A stretch of DNA of 64,000 bases, taken from positions 41,275 through 105,274 of the IMG/VR virus record IMGVR_UViG_3300001450_010303; one strand, given 5' to 3'. The position numbers and the translations under genes are program-made. Under the pieces are notes generated by a model that saw only the letters and a list, made by a program, of their open reading frames with translations, had not been told where the DNA came from and did no database searches. Position 1 is the stretch's first letter. Every line of letters starts with the position of its first letter. Of this stretch, positions 1-64,000 are shown one piece after another. The DNA is from a virus.

Positions 1-504
1 GGTAGAACAAAAGTAGCAGGTGAGCGTGAATATAGAAACGTTGAAAATCATGTCACCTTTAGGTTAGCTACGGTATTCGGTCCCGGTTCTAGAATGAGAA
101 CCGACCTATTAGTTAATAACTTTGTTCTCAAGGCGCTTAGAGAACGCGTCCTGGTTCTCTACGAATGTGAATTTATGAGAAACTACGGACACCTCCAAGA
201 TGTATGCCGTGCTTTTAAGTGGGCTATTAACAATTGGGAAGTTGTCAAGAATGACACATATAATATGGGTAACGACTCGCTCAATATGAACAAACTTCAA
301 TTAGCACAAAAGATTCAAGAGCATCTTCCGCTAGAAATTATTAAAGCAGAATTCAACACTGATCCAGACACCCGCGATTATACAGTTAGCAGTCAAAAGT
401 TTTATGACACAGGTTTTGAGTGTAAATATGATTTAGACGATGGAATTAAACAGCTTATCACGGCATATAGTATTATTGAATCTCCGTGGTACGCAAATTA
501 CTAG
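1..504 (+). CDS. NAD-dependent nucleotide-sugar epimerase/dehydratase, C-terminal part (cut by window edge)
   Basis: The open frame runs in from the left edge, so the N-terminal Rossmann part is missing and 167 residues remain. The visible segment RLATVFGPGSRMR (visible residues 21-33) matches the strand and loop after the YxxxK helix in extended short-chain dehydrogenases that act on nucleotide sugars. It is followed by a DVCRAFKWAI helix and a C-terminal substrate-domain pattern. Such enzymes epimerise or dehydrate UDP-, GDP- or dTDP-sugars in the cytosol; the substrate here cannot be told. It is the first visible gene of a tightly packed sugar operon and lies 7 nt before the radical SAM gene. 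The internal ATG at 94 is not a real start because homologous sequence continues upstream of it. Confidence 0.8.
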   Translation, partial: GRTKVAGEREYRNVENHVTFRLATVFGPGSRMRTDLLVNNFVLKALRERVLVLYECEFMRNYGHLQDVCRAFKWAINNWEVVKNDTYNMGNDSLNMNKLQLAQKIQEHLPLEIIKAEFNTDPDTRDYTVSSQKFYDTGFECKYDLDDGIKQLITAYSIIESPWYANY

Positions 505-511
505 GAAAATT

Positions 512-2023
512 ATGAGTAAAAAATTAGACGTTTTGTTCGTGCATCCAAATGGTGCTCCTATCATTTATCAAGAATTGTCAAAGACATACTCCGCGATAGA
601 ACCCCCCATTTGGGCAGCTTTATTAGCTAACAATGCCCGGGCAAACGGGTGGAATACCCAGCTAATTGATTGTGAAGCAGAACAACTGAATGCTTCAGAA
701 TCAGCAGAAGTAATAGGATCCTACAACCCAAAATTAGTTGCAATTGTAATCTATGGCCAACAACCATCAGCCTCCACACAAAATATGGCCGGCACCCGAG
801 CGCTCTTGGCAGAGATTCGGGCGTCACATGGCCATCTTAAAACTGTATTAATAGGTTTGCACCCATCAGCTGTATCTCGTCAAACATTATCAGAGGAACA
901 GACTGACTTTGTGTGCCAGGGGGAAGGTGTGCACACGGTTAATGCTTTGTTGAGTATCAATATGAATGATACCTCTCAATTGGCAACTGTGCCGGGTCTA
1001 TGGTATCGAGAAGACGGCAAAATTAGATGTACTAAACCAGCCCCAATTATTGCTCAAGAAGCTTTAGAAAAAGAACTTCCAGGTATGGCGTGGGACTTAT
1101 TGCCTATGGACAAATATCGAACTTCTAACTGGCATGCAATGACGAATGGGAATGATAGAGCGCCGTTTGCTTCTTTATATACTAGTTTGGGTTGCCCATT
1201 TCGTTGTAGCTTCTGCTGTATCAACGCCCCATTCGGAAACAATAATTTAGAGAATTGGGACACCGCCCGCAATAAGTTCAGATATTGGGATCCGGAATAC
1301 ATTATAAAGGAATTCGATCAGTTTCACAAGATGGGGATCCGCAATATAAAAATAGCAGATGAAATGTTCGTCTTATATAAAGATCACTTTATGAGGCTAT
1401 GTGAATTAATACATGAGAGGGGATACGACTTCAACATCTGGGCCTACTCTAGAATAGATACAGTTAAAGAAGAATATTTAGAGACACTCAAAAAAGCAGG
1501 GGTTAATTGGTTAGCTCTAGGAATAGAATCAGGAAACACGGCAGTTAGAAAAGATGTAACAAAGGGAAAATTTACGGATTTAAATATACGTGATTTAGTT
1601 GATAGAGTACAAGACGCTGGTATTAGTGTAATAGGAAATTATATATTTGGGCTACCCGAAGATACGATCGAAACAATGGAAGACACCTTATCTCTATCAA
1701 TGGAATTAAATTGTGAATTTTCAAATTATTATTCGGCCATGGCATACCCTGGATCAAAATTATATTTAGAAGCTTTAAAAGAAGGGTGGGAATTACCTGA
1801 CACCTATGTGGGTTATTCACAACATTCGTATGAAACTCAGCCACTCCCAACTAATCATATCTCAGCAGCCGAAGTATTAAAATTTAGAGATGAATCTTTC
1901 TTAAAATACTATAAAAATCCAAAGTATCTTGATATGATAGAAGAAAGATTTGGAAACAATACTCGTAGTGGTATCGAAGAGATGACTAAAATTAAACTAA
2001 AAAGAAAAATCTTAGGAGATTAA
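512..2023 (+). CDS. B12-binding-type radical SAM protein
   Basis: 503 residues starting at ATG 512, which has GGAAAA upstream; an in-frame ATG at 440 lies inside the previous gene and would add a non-homologous tail. Residues 1-200 look like the cobalamin-binding-type N-terminal domain of class B radical SAM enzymes (LIGLHPSAVSRQTL, then CQGEGVHTV), although no clear DxHxxG motif is visible. The radical SAM barrel follows with the 4Fe-4S motif CxxxCxxC at C228, C232 and C235, and a GIESGN strand. Such enzymes methylate unreactive carbons or rearrange substrates with S-adenosylmethionine. In this sugar operon the likely role is C-methylation or rearrangement of a sugar, which is inference. The next gene starts with GTG immediately after the stop. 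Confidence 0.88.
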   Translation: MSKKLDVLFVHPNGAPIIYQELSKTYSAIEPPIWAALLANNARANGWNTQLIDCEAEQLNASESAEVIGSYNPKLVAIVIYGQQPSASTQNMAGTRALLAEIRASHGHLKTVLIGLHPSAVSRQTLSEEQTDFVCQGEGVHTVNALLSINMNDTSQLATVPGLWYREDGKIRCTKPAPIIAQEALEKELPGMAWDLLPMDKYRTSNWHAMTNGNDRAPFASLYTSLGCPFRCSFCCINAPFGNNNLENWDTARNKFRYWDPEYIIKEFDQFHKMGIRNIKIADEMFVLYKDHFMRLCELIHERGYDFNIWAYSRIDTVKEEYLETLKKAGVNWLALGIESGNTAVRKDVTKGKFTDLNIRDLVDRVQDAGISVIGNYIFGLPEDTIETMEDTLSLSMELNCEFSNYYSAMAYPGSKLYLEALKEGWELPDTYVGYSQHSYETQPLPTNHISAAEVLKFRDESFLKYYKNPKYLDMIEERFGNNTRSGIEEMTKIKLKRKILGD

Positions 2024-2635
2024 GTGCTAACAAAAAAGGAATTAATACAATTTGAGACCAAAATGGCGACATGCTTTGACGACGCCATGATTCGCGCCCC
2101 CGTCCATCTTTACAACGGGAACGAAGATCAAATAATAAAAGTATTCAAGGATAACAATATTGGGCCAGAGGATTGGGTTTTATGTTCTTGGAGAAGCCAC
2201 TATCAATGCTTGCTTAAGGGAGTACCGCAAGATGAGCTTAAGGCGGCAATTTTGCAAGGGCGCTCTATTTCACTTTGTTTTGCAAAATATCGCGTCTTTT
2301 CATCTGGCATTGTAACTGGGGTTCTCCCAATTGCAACGGGGATTGCTCTAGACATCAAACGAAAGGCTGGTAAGAATAAGGTTTATTGTTTTATGGGGGA
2401 AATGACTTCCGAGACGGGTGTTGCTCACGAATGTATTAAATATGCCCGCAATCATGAACTTCCAATTCATTTTATTATTGAAGATAATGGCAAGTCAGTA
2501 TGTACTGACACCCGGGCCACATGGAACCAACAGAAACTTACTTATGAAGATGTTAATGATGAATATATTACATACTACAAATACAAACTAGACAAATATC
2601 CACATGCTGGAGCAGGGAAGAGGGTCCAATTCTAA
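2024..2635 (+). CDS. ThDP-dependent enzyme, pyrophosphate-domain subunit (E1-alpha-like, short)
   Basis: 203 residues with a GTG start directly after the preceding stop. The C-terminal half carries the thiamine-diphosphate binding pattern of E1-alpha/transketolase PP domains: MGEMTSETG, then about 20 residues on, FIIEDNGKS. The usual GDG is GEM, so a Glu would replace the metal-binding Asp. E1-alpha proteins normally have about 330-400 residues, so this is a minimal PP domain. The next gene encodes the matching PYR-domain subunit with a 1-nt overlap, so the pair should form one heteromeric enzyme. It lacks E2/E3 partners in view. Transfer of a two-carbon ketol or acyl unit to a sugar is one possibility, by inference only. 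Confidence 0.75.
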   Translation: MLTKKELIQFETKMATCFDDAMIRAPVHLYNGNEDQIIKVFKDNNIGPEDWVLCSWRSHYQCLLKGVPQDELKAAILQGRSISLCFAKYRVFSSGIVTGVLPIATGIALDIKRKAGKNKVYCFMGEMTSETGVAHECIKYARNHELPIHFIIEDNGKSVCTDTRATWNQQKLTYEDVNDEYITYYKYKLDKYPHAGAGKRVQF

Positions 2636-3174
2636 TGGGAAAATATTTTGATGAACTAAAGAGAGCGATGGATTATCTTGGAGAACAAGAAGATACAATG
2701 TTTTTAGGACAAGCAGTTGCCTACAAGGGCACAGCGATGACTAACACCCTATCGGGAGTGCCAAAAGATAAATTATTAGAAATGCCGGTTGATGAAGAGA
2801 TGCAGATGGGTATGACCAATGGTTTAGCTATCAACGGAACAATCCCAATTAGTATATATCCACGATGGAATTTCCTTCTGCTAGCGGTTAATCAGTTGGT
2901 TAATCATCTTGATAGGATGAAAGAGTTTTCTCACGGAGAATACATCCCGAAAGCAATCATCCGCGTCGGCATCGGTTCTGTGCGACCTCTGAATCCCCAA
3001 GTTCAACATACGGGGGATTTCACTCAGATCTTCCGCGGAATGCTGAGGAACACAGAAGTTATCAAATGCGAAGAGCCAGAAGATGTCTTTCCAGCTTACC
3101 ACAAAGCATATAATCGAAGAGATGGGAAAAGTACTATAGTCGTAGAATATGGAGACTATTATGGAGAAAAGTAA
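2635..3174 (+). CDS. ThDP-dependent enzyme, pyrimidine-domain subunit (E1-beta/transketolase central domain-like, short)
   Basis: 179 residues; the ATG overlaps the stop of the PP-domain gene by 1 nt. EMPVDEEMQMGMTNGLAI corresponds to the E1-beta/transketolase PYR-domain motif in which a Glu activates the thiamine aminopyrimidine ring, and GSVRPLNPQVQHTGDF resembles the conserved loop before the last PYR strand. E1-beta proteins have about 330 residues; the C-terminal transketolase domain is absent, so only the PYR domain is encoded. With the neighbour it would complete a ThDP site at the subunit interface. Similar two-gene layouts exist for archaeal split transketolase and sulfopyruvate decarboxylase. 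The substrate is not recognisable. Confidence 0.75.
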   Translation: MGKYFDELKRAMDYLGEQEDTMFLGQAVAYKGTAMTNTLSGVPKDKLLEMPVDEEMQMGMTNGLAINGTIPISIYPRWNFLLLAVNQLVNHLDRMKEFSHGEYIPKAIIRVGIGSVRPLNPQVQHTGDFTQIFRGMLRNTEVIKCEEPEDVFPAYHKAYNRRDGKSTIVVEYGDYYGEK

Positions 3175-4120
3175 TCTTAAGGTCTTGTTCATAACAGAGA
3201 AATATTGTGATGCGGATCCACAAAAAGGTTTGACTAATAATTATCATAACTTGTTTAGAACTTTTAAGAATGTACTCCCAGAAGCAAATTTTAGTATCAT
3301 TCATATAGATGAATATTCTATAGTCAAGAAAAAACACATCGATAGTTTTATACCAACTGCTGTAGATAAGGTTTCACCGGATGTAGTTATTTTTTCGCTA
3401 CTTGGAAAATCACACCTGAATCCGACTGATGACAGCTATGAATATATTAAGAGTAAGGGCTGCAAAACAGTATTCATGTGGCCGGATGTGTTTGCAGGGT
3501 GGGGAATCCCAGAGATTGAGGAAATGAATGAGAAGGGTTTCGCTGATTTACATGTGTGTTGGGGATCTGAAAGAAATACTAATAAACAATACGATAATTT
3601 AATTTGGCTCTGGGCTCCTCAAGACGAAACTCTTTACCACCCAATCGATTCATCCGAAAAAAGTATAAATACTAGTTTCTTGGGCAGCCCAAGATATGAA
3701 GAGAGACAAAGATATCTAACTCATTTGATAACTAATAAAATTCAAGTACATATAGGCGGAGGCCAAAGAGAGGAGGGCTTATCGGCAGCCAGATATGCTG
3801 AATTAATGAGACATAGCAAAATTAGTTTGAACTTTCCAGGAGGTCCAGAGGGCAATGACCAATGCAAAGGAAGGGTCTGGGAAGTTTTGGCAACAAAGTC
3901 TCTTTTGTTGGAAAGAACAAACGATGCAATAAAAAACTATCTAATACCAAATGTACATTACGTCGAATTTGACAACGAGCAAGATCTAATAGAGAAAATT
4001 AAGTATTACTTGGAAAACGAAAAAGAAAGGGAATACATCGCTCAAAAAGGCTATGAGATATATAAGGACAAATATAATGCAGAAGTATTCTGGAACACAA
4101 TTATGGAGAAGTTAGGATGA
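3161..4120 (+). CDS. Glycosyltransferase, GT-B type, CgeB/Glyco_trans_1_2-like
   Basis: 319 residues. ATG 3161 is preferred over in-frame ATG 3149 because GGAG at 3151-3154 gives a well-spaced ribosome site; it overlaps the preceding gene by 14 nt. The C-terminal half has the GT-B donor-domain pattern: FLGSPRYEERQRYL, HIGGGQREEGLSAARYAELM, then NFPGGPEGND...KGRVWEVLATKSLLLER and a final YYLEN helix. This is typical of spore-maturation CgeB-like and Glyco_trans_1_2 proteins that transfer sugars from nucleotide donors. No signal peptide or membrane segment is visible. It is followed by a GT-A enzyme with a 4-nt ATGA overlap. Confidence 0.8.
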   Translation: MEKSNLKVLFITEKYCDADPQKGLTNNYHNLFRTFKNVLPEANFSIIHIDEYSIVKKKHIDSFIPTAVDKVSPDVVIFSLLGKSHLNPTDDSYEYIKSKGCKTVFMWPDVFAGWGIPEIEEMNEKGFADLHVCWGSERNTNKQYDNLIWLWAPQDETLYHPIDSSEKSINTSFLGSPRYEERQRYLTHLITNKIQVHIGGGQREEGLSAARYAELMRHSKISLNFPGGPEGNDQCKGRVWEVLATKSLLLERTNDAIKNYLIPNVHYVEFDNEQDLIEKIKYYLENEKEREYIAQKGYEIYKDKYNAEVFWNTIMEKLG

Positions 4121-4956
4121 GTTATAAATATGATGTATCCATTCTCATGCCAGCAATCAGAACACACCAATGGTTGATGTTATATGGAAGCTTATACAAC
4201 GCATGTAGAGAGCATTCATGGGAGTTGGTTTTGGTGAGTCCGTTTGACTTACCACCGGAGATGACACATTTTGATAATGTTAAGTTAATTAAAGACTATG
4301 GCGCCCCCACCCGAGCGGCACAAATTGGTGCTATACAGTGTGAAGGCGAATTTATGTATCACTGTGTTGATGACGCAATCTTTTTACCGGATGTGATCGA
4401 TGGCGCTATAAAATTCCTAAGAGAACAAAACAATAAAAAACTTGTTGTCAATATGAGATATAGAGAAGGCGCCCAATACGGCGGTGGCACTTTACCAGGA
4501 CAATTTTGGCTAGCCCACTATCACGAAGAATTAAGGTTAGCCGGCATTCCAAAAGATTACAAGATTTCGTGCCACCACTTTATGAGAATGGATTATTTTA
4601 AAGAGTTAGGCGGTTGGGACTGCAAATATGAATATATTAATCACCCATTGCATGACCTTATGTTTAGGGTACAAGCCGACGGTGGCCGCCTGGTTGATTC
4701 GCCCATGGATGCAACAACCTGCAACCACTATATTAACAAGACCGGCGATCACGCCCCAATTTATGATGCACAAACCTTTAGTGACAAACCAGTGTTTGAT
4801 GCAATTTACTCTCAACCCGGCAATGCCGCCGCCAGTAGAATACATATTGATTTAAATAATTGGCAACAGTCCTCTCCTATATGGAAACGTAGATTCAAAT
4901 ATGATGAAGAAGGTAACTTGCCTGAAAGTTATGATGACTTAGGATATAACAAATGA
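4117..4956 (+). CDS. GT-A glycosyltransferase, paralogue 1 of 3
   Basis: 279 residues, ATGA overlap with the upstream gene. The N-terminal YDVSILMPAIRTHQW strand-turn is the family-2-like nucleotide-sugar fold, LIKDYGAPTRAAQIGA is shared with the two paralogues, and HCVDDAIFL stands where GT-A enzymes have the metal-binding DxD. Later come ELGGWDCKYEYINH (acceptor/metal region) and GDHAPIYDAQ. The protein ends in SSPIWKRRFK plus about 20 residues. The paralogues at 7646 and 8434 share all these landmarks, so the operon has diverged copies probably adding different residues to one glycan. No membrane segment is seen. Confidence 0.82.
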   Translation: MSYKYDVSILMPAIRTHQWLMLYGSLYNACREHSWELVLVSPFDLPPEMTHFDNVKLIKDYGAPTRAAQIGAIQCEGEFMYHCVDDAIFLPDVIDGAIKFLREQNNKKLVVNMRYREGAQYGGGTLPGQFWLAHYHEELRLAGIPKDYKISCHHFMRMDYFKELGGWDCKYEYINHPLHDLMFRVQADGGRLVDSPMDATTCNHYINKTGDHAPIYDAQTFSDKPVFDAIYSQPGNAAASRIHIDLNNWQQSSPIWKRRFKYDEEGNLPESYDDLGYNK

Positions 4957-5738
4957 AAGTAGGAATTGTTGGAGTAGGCGTAGTCGGCGCCGCTTGCAAA
5001 TTTGGATTTGAATTGGTTGGACATAACGTTTCAATCCACGATATAATTTATGATACGACACTAACAGATGTACTAGACACAGAAATCGTCTATATATGCG
5101 TTCCTACCCCTCAAGCAGAGGATGGAGCATGTGACGTCAGTATAGTCCGCGAAGTCGTTCTAGAGCTAAAAGAACGCGGCTATAATGGTATTGTAGCCCT
5201 CAAGTCGACGGTTGTGCCTGGAACCACTCAATCGCTGCGAGAAGAAACGGGCCTGAATGTCTGTTTCGTACCAGAGTTTTTGCGAGAGCGCTGCGCCATC
5301 ACTGACTTCACAGAGAACCATGATGTTTGTATAATAGGCTGCAGCGACGATAAAACATATGAGCTTATTAAAAGCTGTCATGAGCCGCTACCAGAAAAGT
5401 TTGTTAAACTGACACATGCGGAAGCAGAATTTTGTAAGTATTTCAACAATGTATACAATGCGATGTTGATTATTTTTGCTAATAGTTTTTATGAGGCCTG
5501 TAAGAATAATGGTGTTAATTATACGAATGTTAAAAACGCTGTGTCAAATAGAAAGCATATCCACGGCCATTACCTTGAGTGTAATGACAACTTCCGCGGT
5601 TTTGGCGGCATGTGTTTGCCAAAAGATGTGTCAGCAATGGCAAAACTAATGGAAAGTACCACTGTTGATTTCTTCGAAGATCTTTTAGACGAAAATAGCA
5701 AATATAACATTACAGTGTTTGAAGGAATGAGAAAATGA
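4953..5738 (+). CDS. UDP-glucose/GDP-mannose dehydrogenase family protein, short form
   Basis: 261 residues, ATGA overlap upstream. An N-terminal Rossmann motif (KVGIVGVGVVG, residues 2-12) is followed by YICVPTPQAEDGACD, KSTVVPGTT, VPEFLRE and GFGGMCLPKD, with the catalytic cysteine at C221. These are the landmarks of four-electron UDP-sugar 6-dehydrogenases that make uronic acids. Family members are usually about 390-450 residues and have a C-terminal nucleotide-sugar binding domain. Here the protein stops about 40 residues after the catalytic Cys, so that domain is missing. The gene is intact in frame and coupled to both neighbours, so the short form looks deliberate, but activity is uncertain. 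Confidence 0.85.
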   Translation: MKVGIVGVGVVGAACKFGFELVGHNVSIHDIIYDTTLTDVLDTEIVYICVPTPQAEDGACDVSIVREVVLELKERGYNGIVALKSTVVPGTTQSLREETGLNVCFVPEFLRERCAITDFTENHDVCIIGCSDDKTYELIKSCHEPLPEKFVKLTHAEAEFCKYFNNVYNAMLIIFANSFYEACKNNGVNYTNVKNAVSNRKHIHGHYLECNDNFRGFGGMCLPKDVSAMAKLMESTTVDFFEDLLDENSKYNITVFEGMRK

Positions 5739-6634
5739 TCTCTAATCGTTATGGGTTTATTTTTATTCACACCCCCAAGACCGGTGGTACATCTGTGCTA
5801 ACAGCCCTTCACGAAGATACAGACAGAGAATGCCACATTCATATGGAACAGGAAGTTTCCGGCGGCATTGCGGCCGTGCTCCCAGGAAAAAAAGATTTTC
5901 CTTGGTGGGGAGCTTGGATTCAACAACAAAGACAGATAGAAGAATACTTTAAACGTAATGGTATAGCTCAACTTTTTCTTGATCCTGCTACGGCAGTTTT
6001 TAGTCACTCTACCACGACGTCCAACGTAGGTGGAGGAAACATCAAACACTTGCCTATTAAATATTGGGCTATGTTATTAGCAGATCAAAGATTACAATCC
6101 TATGGTAGTTTTTTAGAAAATTACGGAATTGTAACCACATGTCGTAACCCTTACAATCGTGAATTTTCAAAGTTTATTTACACGCAGCGACCGGATATCT
6201 TAACTATGATTTCTTATTGTAAACAAAGAGGCTTCTCCAATGAACAAGTTTCGAAAAAACTACAAAGTAATTGGCGCCAGTGGGCTTCTATAAATTTAAG
6301 ATCCACCCCTGATAGCAATAAAACGAATCTGTTCAACACCCAATGTGATTTTTATAGTAGTATAGATAATTCTCCCAATTTGCAATACTTCGGTACTGAC
6401 AAACCTTTTTTTATTCGGCTTGAACACATGGAAGAAGATTATAATAAATTTTGTAAGATGGTAGGAATAAAAAGAAAAACTACTAAAATGCCACATAATC
6501 TGAATACCTCTGGTGAATTTAAAGAATATTTGCCTGACAATATATTAGAGTGGTATGTGGGAGAACCATTCAACTTAATTCACGAGTCTCGAAAAGAAGA
6601 TTTTGAGTTGTTACCATATGAAAAGGAGGTTTAA
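5735..6634 (+). CDS. Sulfotransferase
   Basis: 299 residues, ATGA overlap with the dehydrogenase gene. FIHTPKTGGTS at residues 10-20 is the PAPS 5'-phosphosulfate-binding loop of cytosolic and carbohydrate sulfotransferases, and CRNPYNREFSKF at residues 136-147 matches the 3'-phosphate-binding motif (RxPxxRxxS-like). Such enzymes transfer sulfate from PAPS to a sugar hydroxyl. Within this operon the acceptor is probably the glycan made by the neighbouring glycosyltransferases. The host would have to provide PAPS, because no sulfurylase or APS kinase gene is seen here. No signal peptide is visible. Confidence 0.82.
   Translation: MISNRYGFIFIHTPKTGGTSVLTALHEDTDRECHIHMEQEVSGGIAAVLPGKKDFPWWGAWIQQQRQIEEYFKRNGIAQLFLDPATAVFSHSTTTSNVGGGNIKHLPIKYWAMLLADQRLQSYGSFLENYGIVTTCRNPYNREFSKFIYTQRPDILTMISYCKQRGFSNEQVSKKLQSNWRQWASINLRSTPDSNKTNLFNTQCDFYSSIDNSPNLQYFGTDKPFFIRLEHMEEDYNKFCKMVGIKRKTTKMPHNLNTSGEFKEYLPDNILEWYVGEPFNLIHESRKEDFELLPYEKEV
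6623..6630 (+). promoter_or_regulatory. Strong Shine-Dalgarno site that fixes the start of the 6636 epimerase
   Basis: AAGGAGGT lies inside the last codons of the sulfotransferase gene, 5 nt before ATG 6636. It is complementary to the 16S rRNA tail and selects this ATG over the in-frame ATGs at 6603 and 6618. Confidence 0.75.
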
Positions 6635-6635
6635 A

Positions 6636-7649
6636 ATGAAAAAGGTTTTAATTACAGGTAGCCAAGGTTTTATTGGCTCATATCTATGTACCGAATATTT
6701 GGACAAGGGGTATCAAGTTGTCGGCATTGATAACTTTTCAAAATACGGCCCAATCTCCCGCCCCCATGATAACCATGTAAATTTCGAACTAATTGAGATG
6801 GACATAATCGATGTAAAAACATCAGAGATTCCACCGACTCTAAAAGATGTAGATTACATTATTGCGGGTGCTGCTATGATCGGTGGTATTACATACTTTC
6901 ACAAATATGCTTATGATCTGTTGGCAACAAATGAAAGAATTTTAGCCTCTACATTTGATCTAGCGATAAAGCTCAACAAATTTCATAGTTTGAGACGAAT
7001 CGTAGTATTGTCTAGTAGCATGGTTTTTGAGAATACAACTGTATATCCAACTCCAGAGAGTGAAATTAAGACATGTGCCCCACCGCTAAGTACATACGGG
7101 TTTCAAAAATTAGCCGTTGAATATTTTTGTAAAGGAGCCTACGAACAATACAAGCTACCTTATACAATAATACGTCCTTTTAATTGTGTTGGTGTTGGAG
7201 AGGAAGACGCCATTGGAGAACATGAAGTTAAATCTGGAAACATTAAACTCATGATGAGTCATGTCCTGCCGGATATCGTTAATAAAATTATGAAGGGACA
7301 AGACCCTTTACATATCCTTGGTTCAGGCGAACAGATACGCTGTTACACAAATGGAAAAGACATCGCCCGAGGAATACGGATGTGCATGGAAAGTTCAGCC
7401 GCGATAAACGAGGATTTCAATATCTCAATATCTCAGCCAACATCAGTAATAGAGTTAGCTAAGGTAGTATGGGGTATTTTAAACCCAGGAAAAGAATTCA
7501 CGTTTGTTTCTGATAAAGCATATGAATATGATGTGCAAAGGCGTATTCCAAATACTAATAAGGCAAAAGAAATGTTAGGGTTCGAGGCACAGATTGGTCT
7601 GATAGAATCTGTGCGAGAGGTTATAGAATATATGAGAGGTAAAACGTGA
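6636..7649 (+). CDS. NAD-dependent epimerase/dehydratase (extended SDR)
   Basis: 337 residues; the start is set by the AAGGAGGT site. The N-terminal dinucleotide motif GSQGFIG (G8, G11, G14) is followed by the catalytic pair Y154/K158 in YGFQK, the IRPFNCVGVGE strand, and a C-terminal sugar-binding half ending RRIPNTNKAKEMLGFEAQIGL. This is the layout of UDP-glucose 4-epimerase/dTDP-glucose 4,6-dehydratase relatives, which rearrange nucleotide sugars. The specific reaction cannot be assigned. It overlaps the next GT gene by 4 nt. Confidence 0.85.
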   Translation: MKKVLITGSQGFIGSYLCTEYLDKGYQVVGIDNFSKYGPISRPHDNHVNFELIEMDIIDVKTSEIPPTLKDVDYIIAGAAMIGGITYFHKYAYDLLATNERILASTFDLAIKLNKFHSLRRIVVLSSSMVFENTTVYPTPESEIKTCAPPLSTYGFQKLAVEYFCKGAYEQYKLPYTIIRPFNCVGVGEEDAIGEHEVKSGNIKLMMSHVLPDIVNKIMKGQDPLHILGSGEQIRCYTNGKDIARGIRMCMESSAAINEDFNISISQPTSVIELAKVVWGILNPGKEFTFVSDKAYEYDVQRRIPNTNKAKEMLGFEAQIGLIESVREVIEYMRGKT

Positions 7650-8434
7650 AAAAACCAGAGATATCACTTATATTACCGAGCATCAGAACAGAACGATTAC
7701 CAAAATTATATGAATCAATCCTTAGTTCAACCAGTCGCGACTTCGAGTTAATAGTATGCGGCCCTAATCCATTACCAGAGGAGTTAAAAGAAGAAAAAAA
7801 TGTCAAATACGTAAAGGATTATGGCTCACCAGTCCGTGCATCTAATATAGCTGCTTCTCTATGCGAAGGAGAAATATATACTTGGTTGGCAGATGACTGT
7901 CTATTTTTTGAAAATTCACTTGACACATGTATAGAAGCATATTATAATATGGGTGCGGCTAAAAACAACGTCCTCGTTGCAAAGTATTTCGAAGGACAAA
8001 ACGGCTCCCTCGAACGGAGTACGTTACAGCCAGATAGCTATTTTAGAATTAATGGAACCCCCGCAGCTTCAGAACACATTCCAAATGACTGGTGGTTATT
8101 TAATATAGCTTTTATGAGATCTAATTTTTTTAATGAACTGGGTGGATGGGATTGTTCGTACGAGGGAACATGGGCCTCCCATGCTGACATGGCCATTAGA
8201 GCCCAATATCTTGGCGCCAACGTCAAGATGGCAGATATCCCATTATTTGAGTGTGACCACATGCCTGGCGGCACCGGAGACCACATGCCAATCTTTATTT
8301 GCCAACATGAACATGACGAGCCATTACTACAACAAAGATACAGAGATCCAAACTGGACTGTTAATATAAATCCAAAACTTAAACTAGAAAACTGGAAAAA
8401 CGCACCTGCAGTGTGGAAGAGGAGATTCAAATAA
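7646..8434 (+). CDS. GT-A glycosyltransferase, paralogue 2 of 3
   Basis: 262 residues, ATGA overlap. It shares with its neighbours the start PEISLILPSIRTERLPKLY, the YVKDYGSPVRASNIAA block, an LADD element in place of DxD, ELGGWDCSYEGTWASH, GDHMPIF and the C-terminal APAVWKRRFK at the very end. It ends exactly at the WKRRF motif, unlike paralogue 1, which extends further. It is probably a soluble nucleotide-sugar-dependent glycosyltransferase acting on the same glycan as its paralogues. Confidence 0.82.
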   Translation: MKKPEISLILPSIRTERLPKLYESILSSTSRDFELIVCGPNPLPEELKEEKNVKYVKDYGSPVRASNIAASLCEGEIYTWLADDCLFFENSLDTCIEAYYNMGAAKNNVLVAKYFEGQNGSLERSTLQPDSYFRINGTPAASEHIPNDWWLFNIAFMRSNFFNELGGWDCSYEGTWASHADMAIRAQYLGANVKMADIPLFECDHMPGGTGDHMPIFICQHEHDEPLLQQRYRDPNWTVNINPKLKLENWKNAPAVWKRRFK

Positions 8435-9210
8435 TGCATTACGACCTATCAATTTGCTTACCTGCCCACAGAACACATCTATGGAAAAGGTTATATGATA
8501 CTGCAGCTGAAGCTGTTGGCCCAAATCATACTTGGGAAATGATCTTAGTTGGCCCCAATGAACCACCAGAAGAGCTAGCTAAGAAGAATAACTTTAAATT
8601 TTTTAAAGATTACGGTACTCCATCTCGTTGCGCTCAAATAGCAACAACTTTAGCTGAAGGAGAACTAATGATGTGGGGCTCGGATGATGGATATTTTCTT
8701 AAGGATTCAATTGGTGAATGTATTGAAATACATAAAAATCTACCATTTAAGGATGCGATAATTATAAAATATGCAGAAGGTCGTGATATTAGCGGAAAAT
8801 GTCCCGAAGATAGCTATTGGACTGCTTGGACTCACCCGGACTTACGTTTGCCAGGAGTTCCAAAAGACTATAAAATAACTCTTTTAGCAATGTATAAATT
8901 AGAATATTTTAGAGAATTAGGTGGCTGGGATTGTAGGTTTGAACATTTAAATATGAATACACATGATTTATCCTTCAGGGCTCAGCGAAATGGAAGTAAA
9001 ATACACTTCTCTCCAAACCTCGTCCTAACATGTGATTGGAACCCAAATGAGGGCGACCATATACCAGTACAACAAGCTTATCATGCCAATGACGCACCCC
9101 TGTTTAGGAATATGTATATGCAAGATCAATCGGAAAGAATCAAAATTGATTACTTTAATTGGGCTAAAAGCCCACCGGTTTGGAAAAGAAGATTCGGAGA
9201 AGAAAAATGA
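8434..9210 (+). CDS. GT-A glycosyltransferase, paralogue 3 of 3
   Basis: 258 residues. ATG 8434 overlaps the preceding TAA by 1 nt; the in-frame ATG at 8413 is inside the previous gene and adds seven residues that the paralogues lack. Landmarks are YDLSICLPAHRTHLW, FKDYGTPSRCAQIA, GSDDGYFL at the DxD position, ELGGWDCRFEHLNMNTHD and SPPVWKRRFG. It is most like paralogue 1 (shared GVPKDYKI/GIPKDYKI block). Acceptor and donor are unknown. Confidence 0.82.
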   Translation: MHYDLSICLPAHRTHLWKRLYDTAAEAVGPNHTWEMILVGPNEPPEELAKKNNFKFFKDYGTPSRCAQIATTLAEGELMMWGSDDGYFLKDSIGECIEIHKNLPFKDAIIIKYAEGRDISGKCPEDSYWTAWTHPDLRLPGVPKDYKITLLAMYKLEYFRELGGWDCRFEHLNMNTHDLSFRAQRNGSKIHFSPNLVLTCDWNPNEGDHIPVQQAYHANDAPLFRNMYMQDQSERIKIDYFNWAKSPPVWKRRFGEEK

Positions 9211-10136
9211 AAACCATCTTAGTAACAGGTGGCCGCGGCCTAGTAGGATCTGCTATCCGCAGCATCAGCACCTTATATCCACAATATAACTTTGTCTTTT
9301 CAGGACACAAAGAACACGATCTGACTGTTGAAGAAGACGTAAAGAGATTATTTGAAGAGGTTAAACCAGCTTTCGTAATCCATGCGGCGGCGCGCGTTGG
9401 AGGAATAGGGAGAAACTTAAACTCCCCAGCGCAACAATATTACAGCAACATTTTAATGAATGCGTTTGTAATACACCACGCTCAGTTAAATGGAGTAGAG
9501 AAATTATTAGCATTCTCATCAGTGTGTGCTTTCCCAGCCGGCTCCAAAAACATTCACGAAGACATCCTACACGATGGAGAGCCATATCCTGCTCATTACT
9601 CTTACGCGTATTCCAAGAGAATGGTAGATGTCCAGATCCAGGCATATAAACAACAACACAAAGTTAATTATTGTTCTGTGATCCCGGGAAACATCTTTGG
9701 TGAGAATGATAACTTTAATTTAGAAGATGGCCACGTAGTTCCATCATTGGTGCGAAAGTGTTTTCACGCAAAACAGACAAATACTCCACTGCAAGTATGG
9801 GGTGATGGAACACCATATCGCGAGTTCTTATATGCTAAAGATGTTGCAAAAGCTTGTATAGAATTAATAGAAAAACCAGGCGAACTTCCGCTGAGAGTCA
9901 TTGTCTCCGGACAAGAAGAAACACAGATTAAAGACCTAGTGAAATTAGTTTGCGATGCCACAGGTTATCATGATGTTGAGTGGCTAACAGATAAGCCTAA
10001 CGGACAGATGCGCCGACCAACAAACAAAGATGTTTTTAATAAAGCACTTCCAGATTTCGAATATACAGATTTAGAGACCGCTATGAAAAACACCGTAAAT
10101 TGGTTCGAGGAGAACTACCCAAACGTGAGACTATGA
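9207..10136 (+). CDS. GDP-L-fucose synthase / GDP-L-colitose synthase (Fcl/ColC family)
   Basis: 309 residues from ATG 9207, ATGA overlap upstream. The motifs follow E. coli GDP-fucose synthase closely: VTGGRGLVGSAI, HAAARVGGIGRN, Y133/K137 in YAYSK, GNIFGENDNF, GHVVPSLVRK and WGDGTPYREFLYAKDVA. The two epimerase acid/base residues of the family are present as C107 (SSVCAFP) and H176 (GHVVP). Fcl epimerises C3/C5 and reduces C4 of GDP-4-keto-6-deoxymannose; ColC does C5 epimerisation and C4 reduction on the 3-deoxy analogue. The ColD-like gene two positions downstream of gmd makes the ColC role attractive, but motifs alone cannot separate the two. It precedes gmd with a 4-nt overlap. Confidence 0.88.
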   Translation: MKTILVTGGRGLVGSAIRSISTLYPQYNFVFSGHKEHDLTVEEDVKRLFEEVKPAFVIHAAARVGGIGRNLNSPAQQYYSNILMNAFVIHHAQLNGVEKLLAFSSVCAFPAGSKNIHEDILHDGEPYPAHYSYAYSKRMVDVQIQAYKQQHKVNYCSVIPGNIFGENDNFNLEDGHVVPSLVRKCFHAKQTNTPLQVWGDGTPYREFLYAKDVAKACIELIEKPGELPLRVIVSGQEETQIKDLVKLVCDATGYHDVEWLTDKPNGQMRRPTNKDVFNKALPDFEYTDLETAMKNTVNWFEENYPNVRL

Positions 10137-11104
10137 AAAAAGCTTTAATTACAGGAATAAATGGCCAAGATGGCTCATACCTAGCAGAGCTTCTTTTAGA
10201 GAAGGGATATGATGTGCATGGGATCGTTAGAAGGAACTCAATACCAGAGAATCAAACAGCCAGGATCCAACACATATATGAAGATATCAAAAATAATTTA
10301 TATCATGCTGATGTGTGCGATATGTCTTCATTATTATCTATAATTAATAAAACAAAGCCTGATGAAATTTATAACTTAGCAGCCCAAAGCCATGTTAGAA
10401 TTAGTTTTGATCAGCCAAGCTATACCCTCGATACAATTGGTACCGGAACACTTAATTTATTAGAGGTTATACGCTTGGTCAGTCCGGATACTAAACTATA
10501 TCAGGCCTCAAGCTCAGAGATGTTCGGAAATTCCATAGATCCGGACGGATTTCAACGTGAATCAACACCAATGAATCCGGTAAGTCCATATGCTTGCGCC
10601 AAACAGTTAGCCTATAACCTCGTAAGGTGTTATAGAGATTCATATAATTTATATGCATCAAACGGCATTTTATTTAATCATGAATCACCCCGCCGCGGCG
10701 GCAACTTTGTAACCAACAAAATAGTGATTGGGGCTGTAAAGATAAAAAAGGGATTGCAAGATAAATTGGCGTTAGGAAATTTAGACTCCACAAGAGATTG
10801 GGGACATGCGAAAGATTACGTTAAAATAATGTGGCAGATTATGCAGCTGGAGCATCCCAGTGATTATGTGTGTGCAACAGGAAAATCTCATTCAGTCAGA
10901 GAATTTGTAGATCTTACTTTTAGTAAGTTAGATCTGGATTATAAGGACTATGTTATCCAAGATCCTCGATTTTTCCGCCCTAACGAATTGCATGACCTGA
11001 AAGGAGACACCGCTAAACTAAAAGAAGCAATAGACTTAAAATTTACATATACATTTGATATAATGATAGATGAGATGATTGATTATTGGATGGAGAAACT
11101 ATAA
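10133..11104 (+). CDS. gmd: GDP-mannose 4,6-dehydratase
   Basis: 323 residues, ATGA overlap with the Fcl-like gene. GINGQDGSYLAELLL at the N-terminus, GIVRR, the LAAQSHVRISFDQP block, catalytic Y153/K157 in YACAK and FNHESPRRGGNFVTNKI are diagnostic for Gmd. It converts GDP-D-mannose to GDP-4-keto-6-deoxy-D-mannose with bound NADP, the branch point to GDP-fucose, perosamine, rhamnose and colitose. The length is slightly below the bacterial norm of about 350-370. GDP-mannose must come from the host or from genes outside the window. The short helical end (IDEMIDYWMEKL) is family-like. Confidence 0.93.
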   Translation: MKKALITGINGQDGSYLAELLLEKGYDVHGIVRRNSIPENQTARIQHIYEDIKNNLYHADVCDMSSLLSIINKTKPDEIYNLAAQSHVRISFDQPSYTLDTIGTGTLNLLEVIRLVSPDTKLYQASSSEMFGNSIDPDGFQRESTPMNPVSPYACAKQLAYNLVRCYRDSYNLYASNGILFNHESPRRGGNFVTNKIVIGAVKIKKGLQDKLALGNLDSTRDWGHAKDYVKIMWQIMQLEHPSDYVCATGKSHSVREFVDLTFSKLDLDYKDYVIQDPRFFRPNELHDLKGDTAKLKEAIDLKFTYTFDIMIDEMIDYWMEKL

Positions 11105-11656
11105 ATGGTTAAATTAAACCTTGGTTGTGGAGATAGAAAAATCCATGGGTTTATAAATGTTGATGCACGCGAAGATGTTTCACCTGATGTAATATGCGAT
11201 GTGACTAAAATACATGAAAAATTCAGAGATGCAGACATTATATATGCATGCCACGTATTAGAACACTTCCCAACAAAACCATTTACATTCCAAAAAATCA
11301 CATGGGAAGAAGTGCTGCTTAGTTGGTTTCTGGCTTTGAAGCCTGGTGGAAAACTCAGGGTTTCAGTCCCTGATATTCGGGCTGCTTGTGAATATTATTT
11401 ACGAACTAATGATTTTGAGAGCGTAAGAGCGTTTTTTTATGGAGGACAAAAATATGATTTTGATTTTCATTATCATGGGTGGTCTGAAGAAACACTTACA
11501 AAGGCACTCAAGAAAATTGGTTTTACGAAAGTAGAAATATATGATTGGAAGACAACTGAGCACTTTTATATTGATGATTATAGCCAAGCATATTTGCCAC
11601 ATATGGATAAAACAAATGGCAAGCTGATGAGCTTAAACATAGAAGCAACAAAATAA
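11105..11656 (+). CDS. Class I SAM-dependent methyltransferase
   Basis: 183 residues starting at the ATG right after the gmd stop. KLNLGCGDRKIHGFINVD (residues 3-20) contains SAM motif I and the acidic residue closing strand beta2; CDVTKIHEKF and ACHVLEHFPTKP follow as motifs II/III, then LKPGGKLRVSVPD. This is the small predicted methyltransferase type often found in polysaccharide clusters. O-methylation of a sugar is likely from context but is not shown by the sequence. Confidence 0.85.
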   Translation: MVKLNLGCGDRKIHGFINVDAREDVSPDVICDVTKIHEKFRDADIIYACHVLEHFPTKPFTFQKITWEEVLLSWFLALKPGGKLRVSVPDIRAACEYYLRTNDFESVRAFFYGGQKYDFDFHYHGWSEETLTKALKKIGFTKVEIYDWKTTEHFYIDDYSQAYLPHMDKTNGKLMSLNIEATK

Positions 11657-11666
11657 GGAAATTAAA

Positions 11667-12830
11667 ATGGACATTACTTACCCGCTAGCAAAAGAGACTA
11701 TCAATGATGAAGATATCAATGCACTTTGTGATTGGTTGAAGGGTTACCCTCGCCTGACCAAAGGTGATCTTACATGGAAAGTAGAAGAGGACTGGGCGAA
11801 ATACATAGGAACCTCCTATTCTGTTTTTAATAATTCAGGATCGTCCGCCAATCTACTCATGGTCGCCGCGGCAATACAGTGCGGCCGTATCGCGAACAAA
11901 AAGATTGTAATTCCCTCAGTCGGCTGGGTTACTACGGTCGCACCAGCAATGCAACTTGGTTTAGAACCAATAATGTGTGGTGCCGATCCAGAGACATATG
12001 GTATGGATTTAGACCAACTTGAGACAATATGCGAAGAGCATAACCCTGACGCCGTGATGTTCGTCCAAGTATTGGGAATACCACACCATAAAGAGCGCCT
12101 GCTGGCTCTCAAAGAAAGATATGGATTCACCCTCTTAGAAGACGCATGCGCCGCTCTGGGAGCATCCTACAACGATGGAGCGATGGTAGGAACTATAGGA
12201 GACATGTCGACATTCTCATTCTATTTTGGCCACCAGTTATCAACCATCGAAGGTGGAATGGTTAATACTAATGACAAAGAACTATATGATATGTTATTGA
12301 TGCTCCGGAGCCATGGCTGGGCAAAAGATTTAGACGAAGAAACGCGCAATAAAATGATGACTGACCATGGTGTTGATGACTTCCACTCCCCATTTACCTT
12401 TTTTATCCCAGGATATAATCTGAGATCCACCGATCTTCAAGCATTTTTAGGAATAAGACAAATTGAAAAGGCTGAATGGGCGGCAACAAACCGAAATACG
12501 AACCATAAACTATATGCAGAAAAACTAGAAGGGGTGGTAGAATTTCAAAGATGGGGTGAAAATAATCCTGTTTCTATCTCTTTCGGAGCCCTCGCAAGAA
12601 GCACGGTACAAAGGAAAGAAATAGTAGATAGATTGGTAGAGAATGGTATAGAAACAAGGATCTTCAGCGCTGGAAACCTTGGCCGCCACCCATTTTGGAC
12701 TGATAAATACCCAGTTTTTAAAGATAGGGTGAGTGATAAAATACACGCGTGTGGATTCTTTTTGCCTAACTATCCTGAACTAACTGAAAAAGAAATTGAC
12801 TTTATTTGTAATGTTGTTAAAGGAGTTTAG
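11667..12830 (+). CDS. colD: ColD-like GDP-4-keto-6-deoxymannose 3-dehydratase (DegT/DnrJ/EryC1/StrS family)
   Basis: 387 residues with GGAAATTAAA ahead of ATG 11667. It is a fold-type I PLP enzyme of the DegT family: NNSGSSANLL, PSVGWVTTVAPAMQ, LLEDACAALGASY and FSFYFGHQLSTIEGGMV. The lysine that forms the PLP Schiff base in sugar aminotransferases is replaced by H189 (FYFGHQ). His at this position defines ColD (His188 in E. coli, about 388 residues) and the Fe-S-containing RfbH; the short length and lack of a Cys cluster favour ColD. ColD uses glutamate and PMP to remove the C3 hydroxyl of GDP-4-keto-6-deoxymannose. With Gmd and the Fcl/ColC homologue beside it, GDP-L-colitose is the best-supported product. 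Confidence 0.85.
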   Translation: MDITYPLAKETINDEDINALCDWLKGYPRLTKGDLTWKVEEDWAKYIGTSYSVFNNSGSSANLLMVAAAIQCGRIANKKIVIPSVGWVTTVAPAMQLGLEPIMCGADPETYGMDLDQLETICEEHNPDAVMFVQVLGIPHHKERLLALKERYGFTLLEDACAALGASYNDGAMVGTIGDMSTFSFYFGHQLSTIEGGMVNTNDKELYDMLLMLRSHGWAKDLDEETRNKMMTDHGVDDFHSPFTFFIPGYNLRSTDLQAFLGIRQIEKAEWAATNRNTNHKLYAEKLEGVVEFQRWGENNPVSISFGALARSTVQRKEIVDRLVENGIETRIFSAGNLGRHPFWTDKYPVFKDRVSDKIHACGFFLPNYPELTEKEIDFICNVVKGV

Positions 12831-13567
12831 TGCGTATCTTGGTCATAGGAGAGAGTTGTAAAGACATTTACCAATATGGTGATTGTGTAAGACTGTGCCC
12901 CGAGGCGCCAGTCCCTGTTTTTAGAAGCGGAAATCTAAAGACTGAGAACCCAGGAATGGCGAAAAATGTTTGGCGGAACATAAAATCTTTAGTAGATTTT
13001 GATGTCGATATAGAGACTAATAAAAACTGGCTTAGTATCACTAAGACTAGATGCGTCGATAATAGAACAAATTATATCATAGTCCGCATCGATGAAGGAG
13101 ATGATGGTTACTCTCGGTGTGATGTAAAAAGTATCGAGTACCATAAATACGATGTCATAGTTATATCGGATTACAATAAAGGATTTTTAACAGAGTCAGA
13201 TATCGAATATGTTTCCAATCAACACTCGACTACTTTTTTAGATACGAAAAAGATACTCGGAGAATGGTGTAAAAAAATCAAGTTTATTAAAATAAATGAA
13301 TTTGAATACGAGAGAACAAAGCACAAATTGACACCAGAACTAATCGAAAAGATGATAATAACTCTCGGACCCAATGGAGCAAGACACAAAGGTATTGGAT
13401 TTCCAGTACCAAAGGTAGAAATAAAAGACACTTCAGGCGCCGGCGATACGTTTGTTGCAGCATTAGCCTCGTCTTATGCGACAACAAAAGACATTTTTAA
13501 AGCAATTGAATTTGCAAATGAAAATGCTACTAAAGTTGTCCAGCGAAAGGGCGTAAGTACTATATGA
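12830..13567 (+). CDS. rfaE1: PfkB-type sugar kinase, HldE/RfaE kinase-domain-like
   Basis: 245 residues, GTG start overlapping the preceding TAG. The N-terminal VIGESCKDIYQYGDCVRLCPEAPVPVF pattern (CPEAPVPV in particular) is typical of heptose kinase domains of HldE, as is PGMAKNVWRN. DTSGAGDTFVAAL is the PfkB signature, with catalytic D206. HldE kinase domains have about 320 residues, so this is a reduced version. The known reaction is phosphorylation of D-glycero-D-manno-heptose 7-phosphate at C1; whether the substrate is heptose here is uncertain. The matching nucleotidyltransferase follows with a 4-nt overlap. Confidence 0.82.
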   Translation: MRILVIGESCKDIYQYGDCVRLCPEAPVPVFRSGNLKTENPGMAKNVWRNIKSLVDFDVDIETNKNWLSITKTRCVDNRTNYIIVRIDEGDDGYSRCDVKSIEYHKYDVIVISDYNKGFLTESDIEYVSNQHSTTFLDTKKILGEWCKKIKFIKINEFEYERTKHKLTPELIEKMIITLGPNGARHKGIGFPVPKVEIKDTSGAGDTFVAALASSYATTKDIFKAIEFANENATKVVQRKGVSTI

Positions 13568-13959
13568 CTAAAGCTGTCTGGACCAATGGATGTTTTGACA
13601 TATTACACCGCGGCCACATTGAAATGCTTCAATATGCTAAATCTTTGGGCGACTGTTTAATAGTTGGAATTGATTCAGATGCAAAAGTAAAGTCAGACAA
13701 GGGCGTAGAAAGGCCATATAACAATGAAATAGATAGAAAATTTATGTTGAAAGCAATAAAATTCGTTGATGAGGTGGTTATATTTGATTCGGCTATTAAG
13801 TTAGAAAACTTGATAGAAAACATAGCACCATATTACATGGTTATAGGATCTGATTGGAAAGGAAAAAAAGTTGTAGGACAACAACATTGCAAAGAGCTTA
13901 AATTTTTTGATAGAATCAGTAGCTATTCAACAACAAATATACTGGAGAATAATAGATGA
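13564..13959 (+). CDS. rfaE2: Cytidylyltransferase-fold nucleotidyltransferase, HldE C-domain-like
   Basis: 131 residues, ATGA overlap with the kinase. TNGCFDILHRGHIEML (residues 7-22) holds the HxGH nucleotide-binding motif (H15-H18); VGIDSDAKV and the basic ERPYNNEIDRKFML follow as in HldE domain II, and the C-terminal YSTTNIL carries the STT-like element. It would activate a sugar 1-phosphate with ATP (ADP-heptose synthesis in HldE) or another NTP. In most bacteria kinase and transferase are one HldE polypeptide; here they are two coupled genes. Confidence 0.87.
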   Translation: MTKAVWTNGCFDILHRGHIEMLQYAKSLGDCLIVGIDSDAKVKSDKGVERPYNNEIDRKFMLKAIKFVDEVVIFDSAIKLENLIENIAPYYMVIGSDWKGKKVVGQQHCKELKFFDRISSYSTTNILENNR

Positions 13960-14291
13960 CATATGTATTTGATATTGATGGCACCTTATGTATAAAAGAT
14001 GCGTCAGCGCCTTATAACGACGCTTCGCCCCTACCTCAGAGAATTAACATGGTGAATAATTTATATGATGCCGGCCATACTATAATAATGCAAACCGCCC
14101 GCGGAATGGGAAGACATAATAATAACCAACAACTTGCAGTACAACAATTTTACGCGCTAACGGCGGAACAACTTAAGGATTGGGGAGTTAAATATCACCT
14201 TTTATTTTTAGGAAAGCCGGCAGGAGATATTTATATAGATGATAAGGGGATTAAAGATGAAGACTTCTTTACCGATGATACACGTCAATAA
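13956..14291 (+). CDS. Small HAD-superfamily phosphatase, polysaccharide-cluster type
   Basis: 111 residues, ATGA overlap. FDIDGTLC holds the nucleophile D6 and acid/base D8; TARG is motif II, LGKPAGD supplies the motif III lysine and YIDDKGI is motif IV. All four HAD motifs fit in a cap-less domain. Such proteins accompany capsule and LPS sugar genes. In an HldE-type pathway a HAD phosphatase (GmhB) removes the 7-phosphate; this protein is much shorter than GmhB (about 190), so that assignment is only suggested by position. The last 35 nt overlap the next gene. Confidence 0.75.
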   Translation: MTYVFDIDGTLCIKDASAPYNDASPLPQRINMVNNLYDAGHTIIMQTARGMGRHNNNQQLAVQQFYALTAEQLKDWGVKYHLLFLGKPAGDIYIDDKGIKDEDFFTDDTRQ

Positions 14292-14616
14292 AGGCTGGGG
14301 CTGGGAACGATGGATTGTTAACAATGAGGAATATTGCGGAAAATTGTTATTCTTTAATAGTGGGAAAAAATGCTCATGGCATTACCACAAATTAAAAGAC
14401 GAAGTATTCTATCTACAATCTGGGAAAATGATGATATACTATTCAGATGAAGATGATTTATCTGAAGCGATACAACTGGAATTAAACCCAGGAGATAACT
14501 TTCATGTATATCGAGGGCTTAGGCATCAAATGCTAGCCATAGAAGATTCAGAATTATTTGAATTTTCAACACAACACTTTGATTCAGACAGCTATAGAAT
14601 TTTAAAAGGAGATTAA
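14257..14616 (+). CDS. Cupin-domain protein (possible sugar isomerase/epimerase)
   Basis: 119 residues from ATG 14257, with AGGGG at the right distance upstream; it overlaps the HAD gene by 35 nt. The segment GKKCSWHYHKLKDEVFYLQS, followed by G, fits cupin motif 1 (G-x5-HxH-x4-E-x6-G), and NPGDNFHVYRGLRHQML fits motif 2, so a metal-binding single-domain cupin is expected. WGWERWIVNNEEYCGKLL is like the C-terminal domain of mannose-6-phosphate isomerase/GDP-mannose pyrophosphorylase fusions. As last gene of the sugar operon it may isomerise or epimerise a sugar or sugar phosphate; the reaction cannot be set. Confidence 0.75.
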   Translation: MKTSLPMIHVNKGWGWERWIVNNEEYCGKLLFFNSGKKCSWHYHKLKDEVFYLQSGKMMIYYSDEDDLSEAIQLELNPGDNFHVYRGLRHQMLAIEDSELFEFSTQHFDSDSYRILKGD

Positions 14617-14617
14617 A

Positions 14618-14821
14618 ATGCAATTATCAAATCAAGCACTGGGAGCAGTAATGATGGCCTTACAGGAGTCATTATTAAACCAATTAGACATAGTACCAAT
14701 TCTTAGAGGATTCGAACTTGAAGAAACAACGGAAGGCCTAATTGTTAAAAATCCACCAACCGTCAGAGTTACAGATCAGAGCGAGATCACAAAAGAAGAC
14801 TTATTGAATAGAGTAAAGTAA
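14618..14821 (+). CDS. Small conserved phage protein of unknown function
   Basis: 67 residues with AAGGAG upstream. It starts MQLSNQALGAVMMALQESLL, then an acidic stretch (ELEETTEGLIVKNPPTVRV). I have the impression that proteins of this style sit near the late sigma gene in other T4-like marine phages, but I do not recognise a function. It follows the cupin by one base and leads into the small-gene block before the sigma factor. Confidence 0.65.
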   Translation: MQLSNQALGAVMMALQESLLNQLDIVPILRGFELEETTEGLIVKNPPTVRVTDQSEITKEDLLNRVK

Positions 14822-14823
14822 GC

Positions 14824-15078
14824 ATGCCTAGATATCACTATAAGTGTAATCTGTGTGAAAGTGAAGTAAGTGTGATCCATTGTTTTGATGATGTATATAC
14901 TGAATGTGAAAAATGTGAAAGTACAGGTTCAATGCACAAGATGATAACTCGTCCTAATATAAAAGTTAATAATAATGATTATTATTCTAACAAGGTTGGC
15001 AATTTAACAAAAGAATATATTGAAATTAATAGAGAAATATTAAAGCAACAAAAGAGCGAGACAAATGAGTCGACTTGA
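14824..15078 (+). CDS. FmdB-like zinc-ribbon protein
   Basis: 84 residues. MPRYHYKCNLC opens an FmdB-type zinc ribbon with C8/C11 and C28/C31 as two CxxC knuckles, and HKMITRPNIKV is the usual tail of that domain. The rest is Asn/Lys-rich and probably helical. FmdB-family proteins are small putative regulators or assembly factors; the phage role is unknown. The last 14 nt overlap the next gene. Confidence 0.75.
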   Translation: MPRYHYKCNLCESEVSVIHCFDDVYTECEKCESTGSMHKMITRPNIKVNNNDYYSNKVGNLTKEYIEINREILKQQKSETNEST

Positions 15079-15406
15079 AATAATAACATCTATACTTTTA
15101 GTTATATCAACAATATTTAGTGTCGGTATGCTTGTTTATACAAGGACAGTAATAGTAAAACTGTTGTCTGTATCAGAAGAATTAGGAGACTTGCAGGAGA
15201 TGATTAATATTTTCACCAACCACACTAGAGATGTTTATGAAATGGATATGTTTTACGGTGACGAAACACTTAAAGGGTTGCTTGAACATGCAATATCCCT
15301 GAACGAACATATGGCTACATTTGAATATATCTATAATTTAACAGAAGAAGCAGAAGAAAAGGAGACAGATGAAGCAGACAACAGAGCCGCTCAAGAAGAA
15401 GCGTAA
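15065..15406 (+). CDS. Small membrane-anchored phage protein of unknown function
   Basis: 113 residues. Residues 6-28 (IITSILLVISTIFSVGMLVY) form one clear N-terminal membrane helix, with the remainder predicted soluble and acidic, ending in a Glu-rich tail (EEAEEKETDEADN). Proteins of this build occur in T4-like phages, but I do not recognise a named function. It overlaps the sigma factor gene by 38 nt, so the two are probably co-translated. Confidence 0.6.
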   Translation: MSRLEIITSILLVISTIFSVGMLVYTRTVIVKLLSVSEELGDLQEMINIFTNHTRDVYEMDMFYGDETLKGLLEHAISLNEHMATFEYIYNLTEEAEEKETDEADNRAAQEEA

Positions 15407-16073
15407 GAAAAATTATTATTTCACCAAAGATCATGAAGACGCAATAGTACGATACTCAATTACTAATTGCAAAAAAGAAAGGACAGATTTATATGTAAAT
15501 TGGATCCAGCCGGCATTCAACGAAATGGTTGATAAAATTGTTTTTACGTATAAATTTACTAATTTGCCAAATATAGATTATCTTAGAGATGAATGCAAAA
15601 TTTGGTTAATGACAATTCTTGATAAATATGACCAATCAAAAGGCTCCAAGGCCTTTTCATATTTTAGTGTTATCACGAAGAATTGGTTTATTCATAAGGT
15701 TAAAAAACAACAAAAGCGCAACAGAAGAGAAATTGATTTTGGAACAATATCAAAGTCATATGAAGAACAATACTTATCTACCAACGAATCATATGTAACC
15801 GAGAGAGAAGAACAAGAATTTTGGGATCTCTTCTATAATGAGTTAAAATCATGGGACGCAGCCCAGATGAAAGATAATGATTTGAGGGTGTATAAAGCTA
15901 TAACCATACTTTTTGAGTCAAAAGAAGATATTGAAATTTTTAATAAGAAAGCTATTTATCTGTACCTGCGAGAAATTACTGGATTAAACACCAAGCAAGT
16001 GGTAAATTCACTAAAGAAATTTAGAAAGAAGTACTCTAATTTCAAGCAAGACTGGGAGAGCGGCGACTTATGA
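15369..16073 (+). CDS. gp55: Late-transcription sigma factor, T4 gp55-like
   Basis: 234 residues (T4 gp55 has 185). The YDQSKGSKAFSYFSVITKNW segment, followed by FIHKVKK, is the reduced sigma region 2 of gp55-type factors; in the phage family it contacts the beta' coiled coil and the TATAAATA -10 element. A very basic N-terminus (KKKRKKNYYF) and a C-terminal helix bundle (NTKQVVNSLKKFRKKY) flank it. It should direct host RNA polymerase to late virion promoters with a sliding-clamp co-activator encoded elsewhere. The gene sits between the sugar operon and the virion block, on the same strand. Confidence 0.82.
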   Translation: MKQTTEPLKKKRKKNYYFTKDHEDAIVRYSITNCKKERTDLYVNWIQPAFNEMVDKIVFTYKFTNLPNIDYLRDECKIWLMTILDKYDQSKGSKAFSYFSVITKNWFIHKVKKQQKRNRREIDFGTISKSYEEQYLSTNESYVTEREEQEFWDLFYNELKSWDAAQMKDNDLRVYKAITILFESKEDIEIFNKKAIYLYLREITGLNTKQVVNSLKKFRKKYSNFKQDWESGDL

Positions 16074-16378
16074 AAAATAAAAGTATTGAGGACTTAGTGG
16101 ATGAAGCACTTACAAACATCCGTAGTGATAGAAAAATTACTAGGGAATTCCTTAATGATATTGCAAACACTTTGGCTAATGACACGGAACAATTAAAATA
16201 CCTAAGTCCGGTAGCAGCTAAACATATAGAAACGCTTCAAAGATCCAATGAGCAATTAGTTAAGATTATTAATATAAGACAGAAAAAGTCCGACGAAAGC
16301 ATAAGGTTTTCAGACGAAGACACAGCTAACTTGTTCGATATAATACAGGGTGGAGTAGATGAGCGAAACCCAGAATGA
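16070..16378 (+). CDS. Hypothetical phage protein
   Basis: 102 residues, ATGA overlap with the sigma gene and 4-nt overlap with the next. It is predicted to be all helical (SIEDLVDEALTNI, HIETLQRSNEQLVKI). No family recognised. It could be a small co-regulator or a virion-assembly factor, judged only from position. Confidence 0.55.
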   Translation: MKNKSIEDLVDEALTNIRSDRKITREFLNDIANTLANDTEQLKYLSPVAAKHIETLQRSNEQLVKIINIRQKKSDESIRFSDEDTANLFDIIQGGVDERNPE

Positions 16379-17457
16379 GTAAGACCTTTATTGATCCAGA
16401 GAGTGTATTAGCAGATCCTAAAGGTGCGTTCGATATGTTCTGTCAAGCAGCCAAATCGGTGGCCCCCTTTGATCTGCTAAAGAACCCCGGTTATCGCAGC
16501 GCCGTCGTGATTCGGGGCGCCCAAACTCTCAATCATGCCGAGGCCTCTGGACTGGGGTTGGTTCCCGTGTCTGGTTCATCTAGAATCGCTGCTTTTTCAT
16601 ATATAGCAAGGTTAGAATCAGAGTGGTGCGAACATTGGCTCCTGCCAAACCCTTGCAGCCCGGGATCATCAAATTCGATTTTTACAGATCTCGAAGCCTC
16701 CCACATAGTGGTTGTAGGCCACACAGATACACAATACGGAGCTTCAATTAACATAAACACCGGCGATTTTGTTGATATAAATTTAGAAAAGGGAGTTCAT
16801 TTAAATAATCTTCAAAAAGCACGCCACGCTGGCATGTCAAAACGAGGTAAAAATATATCAAGAAGTTATAGTTGCCCGGATGCATCAGGCGGAATCGCGG
16901 GGGCATTCAATGGCCTCCCCCCAGCAACAGTCCCTCCCTCCCCATCTCAACTCGCCTTCCTAGCAAAATTGACTGCTATACTACTCGCGGATTATAACTG
17001 GCCTCCCGCAATAGTTACAGGATGGACCAGATCAATAGAAAAACAAATATCTCTTATGGTGGGTAAACCCCAGTCGGAGGTTATAAGTACATATGGCCGG
17101 CTCACCGCTGGTCTAGTACAAAAAGCCCGTGATGGCGACTCGGGACCACTTGCGACATATATAAAAGACAACCCCAAGCGCTTTAACCACACTACCGGCC
17201 TCGCTTTAGATCTCCGGACTAACGATCACATAACAGACGACGAGTTAAATAAGTTAATAGATGCGGTGATCAAAGCCGGCGGAAGACCGGTCTTAGAGCC
17301 CACGTCCACCGGATGTTTTAGCAAATCCGGCCGCATGAGCAAGGGGAATACAACTCGACTTGGCATCCCCGGCAAAGGCAAATGCGGCAAAGCCGGCGGC
17401 GCGCCGGAGCACCTACATGTGACAGTACCTGAAGTTCTCGCTCCACTAATTACGTAA
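16375..17457 (+). CDS. Virion-associated M15-like peptidase (probable cell-wall endopeptidase)
   Basis: 360 residues. The last 150 residues match the LAS/M15 D-Ala-D-Ala carboxypeptidase layout: a TGWTRS strand near residue 216, HTTGLALD (H272, D279) equal to the zinc motif HxxGxAxD, and EHLHV (E345, H348) as the catalytic Glu and last ligand. Such enzymes cut peptidoglycan stem peptides. The N-terminal 190 residues are unassigned and may dock the enzyme to the baseplate. Being the first gene of the virion block suggests a tail-tip lysin rather than a late endolysin, but either is possible. GC content is higher than in its neighbours. Confidence 0.65.
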   Translation: MSKTFIDPESVLADPKGAFDMFCQAAKSVAPFDLLKNPGYRSAVVIRGAQTLNHAEASGLGLVPVSGSSRIAAFSYIARLESEWCEHWLLPNPCSPGSSNSIFTDLEASHIVVVGHTDTQYGASININTGDFVDINLEKGVHLNNLQKARHAGMSKRGKNISRSYSCPDASGGIAGAFNGLPPATVPPSPSQLAFLAKLTAILLADYNWPPAIVTGWTRSIEKQISLMVGKPQSEVISTYGRLTAGLVQKARDGDSGPLATYIKDNPKRFNHTTGLALDLRTNDHITDDELNKLIDAVIKAGGRPVLEPTSTGCFSKSGRMSKGNTTRLGIPGKGKCGKAGGAPEHLHVTVPEVLAPLIT

Positions 17458-17474
17458 AACACCCTAAGTAAATT

Positions 17475-18638
17475 ATGCCAAAAAAGAAAAAAGCGTTCGT
17501 TAAACCAAAATACACTGAATCTGAGCAACTACTGTACGACAGGCTGAAAGCAGTTCGTGATAAGTCCGCAGCCACATATGCTTCGGAAAATTCGGTCTTC
17601 GAACCACTCGGTGAGAGTGACCCAGGAGGAAACCCAGAATTTTCGGATTGGTTAGGCGATGACTCATCACAATCAGATGAAGAAAGGGCAGATGCAAACT
17701 CAGCATATTTAAACGAAACCTCACCGACCGGCGAAAATATACAAGCGATACCAAGCAATTCCGGAATCTATCACACTGTGGTTCCGATGAAGGATTTGAG
17801 CTTCAAAATCGCACAAAATGAATCTGTTATGCAACATGGGGGATGCTATATTACGATGGGCACTGATCGCCCAACCACAGTAATGAGTGGGTATGGTGCA
17901 AAGGGATTTCAAAACGCTAGCACAATTGACTTGGTTGTAGGTAGGGCCGCCGGCTCTAGGGGAACAGACGGCCCCAAAGAAGGAGCGGTGGTAGATAACA
18001 ACCCAGTAGCGGATGCTGCAAGAATTTATATAAGCCAATTAACTGACATCGATGTCAATTTTGGCCTCGCTGAATCGGTGTCTGGAGTAGCAACCGGCGG
18101 TTCCGGAATAGCAGTAAAGGCAGACGATGTTCGAATAATAGGAAGAAGAAGTATTAAAATTGTGACTGGAAAGACGCAGGGCGCCCGCGGGTCCGGCCCC
18201 CACGGCGAATGGACATCATTAGGCTTTTCGATGCACCAGCCAGCGCCCTCAATTGAGCTTCTAGCAGGAAATACATCACAAGAAAGAGTAGTATGGGGCG
18301 GCCTTTATAATCCGATAGAGAAGATCTCTACTGTCCAGAGAGCTTGTTTGGGTTCTAACACCCGTGACGCCCTATCAGAATTAAATGGGATTGTGGGAGA
18401 ACTGTGGAGTGCTGTATTCAACTTATCACTTATTCAGTCTGGGTATAATTCTCTAGTTGGAATTGATCCTTTAAGGCCATGGGTGGCCGCGGCCGCCCCA
18501 ACAGTTGGAATCGCAGCGCTACAATTTGTTTTAGATAGTTTATGGCATACCAAAGTTAATGCAATATTATGGGATCTGAACTATCTAACACCCTATGGAT
18601 ATAAATTCATTTGTAGTACAAACGTTAAACTGTCGTGA
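17475..18638 (+). CDS. Probable baseplate or tail protein
   Basis: 387 residues, weak ribosome site. A basic start (MPKKKKAF) and an acidic linker (residues 30-80) lead to a beta-rich middle with ADDVRIIGRRSIKIVTG (about residues 216-232), a pattern seen in phage hub and spike proteins, and a C-terminal helical part. No enzyme motifs. The position between a wall-degrading enzyme and the 2326-residue protein supports a baseplate role; identity is unknown. Confidence 0.55.
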   Translation: MPKKKKAFVKPKYTESEQLLYDRLKAVRDKSAATYASENSVFEPLGESDPGGNPEFSDWLGDDSSQSDEERADANSAYLNETSPTGENIQAIPSNSGIYHTVVPMKDLSFKIAQNESVMQHGGCYITMGTDRPTTVMSGYGAKGFQNASTIDLVVGRAAGSRGTDGPKEGAVVDNNPVADAARIYISQLTDIDVNFGLAESVSGVATGGSGIAVKADDVRIIGRRSIKIVTGKTQGARGSGPHGEWTSLGFSMHQPAPSIELLAGNTSQERVVWGGLYNPIEKISTVQRACLGSNTRDALSELNGIVGELWSAVFNLSLIQSGYNSLVGIDPLRPWVAAAAPTVGIAALQFVLDSLWHTKVNAILWDLNYLTPYGYKFICSTNVKLS

Positions 18639-18659
18639 GCATATTAGTGAGAAAAAGTA

Positions 18660-21600
18660 ATGGCGAATGAATCAAAATTTTTAAAATGGCAAGACGAAGA
18701 TCACGATGGCCTTATAGATGTATGTGATGATGTAGTTGATGTTGAAGCAAATAAATGCTTAAATTGCTCCCCTAATCCGACAGCCATCAAAGTAGATTGG
18801 AAAAAGAAAACAGTAGAAGAGCCGTTCTTAAATGAGAGAACATGTGAATATCAAGTAACAGTTGTCACACCCTATACAACCGTAGTTGATGAATCATTGA
18901 TAGGTTCTGAAGATGAAAGCTCTCAAGAGGTGATAGACTCTTTGAGAGACAGATATGAAGAATTTGTAGATGATGTTATTGAGTCTTTAATCGTTTTTTA
19001 CGATAAAGAAGATAGTGGAGCATCAAGAACAAAGATAAAAGAAGCAATAAAGTATAGTAAGTATTGGCTGGATCCCCGTCCCAACTCACGACTTAAACTA
19101 CTCTTTTCGGTTCCGTTCGACACACTGTTTGATATAGGCCCATATAACTCAGAAGATGAATATGAAGAGCCAAAGCCAGGAGATATCACAGTCTCCTACA
19201 ACGCCGGAGATTTATCCACAAAAATGATTAGAATCCGGAAGGGATTGAATCTTTACGGACGATACCTAAAAGTATATCGAGCTATTGATGGGGGTAATTT
19301 ATTCTTCAAGGAAGACAACAGGATCTTCAACCTCGAAGACTATGGAGACTCCACACTTTTTACAAGCTCTATCATGTCAAGCTTGATAGATTACTTAAAC
19401 TCGTACTTAGAATCAAAAGGTCTTAATCTACCGGGCGTCGGCGGCATACTATTTTTTGCTGACAAGATTACAAAATTAGAATTTAAATTTAATAATTATC
19501 AGCCACAGTCGCTAAAAGTGTGGACTGAATCTTGTGGAGAAAAGCCGCTATTTTATAATAAGAAAAGATTAAGAGGGTTTATAAAATCCCCACCTTGGAA
19601 AGATAAAACAGCAGTCGCATATTTCGTACAATTATACCAGATGGAAGCCTCGCTGTCCGCGAGATCCCAAATACCATGGGAAGAATTTGTAATACAATAC
19701 ACATATCCAACAATTTATTCTTCACTTAAAACAGAAGAGGAAGAAGAATCCAGACAGGTGATGGGTTGTATAGGCGAAGCGCTAGAACAAGAAGCAAAAG
19801 AACTTGGTCAAGATATCTTAGATGAAGTGTTCGACCTCGGAGACGCCGTCGCCTATAAATTCAGAAAGAGTATATGCCAATCAGAAAATTCAGAATCGAG
19901 ACAAGATGAAATAAATGTTGGTTTAATATATGATCCAGACACCAATACCAGACAAAACATCTTTGCCATGGCCCAAATGCAGGCACTTAAGGAGCTAGAC
20001 GAAAGCGATCAAATATTCACACAAATGTGCGCTAGAATTCTATCGTCCATGACTCCCTTTGGTTCAGCGCAGAAGAAGATGGATCAAATGTGGGAGTTTG
20101 GGTTCGAAAGAATAAAGGCATGCGGACTTCTTGATTTGTTACTGGATGCTATCAAATGTTTGATGGGAGGTCTTACGTTTGAAGAAGCTATGGCTAGCAT
20201 GATCAAGAGCGCCCTTAAAGCAATGTCGATCGAAAACTTCGGAGATTTATTTGTAGGAATCCCTCCCGAAAAACAAAATGAACTCGACGCGTTAGTTAAA
20301 AAGAAATTAGAGTCCGGTGATATTTTCCCAGAAGGTAGTACAAATCAGCAAATTTCAAATATAATGGCCTCTGGCACCTCATACTCTAAGCCATGGGAAA
20401 TCCAATCTGTAATAGACCAAGAAAGAAACAGTAAAAAAGAGGGCGCGTATGAGGGCTCAGTAGCCCCGCCAGCCTCTTATTCAAAAGAAGCAGCGGAGGC
20501 ATCAACCGCGACCAGAAGAACACTGGCTCAACAGTTTGATGTAGCCGGCAACGCCGAAGACGAATTATCACCTGATATCGTTATGGAAGCATATGTAATG
20601 GCACTGATAGAGGTATATTCTGACAATCTGTTAGCATTGGTGGATGAGCTTAACAAATTCCCGGGCGCGCAAATAATAGCCGGAATAATAGCAATGTTGG
20701 ATTGCCCTATGCCGCCTCTGTTTAATCCCGATCTGCTTAGCTTTATTAAAGATATCGAGCTACCGTTTTGTCGTGATCTGTCAGAGATTAGAACGATTAG
20801 AATGGAAAACCCATTTACTTGGATCCCAAAAATAAAAGATATAATGAACGCGCTGTGGGAAGCAATAAAATTTGCTGTACAGCAGCTTATTATGGCAATT
20901 GTTTTAAAATTGATGGTTAAAATATGTCAGATAATTGGAGACGCAATCTGTAAGGCGTTAGAAACAACAGGCAAATTAGCCGCCGCCGTACCGGCGGTGT
21001 TACAAGGAAGCACCACTTTTAAGGAAGTTGTAGGAGACGCTATCTGCGGACCATTAGCCGATGACGCACAAGTAGAAGATACTATGGTTGAAATGATGGC
21101 CTCTATGGGAGCCGGATCAGCCGCCTTAGCCAATCGAGATCAAGTATTAAGATTCACAGAAGATTTATCTTCCTCTACCACAAGGGCAGAGCTGATAGAA
21201 GGTTTTCTCGGAAATCCATCACAGGATTTGATAGATATCGGGACGCAACTTCTGGAGTTTGAATATCCAGAATTGGGCGAAGCTATGCCCACCCCACAAT
21301 CATTTGGAAGATTTATCACCAACGTTGGTAATGTAATGCCGGGCGATTTTAAAAAACAACTAAGAGAAATGTTAGATGAATCCCCGGAACTTGAAGGCCT
21401 TCCAGCAAACCCCACATTATGTGCAACTCAAGAGCAGATAGACAACTTTAATGAGTTGCGCTGTACCCTATTAGACGGCCGCGCTACAAAAGAACAATGC
21501 GAACAGATGTTAGCTGATAATAAGAGTGATCTGTTAGATGATTTATCATCTCTTGGGGATGTGCTCCAGGGCGGCATACCAAACTATATCAACAGTAACA

Positions 21601-24600
21601 TGCCACCAATAATCTCGCAACCTGGATGTGATGATGGAATATTCCCACACATGCCAGAGGCATTAAAGTCTGCCGGTAGCCAAGTTCTTAAGAATGATTT
21701 GGAGATGCTTAAAATAGACTTTGCCAAGGACATGTTAGGAAATGGCGGCCTTTTTGCCGGCGATGACGATTGGGGATTTATGAATATGGTATTATCGGAT
21801 ACTGAAGGAAACCCCTTGACCGCTCATTGGAGGAAAGCACATAATAATAATGATTATGTAAACTTTGCAACAAATGCGTCCAACGGCGGTTCTGCCTCTC
21901 AAGGATTTTGGGCATCATTTCAAAAAAATAAATCATTCCCACAACAACACGGACAGTTCCCAACGTACGTGGGTTCATGGTTAATGCGCCAATTCTTGGT
22001 CGCCGGCGAAAGTGATAACATGCCTCCAGCCGACTGCGGGGAAGGGCCAGACTCTGCAATGACAATGGCCTATGCGACCGATCTGTCAAGCGGTTTAGAA
22101 TTTAATTCCAAAAATGATATTTCAACTGCGCGAATATTTAAAAAGAGCTTTTCAGACTTAGGGTTTGATATGTTTTTTGGTGGTGGTATAGATCTCTTCA
22201 TGCTTCCTGATTTTGGTTATAACACAACATACGATACAAATTTAGTAACTGAACAGGTGATCATAACACGCGAACCACGCAAAGCAAACCCTGACATTTC
22301 TTTAAAATATAGAGACAATGCGGCAGGGTACCGCTCTTCGCCCAGATCTGATGATCGTACCTCCAACCCTAACTATAGTTATGGGTTTAACGTTAATCTA
22401 TACATATCTGATATAGCTGAGGTTCAAGAAGAATACGAATACCGCGTACGAGAATTAACACCAGAGGAAATGGAAGAATTTAGTGTGGGGGATCCATCGG
22501 ATCTAGGAATAACTGCAATTGCAACCCGCGGCACCGGGGTCTATGCAAACCGACCAGATGATAGCGCGCGAATAAAAATAACCGAGTATATCAACCAAAG
22601 GGCCGCGGTACAATCGCCAGAATCAGAATTAATTACACAGGAACCATGGATCCAGGAAGTCATCCCAGTACCAGACTGGTTAGGTAATATACCGGTTGTA
22701 GGCTGGGCCATGGCTGGCCTACTATCACTTATCAACGTTAGTTTTTCGTTATTATCAGTGCTGGCCGGGGCGATCTTACCAAGCTTCGAAGAAAAACAAA
22801 TTATTAAAAATAGAAGATATGAATTTTTATCTGTTGATGATGGGTTAGAAGACATCGACATGTCGCTATATCCAAATTTTGGTGCGTGCTTCGAACAAAC
22901 CCGCGAATATATCCCACAAGTATCATTATTATCAGAGATGGTATCTAATAGCCCATCATCTGGCACTCTCTATGAATCAGACGCAAAAAACGAGCATGAT
23001 TTATGGATGACCAAATTTTTTAAAATGTTTTCCAAAGAAATCGGCGAGAACCTATCCGGATGGAAATACGGCGCCCAATACGACTCTCTTACAGCGGCCG
23101 ATGCTGAGTACTTAATTCCAGAAGGCCAGAAAGATCAAGGAAGCTTATATTCAGAAGGCGAACCAATTTGGGATGATGAACTTAATCCCCCCGGTTACCG
23201 CGAAGCAGAAAACGATGATATGTTAATGGGGGTCAGCCGAGATCAATATAGAAGAGGAGAAGATGCAAGAGTAATGTATCTTGATCCAAATAAATACGGT
23301 GGATCACATACTCGCCCACCAATATATGTTAAACCACTTAAATATGATGGCTGGTTAGGATTAGTAAATGCGCTGTTTCCTGAATATACACCGTGTAAGC
23401 CACACAACACCGATATAATTGATTTTGGAGAAATACAAGACAGGATAACGGACTTATACTCTAAAATACCTGATGATCCAAGATTAAAATCAGATCCAGA
23501 ATGCGCTGTTGAAGTACCATACAATAGAATTCTAGACCGCCCAGCCCGGGCAGGCATGGCAGGTATTATTGAAACTGCGATTCGAATATACGCGACTGTA
23601 CATTTTTTCAAATCGATCGCAACCTTCTCTAAAATAATGCCTAAGTTCCCTGATAACTTTAGTTCATTATACTCTTCCTATATTGTAGAGGTAATGGAAG
23701 AGTCCTTTAAAGACGCCCAATCGGGATTTTGGGAGTTCTTTACACCGTTCAAAGACGAAGAGTTTTGGTATGCATTCTTGGAACAATCAGTCCAATACTA
23801 TGCTTGGCGCGTTGATCAAGATGAGATTGTGGCGCCCAACAGTGTTTTGGCAGCATTGGGTAGATTAAATAATGTTCAAGAGCACTACAATTTTCCATGG
23901 CTAGCCGACCTATGGCACGCCAAAGAAGTTGATGAAGCAGGAGAACTACAAACACTTAAAGGCTACAGACAAGATAAGAATCTAGAAACGGTCAAGGTAT
24001 CAGAAGAGGATGCAAAGTTAGTACTAAAAGAATTAGTAAATGAACAGCTAACAATGATGGGACAGAGGCTAATAAAGAATCTTGAATCACAAGGATTTAC
24101 TCCGGAGATTTTTGATCTAGACCTCTGGCTATTCTCTAATATGTGCTCTGGTGGAGAAAGTTTAGTATTCTATAGTCCAGATTTTATTGAACAAAACGTA
24201 GGATTACCAACAGAAGGCTCAGAACACTATACACCCGGAGGCCAATTTAGAATTGCAATTGCAAACGATCCAGATAGTTTAGGATTAGGCTCCGAATATG
24301 TTGGGTATTTTCATGTTCGCGAAAATGAATCCGGAGAGACAGAATATATGTCAGGCGAACACCATACTGGAGAGCCGCACGATGTCTTGAGGCCAATAGC
24401 AAACTTGATTGAGGTCGGAACAAATAAAAGAGAAGAAGTAACTGAGGCTGATGAATCGGGTGACTACTCTAAAACAACAGAGGAGTGGGTAGGTTTCGGT
24501 GACGTGGCAGAATATGGAACAGCATCCTCCGGCGCCGAAAACCCATTCACGATAGAAAAATACATTAGTATTGATGGTAGTAAATATGACACCGCGACCG

Positions 24601-25640
24601 CGATTGCAGCAATAACTGCAAACCCCCCGGGCCTATTGCTGTCAGAGGTGTATCCTGGAAGCCTTAAAGAAGTAATGAGTGAGCCAACCGAACCAGGCCA
24701 CGTGCCAGAAGTAGTTGGTATAGAAGGAGCCTTGGGAGTTAGATATGGAATTCAATTTAGTTATAATTCCCCATCGGCCGGAAGAGTTCCAATAACTAGT
24801 GTAGAGGTAGATGCCTTAGACTTGCCGGTAGAGGCGGTTGCGCCACTGACAGCAAACAGTCATAATTTATTATGTCTTCTTAAGAAACTAAAAGAGGACC
24901 AAAAATATAAATTGATGGTTAAATACATATTCCCGATTCCAAAAGTGATATCGACCTTAGCTATTTATAATGATATGGGTTTCATATCATCTATTGGAGA
25001 AGTGACTGTTGGCGCCGGAGATCACCACAAACAAGTTAAATTATCTGATCCCAATGATCCCATGGCTGGATCCATCCCCATGTTCTTGGACAACAATGTA
25101 CCATCGAAAGGAGGAGATGACGCCACCACCTGGCCGGACGGGAAACCCCCATGGGAGACCTTCTTTGCAAATGAGACCATTCGCCAAAAACCAGGGTCAG
25201 TCGCTTTTGTAAAAACAGAAACGTCGACCGACCCCGGCGGTACGATGAAAAGCCCATGGACCGGAAAAGAACTCACAGGGTTGCCAGAGGTTAAATTTCA
25301 AGGATTAGAAGCGAGAGGCAATGAAGGTTGGCAATCTTGGATGGATCGGCAGCCCGGCCTCTTAGGAGGAATGTTTGTGTTAGAGTTCGATAGTTGGGAT
25401 CGAATACTGTTACGAAATTCAAAGTCTAGAATTAAAAAGATCTTTAGGTCATATTACAATTCAAGACACTTCACCCCAGGCGATGATTTAGGTGGCAACG
25501 CAGCCAACCTATTCATTAAAAATCTTAAAGCCCGTATAATACCATCTCCAGGTAAGGGTATCTTATCTTGGTTCCAGCGCGGCCGCTTGCGTCCAAATCC
25601 ATATAATGCCGAAGGTAAATTGTGTGATAAAAGTGACTAA
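18660..25640 (+). CDS. Giant virion protein (2326 aa) with N-terminal calcium-loop motif
   Basis: A single open frame of 2326 residues. DEDHDGLID at residues 12-20 matches the DxDxDGxxD calcium loop of thrombospondin type 3/dockerin repeats, followed by C22, C33 and C36. Two strongly hydrophobic stretches, near residues 735-790 (LIMAIVLKLMVKICQIIGD) and about 1340-1375 (WAMAGLLSLINVSFSLLSVL), could be membrane-active or buried helices. The rest mixes helical and beta regions with no family I recognise. It lies immediately upstream of baseplate genes 25 and 6, so a baseplate/tail-tip structure or an injected protein is likely; a tape measure cannot be excluded. Confidence 0.7.
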   Translation: MANESKFLKWQDEDHDGLIDVCDDVVDVEANKCLNCSPNPTAIKVDWKKKTVEEPFLNERTCEYQVTVVTPYTTVVDESLIGSEDESSQEVIDSLRDRYEEFVDDVIESLIVFYDKEDSGASRTKIKEAIKYSKYWLDPRPNSRLKLLFSVPFDTLFDIGPYNSEDEYEEPKPGDITVSYNAGDLSTKMIRIRKGLNLYGRYLKVYRAIDGGNLFFKEDNRIFNLEDYGDSTLFTSSIMSSLIDYLNSYLESKGLNLPGVGGILFFADKITKLEFKFNNYQPQSLKVWTESCGEKPLFYNKKRLRGFIKSPPWKDKTAVAYFVQLYQMEASLSARSQIPWEEFVIQYTYPTIYSSLKTEEEEESRQVMGCIGEALEQEAKELGQDILDEVFDLGDAVAYKFRKSICQSENSESRQDEINVGLIYDPDTNTRQNIFAMAQMQALKELDESDQIFTQMCARILSSMTPFGSAQKKMDQMWEFGFERIKACGLLDLLLDAIKCLMGGLTFEEAMASMIKSALKAMSIENFGDLFVGIPPEKQNELDALVKKKLESGDIFPEGSTNQQISNIMASGTSYSKPWEIQSVIDQERNSKKEGAYEGSVAPPASYSKEAAEASTATRRTLAQQFDVAGNAEDELSPDIVMEAYVMALIEVYSDNLLALVDELNKFPGAQIIAGIIAMLDCPMPPLFNPDLLSFIKDIELPFCRDLSEIRTIRMENPFTWIPKIKDIMNALWEAIKFAVQQLIMAIVLKLMVKICQIIGDAICKALETTGKLAAAVPAVLQGSTTFKEVVGDAICGPLADDAQVEDTMVEMMASMGAGSAALANRDQVLRFTEDLSSSTTRAELIEGFLGNPSQDLIDIGTQLLEFEYPELGEAMPTPQSFGRFITNVGNVMPGDFKKQLREMLDESPELEGLPANPTLCATQEQIDNFNELRCTLLDGRATKEQCEQMLADNKSDLLDDLSSLGDVLQGGIPNYINSNMPPIISQPGCDDGIFPHMPEALKSAGSQVLKNDLEMLKIDFAKDMLGNGGLFAGDDDWGFMNMVLSDTEGNPLTAHWRKAHNNNDYVNFATNASNGGSASQGFWASFQKNKSFPQQHGQFPTYVGSWLMRQFLVAGESDNMPPADCGEGPDSAMTMAYATDLSSGLEFNSKNDISTARIFKKSFSDLGFDMFFGGGIDLFMLPDFGYNTTYDTNLVTEQVIITREPRKANPDISLKYRDNAAGYRSSPRSDDRTSNPNYSYGFNVNLYISDIAEVQEEYEYRVRELTPEEMEEFSVGDPSDLGITAIATRGTGVYANRPDDSARIKITEYINQRAAVQSPESELITQEPWIQEVIPVPDWLGNIPVVGWAMAGLLSLINVSFSLLSVLAGAILPSFEEKQIIKNRRYEFLSVDDGLEDIDMSLYPNFGACFEQTREYIPQVSLLSEMVSNSPSSGTLYESDAKNEHDLWMTKFFKMFSKEIGENLSGWKYGAQYDSLTAADAEYLIPEGQKDQGSLYSEGEPIWDDELNPPGYREAENDDMLMGVSRDQYRRGEDARVMYLDPNKYGGSHTRPPIYVKPLKYDGWLGLVNALFPEYTPCKPHNTDIIDFGEIQDRITDLYSKIPDDPRLKSDPECAVEVPYNRILDRPARAGMAGIIETAIRIYATVHFFKSIATFSKIMPKFPDNFSSLYSSYIVEVMEESFKDAQSGFWEFFTPFKDEEFWYAFLEQSVQYYAWRVDQDEIVAPNSVLAALGRLNNVQEHYNFPWLADLWHAKEVDEAGELQTLKGYRQDKNLETVKVSEEDAKLVLKELVNEQLTMMGQRLIKNLESQGFTPEIFDLDLWLFSNMCSGGESLVFYSPDFIEQNVGLPTEGSEHYTPGGQFRIAIANDPDSLGLGSEYVGYFHVRENESGETEYMSGEHHTGEPHDVLRPIANLIEVGTNKREEVTEADESGDYSKTTEEWVGFGDVAEYGTASSGAENPFTIEKYISIDGSKYDTATAIAAITANPPGLLLSEVYPGSLKEVMSEPTEPGHVPEVVGIEGALGVRYGIQFSYNSPSAGRVPITSVEVDALDLPVEAVAPLTANSHNLLCLLKKLKEDQKYKLMVKYIFPIPKVISTLAIYNDMGFISSIGEVTVGAGDHHKQVKLSDPNDPMAGSIPMFLDNNVPSKGGDDATTWPDGKPPWETFFANETIRQKPGSVAFVKTETSTDPGGTMKSPWTGKELTGLPEVKFQGLEARGNEGWQSWMDRQPGLLGGMFVLEFDSWDRILLRNSKSRIKKIFRSYYNSRHFTPGDDLGGNAANLFIKNLKARIIPSPGKGILSWFQRGRLRPNPYNAEGKLCDKSD

Positions 25641-25671
25641 TAGAATAATTATATAATAGGAGGGATATAAA

Positions 25672-26040
25672 ATGGCTTCAATCGGGGTAGCTTTACCGAT
25701 AACAAAGGATTCTTCAGATGGATTTACAATGCTTAAAAGCTTCAGAAAAACTATTAAGCAAAACTTCAAGATGTTAATTTTAACATCACCTGGGGAACGT
25801 GTCATGGAACCAGAATTCGGAGTAGGAATAAGAAGATTTTTGTTCGAGAACTATGATGACTCCCTCCCTTACAAGATGGAAAGCAGAATTAGAGAACAAG
25901 TAAAAATGTTTATGCCAGTTATAAGCATATCACAAGTTAATTTTGATTTTGAGCAATCTGGCCAAAACGTACTTGGATTAACTATAGTTTATAGTATTCC
26001 AACAGTTGGACCCGCTGAAATGCTACATATTACTATTTAA
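25672..26040 (+). CDS. gp25: Baseplate wedge protein, GPW/gp25 family
   Basis: 122 residues behind a strong AGGAGG site. LILTSPGERVMEPEFGVG (residues about 35-52), then IRRFLFEN, is the hallmark of the GPW/gp25 family; T4 gp25 (132 residues) initiates sheath assembly on the baseplate wedge. The C-terminal beta strand (LGLTIVYSIP) is as in the family. The next gene is the gp6-like wedge protein, a standard pairing in contractile-tail phages. Confidence 0.93.
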   Translation: MASIGVALPITKDSSDGFTMLKSFRKTIKQNFKMLILTSPGERVMEPEFGVGIRRFLFENYDDSLPYKMESRIREQVKMFMPVISISQVNFDFEQSGQNVLGLTIVYSIPTVGPAEMLHITI

Positions 26041-26055
26041 AAAAGGAGGATTTTT

Positions 26056-27852
26056 ATGAGTTCGGATCAAAAAAAGATAGTTCCTATCAACTATACAAAT
26101 AGAGAATTTGAAGGGATAAGGCAAGATTTATTAGAATTGGCCGAGCGCCTATATCCCGATTCTTTTCAAGATTTTAGTGAAGCTTCCTTTGGATCGCTAA
26201 TGATAGATTCCGTAGCGTATGTCGGTGATCAGCTATCATTTTACATGGATTACAATATTAATGAATCCTTTTTGGATACGGCATATCAATATAACAATGT
26301 ATTAAGAATGGGCCGTACAATGGGGTACAAGCATACTGGACGCCCATCAACCTATGGTACCGCCGCCATCTTTGTAATAGTCCCAGCTAGCCCAACCGGT
26401 ATTGGTCCAGATACAAATTATATTCCGGTCCTAAAAAGAGGCACCAGATTTTCATCTGATAATAATCTTAACTTTGTATTATTAGAGAATATAGATTTTT
26501 CTGATCCTAAAAATCCAGTAGTGGTGGCCAAAGTTAATACCACAACCGGCGCCCCAACATCCTTCGCAATAAAATCATATGGTAATGTGGTATCAGGATA
26601 TTTTAGTCGCACTGATGTAGTTGTTGGCGCCTACGAAAGATTTAAGAGAATTAAACTTCCTATTCCTGAATTGGCAGAAATAATATCTGTCTTTGACTCC
26701 CAAGGAAATGAGTTTTACGAAGTAGATTATCTATCCCAAGACATGATATTTAAGGAAGTAACAAATAAAAATTATAAAAACGACAACGTTCCATCAATTT
26801 TAAAGCCATTTTTGGTTTCTAGAAAGTTTATAGTAGAGAGAGACAGAAATAATGCTTATTTACAATTTGGCTCAGGGCAAATAGGTGACAGTGAGATAGT
26901 CGCTGACCCACAAACCGTCGTTATGGAGATCTTCGGAAAAAACTATACATCTGATACAACTTTTGATCCTACAAGGTTATCAAAAAATAAAAGTTTAGGA
27001 ATAGTTCCTTCAAATACAACGCTATCAATCTCTTATCGTGTTACTAACCCTTCAAATTCAAATGTAGCTGTCGGATCATTAAACAGGGTTGGAAATGCTT
27101 TGTTCGATTTTGAAGATCGCTCGATTCTCAATAGCACCGAGATGGGAAATGTAATAGCCTCTCTTGAAATATCGAACGAAGAGCCAATTACAGGAGACGT
27201 TACAAACGCAAATACTTCTGAGATAAAAAGAAGAATATTTGATACCTTCCCAACACAAAACAGAGCGGTCACCCAAGCTGATTATGAAAATTTGAGTTAT
27301 AGAATGCCAGCGAAGTTTGGGTCTATAAAAAGAGTATCAGCGCAGAGAGATCCAGATTCCAAGAAAAGGAATCTCAATATGTATGTGATTTCAGAGGATA
27401 GCTTTGGAAAATTGGTCAGCACCAACAAAACAATTAAAAATAATTTAAAAACTTGGCTAAATCAGCATAGAATGATAAACGATACTTTAGATATAATCGA
27501 TCCCTATATTATTAATTATGGAATTGAGTTTATAATTAAACCATCCTCCGGCGCAGATAAATATATAACTTTAAATTCAGCGGTAGAAGCTTTAAAAGAA
27601 AGATTTAAGGCTCCAATGTATATTGGGGAACCAATCTATATAAGTGATATATATTCAACACTTAAAGAGTCTCCGGGAGTATTAGATGTTATAAAAGTCA
27701 GGCTCATAAATAAAACGGGCACGAACTATTCAAACGCTAATATAGATATAAATAAAAATCTTTCTCCCAACGGAGATTACTTGATAATACCAAAGAACGC
27801 AATCGCCGAAATGAAGTATCCAGAGAGTGATATCCAAGGAAAAATTAGATAA
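26056..27852 (+). CDS. gp6: Baseplate wedge protein, gp6/baseplate J-like
   Basis: 598 residues with a strong AAGGAGGA site. The start YTNREFEGIRQDLLELAERL, followed by FQDFSEASFGSLMIDSVAYV and ESFLDTAYQYNNVLRMGRTM, is the conserved N-terminal region of T4-type gp6 (660 residues). The middle ALFDFEDRSILN and the NRAVTQADYENLSYRMP helix are the baseplate J core. gp6 dimers form the inner ring of the baseplate and lock wedges together. Its stop overlaps the next start by 1 nt. Confidence 0.9.
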   Translation: MSSDQKKIVPINYTNREFEGIRQDLLELAERLYPDSFQDFSEASFGSLMIDSVAYVGDQLSFYMDYNINESFLDTAYQYNNVLRMGRTMGYKHTGRPSTYGTAAIFVIVPASPTGIGPDTNYIPVLKRGTRFSSDNNLNFVLLENIDFSDPKNPVVVAKVNTTTGAPTSFAIKSYGNVVSGYFSRTDVVVGAYERFKRIKLPIPELAEIISVFDSQGNEFYEVDYLSQDMIFKEVTNKNYKNDNVPSILKPFLVSRKFIVERDRNNAYLQFGSGQIGDSEIVADPQTVVMEIFGKNYTSDTTFDPTRLSKNKSLGIVPSNTTLSISYRVTNPSNSNVAVGSLNRVGNALFDFEDRSILNSTEMGNVIASLEISNEEPITGDVTNANTSEIKRRIFDTFPTQNRAVTQADYENLSYRMPAKFGSIKRVSAQRDPDSKKRNLNMYVISEDSFGKLVSTNKTIKNNLKTWLNQHRMINDTLDIIDPYIINYGIEFIIKPSSGADKYITLNSAVEALKERFKAPMYIGEPIYISDIYSTLKESPGVLDVIKVRLINKTGTNYSNANIDINKNLSPNGDYLIIPKNAIAEMKYPESDIQGKIR

Positions 27853-29906
27853 TGGCTATTAAAAAATACTATGCGATTGCTGATAACACAATTACAAACG
27901 CTTACAAACTAAATTTATCTACGAGAGCAACCGGCGCCAACGCCGGCGCCGCAGATATTATGGAGATCTATTCAATTTATGGCCGCCAATCTACATCTTC
28001 GGCTGAGATCTCCAGAGCACTGATTAAGTTCCCTGTATCCGAGATAACATCAGATCGAAGCAATTCAAAGATTCCAGCATCCGGAAGTGTAAAATTCTAT
28101 TTAAAGCTCCATAATGCAGAACACTCTAAGACTGTACCAACGGGCAGTTTTACAATTGTGGCAGAACCAATCTCAGCGGATTGGGAAGAGGGCTACGGCC
28201 TGGATCTTGAGGCATACAAAGATATTACCAATGGGAATAAGGGCTCAAACTGGATCGCCAGAAAGGGCGAAGGCTTACAAGAAATCACTAAGGTGACTTT
28301 CACATCGACGAACAAAGCACATTACGCAGCCGGCGCCGGCGCAAACTACATAATAGCATATAATGGTAATAGGGCTTATAATCTGTGGTTCAACAACGGA
28401 TCTGATTCCGCACCATCAGCCGATGGCGCAGAAGTAGAAGTTGATATAAGTTCTGCTGGATCGAGCACTGCTGCAGTTGCTTCAGAATTTCAATCGACAA
28501 CTAATGCTTTGGCCGCGTTTGATTCAAACGTTGACCCGACAAATTCTGCAATAGTATATCTATCATCAAGCCTCGAAGGCGGCCACACAGACACATCAGT
28601 TGAGGGAACTATATCCGGTATAACTTTGGCAGTTCAGCAAGATGGAAACAACGAGATACCATGGACAAAAGTTGGTGGAGATTACATTACAACTGCAAAC
28701 GCTGCATATCCTTATCGCTGGTTTAGTCAAAGCTTCACTTCTGGGCTGGAAGACATAGAAATTGATATTACTCAAATGGTGGAGTTGTGGTCCGCTGGTA
28801 CGGTTGATAATTATGGACTTGGAGTGCATCTTTCTGGAGCCTTCGAACCATATTTCTCAACCGATTTTGATCCAACATACAGTGGATATATACAGAATAC
28901 AACCGGTTCAACGGTTTCATATTACACAAAGAGACTCTTTGCAAGGGGCTCACAATACTTTTATAAGCGCCCAGCCATCGAAGCTAGGTGGGATTCTAGC
29001 AAGAAAGACGATCGCGGCAATATATTTTACAGCAGTTCTCTAGCTGGCGTTAATGATAACCTGAATACTTTGTTTTTATACAATTACGTCCGCGGCCAAC
29101 TGGCTAATATCCCCTCAATTGGCACAGATGCAATATACGTGAGCTTTTATTCTGGGTCCGCGGACAACTCGGTACCTACTGGTAGCCTACAGACGTCTTC
29201 ATACACCCCAAACCCCCCGGGCGCCCACTCACGCGCAGCCATAGAACTTCCAACTACTCTCCCTTATCAATGGGTTGTCGACGATGATAGTCCAGACCCA
29301 CCAATCAGTACAAACCCGTATGTTGTGACCGGCGCTTGGGTATCAACCGGCATTTATAGTGCTTCTTTCGCCATAACAGGCGCCACAAACCCTCTTACGA
29401 AGATATTCGATGTCTGGCACGATGGAACAGGCAAGAACCACCCATGGGCAAGTGTGGAGTTCGCAACCTCCTCGTTCGAGCCACTCAACATGAGTGCTTC
29501 TTACTCTATGGCTGAGCCCACGTATCATCTTAAAATAACTAACCTTAAAGACAGTTATAGTTCAAGTGAAAATGCACGTTTTAACTTATTTATTAGAGAA
29601 AAGAATTGGAAACCAACAATTTATACAACTTCCAAAACAACCATAAAAAGTAAATCGATGTTGAGTGCTTCGTATAGAGTATTTAGAACGATCGATGCCC
29701 ACGAAGCTATCCCATATGGAACAGGAAGCAATCTACACACCATGATGTCTTATGATAATATGGGAAATTACTTCGATGTAGATATGAGTTTATTAGAGCC
29801 TGGGTATGCATATGCCTTTAAGTTCTCATTCTATGATAGTTCGTTGAGTAGCTGGATAGAACAACCACAGACCTTTAAATTTAGAGTAGAGAATTATGAG
29901 CATTAA
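27852..29906 (+). CDS. Large virion structural protein, possibly with DNRLRE-like domain
   Basis: 684 residues. The N-terminal AIADNTITNAYKLNLSTRAT through SRALIKFPVSEI resembles the jelly-roll DNRLRE domain of surface proteins (weak). Residues about 146-260 contain a module with TNKAHY, AYNGNRAYNLWF that also occurs in the protein at 40356. The C-terminus is beta-rich with Ser/Tyr-rich strands (FEPLNMSASYSMAEPTYH). No catalytic motif. It lies between gp6 and the 3485-residue protein and is probably an outer baseplate or fibre-anchoring component. Confidence 0.6.
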   Translation: MAIKKYYAIADNTITNAYKLNLSTRATGANAGAADIMEIYSIYGRQSTSSAEISRALIKFPVSEITSDRSNSKIPASGSVKFYLKLHNAEHSKTVPTGSFTIVAEPISADWEEGYGLDLEAYKDITNGNKGSNWIARKGEGLQEITKVTFTSTNKAHYAAGAGANYIIAYNGNRAYNLWFNNGSDSAPSADGAEVEVDISSAGSSTAAVASEFQSTTNALAAFDSNVDPTNSAIVYLSSSLEGGHTDTSVEGTISGITLAVQQDGNNEIPWTKVGGDYITTANAAYPYRWFSQSFTSGLEDIEIDITQMVELWSAGTVDNYGLGVHLSGAFEPYFSTDFDPTYSGYIQNTTGSTVSYYTKRLFARGSQYFYKRPAIEARWDSSKKDDRGNIFYSSSLAGVNDNLNTLFLYNYVRGQLANIPSIGTDAIYVSFYSGSADNSVPTGSLQTSSYTPNPPGAHSRAAIELPTTLPYQWVVDDDSPDPPISTNPYVVTGAWVSTGIYSASFAITGATNPLTKIFDVWHDGTGKNHPWASVEFATSSFEPLNMSASYSMAEPTYHLKITNLKDSYSSSENARFNLFIREKNWKPTIYTTSKTTIKSKSMLSASYRVFRTIDAHEAIPYGTGSNLHTMMSYDNMGNYFDVDMSLLEPGYAYAFKFSFYDSSLSSWIEQPQTFKFRVENYEH

Positions 29907-32900
29907 AAAGCTTTTTGGATCCACCGACAAAGCAAACAATTACCTAAGCGATACAGACCAGAAAGATGCCTTCGCAAGTGTAGAATCCAGCAGAAATTTA
30001 AAAGAAATTGAGGAAATCCAGGCTCATCATATACCTCATATAGACTATTCAAAGCCAGCTAATTTTGTGAAATACGGCTCGGCAAGGTTATACTATAAAA
30101 CCGCATTGAAAAGAATTTCCGACTATTATCCTTATGACGGTTCTAGTGCTGAGATTAACTCATTCTATAATAAATCTTTAGACATAGAGAAGTATATTCT
30201 CAATAATTTATATCCAAGAACAAATGGTTATGCTATATTTAGTGCCGATGGCTGGGGCAGTAAGGCTAGCAATTGGTCAGTTCATCGCCAAGACGGCTAT
30301 GGCATACCAGCAACCCCCGAAGCTATTATAGTTCAAGGTGGTCCAAATGCTGCGACCGGCGAACTAAAAGATCTGATACCCACATCAAAGAATAATAAGT
30401 ATCAATATTCTAACGTATATGACGAAGATATCTATCGAACTGCTGGTCTTCCAAGTGATTATGGTAAGGGAACTCGCGAATCGAACATGCGTGCCAACTT
30501 CGATGATGGTGTCACAGTAGAATTTTGGATGAAGACTGGTTCCTTTACAGATGGGACCGGCACAGAAACCTTGAAACAAGTAGTGTTCGATTTATGGAAT
30601 CGTAAAGATCCGAACACCGGCGCCGGCTTTGAAAAAGAATATGGAAGAATCACTGTAGAATTGACCGGCGTTGTACAGAACGATATAGACTACTCGGACC
30701 CCAATAGTTATTGGTCGGACTCGCCATTCTTGGTCACAGTACAATCTGGCTCTGTAACCGGCTCCTACCAACAAACCATTGGTAAAAACATAACAACCAG
30801 CTCAATGGGTGAGTGGAACCACTATGCGATAACGCTGTTTAACTCCGGATCTGGATTCATGGCAGATTTCCACGTCAATGGGCATCTCAGTGAAAGAAAG
30901 ACATTAAACGCCAGTCAAACATTGAACGAAATTGCCCCGAAGAATATGGTAGCGCGTATAGGATCACTGCTTACCGCCAGTTGTGGCGCCCTCGAAAATC
31001 CCGGACCCATAGCAAGATTTGGTTCCATTGATGGCGGCAAGCTAAACGGCTCGATAGATGAATTCAGATACTGGAAATCTGCAAGAACTCACGAAGAAAT
31101 TGGAAAGAATTGGTTTGCTCAAGTCGCCGGCGGCGCTAATACTGATATATCTAATGCAGAACTTGGAATATATTTCAAATTCAACGAAGGTATTACCGGG
31201 GATGCTTCTCTCGACAACACTGTTTTGGATTATGCCGGTAGAATAAGCAACGGAACGTGGTATGGATATACATCAAATTCAAGAAACACCGGTTCTGCGA
31301 TTATTGAAGCCGCGGCCGCAACAAAAGAATATGAGGATCCCATCATCCGGCCCGAACACCCGGATTATATTGCACTTGAATCAGAGTTATCAATAAGTGG
31401 TGAAAACTTTGATATAAACAACAATAACTCAATGTTGAGCTTGCTTCCCGGGTGGATTATTGAAGAAGAAGAAAATAACAAGGATTCTGACTTACAAAAC
31501 ATATGTCATATTGTTGGTGCTTACTTTGATAAGTTGCATATGCAAATCTCTGAAATTCCCAAGTTTCATTATGCGACATACCCAAGTGCTTCCCAGAAGC
31601 CAGCACCATTCGCAGAACATTTTGCACAGTCTTTCGGACTATACACGCCCGAATTGTTTATTGATTCAACAGTTCTGGAGAAATTCGCCGATAGGGATGA
31701 AGAACAGCTATTCGAAGCGAGCCTACAAGACACAAAAAATCTAATTTACACCAATCTCTATAATAATATAGCTAATATCTTTAAAAGCAAGGGTACCGAA
31801 AAGGCTATAAAAAACGTGTTTAGATGCATGGGTATAGATGAAAAGCTGATAAAACTAGTAGTTAATTCTAATAATCAAGACATCTCTCTTAGAGACAACT
31901 ATCAGCAGTCCTTGATCAATAAAAACTGTTTAAATTTCAACAACAGCCTAAATTCAACAGCGGTTGTATATCAAGCAATTGATTCAAATAATGCAAACAG
32001 TTTAGGATACTTAACAAATCCAACAGAGAGTTCAGCGCCATCCTATGGTTGCACGGTAGAGAGTAACATAGTCCTTCCATACTACACACGCGGTATTGGG
32101 GACATGGATAGAGATTACGATACTGTATCTTTGTTCGGAATGTATACAGTTGATACTACAAGCGCTGATTCTAAAACAGGAGCAGACCCATCCTTCATTG
32201 GAGGTTATGGTATAGATTCTACTGGCGGCGACGATGCAAACTTTCAAGTCTATGCAATTAAGGAATCAAAGGATTCCAGAAATGTATATTTTAAACTTTC
32301 ATCATCGAATAAGCCAATACCGTTTCCAATCGATGTCGATAATGTCCTAACAAGTTCGCTGTTTTTGAATGCATATGATAATCAAGAGTGGAACATTTCT
32401 GTAAGGCTTAAGCCCCTCAAAGGTCAGCTAACAAACTTAGTTTATGGAGCCGGCGGTACCGGGTATGAAGTAATATTTTCCGGATATCAAACTCAACTCG
32501 GGGAAGTTATAAACAGCTTTAGTGTATCATCGTCAGTTTCACAGACCACCGGTTCGTTGTTTATGCTAGCAGGCAAAAGAATATATGCCGGCGCTAATAG
32601 AGAAAACCTAACCGGCCGTGTCATCGACAAAAGTGATATACTTGTCAATAATATTAGGTATTGGTCAAAATATTTAGAAGACAGTGATCTCATACAACAT
32701 ACACACGATATTGAAAACAGAGGCATTTCAGGTTCTTATAGACCACTATCTCCCATAGACACGGGAAGTGTCGATATTATTAACTCCGAGACATTAGCCC
32801 TAGAGTGGAACTTTACTGATCTAACCTCAAGCCGCGCAGATGGAACTATAGGGTATATCAAAGATTATAGCTCTGGTTCAACTGATGTTCGTAACCCACA

Positions 32901-35900
32901 TGGCAACAAAGCCTCATGGCTATCAAATCTCGCTGGCTATCAACATACGGGATATGGATATGGGTTTGCAGCAGAATCTACAAATATTGTTGATAAACGA
33001 AACTTCAACTCATATAAACTGGTAGATCCGGAGCGCGCCGTTTCATCAGACATGATAAACATTTATAATGATGAATACGATTCATTTTACAGAGATGACA
33101 ACGTACCGAATTATGTATATACGATTGAGAAGAGCTTTTATAATATAGTGTCAGAACAAATGATGGAGTTCTTCGCTGGAATTGTCGACTTCAATAGTCT
33201 GATTGGCGCACCAGTCAATAGGTATAGAGATAGATACAAAGATATCGAAAAGCTCAGACAAACATTCTTTAAAAGAGTGAAGAGTGTTTCAGATGTTGAA
33301 AAGTTTGTAAAATATTATAAATGGTTTGACGACTCAATATCTAGCATAATTTCTCAACTTGTCCCAGAATCATCAGTATTCATCAATAACTCTATGAATG
33401 TGATAGAGAGTCATGTTTTAGAAAGGAACAAATATAGGTCTAAATTTCCAACGTTAAACTTTGAAGATCCGGATGTAGAGGCATATATGAAGGGCTTCAC
33501 TGAATTGCGATACCCATGGTATGACGGTTCCTCAACATTGCCATCATCGCCGCGGAACACCGGTACGCACAAGACATATTGGCTTGATAGAGCAGAAAGA
33601 GATTCTATAGAGATAACGTCGGGTGATTCCACAATAGATACCCAAAGAAATAAATATAAGGACATTATCAACCGCGCCCCACACATGACGGGAGCATATC
33701 CCACTTTGTCTGATGCCTCCGGCACCCTTTACTCATCTCACAAATACTCCTTAAATAAATTCGCCCGCACAAGTAAATTTAATATGGATGTGCCGGTTGT
33801 TAGAAACCTAACTCGACCAATTAAAGGTGGAACTAACTTTGAGCCCGAGAAAGACCTGAGTTTTGCACCGATAGCACTACATCCAGCCGGCCCAGTAAAT
33901 AGAGAAAATGGTATTTTTGTTCCTAGAAACGTTTTGCTTGGAATGACTAAAGAGATGGTAGAAACTCAAAATATTGTTGATCCTACAAGACCACCGGAAT
34001 TTATTTCGAAGGAAAAGAGAGTATTTAAGGTTCAACATGGTAGAGATTGGGAAGATGGGATAGGATATAAAAATGTTAAATCAAGTATCGGATTTCCTTT
34101 TAATGTATTAAGTTCCTCAGTTAAGACTGGCTACAATAAAAGTGTAATAGACAATGTTACCGGAGGTATTGAGATTACAAACCTTCATAATGATACCTAT
34201 GGCGATGATAAAGAAGTGCCAATGCAAGGTACATTTACTGAGAGGGTTGTTGGTGGCCACCAATCTAGACATATAGCAATCAACACCGGTACCGATAATT
34301 GGAAATCACGCCCTGAAGCTTGGAAAATTCTACTTGGAACTTGTGAAGCTAATCCATCTGGTGCTATTGGAATGGTGGGTCCAGACTATCCATGGCCAGA
34401 GGCCAACGACGAGGGCCAAACACCATACCCCCTAACAGCATCACAAAAAGCTGTATTCTACAGAGATTTTGTTGCAAAGCGCCCAGTTAATATTAGAAAC
34501 ATAAATACGATGGATGTCCCGCGTTCAACGACTGTTCCTGGAAATTACGAGAACAATTATGAAGTAGTAAATTCCTTCGGCGCCCACGCAAACCCCCGCC
34601 GCTTCATAGATAATCAGCCGACCCCGCCAGAAAGAGCATTCAGAAATAATGTGACTGGCGCCACTCAAATAAGAACATTTTTAGATACTCGTAGGACAGA
34701 TGAGAGCCATTCGGAATTGATGCCTGAATATTCAACAGAATATTTGCAAATCACAAGCTCTGAGAATAAAACTGTAATAGCTACTAGATTTTCTAATCCT
34801 GGTGGCCCCGAAACAATGACTAGAGGTTACTTGGACTTTAGATCAGCAGAGATGTCAGTTTATAACGCCTTTAATTATCGAAATCTAAGCATCATAAAAC
34901 ATTCACAAGGTCCAAGTGGAACACTCCCAGAACCCCCGGGTGATGGCCCGACTACAACCAGGGTATATGATATACATGCGAAAGACTATGGGCTGAGAAG
35001 TCACAGAGCAAGACACACAGCAAGATTCGGCCGTGACTCATTGTTTGTTACTTCATCCGATAATCTCCCCGGCGCCCAATATGATCAGTTGCCGGGCTTT
35101 CACAAAATTCACAGAAACAATGTCTCGCGACTGAAGATTGTTGATCAATTAAACGCGGAGCTTAGCGGTATTTACTTAAATAATACTGCTAGTATATTAT
35201 GGCCAGATCCATCCCAGAACGCTGGAAATTGTTTAGTAGTACAAGCAACTAGTTCAGACGGCCAGAACGCCGCCAATGCCCTCATCTTTGATAACAATCT
35301 TGTTGGCGCCGCAAACGAGTTCCCAGTCTGGACCTTCTCAGCGTGGGTTAATCCATCTGCCTCTAACGCACCAAGAACAATCTGGGACGCCGGAAAAACA
35401 AGCGTCGGGAATGGCTCAGCCCACACAATCACGATTGAGGGTGATGAGACTTTGAGATATCAAGCTAAAACATCACTTGCCGCCGGCGGAGGTAACGAAA
35501 GATTTACATTTTGGGAAACCAATACGAATACAATATCAAATGGTTCATGGAATCACATTGTTGTAAGTGTATCCGGCACCATTGGAGGTCTGTCAAATTC
35601 ACTCAAGCCTACTCTGTATATTAATGGAGTTAGTATGTCTTGGGACGGTGCTACTAGTCCATCCTTGACTCCGTATGATAATCTGCCAAACGCGCGCACT
35701 GCACATTCGAATTTCCGGAGTCATACTGGTTGGAGCCAAACACCACCGGTAGTAATTGGAGGTGATTGGCAAAGTGCGAACTATAAAGAATACTATGGCG
35801 CCCTCGATGAAATATCAATCTGGAATACTCAACTCACCGATCAAGAAGTTGCTCAAGTATATAACTCTGGCGCCCCCTGTAACCTAACACATAGCTCATC

Positions 35901-38900
35901 ACCACAGTCAGTATATCTTAAGGCATGGTGGCGTCTAGGAGAAGGAGATGCAGCAGTCTCCGGAGATCCTTCCGGAAAAATAATGGACTCTAATAATATC
36001 ATAAGAGATATAGTTGGTTCTGCTTCTCTGTGTCCAACCGCGCTATCTGGTTCAAATATGAATCTATATATAGTTCCAAGTTCTTTGGCCGGCTGCGATG
36101 AACGGGTTACAATATATTCAGAAACCGTAACACATGTTTCATCGTCATTATACGACAATGATCATATACAACACCCCATACCCAGGACCGACATACAATA
36201 TAAATGGATAAGAGATTCAATTTCAGATCCAGATAATACAAGATACTATGAATTTCAGAAGACAACCAATAGCAGTAGGATGCCATATTTTTCAAATTCT
36301 GCGGGATACACACCTTATTACAACTTTATCACAGAGAGTCAGGCCGCCCATAACCAGAATATATCACCCGGCGGCTGGAAGCAACCAATTTTAAGGCTAA
36401 ATACATTAATACTTGATCCATTAACAGAAAATTCTAACACTATAGGCTTCGCCGCCGATACTGATGTTTCAAATTATATAAACACCGAACTTAATCCAGG
36501 AATTGGCTCCACCAACTATTTGAACATGTTGTTGGCACATCGTTCAGTGCCGTACGGCTGGACCTGGCAGAAAACTAGAAATTACAATAATCCGATAATT
36601 ATTGATGAAAGAAAGAAATCAGTATTATCAGCAATTACAAGTTCTAACAAAAGGTTACAACACTTTAGAATGTCTGCAGTCTCCACGCGCGGCCGCACAG
36701 CACTGATAAATTTTGATGCTCCAATCGGTAAGAAGGGAAACACTGCAATAGGCGCCAAAAATAATATGACTCTTAAGGTGACGGACAACAATGAAAGAAT
36801 CATGTTTAATGAAGCGGCATTTAATAGCTATATAAATAATAATGTTATCACTGAACCCACCCCACTAACACAAATCATTAGACTTGGAAACAACTCGAAA
36901 AACAAGTTCAAACTTAAATGGATTTTATACAGCCAAAACTTGTTCCCATCCGAAAGAAATGAATATATGTCTGGAACATACAAGAGAAATGGATATGATA
37001 ATGGATATTGGAGAGTAACAGGAAGCGAAAGAATATCTCTGGGAGCAACACAGAGTGGCTCCTTCTCATATAATATATTTTCAAGTTCAATCGGCCGCTC
37101 CTCTTGGCCCCTAGATGAGCCGGAAAACTTCTTAACAAGAACTAGGATCCTGGGCCCAGATCTTGATGGCGGGTTGTCAATGCAGAAAAATGGCAATGCC
37201 GGCGAGCTTCAAAACGTACACTTCTCTTACGTGTCATGTTCCTTGGTTGGGGGAAACCTACAATTATCAAAGGTATCAGAACTGTGGCCGGCCGCCTTGT
37301 ATGCTAGAAAACACATGTTAGCTGCACCTCGTTCTGTGGTTAGTCCATCTGGGATTGAAAACAATATTGGAATGCCTGGAAGTGATGGTGTTAATTTCTC
37401 TAAGAGATACAGCGTTGAAATTTATGCCGGCGAAGCTGCCTGGGACGCACCAAGAAACGCCGGCGTAGTCCGTATGGGATACTCATCCGAAAATAGTAAC
37501 AAGGGAACTAAAATATCGTCTTATCAAGTCACGTCTTCCGAACCATGGTTTGCCACATACGACGACTTTAGTTATGAAATGGGTCTGATAGCTAAAGATT
37601 ATTCTGTGGTGCCAGAATTTAGAATCAGCGAACATATCGAAGATTATATGAAGCACGGCCCTTTTGACGCTACAAAAAATGATATTTTTGAAGTTCCTGG
37701 TGTATCTGGGTCAGCCAATAGTTCTACTGGATCATTCTATAAGGATTACTCAAATTCCGAGTTTATGAAAGATTTTCTAAGAGTAAAATCTGAATCTTTC
37801 CTCGAAGCGAAAGAAATAAGATTAGTTTGTAGTGCAGCAATCAGGCTAAATCCATACAAGGGCTTTTATCCAGCCCAACGAACTCTCGACTTGGTTGGGC
37901 AATTTTCTAGTTCTTATGCTAACAGCATAACAGCTGTGTGGGAACTCAACGGCGCTAAAAAGCCACTCAATGTTGATAGAGCCCTTCAAGCAAGAGGTAG
38001 CACAATAAGACCACTAATGCAAGCTCTTTACTCACCTGGCCTAATGTATAATACGATTAAGTCCGGAATAGCGGTCGACTATCCAATTGTAAATGATAAG
38101 TCTAAAATCGAACGGTCACAGTATGGGAGACCATCAGCTGGCCCTATGCAGTCACTTAAACAATCCGATGACAACTATGCTATTTTACCGGCAAATATAA
38201 ATTCTAATAGTCCAGTTTCTGGATATAATGGCGGCTCATGGTTTGATGTTAGATTGCCGTTTGAAACGCTTTTGCAGCCAAAAAATCATATTAATGGTCT
38301 TAAATTTCTAGATATAGAACCACACCCATCGGCTAGCCTATCACCAGCAAACGTTACAACGTCATTTAATTCTCAAGGTGGAGATGAAATGTATGAGATG
38401 ATGGCATCAAACTTTTTTGGAGAGGTGCCTAACTTCTTTCTGAAAGATTCTAGTTTCACCAGGATAGAATCTGGCATTATACCAGACGATCTTAGTTTCA
38501 AAGACGGCGAAGTCTATGGTGCTAGATTAAAGATAAGGAGATCAACCACGGGCACAAGAACATACTCATATGATTCTGGATCCACCGGTGACGGTACAAA
38601 CTTCGCACCTTTTGGAGCAAAAGCATTTTATGATCAGAAGACCGCCGGCGGCGGAGACACTAATGCCTGGTACCCCGTACCCCAAGATCCACAAAATGCC
38701 AGAATGGATCCTATCGCGCCCTTTAGAGAAACTTTTACGATGTACAGTCGCCCCTCGGCATTCGGCCCACCGATTTCTGGACGTCCCCCGTCTGGTTCAA
38801 ACGGAGACCGCCCGACGTGGTTTTTAAGTGCCAGCCTGTCTGGTACCATGGATTGCTTTAATGGGTATAACTGGGCCTACACGCCACCTTATTACCATGG

Positions 38901-40353
38901 CGAATCATGGGTTGATTTTATCTTCAGACCCACCCCCGGAACAACATATAACTTACAATCTATATTAGCCAATATTAAAACAAGATATTGGAGAGTCGAT
39001 CCAGGGATGGAATCCACCGCGGTTAATGCCGGCCAAAACAGATCCCCGGCCCTAGTCTTTGGAGGGAACTATCTTTCAGGCGACGACTGGGCCCAGTTCC
39101 AACCAATTTACGCCGGCGCAAACATCAATGATAACGCAATGCAACTAAGTGCAAGCTTCAACTTGTTCGGCATCGAGCGCGTTGCAAAAGAGACGTCTGA
39201 TAGATTTGGTAAAAAACTAACAGAAGAAAACACCACTACCGGAATGAAATGGGTTATTCAACCAAAATTTGAGACACCAATGCTAAACTTTAATGATACT
39301 GGAGTTAATGCAATTAGCGCCAGTTTAGGAAACAAGAGCATCCCATTATATGGATCTGGGTCGGTACCAAACGGAATGTGGCACCAATTTGGAAACATTC
39401 CAGACAAGCCAAATGTAGGGGTCTTTATGGAAATGGGTGATATCCCCACACAATGGTTAAAATATCATTATGATGTTAATAGCACTGGCTCGATTTATAA
39501 TAATTTTGATGCACCCAATAGTGGATCTCAAGCTGCTAGACAAATAAAATCTCTTTCTAATTTACTTGGTTTTGAACAGCGTGCCAATACTCGTCGTCTT
39601 GGGGAAATAGCTGAACAAAGAACAATCCGAGAAGCGATTGTTGCTATTCCATATGTTATTGAAGAACTAGAAAATTTTGAGCCTCCATTCGGTGATCGCA
39701 AAGATCCAGAGTGTGGTTCTCGCGATGTGAGTCAGATGTCACGAAAAAGATTAATCTCTATTCCAAAGAAGAGATTTAAAGCTGCACTACAAGAAACTGA
39801 TGGAACGCTAACCGGCGACTCCCTATCCACCGCCGGCGAGTCGATCAGAAAATTGATGCAAAAGATGGAAAGGTATATTTTACCTCCGCAGTTTGATTTT
39901 ATACAACACTCTAACATTGATCCTTTTGTGATGTATATGTTTGAATTCGAATATAAATTTGATAAAGACGATTTATCATATATATGGCAAAATCTCGCTC
40001 CACGTAATTATAAGAAGCTGACATTTGAGGCACAGTCTATATCACATGAGTTGATGGATATGGAACTTCTTAATGAAAATAGTTTGTTCGACAACGAACA
40101 TATGAGGTGGATGGTATTTAAAGTTAAACAAAAAAGTCAAAGTGGATACTATGATCACGTTGTAAGCCAAATTGGAGATGTTAATATGTCTAAAAATGGA
40201 AAGATATCAAAAAATCAGAATACCACAAATTCGTCCTTACAGTATAACTGGCCGTACGATTACTTATCTTTCGTAGAACTAATTAAGTTTGATGTTGATG
40301 TATTGTTTAAGGAGCCAAAAGATAATAATGACAACGGCAAAGGGTCAAAATAA
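29896..40353 (+). CDS. Giant tail/baseplate protein (3485 aa) with three LamG-like domains
   Basis: One frame of 3485 residues starting 11 nt inside the previous gene. Three concanavalin/LamG-like units are recognisable by their paired ends: GVTVEFWMKTGSF (about 200) with GSIDEFRYWKSARTHEEI (about 384); WNISVRLKPLKG (about 830) with VNNIRYWSKYLEDSDL (about 912); and WTFSAWVNPSAS (about 1808) with GALDEISIWNTQLTDQEV (about 1965). This fold binds carbohydrate or protein ligands. Helical segments between units include FKSKGTEKAIKNVFRCMG near residue 632. The size and lectin-like domains fit a host-recognition or peripheral baseplate protein. No protease or intramolecular chaperone domain is seen at the C-terminus. 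Confidence 0.72.
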   Translation: MSIKKLFGSTDKANNYLSDTDQKDAFASVESSRNLKEIEEIQAHHIPHIDYSKPANFVKYGSARLYYKTALKRISDYYPYDGSSAEINSFYNKSLDIEKYILNNLYPRTNGYAIFSADGWGSKASNWSVHRQDGYGIPATPEAIIVQGGPNAATGELKDLIPTSKNNKYQYSNVYDEDIYRTAGLPSDYGKGTRESNMRANFDDGVTVEFWMKTGSFTDGTGTETLKQVVFDLWNRKDPNTGAGFEKEYGRITVELTGVVQNDIDYSDPNSYWSDSPFLVTVQSGSVTGSYQQTIGKNITTSSMGEWNHYAITLFNSGSGFMADFHVNGHLSERKTLNASQTLNEIAPKNMVARIGSLLTASCGALENPGPIARFGSIDGGKLNGSIDEFRYWKSARTHEEIGKNWFAQVAGGANTDISNAELGIYFKFNEGITGDASLDNTVLDYAGRISNGTWYGYTSNSRNTGSAIIEAAAATKEYEDPIIRPEHPDYIALESELSISGENFDINNNNSMLSLLPGWIIEEEENNKDSDLQNICHIVGAYFDKLHMQISEIPKFHYATYPSASQKPAPFAEHFAQSFGLYTPELFIDSTVLEKFADRDEEQLFEASLQDTKNLIYTNLYNNIANIFKSKGTEKAIKNVFRCMGIDEKLIKLVVNSNNQDISLRDNYQQSLINKNCLNFNNSLNSTAVVYQAIDSNNANSLGYLTNPTESSAPSYGCTVESNIVLPYYTRGIGDMDRDYDTVSLFGMYTVDTTSADSKTGADPSFIGGYGIDSTGGDDANFQVYAIKESKDSRNVYFKLSSSNKPIPFPIDVDNVLTSSLFLNAYDNQEWNISVRLKPLKGQLTNLVYGAGGTGYEVIFSGYQTQLGEVINSFSVSSSVSQTTGSLFMLAGKRIYAGANRENLTGRVIDKSDILVNNIRYWSKYLEDSDLIQHTHDIENRGISGSYRPLSPIDTGSVDIINSETLALEWNFTDLTSSRADGTIGYIKDYSSGSTDVRNPHGNKASWLSNLAGYQHTGYGYGFAAESTNIVDKRNFNSYKLVDPERAVSSDMINIYNDEYDSFYRDDNVPNYVYTIEKSFYNIVSEQMMEFFAGIVDFNSLIGAPVNRYRDRYKDIEKLRQTFFKRVKSVSDVEKFVKYYKWFDDSISSIISQLVPESSVFINNSMNVIESHVLERNKYRSKFPTLNFEDPDVEAYMKGFTELRYPWYDGSSTLPSSPRNTGTHKTYWLDRAERDSIEITSGDSTIDTQRNKYKDIINRAPHMTGAYPTLSDASGTLYSSHKYSLNKFARTSKFNMDVPVVRNLTRPIKGGTNFEPEKDLSFAPIALHPAGPVNRENGIFVPRNVLLGMTKEMVETQNIVDPTRPPEFISKEKRVFKVQHGRDWEDGIGYKNVKSSIGFPFNVLSSSVKTGYNKSVIDNVTGGIEITNLHNDTYGDDKEVPMQGTFTERVVGGHQSRHIAINTGTDNWKSRPEAWKILLGTCEANPSGAIGMVGPDYPWPEANDEGQTPYPLTASQKAVFYRDFVAKRPVNIRNINTMDVPRSTTVPGNYENNYEVVNSFGAHANPRRFIDNQPTPPERAFRNNVTGATQIRTFLDTRRTDESHSELMPEYSTEYLQITSSENKTVIATRFSNPGGPETMTRGYLDFRSAEMSVYNAFNYRNLSIIKHSQGPSGTLPEPPGDGPTTTRVYDIHAKDYGLRSHRARHTARFGRDSLFVTSSDNLPGAQYDQLPGFHKIHRNNVSRLKIVDQLNAELSGIYLNNTASILWPDPSQNAGNCLVVQATSSDGQNAANALIFDNNLVGAANEFPVWTFSAWVNPSASNAPRTIWDAGKTSVGNGSAHTITIEGDETLRYQAKTSLAAGGGNERFTFWETNTNTISNGSWNHIVVSVSGTIGGLSNSLKPTLYINGVSMSWDGATSPSLTPYDNLPNARTAHSNFRSHTGWSQTPPVVIGGDWQSANYKEYYGALDEISIWNTQLTDQEVAQVYNSGAPCNLTHSSSPQSVYLKAWWRLGEGDAAVSGDPSGKIMDSNNIIRDIVGSASLCPTALSGSNMNLYIVPSSLAGCDERVTIYSETVTHVSSSLYDNDHIQHPIPRTDIQYKWIRDSISDPDNTRYYEFQKTTNSSRMPYFSNSAGYTPYYNFITESQAAHNQNISPGGWKQPILRLNTLILDPLTENSNTIGFAADTDVSNYINTELNPGIGSTNYLNMLLAHRSVPYGWTWQKTRNYNNPIIIDERKKSVLSAITSSNKRLQHFRMSAVSTRGRTALINFDAPIGKKGNTAIGAKNNMTLKVTDNNERIMFNEAAFNSYINNNVITEPTPLTQIIRLGNNSKNKFKLKWILYSQNLFPSERNEYMSGTYKRNGYDNGYWRVTGSERISLGATQSGSFSYNIFSSSIGRSSWPLDEPENFLTRTRILGPDLDGGLSMQKNGNAGELQNVHFSYVSCSLVGGNLQLSKVSELWPAALYARKHMLAAPRSVVSPSGIENNIGMPGSDGVNFSKRYSVEIYAGEAAWDAPRNAGVVRMGYSSENSNKGTKISSYQVTSSEPWFATYDDFSYEMGLIAKDYSVVPEFRISEHIEDYMKHGPFDATKNDIFEVPGVSGSANSSTGSFYKDYSNSEFMKDFLRVKSESFLEAKEIRLVCSAAIRLNPYKGFYPAQRTLDLVGQFSSSYANSITAVWELNGAKKPLNVDRALQARGSTIRPLMQALYSPGLMYNTIKSGIAVDYPIVNDKSKIERSQYGRPSAGPMQSLKQSDDNYAILPANINSNSPVSGYNGGSWFDVRLPFETLLQPKNHINGLKFLDIEPHPSASLSPANVTTSFNSQGGDEMYEMMASNFFGEVPNFFLKDSSFTRIESGIIPDDLSFKDGEVYGARLKIRRSTTGTRTYSYDSGSTGDGTNFAPFGAKAFYDQKTAGGGDTNAWYPVPQDPQNARMDPIAPFRETFTMYSRPSAFGPPISGRPPSGSNGDRPTWFLSASLSGTMDCFNGYNWAYTPPYYHGESWVDFIFRPTPGTTYNLQSILANIKTRYWRVDPGMESTAVNAGQNRSPALVFGGNYLSGDDWAQFQPIYAGANINDNAMQLSASFNLFGIERVAKETSDRFGKKLTEENTTTGMKWVIQPKFETPMLNFNDTGVNAISASLGNKSIPLYGSGSVPNGMWHQFGNIPDKPNVGVFMEMGDIPTQWLKYHYDVNSTGSIYNNFDAPNSGSQAARQIKSLSNLLGFEQRANTRRLGEIAEQRTIREAIVAIPYVIEELENFEPPFGDRKDPECGSRDVSQMSRKRLISIPKKRFKAALQETDGTLTGDSLSTAGESIRKLMQKMERYILPPQFDFIQHSNIDPFVMYMFEFEYKFDKDDLSYIWQNLAPRNYKKLTFEAQSISHELMDMELLNENSLFDNEHMRWMVFKVKQKSQSGYYDHVVSQIGDVNMSKNGKISKNQNTTNSSLQYNWPYDYLSFVELIKFDVDVLFKEPKDNNDNGKGSK

Positions 40354-40355
40354 CA

Positions 40356-41891
40356 ATGGCTAAATTTCTTAATAAAAAAGAACAAGTAATAGATTTCCAA
40401 TTAACCCCATACGGAAACTATCTGTTATCTACCGGTGTGTTCAAACCAGCTTATTATGCTTTCTATGATTCAAACATCTTGTATGATAAAAGATACGCGC
40501 GCGGAACATATTGTAAATCCGCATCATGTGGCGCGCAGGAGATCACAGAGGTAAAATTTATTAACGATACAAAAGCATACTATTCGCCGATGACGACAGA
40601 TGCGTTCGGAAACAAAGTGCCTACTGAATATCTAACCATATACAACGGGACAACTCCATATAATTTTTGGTTCAAAACAATCAACACCGACCGAGAACCC
40701 GGTACCGGTGTAGTGGGCACAAAACCTATGATCGATCTAATGTTAGGAACTTTTCCAGACAAAGAGGCTATAGCAAAAGCGTTCTGGAGCCAGATTCACA
40801 ACGGACCTTGGCCATTTACTGCGACGTATGCTGCTGGTCAAGAAGATGTATATGTTACCGCTATAGCCAAAGGTCCATCAACTGATGTATCTCAGACAAT
40901 GTCGGCAAACGTCCTCACGGGATCGGTGTATCTCCAGGGAACTGCTCTAGAATCATTTCGGGCCATTTCAGATGTCCCAGTGGAAAATCAAAATGATATA
41001 CATGAACGAATAAAGAGCGGCACTCAATATTTTGAGGGACTCACAACATTCTCAGATTTAGAGAGCAACTCTATGAGAAAAAAAGACGGCCTCCCTTTGA
41101 CAGCCACACCCGCCGAGGCAACAGAATTACAGTTCGAATATGACTTGACAGCCATCAGAGAACGACCAGAAAAAGATATTTTTAAGTTTGATTCGGCCAT
41201 CGGAGACGCGATGTTCGATAGTAATAAAAAACAACATGCACCAGCGTGGAAAATAGTAACTCTATCGGGGCACATATCTGGTTCATCCATTAAAGATATA
41301 AAAAACCAACAACTTATTCCACAAATCGATATGGATATGATATACTCTAAGGAAATAAAGAACTCTACGTTTATGTTTCAAAGCGATACCATAGCGGATA
41401 CTATCGATAGTACTTCGATAACAAAAGAATTTTCGGATGGATATAAAATCATGTTAAACTCGGAAGACATAGTAATATACACGGAAGAACAAAACACTTC
41501 ATTACTAACAGAAAATTTTGATATAGAAGTATATGAAATTCTTGCGGGAGCACACGACTCCCATGGAGACTTAGAAAGAGGCTCAGAAAGACTTATAAGA
41601 AGGTTTTTTCAAGGACAAAGCCCACAAATTATTGATGGCATGATGGTGAGAGAAACTATTAATGATTCTCTCACATCTAATCGAGGCTACGCTACTTCGA
41701 GTGTAGAATACTATTTTGACTTATATACTGATACTAACGTCAATAAGAAAATAGCATGCCAGGGAGCAGACATTTTCAACAAAGAATCATATTATGTTGA
41801 TATTGATTTTGATTGTGAAAACAGACAATCAGAAGATATATATTTTGATATATATGGTCGCGCAACGGATCCAGAAATATGTCAGACCTAA
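40356..41891 (+). CDS. Virion structural protein sharing modules with its neighbours
   Basis: 511 residues. The N-terminal segment QVIDFQLTPYGNYLLSTGVF matches the start of the proteins at 51634 and 52723 (VIDxxLTxxGxxxxxxGxF). Residues about 66-190 contain a second module (TKAYYSP, IYNGTTPYNFWF) seen also in the protein at 27852. The remainder is unassigned. It lies directly behind the giant LamG protein, and its end overlaps the next gene by 13 nt. A connector role in the tail is possible, inferred from module sharing only. Confidence 0.65.
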   Translation: MAKFLNKKEQVIDFQLTPYGNYLLSTGVFKPAYYAFYDSNILYDKRYARGTYCKSASCGAQEITEVKFINDTKAYYSPMTTDAFGNKVPTEYLTIYNGTTPYNFWFKTINTDREPGTGVVGTKPMIDLMLGTFPDKEAIAKAFWSQIHNGPWPFTATYAAGQEDVYVTAIAKGPSTDVSQTMSANVLTGSVYLQGTALESFRAISDVPVENQNDIHERIKSGTQYFEGLTTFSDLESNSMRKKDGLPLTATPAEATELQFEYDLTAIRERPEKDIFKFDSAIGDAMFDSNKKQHAPAWKIVTLSGHISGSSIKDIKNQQLIPQIDMDMIYSKEIKNSTFMFQSDTIADTIDSTSITKEFSDGYKIMLNSEDIVIYTEEQNTSLLTENFDIEVYEILAGAHDSHGDLERGSERLIRRFFQGQSPQIIDGMMVRETINDSLTSNRGYATSSVEYYFDLYTDTNVNKKIACQGADIFNKESYYVDIDFDCENRQSEDIYFDIYGRATDPEICQT

Positions 41892-44800
41892 CTGTTGATA
41901 CAAAAAGAACTTTTGGCAAATACTTGCCGACGGCCACTATTAATGGCGTCGTTATCGATGAACATATAAACGATAAAATGTCAACGGTAGAGATATCGGT
42001 AGATGTTAATCTTACAATAGACAAAGATATAAAAAACTATCAAAAAGCGGTGGCTGCTAATTATGATGACCTGTACCTTTATATTATATTTTGTAAAAAC
42101 CATAGCATAAATTCTATGATTTATTCAAGTAACTTAGATCTAAGAGATATTTTTAAATTTAACCGGACAATAGCTACTACTATATCTGTAGAAGGATTAA
42201 TAGAGGCAATTCTACTGGGCACCGGGTATTCTGCCACCGAAGAAGAAGCCCTAGAAACTTTCCAGATAAATATTAAAAAAGTAAGCCTTAAAGATTTAAA
42301 AAACAAAATAGTAGAAGAGGGCTTGTATGATATAAATGGGGATCGTATATTAAAAATTTCAAATATTAAAATGAAGACAAATTTTATAGATGAGATCATG
42401 ACCAGCGCCCAATCTGCCATGGCCATCGCGTTTGTTGGCCGAGACGAAAAACAACTAAGGAGATTACCAGAACCAGTATATAAGAGAAACTTTGGAGATC
42501 TATCCTATGAGGTATCTCTATCTTATAATAAGGTGCCAGACACCACAGAAAATATATATGTTGATATTAATAACAATCAATATAGTGGCACTCCAATACA
42601 AACGGTCGGTGGAATGTATCATGTCCCAGAGCCGATATCACATGCCGAGATAGTTGATATGACTAATCAATTAATGTCTTCATATGCTAGTATCGGAGAA
42701 ACAAGCGCTGTGTTATCGGCAGCATTCACAAACTTGTCTTACATTTTGGCGACACAAGAAAATAGTGAAAAGTTGTTGTTAAAAATGAATCTGTTTCGTA
42801 AGGGATATCCCGATAAATCAAACTCCACCGTCGCTGGAAGGTTTTATGATCTGTTCAAAAGAAAGCTATTTCAATGGAACAGAAGCCTCCTCAATCAGCC
42901 GCGCCTTTATAAAAGATTAATTATAAATAGCAAAACAATCGATCTACGCGGTAGAGATATGGAGATATACTCCTTATATATACCGGAATATGCCACCGGT
43001 ATGTCATATGATAGCGATTATTATATAAATAACAACATGATCAATATTAATAGAACCACTCAGCTGACCATTCCTCTTGAGGGCGCAGTATCAGATTACG
43101 TTCAATTTGTGGCTGAAGAGGGTGCGATAAATAGCCAGGCATTGTGGAACAAAACATATGACCAAAACTTCGCGAATTCCTTAGATGAAACCTACATGGC
43201 TTCTGGATATGACACCAGCGCCGGTGGAGTAGTGCCAAATCAGATTGTTCCGCTCACCGACACCGACACAGTAGTTAAAAATAAGGGATTATTCTTCTTT
43301 GATTTAGAACGCGCCCTCCACACTAAGAGTGAAATATCTAAAGTATTTAGAATTCATTATCTACAGAGATTCTTAGGTCTGCAAATACCATATAAGTTGT
43401 TTAGCGTTAGCCGAGCTTCCATCGAAAGAACGGAACAAACTTTTACGACTCAAAATGAAGAAGAGGGCGACTGGCATGGTGGCTTCCTCATCTTCGAAGC
43501 CGCTGAAATGGGCGCACCGGTCACGTACAACGAAAATCAAGTGACAATGAAGATGAATGCAACATTCTATGCTAACAGCGATTACCCCAAGCAATGGAGT
43601 AGCGACTGGTCCTTGGATTCTCCTTCGCTTAATTCTTATATGGCGTATGGATATCCATATATATACAAATATGTTTTTGGTGGCGTCGACGATTACGATA
43701 GCCACAACTCACCAAATATGAACTTTTCGGCCGCTGAAGAGTGGGCATCCAGTGTGGGGTCTGGCACCATGGTGTCGCCGTACTCTTCATCCCCGCCGGA
43801 CTCTACGGTGACGCTGGGCGATGAGGCGGTGTTCTCGCCCGGCTCCACGCCCGAAGCACTTGCTGAGGCCCGGGCCGATGCCATGATGAATGTGAATAGC
43901 TATAATGGAACCTTGCAAGTTCCGTATGACGTAACTGAATATGTGGCGACGGCCAACGAAGCCACCACCGAAGCAAAGGCATTATCCTACTTAAAATTTA
44001 AAAACTTTGATTTACCATTCAATGATCCTTCTAAAAGATTAGATGGCTATAATGGTCCCGTAGTAAGAAACGGATATCGTCTTATGTGTTTTGAGTTTCA
44101 AGACTTTATGGATGATGACGTAGCATATTATAACACTATAGGAACACACCATGGTGATCGAGAGAACTATTGGACAGATTACAGATTCGAAGTCGATACA
44201 CTTGATAATACATATAAAATTTATAATGTGGTGAAAAAGCTGCTAGAGAGAGAATATGGGATGTTCATGGAATATTATTTAAAGGCGATAGAAGCTTGTA
44301 GTTATAATAATATAGAAGGAGTGTTTAATGAATTCTTTATAAGTGCAATGACTGAACTTGAAGCCTCTGGTGCTTTGGTTTCATGGTACCGTGCTCCATT
44401 CGTATACAATTCGGCCCTGGCAGTACTAACAAATAAATATGATGGCATTTTATCCATGTCCGATAAAATCAACAAAATCCACGAAGATTCACAATATTTA
44501 GCCGGCCGCCTTTCGCCAATGTCCGGAAATATGAGAGAAATAAACTCCTTCAAAGAAAAGTTCGAACACCTTTTGGGAATGTTTAATAGCTCCTTAGTCC
44601 CGCTTGAAAACCGCGGCCCCAACGCAGGAGCCGTGTATGATTTGTTTGTTGATGTTATGGGAACAGAACCTACAAACTATAAGAATGTGCGCCAACGATA
44701 CCACCGGAATCGAGACATAACAGAAGATATATATGGAAACTTGTATCTTAGTGCATGGCTGAAAGACGATATTCAGCCAGGCCAGGTCTCTGGCCTTGTA

Positions 44801-45436
44801 GAAGATACAACTACGATGCCGGCCGAGTTTGTCGCCGCCGCCGAAGCAGCAGAATTAAGAAGAAACAGCGGCGTGGATCTTTCCATATGGTTTAACCGCG
44901 GCACGTCCGCGGAGATCGTCAGGATCTCAGCCGGCCGCCTTGATGCGCTTGAGGGCGTCTGGAGAGGTGACTCTGGTGAGTACGAGCCGGGCCAGACCCT
45001 CTATACACTCACCGAAATGTACGCAGACGGCGACAGCTCTAGCAGTCTTAACTGTTATCTCCCACCCGGCGACTATACAATATGGTTTCTTAAGGAAGAT
45101 CTTACCGTCCGCGGGATAGTCATATACAATGTGAGTGAAGATCACACAGGCATTAACCGTCACGGAACCGGCCGCGGCGCCTGCACACTCAGCTGGCCAT
45201 GGTCGACGAATATGTGCGGTGGGTACGGCGAACACTACGTGAGATTCACTCAAATGCACGATCCCAACAGCTACGTCGGCGACGGATTCGAGTACTTCGC
45301 CGATTTTGTAGAACTGGAACCTATGGACGCTCTCATTCCGACGATGATCTTTATCGACTCCAGTCCCGGCGATGCCTGGAACTGGTACCCGTGTAATTAC
45401 TGGGCCGCCCAACCGCTCTACTCTTATCCAACATAA
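41879..45436 (+). CDS. Large virion protein (1185 aa) with GC-rich C-terminal domain
   Basis: 1185 residues. The N-terminal 600 residues are AT-rich and similar in style to neighbouring tail proteins (FGKYLPTATINGVVIDEHI; RVFRIHYLQRFLGL-like helices). A Ser/Pro/Ala-rich insert about residues 620-700 and the last 200 residues (from about 980) are visibly GC-richer than the surroundings. The C-terminal domain contains YLPPGDYTIWFLKEDL and four Cys (NCYL, GACTL, NMCGG, YPCNYW), so it could be a separately acquired beta domain for binding. No enzyme motif. Confidence 0.62.
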   Translation: MSDLTVDTKRTFGKYLPTATINGVVIDEHINDKMSTVEISVDVNLTIDKDIKNYQKAVAANYDDLYLYIIFCKNHSINSMIYSSNLDLRDIFKFNRTIATTISVEGLIEAILLGTGYSATEEEALETFQINIKKVSLKDLKNKIVEEGLYDINGDRILKISNIKMKTNFIDEIMTSAQSAMAIAFVGRDEKQLRRLPEPVYKRNFGDLSYEVSLSYNKVPDTTENIYVDINNNQYSGTPIQTVGGMYHVPEPISHAEIVDMTNQLMSSYASIGETSAVLSAAFTNLSYILATQENSEKLLLKMNLFRKGYPDKSNSTVAGRFYDLFKRKLFQWNRSLLNQPRLYKRLIINSKTIDLRGRDMEIYSLYIPEYATGMSYDSDYYINNNMININRTTQLTIPLEGAVSDYVQFVAEEGAINSQALWNKTYDQNFANSLDETYMASGYDTSAGGVVPNQIVPLTDTDTVVKNKGLFFFDLERALHTKSEISKVFRIHYLQRFLGLQIPYKLFSVSRASIERTEQTFTTQNEEEGDWHGGFLIFEAAEMGAPVTYNENQVTMKMNATFYANSDYPKQWSSDWSLDSPSLNSYMAYGYPYIYKYVFGGVDDYDSHNSPNMNFSAAEEWASSVGSGTMVSPYSSSPPDSTVTLGDEAVFSPGSTPEALAEARADAMMNVNSYNGTLQVPYDVTEYVATANEATTEAKALSYLKFKNFDLPFNDPSKRLDGYNGPVVRNGYRLMCFEFQDFMDDDVAYYNTIGTHHGDRENYWTDYRFEVDTLDNTYKIYNVVKKLLEREYGMFMEYYLKAIEACSYNNIEGVFNEFFISAMTELEASGALVSWYRAPFVYNSALAVLTNKYDGILSMSDKINKIHEDSQYLAGRLSPMSGNMREINSFKEKFEHLLGMFNSSLVPLENRGPNAGAVYDLFVDVMGTEPTNYKNVRQRYHRNRDITEDIYGNLYLSAWLKDDIQPGQVSGLVEDTTTMPAEFVAAAEAAELRRNSGVDLSIWFNRGTSAEIVRISAGRLDALEGVWRGDSGEYEPGQTLYTLTEMYADGDSSSSLNCYLPPGDYTIWFLKEDLTVRGIVIYNVSEDHTGINRHGTGRGACTLSWPWSTNMCGGYGEHYVRFTQMHDPNSYVGDGFEYFADFVELEPMDALIPTMIFIDSSPGDAWNWYPCNYWAAQPLYSYPT

Positions 45437-45484
45437 GAATATATGATATTAGATACAGATACTATTTAGTTATAGGTATAAAGA

Positions 45485-46066
45485 ATGAAAAAAAATAAGA
45501 AATTACCAGAGATAGGAAGCTTAGAAGAAGACAGAGAGCATATGTTTATGTCGGACTTCAAATTTTCAAATAAGAAAATTCAAAATATTGGGTTAGCTCC
45601 AATGACAACAAAAATTCAAAAAGGCCTCGACATCCTGGAACAACAAGGAATTCTTCCCAAAGAAGAATTCAAAAGAAATCCAAACGATATAGCGGAAAGA
45701 TTCTTATTCGGAATCAATTGTGTCCTATCAGACGAAGATGTGGGATTCTCACTATTAGATTCCCAAACCGATCAAGAAGAAATACAAAATGTTAATATCT
45801 TCGACGCCCGAGAATTCTCAAATCTAAAAGCAAGCTATATAAAGACACCTGACAAATTTCAAGATGAATGTGATCCGTTTTATAATTTAGACGAGAGAAT
45901 GCCAGAGAACATCAGAAGAATGAAAAAGATGCGAAAAGAAAAAAGGAAGCCATACTTGTTAAAAGTAGCCTCTCAAGCTTCACAAATAAATTTGAAGAAG
46001 ACGAGAAACAAGAAAATAAGATATTTTAAAGACATAAGAAAACTTAGAAAAGCAGGAGAGTTTTAA
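45485..46066 (+). CDS. Hypothetical protein in the virion cluster
   Basis: 193 residues. It is highly charged and predicted largely helical, with a strongly basic C-terminal third (RRMKKMRKEKRKPYLL, KKTRNKKIRYFKDIRKLRK), which could bind nucleic acid or an acidic partner. No family recognised. The 48-nt gap upstream is AT-rich and holds no clear promoter. The stop overlaps the next ATG by 1 nt. Confidence 0.55.
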   Translation: MKKNKKLPEIGSLEEDREHMFMSDFKFSNKKIQNIGLAPMTTKIQKGLDILEQQGILPKEEFKRNPNDIAERFLFGINCVLSDEDVGFSLLDSQTDQEEIQNVNIFDAREFSNLKASYIKTPDKFQDECDPFYNLDERMPENIRRMKKMRKEKRKPYLLKVASQASQINLKKTRNKKIRYFKDIRKLRKAGEF

Positions 46067-47118
46067 TGGCGGACTACGGCGATATGTCACCCTCCACCCT
46101 TCCATGGGTTGGACTCTCAGAAGACGCAACAGATTACACCCCACCGATCTCTGTGGTGTTGGGTGACTCAATATTTGCCGATCTACCAGACGGCCACCAG
46201 CTTATGAGAAACAAAGCCTACTATTCATTGCCAGATGTGGATATACATGGGTTTTTTAGTTCGCTTTCAACATTTGGGATCATCAGGAAGGATACAGTAT
46301 ATTCTGTGCCTGACATCGCTGGCAAGGACGACAGAAGAGAAACTGAACCAGGAATGGACTATATATATGGCGAGGAACCAATTGTCTATAAAGAAGCAAC
46401 ATTCGTTTCTTCTAACGAATCTGAGGGCTGGGATGACTTTAAAAATTATATTGGTAATGCCTATATAGATTCTCCATTTACTTGTTTTCGAGAAATAGAA
46501 AGGTATATGAATTGGTTTGATTACGATGACGAAGAATTAGAATTTGGTTTTACTTGGAAAGACAAAAGCGCTGAGTGGAAACAATCAAATCAGCTGCGTT
46601 CGATCAATAAGCCAATAATCCACCCAAGCGGCGTAGAAATGAATTATATCAAAGCTGAAGCTCCATATATATATATTACTTCTGACAGATATACCGAGTC
46701 CGCGGTCTGGGCCGATCCATCTGATGGGTTCTCAGCCGAGATTTCAGAGGGATATAATCTATCGTCGCAAGTTACATACCCATCGTGGATGACGAATGAT
46801 CTAGTAAAGAGGTATAAATCAATTAATGCGGTTATGTCTAATATGAGTAGTTATATAGATGCACAAACACAATATTTAATGAATACGGGTTATCGAACTG
46901 TTCTTAAGAGACAGCTGGCATCACGAGCACAAACAGTCACACGATTTATGAATAAGGAGTTCACAACGATGGCCGGCGGTAGTACTATATCGACGCAAGC
47001 CTCTGCTCAAGCGTTAGTACCAGGCGCTACCGCCCTCCCCACAACACCTACGACCCTGGAACCATCGACAATCACACCCATCGAAGACCCGCTCGGACCG
47101 GCCACCGGAGACTACTAA
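46066..47118 (+). CDS. Hypothetical virion protein
   Basis: 350 residues. The N-terminal part is acidic and aromatic (residues 1-200), followed by a helical region (SINAVMSNMSSYIDAQTQYL) and a Thr/Pro/Ala-rich tail (TALPTTPTTLEPSTITP) that is also GC-rich. No known domain. It precedes the 1495-residue protein by one base and is probably part of the same substructure. Confidence 0.55.
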   Translation: MADYGDMSPSTLPWVGLSEDATDYTPPISVVLGDSIFADLPDGHQLMRNKAYYSLPDVDIHGFFSSLSTFGIIRKDTVYSVPDIAGKDDRRETEPGMDYIYGEEPIVYKEATFVSSNESEGWDDFKNYIGNAYIDSPFTCFREIERYMNWFDYDDEELEFGFTWKDKSAEWKQSNQLRSINKPIIHPSGVEMNYIKAEAPYIYITSDRYTESAVWADPSDGFSAEISEGYNLSSQVTYPSWMTNDLVKRYKSINAVMSNMSSYIDAQTQYLMNTGYRTVLKRQLASRAQTVTRFMNKEFTTMAGGSTISTQASAQALVPGATALPTTPTTLEPSTITPIEDPLGPATGDY

Positions 47119-47119
47119 T

Positions 47120-50100
47120 ATGCCTGACCCCGAACTTTTCTTTCCGGCAGGCTCGGTTGCCCCGTCCGGACCACCACTGTACTCAACAGCGTATGAAATA
47201 GACGATTCGCATGTATATACTTTTGTTGGACATGGCAATGTGGAGGGCGACGGAAACTATTTAAGAGAAGAAATAGGGAATATTTGGTCTATCATCGACG
47301 GGAAAGAAGAAAACCAGTCACTCAACACTCGGGCACTTCCGTTATATAAGACTGAAAACTTAAACGGTATTGAAGTATTTCGTGCCAATAGTCGTTCAAG
47401 ATATATTAAAGCGGTGGAGATTAATCCTTGTACGGTTAGAGTTTTGGAACCCACGCTAGCGGTACCAAATTATTTAATACCCGTTAGATTGTATTCCGAA
47501 CTAAACTTACCTGGCGGCGACCTATTTTGGAATACTTTATTTAGAGGAGGCCAAATCGGAGAGGGCAATTATACATCTCTGCTTCCTTCTGATGCTGTTT
47601 ATTACAACACAATGTTTAAATATTCAATTCCATACACGATTCTGGAAATGAAAAAAACTGGGATAAGTTCAACCACCGCAGAACCAACAAATGTAGGATA
47701 TGAATATAATGCATATCTTCACAGATATGAATCATCAGTAAGCAATAAAAAATCAGAACTTCTTATTCCAAATTATTATATGTTTAAATACATAAAAGGG
47801 GCCAATGCTTCATATAAACAATATGCCACGTTAGAAAAAAAGGTTAGCTTAGATATTTTAAGAAATGATTTATTTAAAAACAGAACTCGTTCATTCTCTT
47901 ATTTAGAAAAAGATTTTTCAGGCTATAGTTTTTCTCCCACACTCGAAGATGAAGTTACTAATTCACAGAAAAACATACTGTTCGATGATAAATACTATGA
48001 GAAAGAAAGGTATGACACAACTCAGCCAATGCCACAGAACCTATTCCCATACGGAGTTAGAATCTCTATGCCGAATGATTCTGGAATAATAGAGAAAACT
48101 TCCAAGAGTAAGTATCGTATTAGAGATTCTATAATGAAGAACGATTTTTCGTCAAAGTTTTTGGAAATATTAAAAGATGTATATGACGAGAGTTTCCCGG
48201 ATATAGCTCCGGGCTACTTAGAATATACTGTACAAAAATCCTCATTAGCTAAATCATCGACGCCACGTACGGGCCCACAGAAGGTTGAGACCAACACAGT
48301 TAATAAGACACCTTATAAAACAATAGATTTTCTGGAGTTTTTAACACTTATATATAACAACTATTCTGCGTCTCTCAATGACGATTATTCCTTTGTGGGA
48401 AACGCCCGGGCTGCAGCCGCCGAAAGAAGCACGACATACTCGGCCACCGGATTTGACAGATATTTCAACAATAAGAATGTGATGGCAGTTCTAAATGATA
48501 CAATCAAATATTCTAAAACCATTCTAAATGCAGATGATCTAAAATACATGAACTTACAAAATGTGATTAATATACAGGAGAATCCTGTAGAGACTTTAGC
48601 TTATAGAATTGAAAAAGTCGCCGGCCAACAATCGGAGAATTCAACAAATAAAACAGTTCTACAAAACTTCTGGATGTTCAATTCTTCCCATATGAAAAAC
48701 TTGGATTTATTTGACACTCAGGTCAAATATGGCGAGAAATACACATACAATTGTTATGCATATGTTGTGGTTCCCTCCTATAGATATAAATATACGAATC
48801 TGAGGCTAACTAAACAAATAGCTAGAATAGATACAGATGGCGATGGAATCCCGGATCAATACTGCATGCAGTTTTATGATCCAGCAACAAATAACTACGC
48901 AGAACAACTATTCTATGATGGTGCGGGGATGGTTTCATCCGCGCCTGGTTCATCGATTGGGGCTGTAGATTTTGAATCCGGTCCAACTGGAATGATAACT
49001 TCACCCGAGTCTGCAATGCCAGTTAGTGATGGTGAGGGGGTCGACCCGTGGCCTCCGACCACGGTTGAACCGATGAGCTACCAGGGCCAAGACAAAGACG
49101 AAGAAAAAAAGAGGAAGCTAGAAGATACTCTTCAGGGTTCCTCCGATGGCCTGGGCGGCGGAGGCCACCATGCCGGCAGCGGACAGAATTGGAACCACGG
49201 AAGTTCGGGCGATCCGACTCATGATAACCCCCCCGCCGGCGGCCCGGGCTATGTTGAGGGCGCCGGAGGCGGCTATGCCAGTCCCACCACCGGGTGGCGG
49301 TTCGGCGCGATGGAGGATGAGGAAGGAGAAAGCATCGGCGGCGAAGGCATGGATGCAGATGTATTCGCAGAGTTAATGGATGTCATCAATAATCTCAATA
49401 CGGGGCTGAGTTCGGAAGACTTCGCCTCCTTTATGCAAGGCGCGACCTTTGGCGGCGGCGGCGGCGACGAAGATGGCCCGGGCCACGATTCAGGCGGCTC
49501 CGGCGACGGCGGCGGCAGCGAAAGCGAGTGGTACGAAGCCCCCGGGGCCGATGAAAACCTCGACGGCGTTCCAGATGACGAGCAAACACCTGCGCCGTAC
49601 GTCCGCAAGAACACCGGCGCCACATGGGGCATCGGCATCGCCGGCCTCCCGGGCAGCCACTTCAACGATGCGGCCACTTCAACGAGCGTCCCCTATAGTT
49701 TTACAGTTCCTGGTACCAACTGGACAGTCCCCGGCAATGGCGTCGCCGCCGTAGTCAAGGGGTCTTGGTTGAAAGCCGGAGACTGGACCGACGCCGACCA
49801 GGCCGCATACGATAAACGTTGGTGGGCTGCCCGGCAGGCCAATACCCCCGGCAACAAAGTCGAAGTAGCAAGTCCTTTCACGCAAGGAGGAGAATCCGGT
49901 GGCGGCTCAAGAAGCATTGTTAGAAGCACAACCACTCGACCAATAAGAGACCCGTATGGTAGCAGCCCTTACTCTAACGTCCAAGCCATGTCCAGTACTG
50001 GATATTCAGCCCCCGCGGGCACTACCGGCGGTAGCCCATATCCAGGGTCATCCATGCCCGGCGGCGGCCCCGCATTCTATGAGACCCCGGGCGCACCTCC

Positions 50101-51607
50101 TGATTACACTGCACCCGACCCTAGCACGTTTGGCCCGGGCACGACTTCCGGCGGCACAACCGGCACAATAACAGTGCCTTACTCCCCAGTTATGCCAGGA
50201 TTTACAGCAATCACAACCTGTAAAACATCAATATTGGCTACAAGAAATGCATATGCTACAAGCCAGCAAGACATGAGTGATAGTCCGCACGTGGCAGACT
50301 TCTACTTCCATGTAGAGCCGTGTTTTAAGGTTATAGAGATCCCCATGTTTTCAAAAACACAACAAGTTTTAGATCATCCCGGTAATGGAGCATCGATATA
50401 TCCATTTCAATACATAGATGATTCGCAGAGAGTAGGATTTGAAACATCATATGAGAGTCATGTGCCAAAAGAATTCCCGACAGTTATAACAGCCGAAGAT
50501 CAGGTTAAGAAAGACGACTACTTGTTCGCAAATAATTTGCTTTTAAAAGATATCATAAACGCAAAAACGATCTCGCGAGCAAGATATGTAGAAGTCTTTA
50601 GAACATCTGTCAAACCAACAAGTTACGGAGATTTTGAAGGAAATCTCTTAAGCACTCTCGATCTTAGAATAGAAGATACAGAGTACGTCTTTGCTGACAC
50701 AGTTTATGAATCGGAAATTGACACTAACAAAAAATATTACTATCTATTTAGATTCCTGAACGAACATATGATGATAAGCCACCCATCTGAAATAATGGAA
50801 TGTGAATTAGTTAATGATGGAGGATACAAATATGCTATTTTTGGCGTACTATATGAGCAGCATCTCCGCACCGCACCACCAAAGAACACAACAATCTCCA
50901 TGAAGAAACTTCTGCAGATACAACCTAATATGAGCCAAATTACACTTGACACAACCGACGTTGATTTTAATAAAAAAGCAGCCACTCAAATAAACAAAGT
51001 CAATGTTGGGGTTGCTAAAGAATTGATTTGGGGAAAACGATTTAAAATTAGAATGATTTCTAAGAAAACCGGAAAGAAAGTAGATCTGAATATTAAATTT
51101 AAAATGCAAGAAGACCCTGAAGCGCCCGTCAAGTCCGCCCCACCCGGAATGTCTGTGGCGCCAGAGCCATCGCCCGGAGCGCGCTGGGAGCACGAGACTG
51201 AGGTTACAGTGACAATAGAGGAAGAGGAAGAGTGGTGGGATGATTTGGGAGATACAGACGCTTACAGAGAAGGCACAGATGTACCAGAAGAAGGTTATGG
51301 TGGCGACGGCGCGCTATACCCACCGGTCACGATGGAGCCAGACCCGGTCTTGCCATGGCCAGATACCGACACAGATTATGGATTTTATGAAACCGGCCCC
51401 CCCGAAGGAATGTCCGGACCCTCGACTTATGATGGTTCAGGCGATGGCCCTTCCTTTTATGAAGCCGGCCCTTACACCGCCCCCTCGACTTATGATGGTT
51501 CAAGCGATGGCCCTTCCTTTTATGAAGTCGGCCCTTACACCGGCCCCGACGATACCTTCACAGGCGCCGAGATGACATATTACGAGTGGGATCATGACTG
51601 GGAATAA
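47120..51607 (+). CDS. Large virion protein (1495 aa) with calcium loops, Gly-rich insert and C-terminal repeats
   Basis: 1495 residues. Residues 1-560 are AT-rich and unassigned. DTDGDGIPD at 571-579 and DENLDGVPD from 811 match the DxDxDGxxD calcium loop. Between about 600 and 1020 lies a Gly/Pro/Ser-rich, GC-rich disordered region (GGGGHHAGSG-like strings). Residues 1020-1320 return to a folded, AT-rich style (YYYLFRFLNEHMM). The C-terminal tail carries two copies of a 21-residue repeat (STYDGS, PSFYE). The design suggests a structural protein with flexible, surface-exposed linkers. No enzymatic motif. Confidence 0.65.
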   Translation: MPDPELFFPAGSVAPSGPPLYSTAYEIDDSHVYTFVGHGNVEGDGNYLREEIGNIWSIIDGKEENQSLNTRALPLYKTENLNGIEVFRANSRSRYIKAVEINPCTVRVLEPTLAVPNYLIPVRLYSELNLPGGDLFWNTLFRGGQIGEGNYTSLLPSDAVYYNTMFKYSIPYTILEMKKTGISSTTAEPTNVGYEYNAYLHRYESSVSNKKSELLIPNYYMFKYIKGANASYKQYATLEKKVSLDILRNDLFKNRTRSFSYLEKDFSGYSFSPTLEDEVTNSQKNILFDDKYYEKERYDTTQPMPQNLFPYGVRISMPNDSGIIEKTSKSKYRIRDSIMKNDFSSKFLEILKDVYDESFPDIAPGYLEYTVQKSSLAKSSTPRTGPQKVETNTVNKTPYKTIDFLEFLTLIYNNYSASLNDDYSFVGNARAAAAERSTTYSATGFDRYFNNKNVMAVLNDTIKYSKTILNADDLKYMNLQNVINIQENPVETLAYRIEKVAGQQSENSTNKTVLQNFWMFNSSHMKNLDLFDTQVKYGEKYTYNCYAYVVVPSYRYKYTNLRLTKQIARIDTDGDGIPDQYCMQFYDPATNNYAEQLFYDGAGMVSSAPGSSIGAVDFESGPTGMITSPESAMPVSDGEGVDPWPPTTVEPMSYQGQDKDEEKKRKLEDTLQGSSDGLGGGGHHAGSGQNWNHGSSGDPTHDNPPAGGPGYVEGAGGGYASPTTGWRFGAMEDEEGESIGGEGMDADVFAELMDVINNLNTGLSSEDFASFMQGATFGGGGGDEDGPGHDSGGSGDGGGSESEWYEAPGADENLDGVPDDEQTPAPYVRKNTGATWGIGIAGLPGSHFNDAATSTSVPYSFTVPGTNWTVPGNGVAAVVKGSWLKAGDWTDADQAAYDKRWWAARQANTPGNKVEVASPFTQGGESGGGSRSIVRSTTTRPIRDPYGSSPYSNVQAMSSTGYSAPAGTTGGSPYPGSSMPGGGPAFYETPGAPPDYTAPDPSTFGPGTTSGGTTGTITVPYSPVMPGFTAITTCKTSILATRNAYATSQQDMSDSPHVADFYFHVEPCFKVIEIPMFSKTQQVLDHPGNGASIYPFQYIDDSQRVGFETSYESHVPKEFPTVITAEDQVKKDDYLFANNLLLKDIINAKTISRARYVEVFRTSVKPTSYGDFEGNLLSTLDLRIEDTEYVFADTVYESEIDTNKKYYYLFRFLNEHMMISHPSEIMECELVNDGGYKYAIFGVLYEQHLRTAPPKNTTISMKKLLQIQPNMSQITLDTTDVDFNKKAATQINKVNVGVAKELIWGKRFKIRMISKKTGKKVDLNIKFKMQEDPEAPVKSAPPGMSVAPEPSPGARWEHETEVTVTIEEEEEWWDDLGDTDAYREGTDVPEEGYGGDGALYPPVTMEPDPVLPWPDTDTDYGFYETGPPEGMSGPSTYDGSGDGPSFYEAGPYTAPSTYDGSSDGPSFYEVGPYTGPDDTFTGAEMTYYEWDHDWE
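51419..51547 (+). repeat. Tandem 63-bp repeat (21 residues), two copies
   Basis: Two almost identical 63-bp units offset from 51421 to 51484 encode STYDGSGDGPSFYEAGPYTA and STYDGSSDGPSFYEVGPYTG, each closed by a Pro. A degenerate half unit precedes them (GFYETGPPEGMSGP), and a related PAFYETPGAPP occurs near 50075. The near identity of the copies suggests recent duplication. Confidence 0.8.
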
Positions 51608-51633
51608 AAAAATAGTTAAACACGGATATTATT

Positions 51634-52644
51634 ATGGCTTTTAAAAAGACAAGCGGCACGATTGTTATTGACGCAACTTTAACCGAATTAGGTCGAGAAA
51701 AAATGGCTAAAGGAGAATTTTTAATTTCGAAATTCGCTTTAGGTGACGATGAAATTGACTATAGCCTATTTGATAAAATTATAAAACATGATGAGGACGG
51801 GATCCAAGCCACCAAGATAGCGGCAATGTTGGAAGCATATTCAAATAAAAATTCTAACATTACGTACGGTCCAACCACACATATAAGCCAAAATATACTG
51901 TATCTCCCAGAGCTTAAGGTTAATAATAGATTAAGTTTTTGTCCGGATATCTATCATGATGTTCATTATCTATCAGTTAATGATGAAACTTCCGAAAAGA
52001 TAAATCTGATCTTCGCAAATTCGTTTAAATACTTGGAATCAAGTACAACAGAAAAATCTAAACTAGTAATTGAGAGCGGCTTAAACACACCTGAAATTCG
52101 CCCAGAACTTAAAAATAGAGATAAGTATCTATTAAATTTAGGTTTGTTGGACCAATACTCATATGTCATGTGTGATGCTAGATTTATAGATTCTATGATG
52201 GCATCAGATAAAAGCAGTAAATTTCAAAATTTTCCAAACGGAGATTATAAAATTAATTTCGAGACACTGACGGCTGCCGCACCCACCTCACACAATAATG
52301 GTTTCAGATTTTATAGAACATATTTATGTAATATGATCCCTAATTTAATGACAGATTATGAATCTTTCACTTCCCCAGGCCTTGAATTTTCGAATATTCT
52401 CGGCCCGCGCGGCACCGTCATGGCCACAAACTATTCTGTCGTGTCAAGCCTTAGAACAAATTCCGATGGCGAAAGAGACAAAAGATGGACTAAATACGGC
52501 GAAATCGATCAAGTATTATTTAGCGAAGAATACGTAACACAATACAAGTTTGATTATATAGAAACAACTATATACATAGTAGGCGCAATCTCACATGCGT
52601 CAATTCAGGTACCTGTGAGATTATTAAGATATTCAGGAACTTAG
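51634..52644 (+). CDS. Virion structural protein, paralogue A of a tandem pair
   Basis: 336 residues. The start SGTIVIDATLTELGREKMAK with GEFLISKFALGDDEIDYSLF is nearly the same as in the next gene, and both end with a DYIETTIYIVGAIS-like strand. The middle differs. The N-terminal block is shared with the protein at 40356. Family unknown to me; a repeated tail or fibre component is likely from the location. Confidence 0.65.
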   Translation: MAFKKTSGTIVIDATLTELGREKMAKGEFLISKFALGDDEIDYSLFDKIIKHDEDGIQATKIAAMLEAYSNKNSNITYGPTTHISQNILYLPELKVNNRLSFCPDIYHDVHYLSVNDETSEKINLIFANSFKYLESSTTEKSKLVIESGLNTPEIRPELKNRDKYLLNLGLLDQYSYVMCDARFIDSMMASDKSSKFQNFPNGDYKINFETLTAAAPTSHNNGFRFYRTYLCNMIPNLMTDYESFTSPGLEFSNILGPRGTVMATNYSVVSSLRTNSDGERDKRWTKYGEIDQVLFSEEYVTQYKFDYIETTIYIVGAISHASIQVPVRLLRYSGT

Positions 52645-52646
52645 TA

Positions 52647-52675
52647 TTTAAAAAGTTTTATTATAGTGCTATAAT
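52647..52675 (+). promoter_or_regulatory. Possible promoter upstream of the paralogue B gene
   Basis: TGCTATAAT ends at 52675, an extended -10 with full TATAAT (52670-52675); 17 bp upstream TTTAAA (52647-52652) matches 4 of 6 of the -35 consensus. It lies in a 78-nt AT-rich gap before ATG 52723, which allows a leader of about 40 nt. It would let this gene be expressed apart from its upstream paralogue. Confidence 0.4.
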
Positions 52676-52722
52676 CTATTTAATAACAAAAACACTAATT
52701 ATTATAACAAAGAGGTAAATAA

Positions 52723-53715
52723 ATGGCTTTCTTAGACAATTCCGGAGACATCATTCTCGACGCCGTGCTCACAGAGATCGGCAGAAGAAAAATGGCTAAA
52801 GGAAACTTTTCAATTAAAATGTTTGCTCTTGGCGACGATGAAATCAACTATAAGTTGTATAACAAAAACCACCCGTCAGGTTCAGCTTACTATGATCTGG
52901 AGATATTACAAACTCCGATACTGGAGGCCTTCACAGAGACAAATGCTGGAATTAATTATGGCCTTTTGTCCCACGGTAACACCAACTTGATGTATATGCC
53001 GGTTATGAAAACAAACGAAAAAGTGCCAAACGCGGCTATCAAGAGTGAATCCGGTTTTTACTACTTGTCTGTTGCTGATGGAGTCACTGCAGACGCCATC
53101 ATTGCTGCCCTGGGAGGCTCCTGCGAAAACGCAGGTCAGTATGTACTTCAATCCGGAGCCCACACTGGAACAAAGATTATCTCCGAGATAGGATTAGATA
53201 CAAAAGAAATATCGGCCACAACGCAGAACAGAAATAATTATCTGGATTCTAACAACCTAACAGACACCGGAATATCTGTTTCGATTGACACGAGATTCTT
53301 ATCGAGCGTACTAGGGGCCGCTAGGGGAAGTATATTTAGTAATGGTGGCACTGAGGGCCGCGAAAAAATTCAAATTAACATGTCCCGCACCGCTGCCGGC
53401 CGAACGGATCGCAATCTTCCAAACCATAGGATAGCCACAGTGAAAGCAATTAGAAATCAAGTTGTGTTTAGACAGAACGACAACCGAGCAGACACGGCAA
53501 CATCAGTGATGAATGGCCCCCGCGCCAGCGCGACAGCATTAAACTTTGATGCTAAGAGCCTCACCAACGACGATTTTAGTCGACATGGTAAAACTTCACA
53601 AGACCTGTTTGGAGATGGTAACACATATGATTATATCGATACAACAGTGTATGTTTCCGGAGTGTCCTCGGGCGCAACCCAACAAATTAGTTTAAGGTTA
53701 ATTAAAAAAGCATAA
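52723..53715 (+). CDS. Virion structural protein, paralogue B of a tandem pair
   Basis: 330 residues with GAGGT ahead of the ATG. SGDIILDAVLTEIGRRKMAK plus GNFSIKMFALGDDEINYKLY aligns with paralogue A, as do ISEIGLDTKEI/VIESGLNTPEI and the C-terminal DYIDTTVYVSGVSSG...LRLIKK. The central part carries a Gly/Arg-rich loop (GGTEGREKIQINMSRTAAGR). It arose by tandem duplication. It is preceded by its own candidate promoter. Confidence 0.65.
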   Translation: MAFLDNSGDIILDAVLTEIGRRKMAKGNFSIKMFALGDDEINYKLYNKNHPSGSAYYDLEILQTPILEAFTETNAGINYGLLSHGNTNLMYMPVMKTNEKVPNAAIKSESGFYYLSVADGVTADAIIAALGGSCENAGQYVLQSGAHTGTKIISEIGLDTKEISATTQNRNNYLDSNNLTDTGISVSIDTRFLSSVLGAARGSIFSNGGTEGREKIQINMSRTAAGRTDRNLPNHRIATVKAIRNQVVFRQNDNRADTATSVMNGPRASATALNFDAKSLTNDDFSRHGKTSQDLFGDGNTYDYIDTTVYVSGVSSGATQQISLRLIKKA

Positions 53716-53736
53716 TATGATAAATGGAGAAAAGAA

Positions 53737-54849
53737 ATGCCAATAAAAAGTTTTGAACCCCTAAATCCTAATACGGATATAACCACCACAAGAACCTTCT
53801 TGCATGAGGTGGTGCCGGTAACAGGTGCTATTGTTAGTGGAACATATGGTGTATTTACGACAGAAAACAATATTAAAAATTATACTCATGGCCAGTTTCA
53901 ATCTGTATATGACTATCCATATTTAAGTTCCTCAGCAAACCATATATTTGATATAACAATGGGCTACGACGAGAGTTCTGCGCTATCGCATTCTGCCTCA
54001 ACGCAAAACAGCAAAAAGATCAATATGTATAATCAATTCTCGCAGTTGTTATTGGGCTACACGGGTTCTGATAATACGGTCAGAGTGTTCGAAAGTGATC
54101 TGGTCTTAGACCTTACGGGTTCAATGAAAGAGGTGTATTTTGTTAACTTTTCTCGATTGCTCACCAAGGATCAAATCAAGAAAGGATCCGTAGAGATTAA
54201 ACTTGGCCGCGGCGCGATGCGCGGCACTGACGGTAATGCCGGCTGCGCATTTGTTGATACAGGCTCTAACTCGAAAGTAATAACCTTGACAGACGCCTCA
54301 GCTTCGGTGGATGATACCGGAACGTTTAACACTCTTGGGGGAGACTATGGTGTTTTGTATGACGCCGGCGGCGCTGGTGCGACAGACACAGGCATTGGAA
54401 AAGGAATCATATTCTACCAAGCCGGCGTCATGGTTTTGACGGCATCGATTTTCTCTTCTTCGAATGGGAATTTAGATGATTACTGGAAATACGAAGGCAA
54501 TTCATGGAGTGTAACACAATCCATGATGACCGGAGCAATCAGCGCTTCATGTGACGCTCTCAGGCAACGAATTCAAAGCGTCTCGTTTAATAACACAACC
54601 GAGATTAATTCAACAATCTACTTCTGCCGCGTACCACACAATAAATTCAACTACAGTACAAACCCAACGTATATAACCGGAAGCAAGTTGAGAGTTAAAA
54701 ACACTTCGGGAGATCCATCAGTCTCATATATAACAACAGTTGGTCTTTATAGCTCGAATAACGAGCTGTTAGCAGTAGCCAAACTTTCAGAGCCACTTAA
54801 GAAGACGCCGAGTAACGAGCTAACTCTTCGTGTTAGATTGGACTATTGA
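53737..54849 (+). CDS. Virion protein, member of a second paralogous pair
   Basis: 370 residues with GGAGAAAAG ahead of the ATG. The C-terminal 130 residues resemble those of the next protein: AGVMVLTASIFSS against EGLLLMTGSWDLS, NPTYITGSKLRV against NPTFIEYGQEQL, and VGLYSSNNELLAVAKLSEPL against VAVYDAAKNLIGVATLSSPV, both ending in RLDY/KLDL. The N-termini are unrelated, so the shared C-domain may be an attachment module. Function unknown. Confidence 0.6.
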   Translation: MPIKSFEPLNPNTDITTTRTFLHEVVPVTGAIVSGTYGVFTTENNIKNYTHGQFQSVYDYPYLSSSANHIFDITMGYDESSALSHSASTQNSKKINMYNQFSQLLLGYTGSDNTVRVFESDLVLDLTGSMKEVYFVNFSRLLTKDQIKKGSVEIKLGRGAMRGTDGNAGCAFVDTGSNSKVITLTDASASVDDTGTFNTLGGDYGVLYDAGGAGATDTGIGKGIIFYQAGVMVLTASIFSSSNGNLDDYWKYEGNSWSVTQSMMTGAISASCDALRQRIQSVSFNNTTEINSTIYFCRVPHNKFNYSTNPTYITGSKLRVKNTSGDPSVSYITTVGLYSSNNELLAVAKLSEPLKKTPSNELTLRVRLDY

Positions 54850-54873
54850 TTCCTTCTAAAAAGAGAAAATCAT

Positions 54874-56172
54874 ATGTTTAGAAAATTTGGCCCGAACGAT
54901 ATCATTCGAAATGCTTTGGTGGCTCACCCTAAGACCACATTTTTTATCTATGAATCGCGCGTGTATTATAACGATAAGCCAGTGCAATCTGGATCGTTTG
55001 GGCCCGAACGCTTAAGCTATTATGCCGTCGCTGGCGATACTAACGTTCAAATTGGTGTTGTAGCACCACTTGGAAATGTTAGTTTATACGAATATAACAT
55101 CGATCGTATTAAATCAATATCGCCCTCGGCACCGACGCTTAATCAGACCATATATCCGTATTTGACAAAAGATGGTTCAAAAGCTAGCTTCAAGACAGTA
55201 ATCAAGGCATCATCAATATATAACAATGAATTTGATTTTGGCGATACATTAGCTGGTATATATCCGATGACCGCCTCTATACGTAGAGATTATATAACGA
55301 CCCCACACGACAGCACCACAGGAGTTTATAACCAATATTTCGTGGCTTTAAAAAACAAATTAAATTTATATGGAGTTAGATCGCGACACTATAAAGTAAC
55401 TTCATCTTACGGAGATAAGAGCCAACAAACATTAAATCTTATTCATATTCCTTCTATCTTTTACGGCCAACGAATAAGGCCCGGAAGCTTATCGCTGAAG
55501 TGGTATTTTTCTGGTTCTCTTATAGGAGAGCTAAGAGACACTAAACAGAACGGAGAGCTAATTCAAGTTTCTGGTACCTACGATGGTGTCGGCGATGTTA
55601 ATGCGGCAAACATCGGAAATGTAGCAGGTGTGGCTTTATATGATGAGGGGCTGTTGCTGATGACAGGTTCGTGGGATCTTAGCAACGCCAATGTACATCT
55701 GAGAGCCGGAGATACAGCATCAAAGCCACAGTGGATTTATTGGGGTGCTGGTGCTCATGATGGAGTTAATGAGGGCACAGTAAATAGTGGTGGTGGAAGT
55801 ATTACATTTACGAATGCTGCGTTTGAATTATCGTTCGAAGGAACAACAAAAACACAAGTACTTACAATGTATGCTCATGCTGATAAAGGCAAAGTTAATT
55901 ACTCCAATAACCCAACGTTTATAGAATACGGTCAAGAACAACTACAACAAACTTCTTCACACGTATATGAGGAGAACTCAAAGAGGTTAATCAAGAATAC
56001 AGTTAGTTCTAGCTACAGTAGTTATAGCGCCTCTTTTAAGAGACAAGTGTATATATCCAAAGTAGCGGTATATGACGCTGCTAAAAATTTAATAGGTGTT
56101 GCTACATTATCCAGTCCGGTCCTTAAAGAAGAAGAGCAAGACTATACATTTAAAATAAAATTGGATCTGTAA
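54874..56172 (+). CDS. Virion protein, second member of the pair
   Basis: 432 residues with AAAGAGAAAA ahead of the ATG. The N-terminus (FRKFGPNDIIRNALVAHPK) is unique, the middle contains TLNLIHIPSIFYGQRIRPGS, SLKWYFSG strands, and the C-terminal domain is shared with the protein at 53737. It is the last gene of the virion block. Its stop overlaps the next ATG by 1 nt. No enzymatic motif. Confidence 0.6.
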   Translation: MFRKFGPNDIIRNALVAHPKTTFFIYESRVYYNDKPVQSGSFGPERLSYYAVAGDTNVQIGVVAPLGNVSLYEYNIDRIKSISPSAPTLNQTIYPYLTKDGSKASFKTVIKASSIYNNEFDFGDTLAGIYPMTASIRRDYITTPHDSTTGVYNQYFVALKNKLNLYGVRSRHYKVTSSYGDKSQQTLNLIHIPSIFYGQRIRPGSLSLKWYFSGSLIGELRDTKQNGELIQVSGTYDGVGDVNAANIGNVAGVALYDEGLLLMTGSWDLSNANVHLRAGDTASKPQWIYWGAGAHDGVNEGTVNSGGGSITFTNAAFELSFEGTTKTQVLTMYAHADKGKVNYSNNPTFIEYGQEQLQQTSSHVYEENSKRLIKNTVSSSYSSYSASFKRQVYISKVAVYDAAKNLIGVATLSSPVLKEEEQDYTFKIKLDL

Positions 56173-56513
56173 TGAATCCAATAGTGCTGGTTACACCCCG
56201 CCTAACAAGGCTCTTATCATTTGTTATCGATATAAGAGCAATAACGCTGTTCCCTTTCATTCTGTGTAGTGAGAAGTTATCAGATGAAATTTTAAATCAC
56301 GAAACAATACATATCGCTCAACAAAAAGAACTATTTGTGGTATTCTTTTATATGTTGTATGTTTGGGATTATTTAAAAGGTCTAATTAGGTTTCGAGATA
56401 AAGAACTTGCATATAGAAATATCAGGTTCGAACAAGAAGCGTACGCACAAATGCACAATAAAAAATATTTACAAAACAGAAGCCGCCATAGTTGGCGTAA
56501 ATATAAGGCGTAA
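56172..56513 (+). CDS. Small HExxH-motif protein (putative metallopeptidase-like)
   Basis: 113 residues. NHETIHIAQQKEL contains HExxH (H43, E44, H47), with FEQEAYA (E87/E89) some 40 residues on as a possible third ligand. A hydrophobic segment (FVVFFYMLYVWDYL) sits between and may associate with membrane. The layout resembles small uncharacterised Bacteroidetes-type proteins with NHExIHxxQQ and AYRNIxFExEAY. Whether it is an active protease is unknown. Confidence 0.6.
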   Translation: MNPIVLVTPRLTRLLSFVIDIRAITLFPFILCSEKLSDEILNHETIHIAQQKELFVVFFYMLYVWDYLKGLIRFRDKELAYRNIRFEQEAYAQMHNKKYLQNRSRHSWRKYKA

Positions 56514-56514
56514 A

Positions 56515-57066
56515 ATGATCCTCGGTATTGACGTCTCCACCAGTATAACTGGTTTTGCTTTGGTGGGTGACGGTGAAATCCTCCACTATAGTGCATGTGA
56601 CCTGCGAAAACATAAGGGCACCTTTGCTAAAGCAGAAAAGATAAAAGAATACATCGAAGATTTATATGAGATGTATCAGTTAGACAACGACTCCTTTGTG
56701 GGAGATGCAAAGTTTCCGATAGATAAAATTTATATTGAACAACCACTAATGATGTTTGCTAAAGGCCGCTCATCCGCAAGTGTCATTGCAACCTTGACAG
56801 CGTTTAATGGCATAGTATCGTGGCTTGTTTATGAGTTGTTCGAGATTGAGCCAGAATACATCTCTGCGTCGTCTGCAAGGAAGAAGGCGGGCATTAGTGT
56901 GAAGAGAGGCCAAAAAGCCAAGGAAGTGGTCTTAGCGCATCTTATAGAACATGAGCCAGCCTTCAATGTAGAATACACAAAACACGGCAACCCGGTTGCC
57001 GGTTCATACGACAAGGCGGACGCTATTATAATAGCAAAAGCCGGCTATACGATAGAAAATACTTGA
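56515..57066 (+). CDS. RuvC-like Holliday junction resolvase/endonuclease
   Basis: 183 residues from ATG 56515; the in-frame upstream ATG at 56407 lies within the previous gene. LGIDVSTSITGFAL (D6) is the first RNase H-fold strand, YIEQPL gives E75, and SYDKADAIIIA gives D166/D169, a RuvC-type acidic set. SARKKAGISVKRGQKAKE is the usual central block of phage RuvC-like proteins. It should cut branched DNA during recombination-dependent replication or before packaging. It starts the replication/repair block and is followed by a strong promoter for the next gene. Confidence 0.83.
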   Translation: MILGIDVSTSITGFALVGDGEILHYSACDLRKHKGTFAKAEKIKEYIEDLYEMYQLDNDSFVGDAKFPIDKIYIEQPLMMFAKGRSSASVIATLTAFNGIVSWLVYELFEIEPEYISASSARKKAGISVKRGQKAKEVVLAHLIEHEPAFNVEYTKHGNPVAGSYDKADAIIIAKAGYTIENT

Positions 57067-57091
57067 CACCCAGAAGTGGTTGTGTTATATT
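57063..57091 (+). promoter_or_regulatory. Sigma70-type promoter for the FKBP gene
   Basis: TTGACA (57063-57068), a 17-bp spacer and TATATT (57086-57091) place the start near 57098, 27 nt before ATG 57125 with AGGAGA in the leader. The -35 box is perfect and overlaps the stop of the RuvC-like gene. Confidence 0.8.
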
Positions 57092-57124
57092 AGATAAAAT
57101 TTCATTATAAATATAGGAGATAAA

Positions 57125-57691
57125 ATGAAAATAAAAAACGGAAATACAGTAAGCGTGCATTACAAAGGCACACTAAACGATGGAACAGAATTTGATAATT
57201 CTAGAACGCGAGGGACGCCATTAAATTTCAAGGTCGGTTCCGGAAAAATGATCCGCGGATTTGATGGAGCGTGTGTTGGCATGACTACGGGCCAAACAAA
57301 AACAGTTTCGATAAACCCAGCGGATGCTTATGGAGAGAGAAATCCAAAAGCACTTCAGCCAGTACCTAAAAATGCTTTCGGGCCGGATTTTAACTTCCAA
57401 GTTGGCCAACCAGTTCAAGGTAACGGCCCACAAGGTCCGTTTCTGGCTCTGATCCACGCACTTGAAAATGATATGGTAGTTCTAGATATGAATCATCCTT
57501 TGGCTGGCAAAGAGCTAACCTTTGAGATTGAGGTGGTGTCGGTGGAGAATAGCGAAACAACAACAGCTGCATCAAGCTGGAGTGCTACGATGAAGAAAGC
57601 AGAATTGTTGCAAATCGCAAAAGATAACAATCTTGATGTTACCACCAAAACAACCAAAGCTAAAATCGTGGAAGCTCTTCAAGCTTTGTAG
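57125..57691 (+). CDS. FKBP-type peptidyl-prolyl isomerase with C-terminal SAP-like domain
   Basis: 188 residues. Residues 1-140 are an FKBP domain of the SlyD-like type: VSVHYKGTLNDGTEFDNSR, PLNFKVGSGKMIRGFD and ADAYGERNPKAL, with an inserted flap segment (about 70-120) of the kind that gives SlyD chaperone activity. A Thr/Ser linker (ETTTAASSW) joins a C-terminal 35-residue helix-extension-helix (MKKAELLQIAKDNNLDV, then AKIVEALQAL), which fits SAP/HeH or Rho-N DNA- or RNA-binding domains. The protein would fold phage proteins, with the SAP-like part tethering it to nucleic acid. Its own strong promoter lies upstream. Confidence 0.85.
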   Translation: MKIKNGNTVSVHYKGTLNDGTEFDNSRTRGTPLNFKVGSGKMIRGFDGACVGMTTGQTKTVSINPADAYGERNPKALQPVPKNAFGPDFNFQVGQPVQGNGPQGPFLALIHALENDMVVLDMNHPLAGKELTFEIEVVSVENSETTTAASSWSATMKKAELLQIAKDNNLDVTTKTTKAKIVEALQAL

Positions 57692-57697
57692 AGCGTC

Positions 57698-57726
57698 TTG
57701 ACAGTCGGTTTCGAATATGTTATAAT
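57698..57726 (+). promoter_or_regulatory. Consensus sigma70 promoter for the primase gene
   Basis: TTGACA (57698-57703), a 17-bp spacer and TATAAT (57721-57726) form a fully consensus promoter. The start is expected near 57733, 11 nt before ATG 57744, with GAGGA at 57736-57740. Confidence 0.85.
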
Positions 57727-57743
57727 GTTTATTGTGAGGAAAC

Positions 57744-58682
57744 ATGAATATCAAAGCCGCAAAGAAGATTCTTAATGAAACGCTTGGAGACAGCACAAAC
57801 AAAGGCGCCGAACTTCTTTTCGCGTGCCCGTCATGTGATCATAGAAAACGTAAATTTTCAGTTAACATTGTTAAAAATGTTTTTAAATGCTGGATTTGTG
57901 ATTATCGCGGTCGGAATATTAGGCGTGTTGTGCGTCGGTTTAGCGGCCATAACCAATTGGCGGCGTGGGACGCAATATTCGGGCGTCAAGATATTGAAAG
58001 GTTTGCTGACCTCTTTATGGAGGGAGGCGTGGAAGAACGCCGAGAGAAAGTGGAACTCCCGCCAGAATTCACAACCCTCTGCTCAGAACACCAACCAGCA
58101 ACAGCCAGTTACGCATTACGATATCTCTACAAAAGAGGAGTAAGTAAAGCCGACATCCTCAAATGGAAGATCGGATATTGTTTCGGTGGCGAATATAGGA
58201 GCAGGATCATTATCCCGTCTTTCGACGACGATGGTGACTGCTCCTATTTCATTGCGAGATCATATAACGGTGACTCATATAAATATAAGAACCCACCCGT
58301 ATCAAAAGACATTGTATTTAATGAGCTATTTATTAACTGGAACGAAGACCTAACTATTGTAGAAGGAGTCTTTGATGCACTGGTCGCAGGAAATGCTGTT
58401 CCCATTCTGGGCTCAACACTTAGATCGAACTCCGATCTTATCCGCAAAATTGTCCTCAACGACACACCCATTTACATCGCCCTCGACCCAGACGCGAGAA
58501 AGAAAGAAAACAGGATCATTCAGATGCTTCTTAAATATGATATTGAAATGTATAAAATAGATGTAAGTGGTTATGAAGATGTAGGTTCAATGCCAAAAGA
58601 TGTCTTCCGGGAAAGAAAGAATAACGCTTCCTTTATCGATAGGGACGACTATTTACTGTTGAATTTGTTATCAGCAGTCTAA
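57744..58682 (+). CDS. gp61: DNA primase, DnaG/T4 gp61-like
   Basis: 312 residues (T4 gp61 has 342). A CHC2-type zinc ribbon with C28/C31 and C49/C52 is followed by the RNA polymerase core helix region and a TOPRIM domain with TIVEGVFDAL (E207) and ALDPDA (D248, D250). It synthesises RNA primers for the lagging strand, normally with the replicative helicase gp41, which is not in this window. Its own consensus promoter lies 18 nt upstream of the ATG. The frame 57775-58143 read in another phase is a shadow. Confidence 0.9.
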   Translation: MNIKAAKKILNETLGDSTNKGAELLFACPSCDHRKRKFSVNIVKNVFKCWICDYRGRNIRRVVRRFSGHNQLAAWDAIFGRQDIERFADLFMEGGVEERREKVELPPEFTTLCSEHQPATASYALRYLYKRGVSKADILKWKIGYCFGGEYRSRIIIPSFDDDGDCSYFIARSYNGDSYKYKNPPVSKDIVFNELFINWNEDLTIVEGVFDALVAGNAVPILGSTLRSNSDLIRKIVLNDTPIYIALDPDARKKENRIIQMLLKYDIEMYKIDVSGYEDVGSMPKDVFRERKNNASFIDRDDYLLLNLLSAV

Positions 58683-58691
58683 GGGGAACTT

Positions 58692-59111
58692 ATGAAAATT
58701 ACAACAGCAAGATTAAAAGAGATCATTAAAGAAGAGATAGAGGCAAATGCTAAACTCCGCCAAGAGTCCCTATCAGAAATCACCCCACAGATGATAGCCC
58801 AGTTTGCCTGGGAAGATGGAATACGAATTATAGATTTTGGAGATCCCAATAAAGAGCCGAAGCTTAGCTCCGACGATAAAAAGCGTATCGCTCAAATCAT
58901 TGCCGATGAGGCCGAAGTTGAGATCAATAGCTGGGGAGATGCGACCGATCGCAACATTACCCTAGATTTTAAAAATTTCGAAAGTAAAGTCTTTTCAGCG
59001 TTGTGGCATAAACACAAGCAAGCAGCCGAGCGTGAACTCCCCCAATACAATGATGAACGCATCGACGATGGGGGTCCGTATGATCCCGCGGCTGAAGAAG
59101 CAGGATATTAA
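58692..59111 (+). CDS. Unknown protein with N-terminal IIKEE tag
   Basis: 139 residues with AAGGGGA ahead of the ATG. The first 15 residues, MKITTARLKEIIKEE, form an amphipathic basic helix that recurs in the proteins at 59148 and 63475, which are otherwise unrelated to it. The rest is acidic and helical (DDKKRIAQIIADEAEVEI) with a disordered end. No family recognised. The tag carries an I-x-E site like those cut by T4 prohead protease, so an internal head protein is one possibility (inference). Confidence 0.6.
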   Translation: MKITTARLKEIIKEEIEANAKLRQESLSEITPQMIAQFAWEDGIRIIDFGDPNKEPKLSSDDKKRIAQIIADEAEVEINSWGDATDRNITLDFKNFESKVFSALWHKHKQAAERELPQYNDERIDDGGPYDPAAEEAGY

Positions 59112-59147
59112 AATGACCTGGCCGGCAAGGAAAGGTTTAAAGGTATA

Positions 59148-60059
59148 ATGCAGATCACAGAACACAGATTGCGACAGATCATTATAGAAGAGGCACAAGT
59201 CCGTTTCATTAACGAGATTATAGAAGAAGAATTGTATGGCGTTCTTTTCGAAAGTGATGAAGATATTGAAAGCAAATGGAAGAACAGTCAAACATTTCGT
59301 ACGAAAGTTAAAAATGCTTTAAGAAATTTTGATGAACTACCATCCATAAAAAAGAAAACAGTTATCATGATTTTGGGCGCCCTCGGCGCTCTTGGAACAC
59401 AGCTGACGGCCGAATTCGCTCATGATGATCAGAAGAGAGAAATTAAAACTCAACTTAGGAAAGATAAGGAGGCATACGAAGACTACCGTTTTGGTACAGT
59501 CGAAGATATTAAGCATTTTAGAGATGCCGCAACATCAGAAGGTTCTGTCATTGACAAAAATGATGCCGAGGGTATCAAAAACGTAAAACAAAAGTTTCTG
59601 AAACGCGGTGTAGAACTCGCCCCAATCATTGCAGATAATGCTATAGCCTTGACAACAGGGACAAACGACTTTGTATACACACCAGCAGACACCATGACCG
59701 ATGAAGAGTGGATGCCATTTGTTGGAATGACAAAAAAAGCATGGGAGGCCATAGTCCGAACGTGGTTACTGGATACCGACGGACGAGAGAGACTAGAGAA
59801 GTTTATTGGGACGTCTGAAAAAACCCAAGCAGTATTTTGGGCTTATGACTCAGACGGACAACTATTTTCATTTGCCGACGACTCCGGACAATATATGTGG
59901 TTGCCGCCAGAGTGGTCGGTTGCCTATGAAGTTATTCAAAAGAACAAAGCCCGGGCCGGCAACTCCGAAAAAAACGACAGTGATTTGAATATTTTTGGAG
60001 ATTCTGGCATAGGTGTATGGAAAGAAACTTTGAGAAAGTACTTGACATCTCTCCCATAA
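59148..60059 (+). CDS. Unknown protein with N-terminal IIIEE tag and one hydrophobic segment
   Basis: 303 residues. The N-terminus MQITEHRLRQIIIEE matches the tag of the proteins at 58692 and 63475. Residues about 72-92 (VIMILGALGALGTQLTAEF) could be a membrane or buried helix, followed by a charged coiled region and a C-terminal domain with WEAIVRTWLLDTDGRERL and YMWLPPEWSVAYEVI. No known family. The stop codon lies within the spacer of the next promoter. Confidence 0.6.
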   Translation: MQITEHRLRQIIIEEAQVRFINEIIEEELYGVLFESDEDIESKWKNSQTFRTKVKNALRNFDELPSIKKKTVIMILGALGALGTQLTAEFAHDDQKREIKTQLRKDKEAYEDYRFGTVEDIKHFRDAATSEGSVIDKNDAEGIKNVKQKFLKRGVELAPIIADNAIALTTGTNDFVYTPADTMTDEEWMPFVGMTKKAWEAIVRTWLLDTDGRERLEKFIGTSEKTQAVFWAYDSDGQLFSFADDSGQYMWLPPEWSVAYEVIQKNKARAGNSEKNDSDLNIFGDSGIGVWKETLRKYLTSLP

Positions 60060-60070
60060 GGGAGTATATT
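60042..60070 (+). promoter_or_regulatory. Sigma70-type promoter for the small membrane protein, with inverted repeat in the spacer
   Basis: TTGACA (60042-60047), a 17-bp spacer and TATATT (60065-60070); the start is expected near 60077. The spacer holds CTCCC-ATAA-GGGAG (60051-60064), an exact 5-bp inverted repeat that could be an operator or chance. The promoter overlaps the end of the 59148 gene. Confidence 0.72.
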
Positions 60071-60089
60071 TAATGTATAAGGAGCAATT

Positions 60090-60248
60090 ATGTTTAACTT
60101 TAAGAATGCTGTTTCAACCTTTCTCGACAAAAAAGTATTAGGTAACGTGACTTTGATGGAGTCTGGTATTCTGATGTCTATGTTTGTTGGATTTGTTTTA
60201 GTTGTGAATACATTAAGCTATATTGTTGCTTGTAACATCGCAAGCTAA
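60090..60248 (+). CDS. Small single-pass membrane protein (52 aa)
   Basis: A 52-residue frame with AAGGAG at 60079-60084, 6 nt before ATG 60090. Residues 1-24 are polar and basic (MFNFKNAVSTFLDKKVLGNV), and residues 27-49 (ILMSMFVGFVLVVNTLSYIV) form one clear membrane helix ending near a Cys. It sits between a strong promoter and a strong hairpin, that is, a complete monocistronic unit. Function unknown; a host-envelope or superinfection role would be a guess. Confidence 0.72.
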   Translation: MFNFKNAVSTFLDKKVLGNVTLMESGILMSMFVGFVLVVNTLSYIVACNIAS

Positions 60249-60251
60249 TTT

Positions 60252-60292
60252 AAACACTTCTACTATCATTTATTAGTGGAGGTGTTTGTTTA
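60252..60292 (+). terminator. Stem-loop terminator after the small membrane protein gene
   Basis: A 14-bp stem pairs 60252-60265 with 60274-60287 (two G-U pairs in RNA), with an 8-nt loop and GTTTAT after the stem. It fits an intrinsic terminator with a weak U tract. It ends only 17 nt before the GTG start at 60305, so it could also limit read-through or translation into the Mre11-Rad50 gene. Confidence 0.65.
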
Positions 60293-60304
60293 TAAGGAGA
60301 GTAT

Positions 60305-63300
60305 GTGAGCATTAAAATCGCACACGTATCGGACATTCACGTCCGGAAATTAAAGTACCACAAAGAGTACCGCGTAGTATTCGAACGATTATACAAGAAG
60401 TTACGCGAGTTAAAACCAGATATTATTGTCAACACCGGAGACACTTTCCACACTAAGTTGGATTTATCTCCGGAAGCAATACGCATGATGAGCGAGTTGT
60501 TTGCTAAGTTGGCAGATATTGCTCCGTATTATATGATCTTGGGAAACCACGATATGAACTTGAAAAACGGTGCTAGGCTAGATGCTATCACGCCGATCGT
60601 CGAGAACTTAAAACACCCAAACTTACATTTCATCAAAAATACAGAAACCATTGAAGTCGCAGACGGCATCGACCTGCGTGTGCTTTCTATTGTTGATCCA
60701 GAGAACTGGCCCGAGACACTACCAGATGACCGCGTAAATATCGCACTCTATCATGGATCTATCGCGGGTTCAACGACTGACACCGGTTGGGTGATGACTC
60801 ACGGTGACATCGACATAGACACACTTGCCAAATATGATTATGGTTTGTTAGGTGACATTCACAAGACACACCAGAAGATTGATAACGACGGCAAGTGCGC
60901 TTATCCTGGTTCGCTGATTCAACAGAACCACGGGGAGACTCCAGATAAGGGTTTCCTATTATGGGAGATTGAAGATAAAGATACATTCACGTGTAAGCAT
61001 CATCAGGTTGAAAACCCGAAACCGTTCATCACTATTCAGCTAACTCCAAAGGGCAAAATGCCCCGCCGAGCAGATCCTCCAAAGGGCGCACGTTTGCGTT
61101 TGGTGAGTAATAACAACTTGCCACTTAGTACGATGAAGCGAGCAATTGATATTGCGAAGCATCGCTTTAAACCGGAGGTAGTCACTTTCTTAAACAGAGC
61201 GGCGGGAGAGCGTGGAAATGTTGAGGATATCACAGACACACTAAAGACAGAAAACTTGCGAGATATTGATGTCCAAGAAGAATTGATGGATGAATATCTA
61301 AAAGACTATCAAGCCGACGCATCAACGATAGAAATGGTTTATGAGTTAAATAGAAAGTATAAGAAGCAAGTAGAGGACACAGAGGAGATATCTCGGAATG
61401 TGAATTGGAAACTATCTAATTTTGAGTTCGACAACTTATTCAATTACGGAGAAGATAATAGTGTTTCATTTGATAAACTTAATGGGATCGTGGGCATTTT
61501 TGGAAAGAACTATTCTGGGAAGAGCAGTATTGTTGATGGTCTGCTTTGGACTGTTTTTAATACAACCTCGAAAAATGAAAGGAAGAATGTTAATGTTATT
61601 AACCAGAATCGGCCTTCGTGCCGAGGAAAAGTAACAATTGAGGTTGGCCATAATATCTACACGATCGAAAGAACAGCCGAGAAATACACGAAGAAATTGA
61701 AAGGTGAGGTGACTGAAGAAGCCAAGACTGATCTGAACTTCGAAGTTCTTGATAAAACCACCGATGAAATCCGCTCACTAAACGGCCTCAGCCGGCCCCA
61801 AACAGACGCAAACATCCGCAAGCACTTCGGCACCATTGACGACTTCTTGGTGTCTTCACTAGCGTCTCAACACGGAGCATTAGCATTTATTGACGAAGGC
61901 TCGACACGGCGTAAAGAAATCATTGCTAAGTTCTTAGATTTAGAGGTGTTTGAGCAAAAGTTTAAGCTGGCTAAGGAAGACAGTTCTGATCTTAAAGGCG
62001 CCCTAAAACGCTTGGAGTCACGTGAGTATGAAGAAGAAGCGAAAGAAGCGACTGAGGAATTGGATTCAAAGCGCCAAACATTGTTTGTTCATGAGGGAAC
62101 TTGCGAGGTGTTAGACCAGAAAATCATTCAACTAACAACAGAATGTGTGAAGCTCAATGATATGATCGAGTCAATACCTGCGGAGATCATTGACATCGTC
62201 GCGACAAGAAAAGATATCAAACAGAAACAAGCGAGAGTGAAATCATTAACCAGCGAGAACAAAAAGAGTGAAATAGATCTTGGAGTGAAGAACGGATTAT
62301 ACGAGAAGGTCGAGAAGTTTATAGCGGGTGTAGATATTGATACACTTACTGAAACCCAGAACAATATCAATAAGCTAGAAGGCGATAAGCAAACACACGA
62401 ACACAACCTGGCCATATTAATCACGGAGATCAATGACATTGAAAAGAAATCACATCTTCTTGATGATATTCCATGCGGAACGCAGTTTTCAACATGTAAA
62501 TTTATCAGTGATGCGAATGTCGCTGTCGCAAATTTATCACATGTTGAAAACGATAGAGACGATATCTCCAAGAACATCAAGGAAATAGAGAGCGACATCA
62601 ACGACTTGGGGCCAGTAGAAGTCGCAAGACAAATAGATCAACACACACTAATAGTTGAGAAGAGAAACGATATCGCAAATGATATTGCGAGTATTAACCT
62701 ATCAATAGAAAGAAATACGTCCTCTATCGATCGTATAGGCTATGAACTGAAAGAGTTGGAGAGCAAAAAGCAAGAATATGATGAGAACAAAGAAGCGATC
62801 GAAAACCTTGAAGAACTAAATGTAGAACTGGGCGTTTGTGAAGAGAATCTTACATCCGCAAGACTGCAATGTACTGAGTGCCGAGAGCAAACGCTAGAAC
62901 TATATAAGAGTGTAGGCTCTCTCGAACAAAAGGTCGAGACAATCGAAAATCAAAAACAAGAATACATAGATTTACAGGAGGAATATTCAGCTTATGATCT
63001 TTACATGCGTTGTATGCATACATCTGGGATTGCTTATGATATTATTAAACGGAAGCTACCGGTCATCAACCAAGAAGTCGCGAAAGTCCTTGCCAATATT
63101 GTCGAGTTTGAAGTCTTCTTCGAAGATAGTGGAAAGAAATTTGACATATTTATCAAGCACCCAAGGCATGAACCCCGCCCAATTGAAATGGCATCAGGAG
63201 CAGAGAAATCTTTGGCTGCCATAGCCATTCGTTTGGCCTTGTTGGGAGTATCTTCGTTGCCTAAATCTGATCTTTTCGCCCTCGATGAGCCAGGAACTGC

Positions 63301-63463
63301 CTTAGATGAAACAAATATGGAGGGTTTTATTAGGATCTTGGAACTAATTAAAGTGTATTTTAAGAATGTTTTGTTGATCTCGCACCTTGATTCGCTCAAA
63401 GACTGTGTTGATATGCAAATTGAGATAGATAAAAAAGACGGATACGCAAGAGTAAATCAATAG
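60305..63463 (+). CDS. Fused Mre11-Rad50 (SbcD-SbcC; T4 gp47-gp46) recombination nuclease
   Basis: 1052 residues, GTG start with AAGGAGA upstream. Residues 1-330 are a metallophosphoesterase nuclease: HVSDIH (D10, H12), GDTFH (D46), GNHD (N81-D83), YHGSI and LGDIHKTH. From about 360 an SMC-like ATPase begins: Walker A GKNYSGKSS at 400-408, coiled-coil arms (about 560-910) with C724 and C731 at the apex (CGTQFSTC), a signature ASGAEKSLAAIAIRL and Walker B LFALDEPGTALD (D994, E995). T4 and most bacteria keep the two subunits as separate genes. The complex resects DNA ends to start recombination-dependent replication. The hook has CX6C rather than the usual CxxC. Confidence 0.9.
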   Translation: MSIKIAHVSDIHVRKLKYHKEYRVVFERLYKKLRELKPDIIVNTGDTFHTKLDLSPEAIRMMSELFAKLADIAPYYMILGNHDMNLKNGARLDAITPIVENLKHPNLHFIKNTETIEVADGIDLRVLSIVDPENWPETLPDDRVNIALYHGSIAGSTTDTGWVMTHGDIDIDTLAKYDYGLLGDIHKTHQKIDNDGKCAYPGSLIQQNHGETPDKGFLLWEIEDKDTFTCKHHQVENPKPFITIQLTPKGKMPRRADPPKGARLRLVSNNNLPLSTMKRAIDIAKHRFKPEVVTFLNRAAGERGNVEDITDTLKTENLRDIDVQEELMDEYLKDYQADASTIEMVYELNRKYKKQVEDTEEISRNVNWKLSNFEFDNLFNYGEDNSVSFDKLNGIVGIFGKNYSGKSSIVDGLLWTVFNTTSKNERKNVNVINQNRPSCRGKVTIEVGHNIYTIERTAEKYTKKLKGEVTEEAKTDLNFEVLDKTTDEIRSLNGLSRPQTDANIRKHFGTIDDFLVSSLASQHGALAFIDEGSTRRKEIIAKFLDLEVFEQKFKLAKEDSSDLKGALKRLESREYEEEAKEATEELDSKRQTLFVHEGTCEVLDQKIIQLTTECVKLNDMIESIPAEIIDIVATRKDIKQKQARVKSLTSENKKSEIDLGVKNGLYEKVEKFIAGVDIDTLTETQNNINKLEGDKQTHEHNLAILITEINDIEKKSHLLDDIPCGTQFSTCKFISDANVAVANLSHVENDRDDISKNIKEIESDINDLGPVEVARQIDQHTLIVEKRNDIANDIASINLSIERNTSSIDRIGYELKELESKKQEYDENKEAIENLEELNVELGVCEENLTSARLQCTECREQTLELYKSVGSLEQKVETIENQKQEYIDLQEEYSAYDLYMRCMHTSGIAYDIIKRKLPVINQEVAKVLANIVEFEVFFEDSGKKFDIFIKHPRHEPRPIEMASGAEKSLAAIAIRLALLGVSSLPKSDLFALDEPGTALDETNMEGFIRILELIKVYFKNVLLISHLDSLKDCVDMQIEIDKKDGYARVNQ

Positions 63464-63474
63464 GAGATTACAAA

Positions 63475-63822
63475 ATGAAGGTAACCAAGAGACAACTTAA
63501 ACAAATTATCAAAGAAGAGCTAGAGGCGGTATTAGACGAAAGGTTTACGCTGCCTGCTCAAGCAAAAGATATGACTGCATCAGGACCAATGGGGACAAAA
63601 CAAAAGGCGAACCAAGAACGCCACCTAGCGCGCAAGAATGCCAAAGCCAACGAGGCAGATTTCGCCGCCAACTCCACCAAGGAAAATTGTCAACAGCTAT
63701 CTGCAGCTTCGAGGAAGGCCTGGAGCAACATCGAGACCGATACCAGCGCGCATTGGACTTATACGAGCGCCGAAGAGGGCATGAAGAAATATAAATGCAA
63801 GCAAAAATTTGGAATCGAGTAG
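63475..63822 (+). CDS. Unknown protein with N-terminal IIKEE tag
   Basis: 115 residues with AGGAG ahead of the ATG. The N-terminus MKVTKRQLKQIIKEELEAVL is the third copy of the tag found at 58692 and 59148. The rest is Ala/Lys/Asn-rich and polar with two Cys, with no known domain. Small, basic and tagged, it fits the profile of T4-like internal proteins, which is inference. Confidence 0.6.
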   Translation: MKVTKRQLKQIIKEELEAVLDERFTLPAQAKDMTASGPMGTKQKANQERHLARKNAKANEADFAANSTKENCQQLSAASRKAWSNIETDTSAHWTYTSAEEGMKKYKCKQKFGIE

Positions 63823-63833
63823 GAGATTAAACA

Positions 63834-64000
63834 ATGTCAGACGAAAACGACGATAAAAACGAATTTGATTTTCTGCCTCCCGCAGAACCACCTCCCGCGT
63901 TTGCGCAGGAAAAAGACAGCTATCACGAATCAGTAGAAGCAGAAGACTTTGGTATGGTAGAGGACTTCGGATTACAGATGGAATACTCTGATGAAGATTT
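63834..64000 (+). CDS. Acidic hypothetical protein, cut by right window edge
   Basis: It starts at ATG 63834 with AGGAG upstream and runs out of the window after 55 codons. The visible part is strongly acidic and Pro-rich (DFLPPAEPPPAFAQEKD; VEAEDFGMVEDFG) and looks disordered. It does not carry the N-terminal tag. No family can be assigned from this fragment. Confidence 0.55.
   Translation, partial: MSDENDDKNEFDFLPPAEPPPAFAQEKDSYHESVEAEDFGMVEDFGLQMEYSDED

Follow-up and report, generated by a model that had tools for sequence, protein, structure and literature searches.

The window analysed here, the final 64 kb of the linear IMG/VR record G000 (105,274 bases), carries three intact open reading frames whose products start with MKITTARLKEIIKEE (58692), MQITEHRLRQIIIEE (59148) and MKVTKRQLKQIIKEE (63475), respectively (Table 1). 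The first-pass annotation had described a common N-terminus on these proteins, M-[KQ]-[IV]-T-x-x-[RQ]-L-[KR]-x-I-I-x-E-E, with the triplet I-x-E in each; both observations are confirmed, the likeness being limited to residues 1-15 and the triplet falling at I12-x-E14. This N-terminus is denoted here the class II tag. Each of the three genes is preceded closely on its 5' side by a Shine-Dalgarno-like stretch, recognized by eye. No enrichment of the T4-type late promoter TATAAATA was observed in the window; its nearest copy lies about 400 bases upstream of 58692, within the primase gene. At 57125-57691, the window also encodes an FKBP-type peptidyl-prolyl isomerase (Pfam, 1.4e-23); its C-terminal extension weakly resembles phage endonuclease VII and Arc-like profiles. 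Directly 3' of the third tagged gene, a gene for an FtsZ/tubulin-like GTPase starts and runs off the window end (63834-64000); its homologue in the related record G014 (59170-60003) shows about 86% identity over the part present in both and has a match to Pfam Tubulin (PF00091; 3e-8).

Table 1. Tagged genes, their tags and the adjacent untagged genes in the window (the slash marks the predicted cleavage point)
Feature	Position	Strand	Size or extent	N-terminus	Remarks
Tagged protein 1	58692..59111	+	139 aa	MKITTARLKEIIKE/EIEAN...	Homologue in L444 keeps tag and body; linker diverged
Class II tag, protein 1	58692..58733	+	residues 1-14		Predicted cleavage after Glu14; candidate second site L27-S28-E29
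Tagged protein 2	59148..60059	+	303 aa	MQITEHRLRQIIIE/EAQVR...	
Class II tag, protein 2	59148..59189	+	residues 1-14		
Tagged protein 3	63475..63822	+	115 aa	MKVTKRQLKQIIKE/ELEAVLDE...	
Class II tag, protein 3	63475..63516	+	residues 1-14		Candidate second site L20-D21-E22
DnaG-type primase	57744..58682	+			Untagged; precedes the tagged genes (syntenic marker)
SbcCD-like nuclease/ATPase fusion	60305..63463	+			Untagged; separates tagged genes 2 and 3 (syntenic marker)

In BLASTP comparisons, the alignment of 58692 with 63475 (E=6e-5) is confined to residues 1-18, and after removal of the first 18 residues no pair of the three proteins aligns better than E=4.5. Scored with a position profile of class II that was trained on other contigs only, 58692, 59148 and 63475 reach 40.5, 28.1 and 51.7 bits, respectively, against -6 bits for the next best of the 2,120 candidate N-termini of the contig; in 1.1 Mb of random viral DNA, the best matches of this profile were two overlapping contigs (one multi-copy phage). 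Given these scores, the likeness of the three tags is not due to chance. Identical tag residues are often specified by different codons (the same codon is used at 5 of 10 shared residues in 58692 and 63475, 3 of 8 in 59148 and 63475, and 7 of 9 in 58692 and 59148), which indicates that conservation and selection act at the level of the peptide. Neither Pfam nor PHROGs yielded a convincing function for the rest of the proteins (hereinafter bodies). The viral scan returned no relatives of the 59148 body; a weak homologue of this protein (E=2e-5), also tagged, occupies the same genomic slot in G014. The AlphaFold models of 59148 and 58692 (mean pLDDT of 41 and 59, respectively) are too poor for a fold search, and the tag is modelled, with low confidence, as a helix.

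The suggestion that the tag could be used to find more such proteins was borne out: six are encoded in the contig (both classes taken together), 3 to 15 in each of the five relatives scanned, and 34 on a single 306-kb contig. The scan of the whole record for the class II pattern, which the first-pass annotation had proposed, returned the three proteins of the window and none elsewhere in G000, along with three proteins that carry a second, 14-residue tag, MKLLLENWRxFLxE (class I), at contig positions 15529, 19638 and 20060, outside the window. Shorter class I relatives are also present in G000, for example, MNRSWSAFLTE in a NUDIX protein at contig position 15087 (Pfam NUDIX, 2.4e-21). Two adjacent open reading frames that adjoin the class I genes (G000 18920-19622, L002) encode, judged by eye, look-alikes of IscU/NifU-type and A-type Fe-S cluster proteins. 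Pattern scans of IMG/VR returned at least 120 stretches for each tag, the number of tagged open reading frames per stretch reaching 4 or 5 among the matches listed, whereas the class II pattern was found in 84,980 prokaryote genomes on only 10 stretches of seven contigs, all of them metagenome-assembled. On one of these contigs (G085 C5, NHDW01000006.1; 305,838 bases, binned as Methylococcaceae), a gp21 gene is accompanied by 34 class I or class II tagged proteins that represent 33 body clusters, 22 of the proteins being encoded within 20 kb. This contig is phage-like and apparently misbinned in a bacterial metagenome-assembled genome. The tag thus belongs to viruses. Among cultured phages, tblastn searches with the bare tags retrieved nothing for class I and a single weak match for class II (E=7, in the uncultured phage LR756508). 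RM378 and Mel-JY01, the nearest cultured relatives examined, encode gp21 and gp23 and carry no such tags in the head regions read. No description of these tags was found in the open-access literature searched.

Four relatives, G005 (203 kb), G010 (155 kb), G013 (147 kb) and G014 (146 kb), are syntenic with G000, and the order primase, class II or class II-like gene(s), SbcCD, tagged gene, FtsZ-like gene is common to G000, G010 and G014. The gene directly 3' of SbcCD carries a class II tag in these three records and a class I tag in G005. Neither PF03420 (gp21) nor PF07068 (gp23) was detected in the 105,274 bases of G000, but its alignment to G010 and G014 places its end about 11 kb short of the gp21 gene and the head cluster, and past this point the syntenic relatives encode a T4-type prohead protease (gp21) and capsid protein (gp23); accordingly, the presence of both genes in this phage is inferred from synteny. 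The gp21, scaffold and gp23 genes are predicted to lie no more than about 25 kb beyond position 64000. Downstream in G010, the order is further tagged genes, terminase, portal, one class I and two class II genes, gp21, conserved small proteins, scaffold and gp23. PF03420 is present in 21 of the 32 tag-bearing records, as is, likewise, PF07068 (21/32); among records of at least 100 kb, PF03420 was found in 19 of 24 tag-bearing ones versus 1 of 9 drawn at random (Fisher p=7e-4), although, given that the tag-bearing phages are related, this co-occurrence shows that the machinery exists and not that the tag uses it. All but two of the class II tags in G005, G010, G014 and G028 are encoded no more than 17 kb upstream of gp21, and most of the tags of G013 lie at least 80 kb from it.

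Several other features of the gp21 neighbourhood were recorded. The N-termini of the gp21 homologues themselves (MKLLREYYELCEGG) were considered as class I tags and rejected because 220 of 25,103 random N-termini score equally high. A small protein encoded near gp21 starts with MKKSELKKVIKPLVKECIHEVL or a similar sequence (G014 70992-71381, G010 132091-132522, and also in G005, G013 and G028); it may carry a class II-like helix devoid of the standard site and is possibly a core protein. Small basic proteins near gp21 in G014 (71388-71630) and G010 (132531-132779) resemble, by eye, ribosomal protein bS21, which in Microcystis phage Mel-JY01 is annotated beside the protease (compare PMC9723584).

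The ends of the tags have the appearance of a protease site. In tags that were collected without selection on residues 13-16, [LIVM]xE occurs within residues 12-16 in 59 of 59 class II and 16 of 18 class I sequences, compared with 1.5-1.7% per position in the bodies. On the 306-kb contig, E14 is conserved in 91% of the tags and E15 in 44%, residue 15 being E, A, S, V or T; because Glu14 is conserved and the following residue is variable, Glu14 is singled out as the predicted P1 residue. The motifs [LI][KR]x[IL][IV]xE and Wxx[FYW][LIVM]xE are enriched at N-termini over internal positions 18-fold and 22-fold, respectively. A second [LIV]xE, with Glu at residues 19-30, is present in 184 of 302 class II proteins versus 65 of 302 in a control stretch; class I shows no such excess (35/184, the same as in the control stretch). 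Around residue 60, the gp23 homologues contain LL[RK]E or VL[RK]E, a site of the same kind as that cut in T4 gp23, from which the first 65 residues are removed (PMC9958956) and in which the sequence at the cut position is FLTE.

Cleavage is not the only conceivable fate of such a peptide: the tag could bind the scaffold, the portal or the tail and bring the protein into the virion as a docking helix, without being a protease substrate. The amphipathic, helix-like character of the N-terminus is compatible with this explanation, as are the minority of tags that lack Glu14 and the separability of the two functions in T4, where Asp at position 10 of the capsid-targeting sequence (CTS) stops processing but not targeting (PMC9026906). 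However, Glu14 and the hydrophobic residue two positions earlier rank among the best conserved residues of the tags, later residues vary more, in most of the class I tags without Glu14 an [LIV]xE is displaced by one or two residues towards the C-terminus, and the gp23 homologues bear the same kind of site, so that docking without proteolysis appears improbable.

The spacing phi-x-x-phi-phi-x-E, common to both tags, recurs in T4 IPII and IPIII (MKTYQEFIAE), Alt (MELITELFDE), gp24 (MAKINELLRE) and the gp23 site, but not in full in IPI, gp21, gp22 or gp67, and taken alone it also occurs in about 1-3% of the open reading frames without either tag. Thus, Y4-F7-I8-E10 of IPIII correspond to L8-I11-I12-E14 in class II and W8-F11-L12-E14 in class I (residues 8-14 of the tags); in IPIII, residues 4 and 7 are targeting determinants and residues 8 and 10 determine processing (PMC9026906). 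By inspection, the tags share with MKTYQEFIAE this spacing and the terminal Glu, and no alignable sequence homology; the tags would therefore work like a CTS and are not presented as members of the T4 CTS family. As in T4, a short N-terminal peptide with a hydrophobic-x-Glu end is attached to unlike proteins, in a clade that encodes a gp21-type protease and a gp23-type capsid protein (21/32 records, G000 itself not among them), and the bodies form a hypervariable set with enzymes among its members, much as the internal proteins and Alt do in T4. The T-even internal proteins are a highly diverse set with the conserved CTS as their only common part (PMC3012670); IPI is an inhibitor of GmrSD, and the phage requires IPIII on one wild E. 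coli strain (PMC9391042). The differences are the length of the peptide (10 residues in T4 versus 14 in classes I and II), the existence here of two sequence classes plus the short W-x-x-F-L-x-E forms, and the number of tagged proteins, a handful in T4 versus three to dozens per genome here. The prohead proteases of the giant phages phiKZ and SPN3US also cut N-terminal propeptides of head proteins C-terminal to Glu, and SPN3US gp53 and gp54 have identical short N-termini on diverged proteins (PMC5694885); in SPN3US, however, the motif is A-x-E, several propeptides exceed 100 residues, and gp53 and gp54 are paralogues, whereas the class I and class II bodies are mostly unrelated.

An alternative is a role of the tag outside the virion, either as a docking helix that binds an enzyme of the host or the phage (such as RNA polymerase, the ribosome or a protease) or as an N-degron, in the takeover of the host inside the cell. 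Many bodies are small, lack an assigned function or are enzymatic, and class I genes lie mostly at least 80 kb from gp21 in all relatives (about 80-110 kb upstream of it in G005, G010 and G013), as could be expected under such a role; nevertheless, it leaves unexplained why the tags end in [LIVM]xE, why class II genes cluster upstream of gp21, why T4 IPII, IPIII, Alt and gp24 have a matching spacing, and why the tags are nearly absent from cellular genomes, and we regard it as quite unlikely.

The bodies behind the tags are extremely diverse. Single-linkage clustering (E<1e-4) of the 460 complete tagged proteins from the retrieved loci gives 323 body clusters, including 259 singletons. Most bodies contain no recognizable domain, and Pfam, PHROGs and PADLOC yielded few cargo domains overall; those detected are P-loop/zeta-toxin-like kinases, NUDIX, peptidase M23, GNAT, 2H-type phosphodiesterase, 5'-nucleotidase and pentapeptide repeats. 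In two cases, homologous bodies carry tags of different classes, namely P-loop kinase bodies (L225, class I, and L092, class II; E=5e-22) and 2H-phosphoesterase-like bodies (L146, class I, and L115, class II; E=9e-14). The two classes of tags thus look exchangeable between bodies, and this natural exchange on homologous bodies is suggestive, but only suggestive, of a tag that might by itself direct a foreign protein into the head. Such swaps imply that N-termini do get exchanged, but the idea that the unit spread by recombination is a 5' DNA cassette (promoter, ribosome-binding site and start region), with an incidental likeness of the peptides, is hardly tenable considering that synonymous codons differ (the 45-nt tags share 26-32 bases), that the regions immediately 5' of the three start codons are unlike, and that two unlike peptides have the same phi-x-x-phi-phi-x-E spacing. 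A few class I tags (G000 19638, L003:638-1060; L192, L208 and L220) are followed by a signal-peptide-like hydrophobic segment, in some cases with an A-x-A end; removal of the tag might expose this segment near the N-terminus, with export after delivery.

The reading favoured here, with a probability of about 0.78, is that the tags are CTS of the T4 type, carried by hypervariable head cargo and cut off by gp21 after Glu14; docking, packaging, cleavage and injection are inferred from the sequences and by analogy with T4. The presence of gp21 and gp23 in the relatives, [LIVM]xE at the tag end, the attachment of the tag to many unrelated bodies and the LL[RK]E site of gp23 all support the capsid-targeting signal proposed in the first-pass annotation; almost all of the consequences of this idea that could be checked by computation were borne out. 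Under the CTS reading, the amphipathic N-terminal peptide, with L8, I11 and I12 on one face, would dock the protein onto the scaffolding core during head assembly, and the gp21-type prohead protease would then cut after Glu14 (I12-x-E14), perhaps with a second cut at [LIV]-x-E near residue 22 in many class II proteins. The released body would stay alongside the DNA inside the head and probably accompany it into the host. The three bodies in the window would thus be different cargo under one address label, with MKLLLENWRxFLxE and the shorter W-x-x-F-L-x-E forms as a second label that has the same spacing and presumably does the same job. Among the proteins delivered by T4 are IPI, which inhibits restriction, and Alt, which modifies RNA polymerase.

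This best explanation reaches beyond the original proposal in that it would cover two main tag classes, apparently exchangeable, on hundreds of proteins across a large uncultured group. More tentatively, and with somewhat less than even odds, a large group of uncultured T4-like and jumbo phages might possess a multi-label head-loading system, with at least two CTS classes, possibly read by different core components, and a cargo of effectors and counter-defence enzymes (P-loop kinases, NUDIX, 2H phosphoesterase-like, HAD, peptidases) that numbers dozens, is interchangeable and is delivered at infection. If the CTS reading is correct, a 14-residue signature marks proteins so far classed as hypothetical, hundreds of them in abundant uncultured phages, as predicted to be packaged in the head and probably injected, with mature N-termini predicted to start at residue 15; the delivered proteins of a phage could then be catalogued from its genome sequence, and the tags would provide new CTS labels for putting cargo into phage heads.
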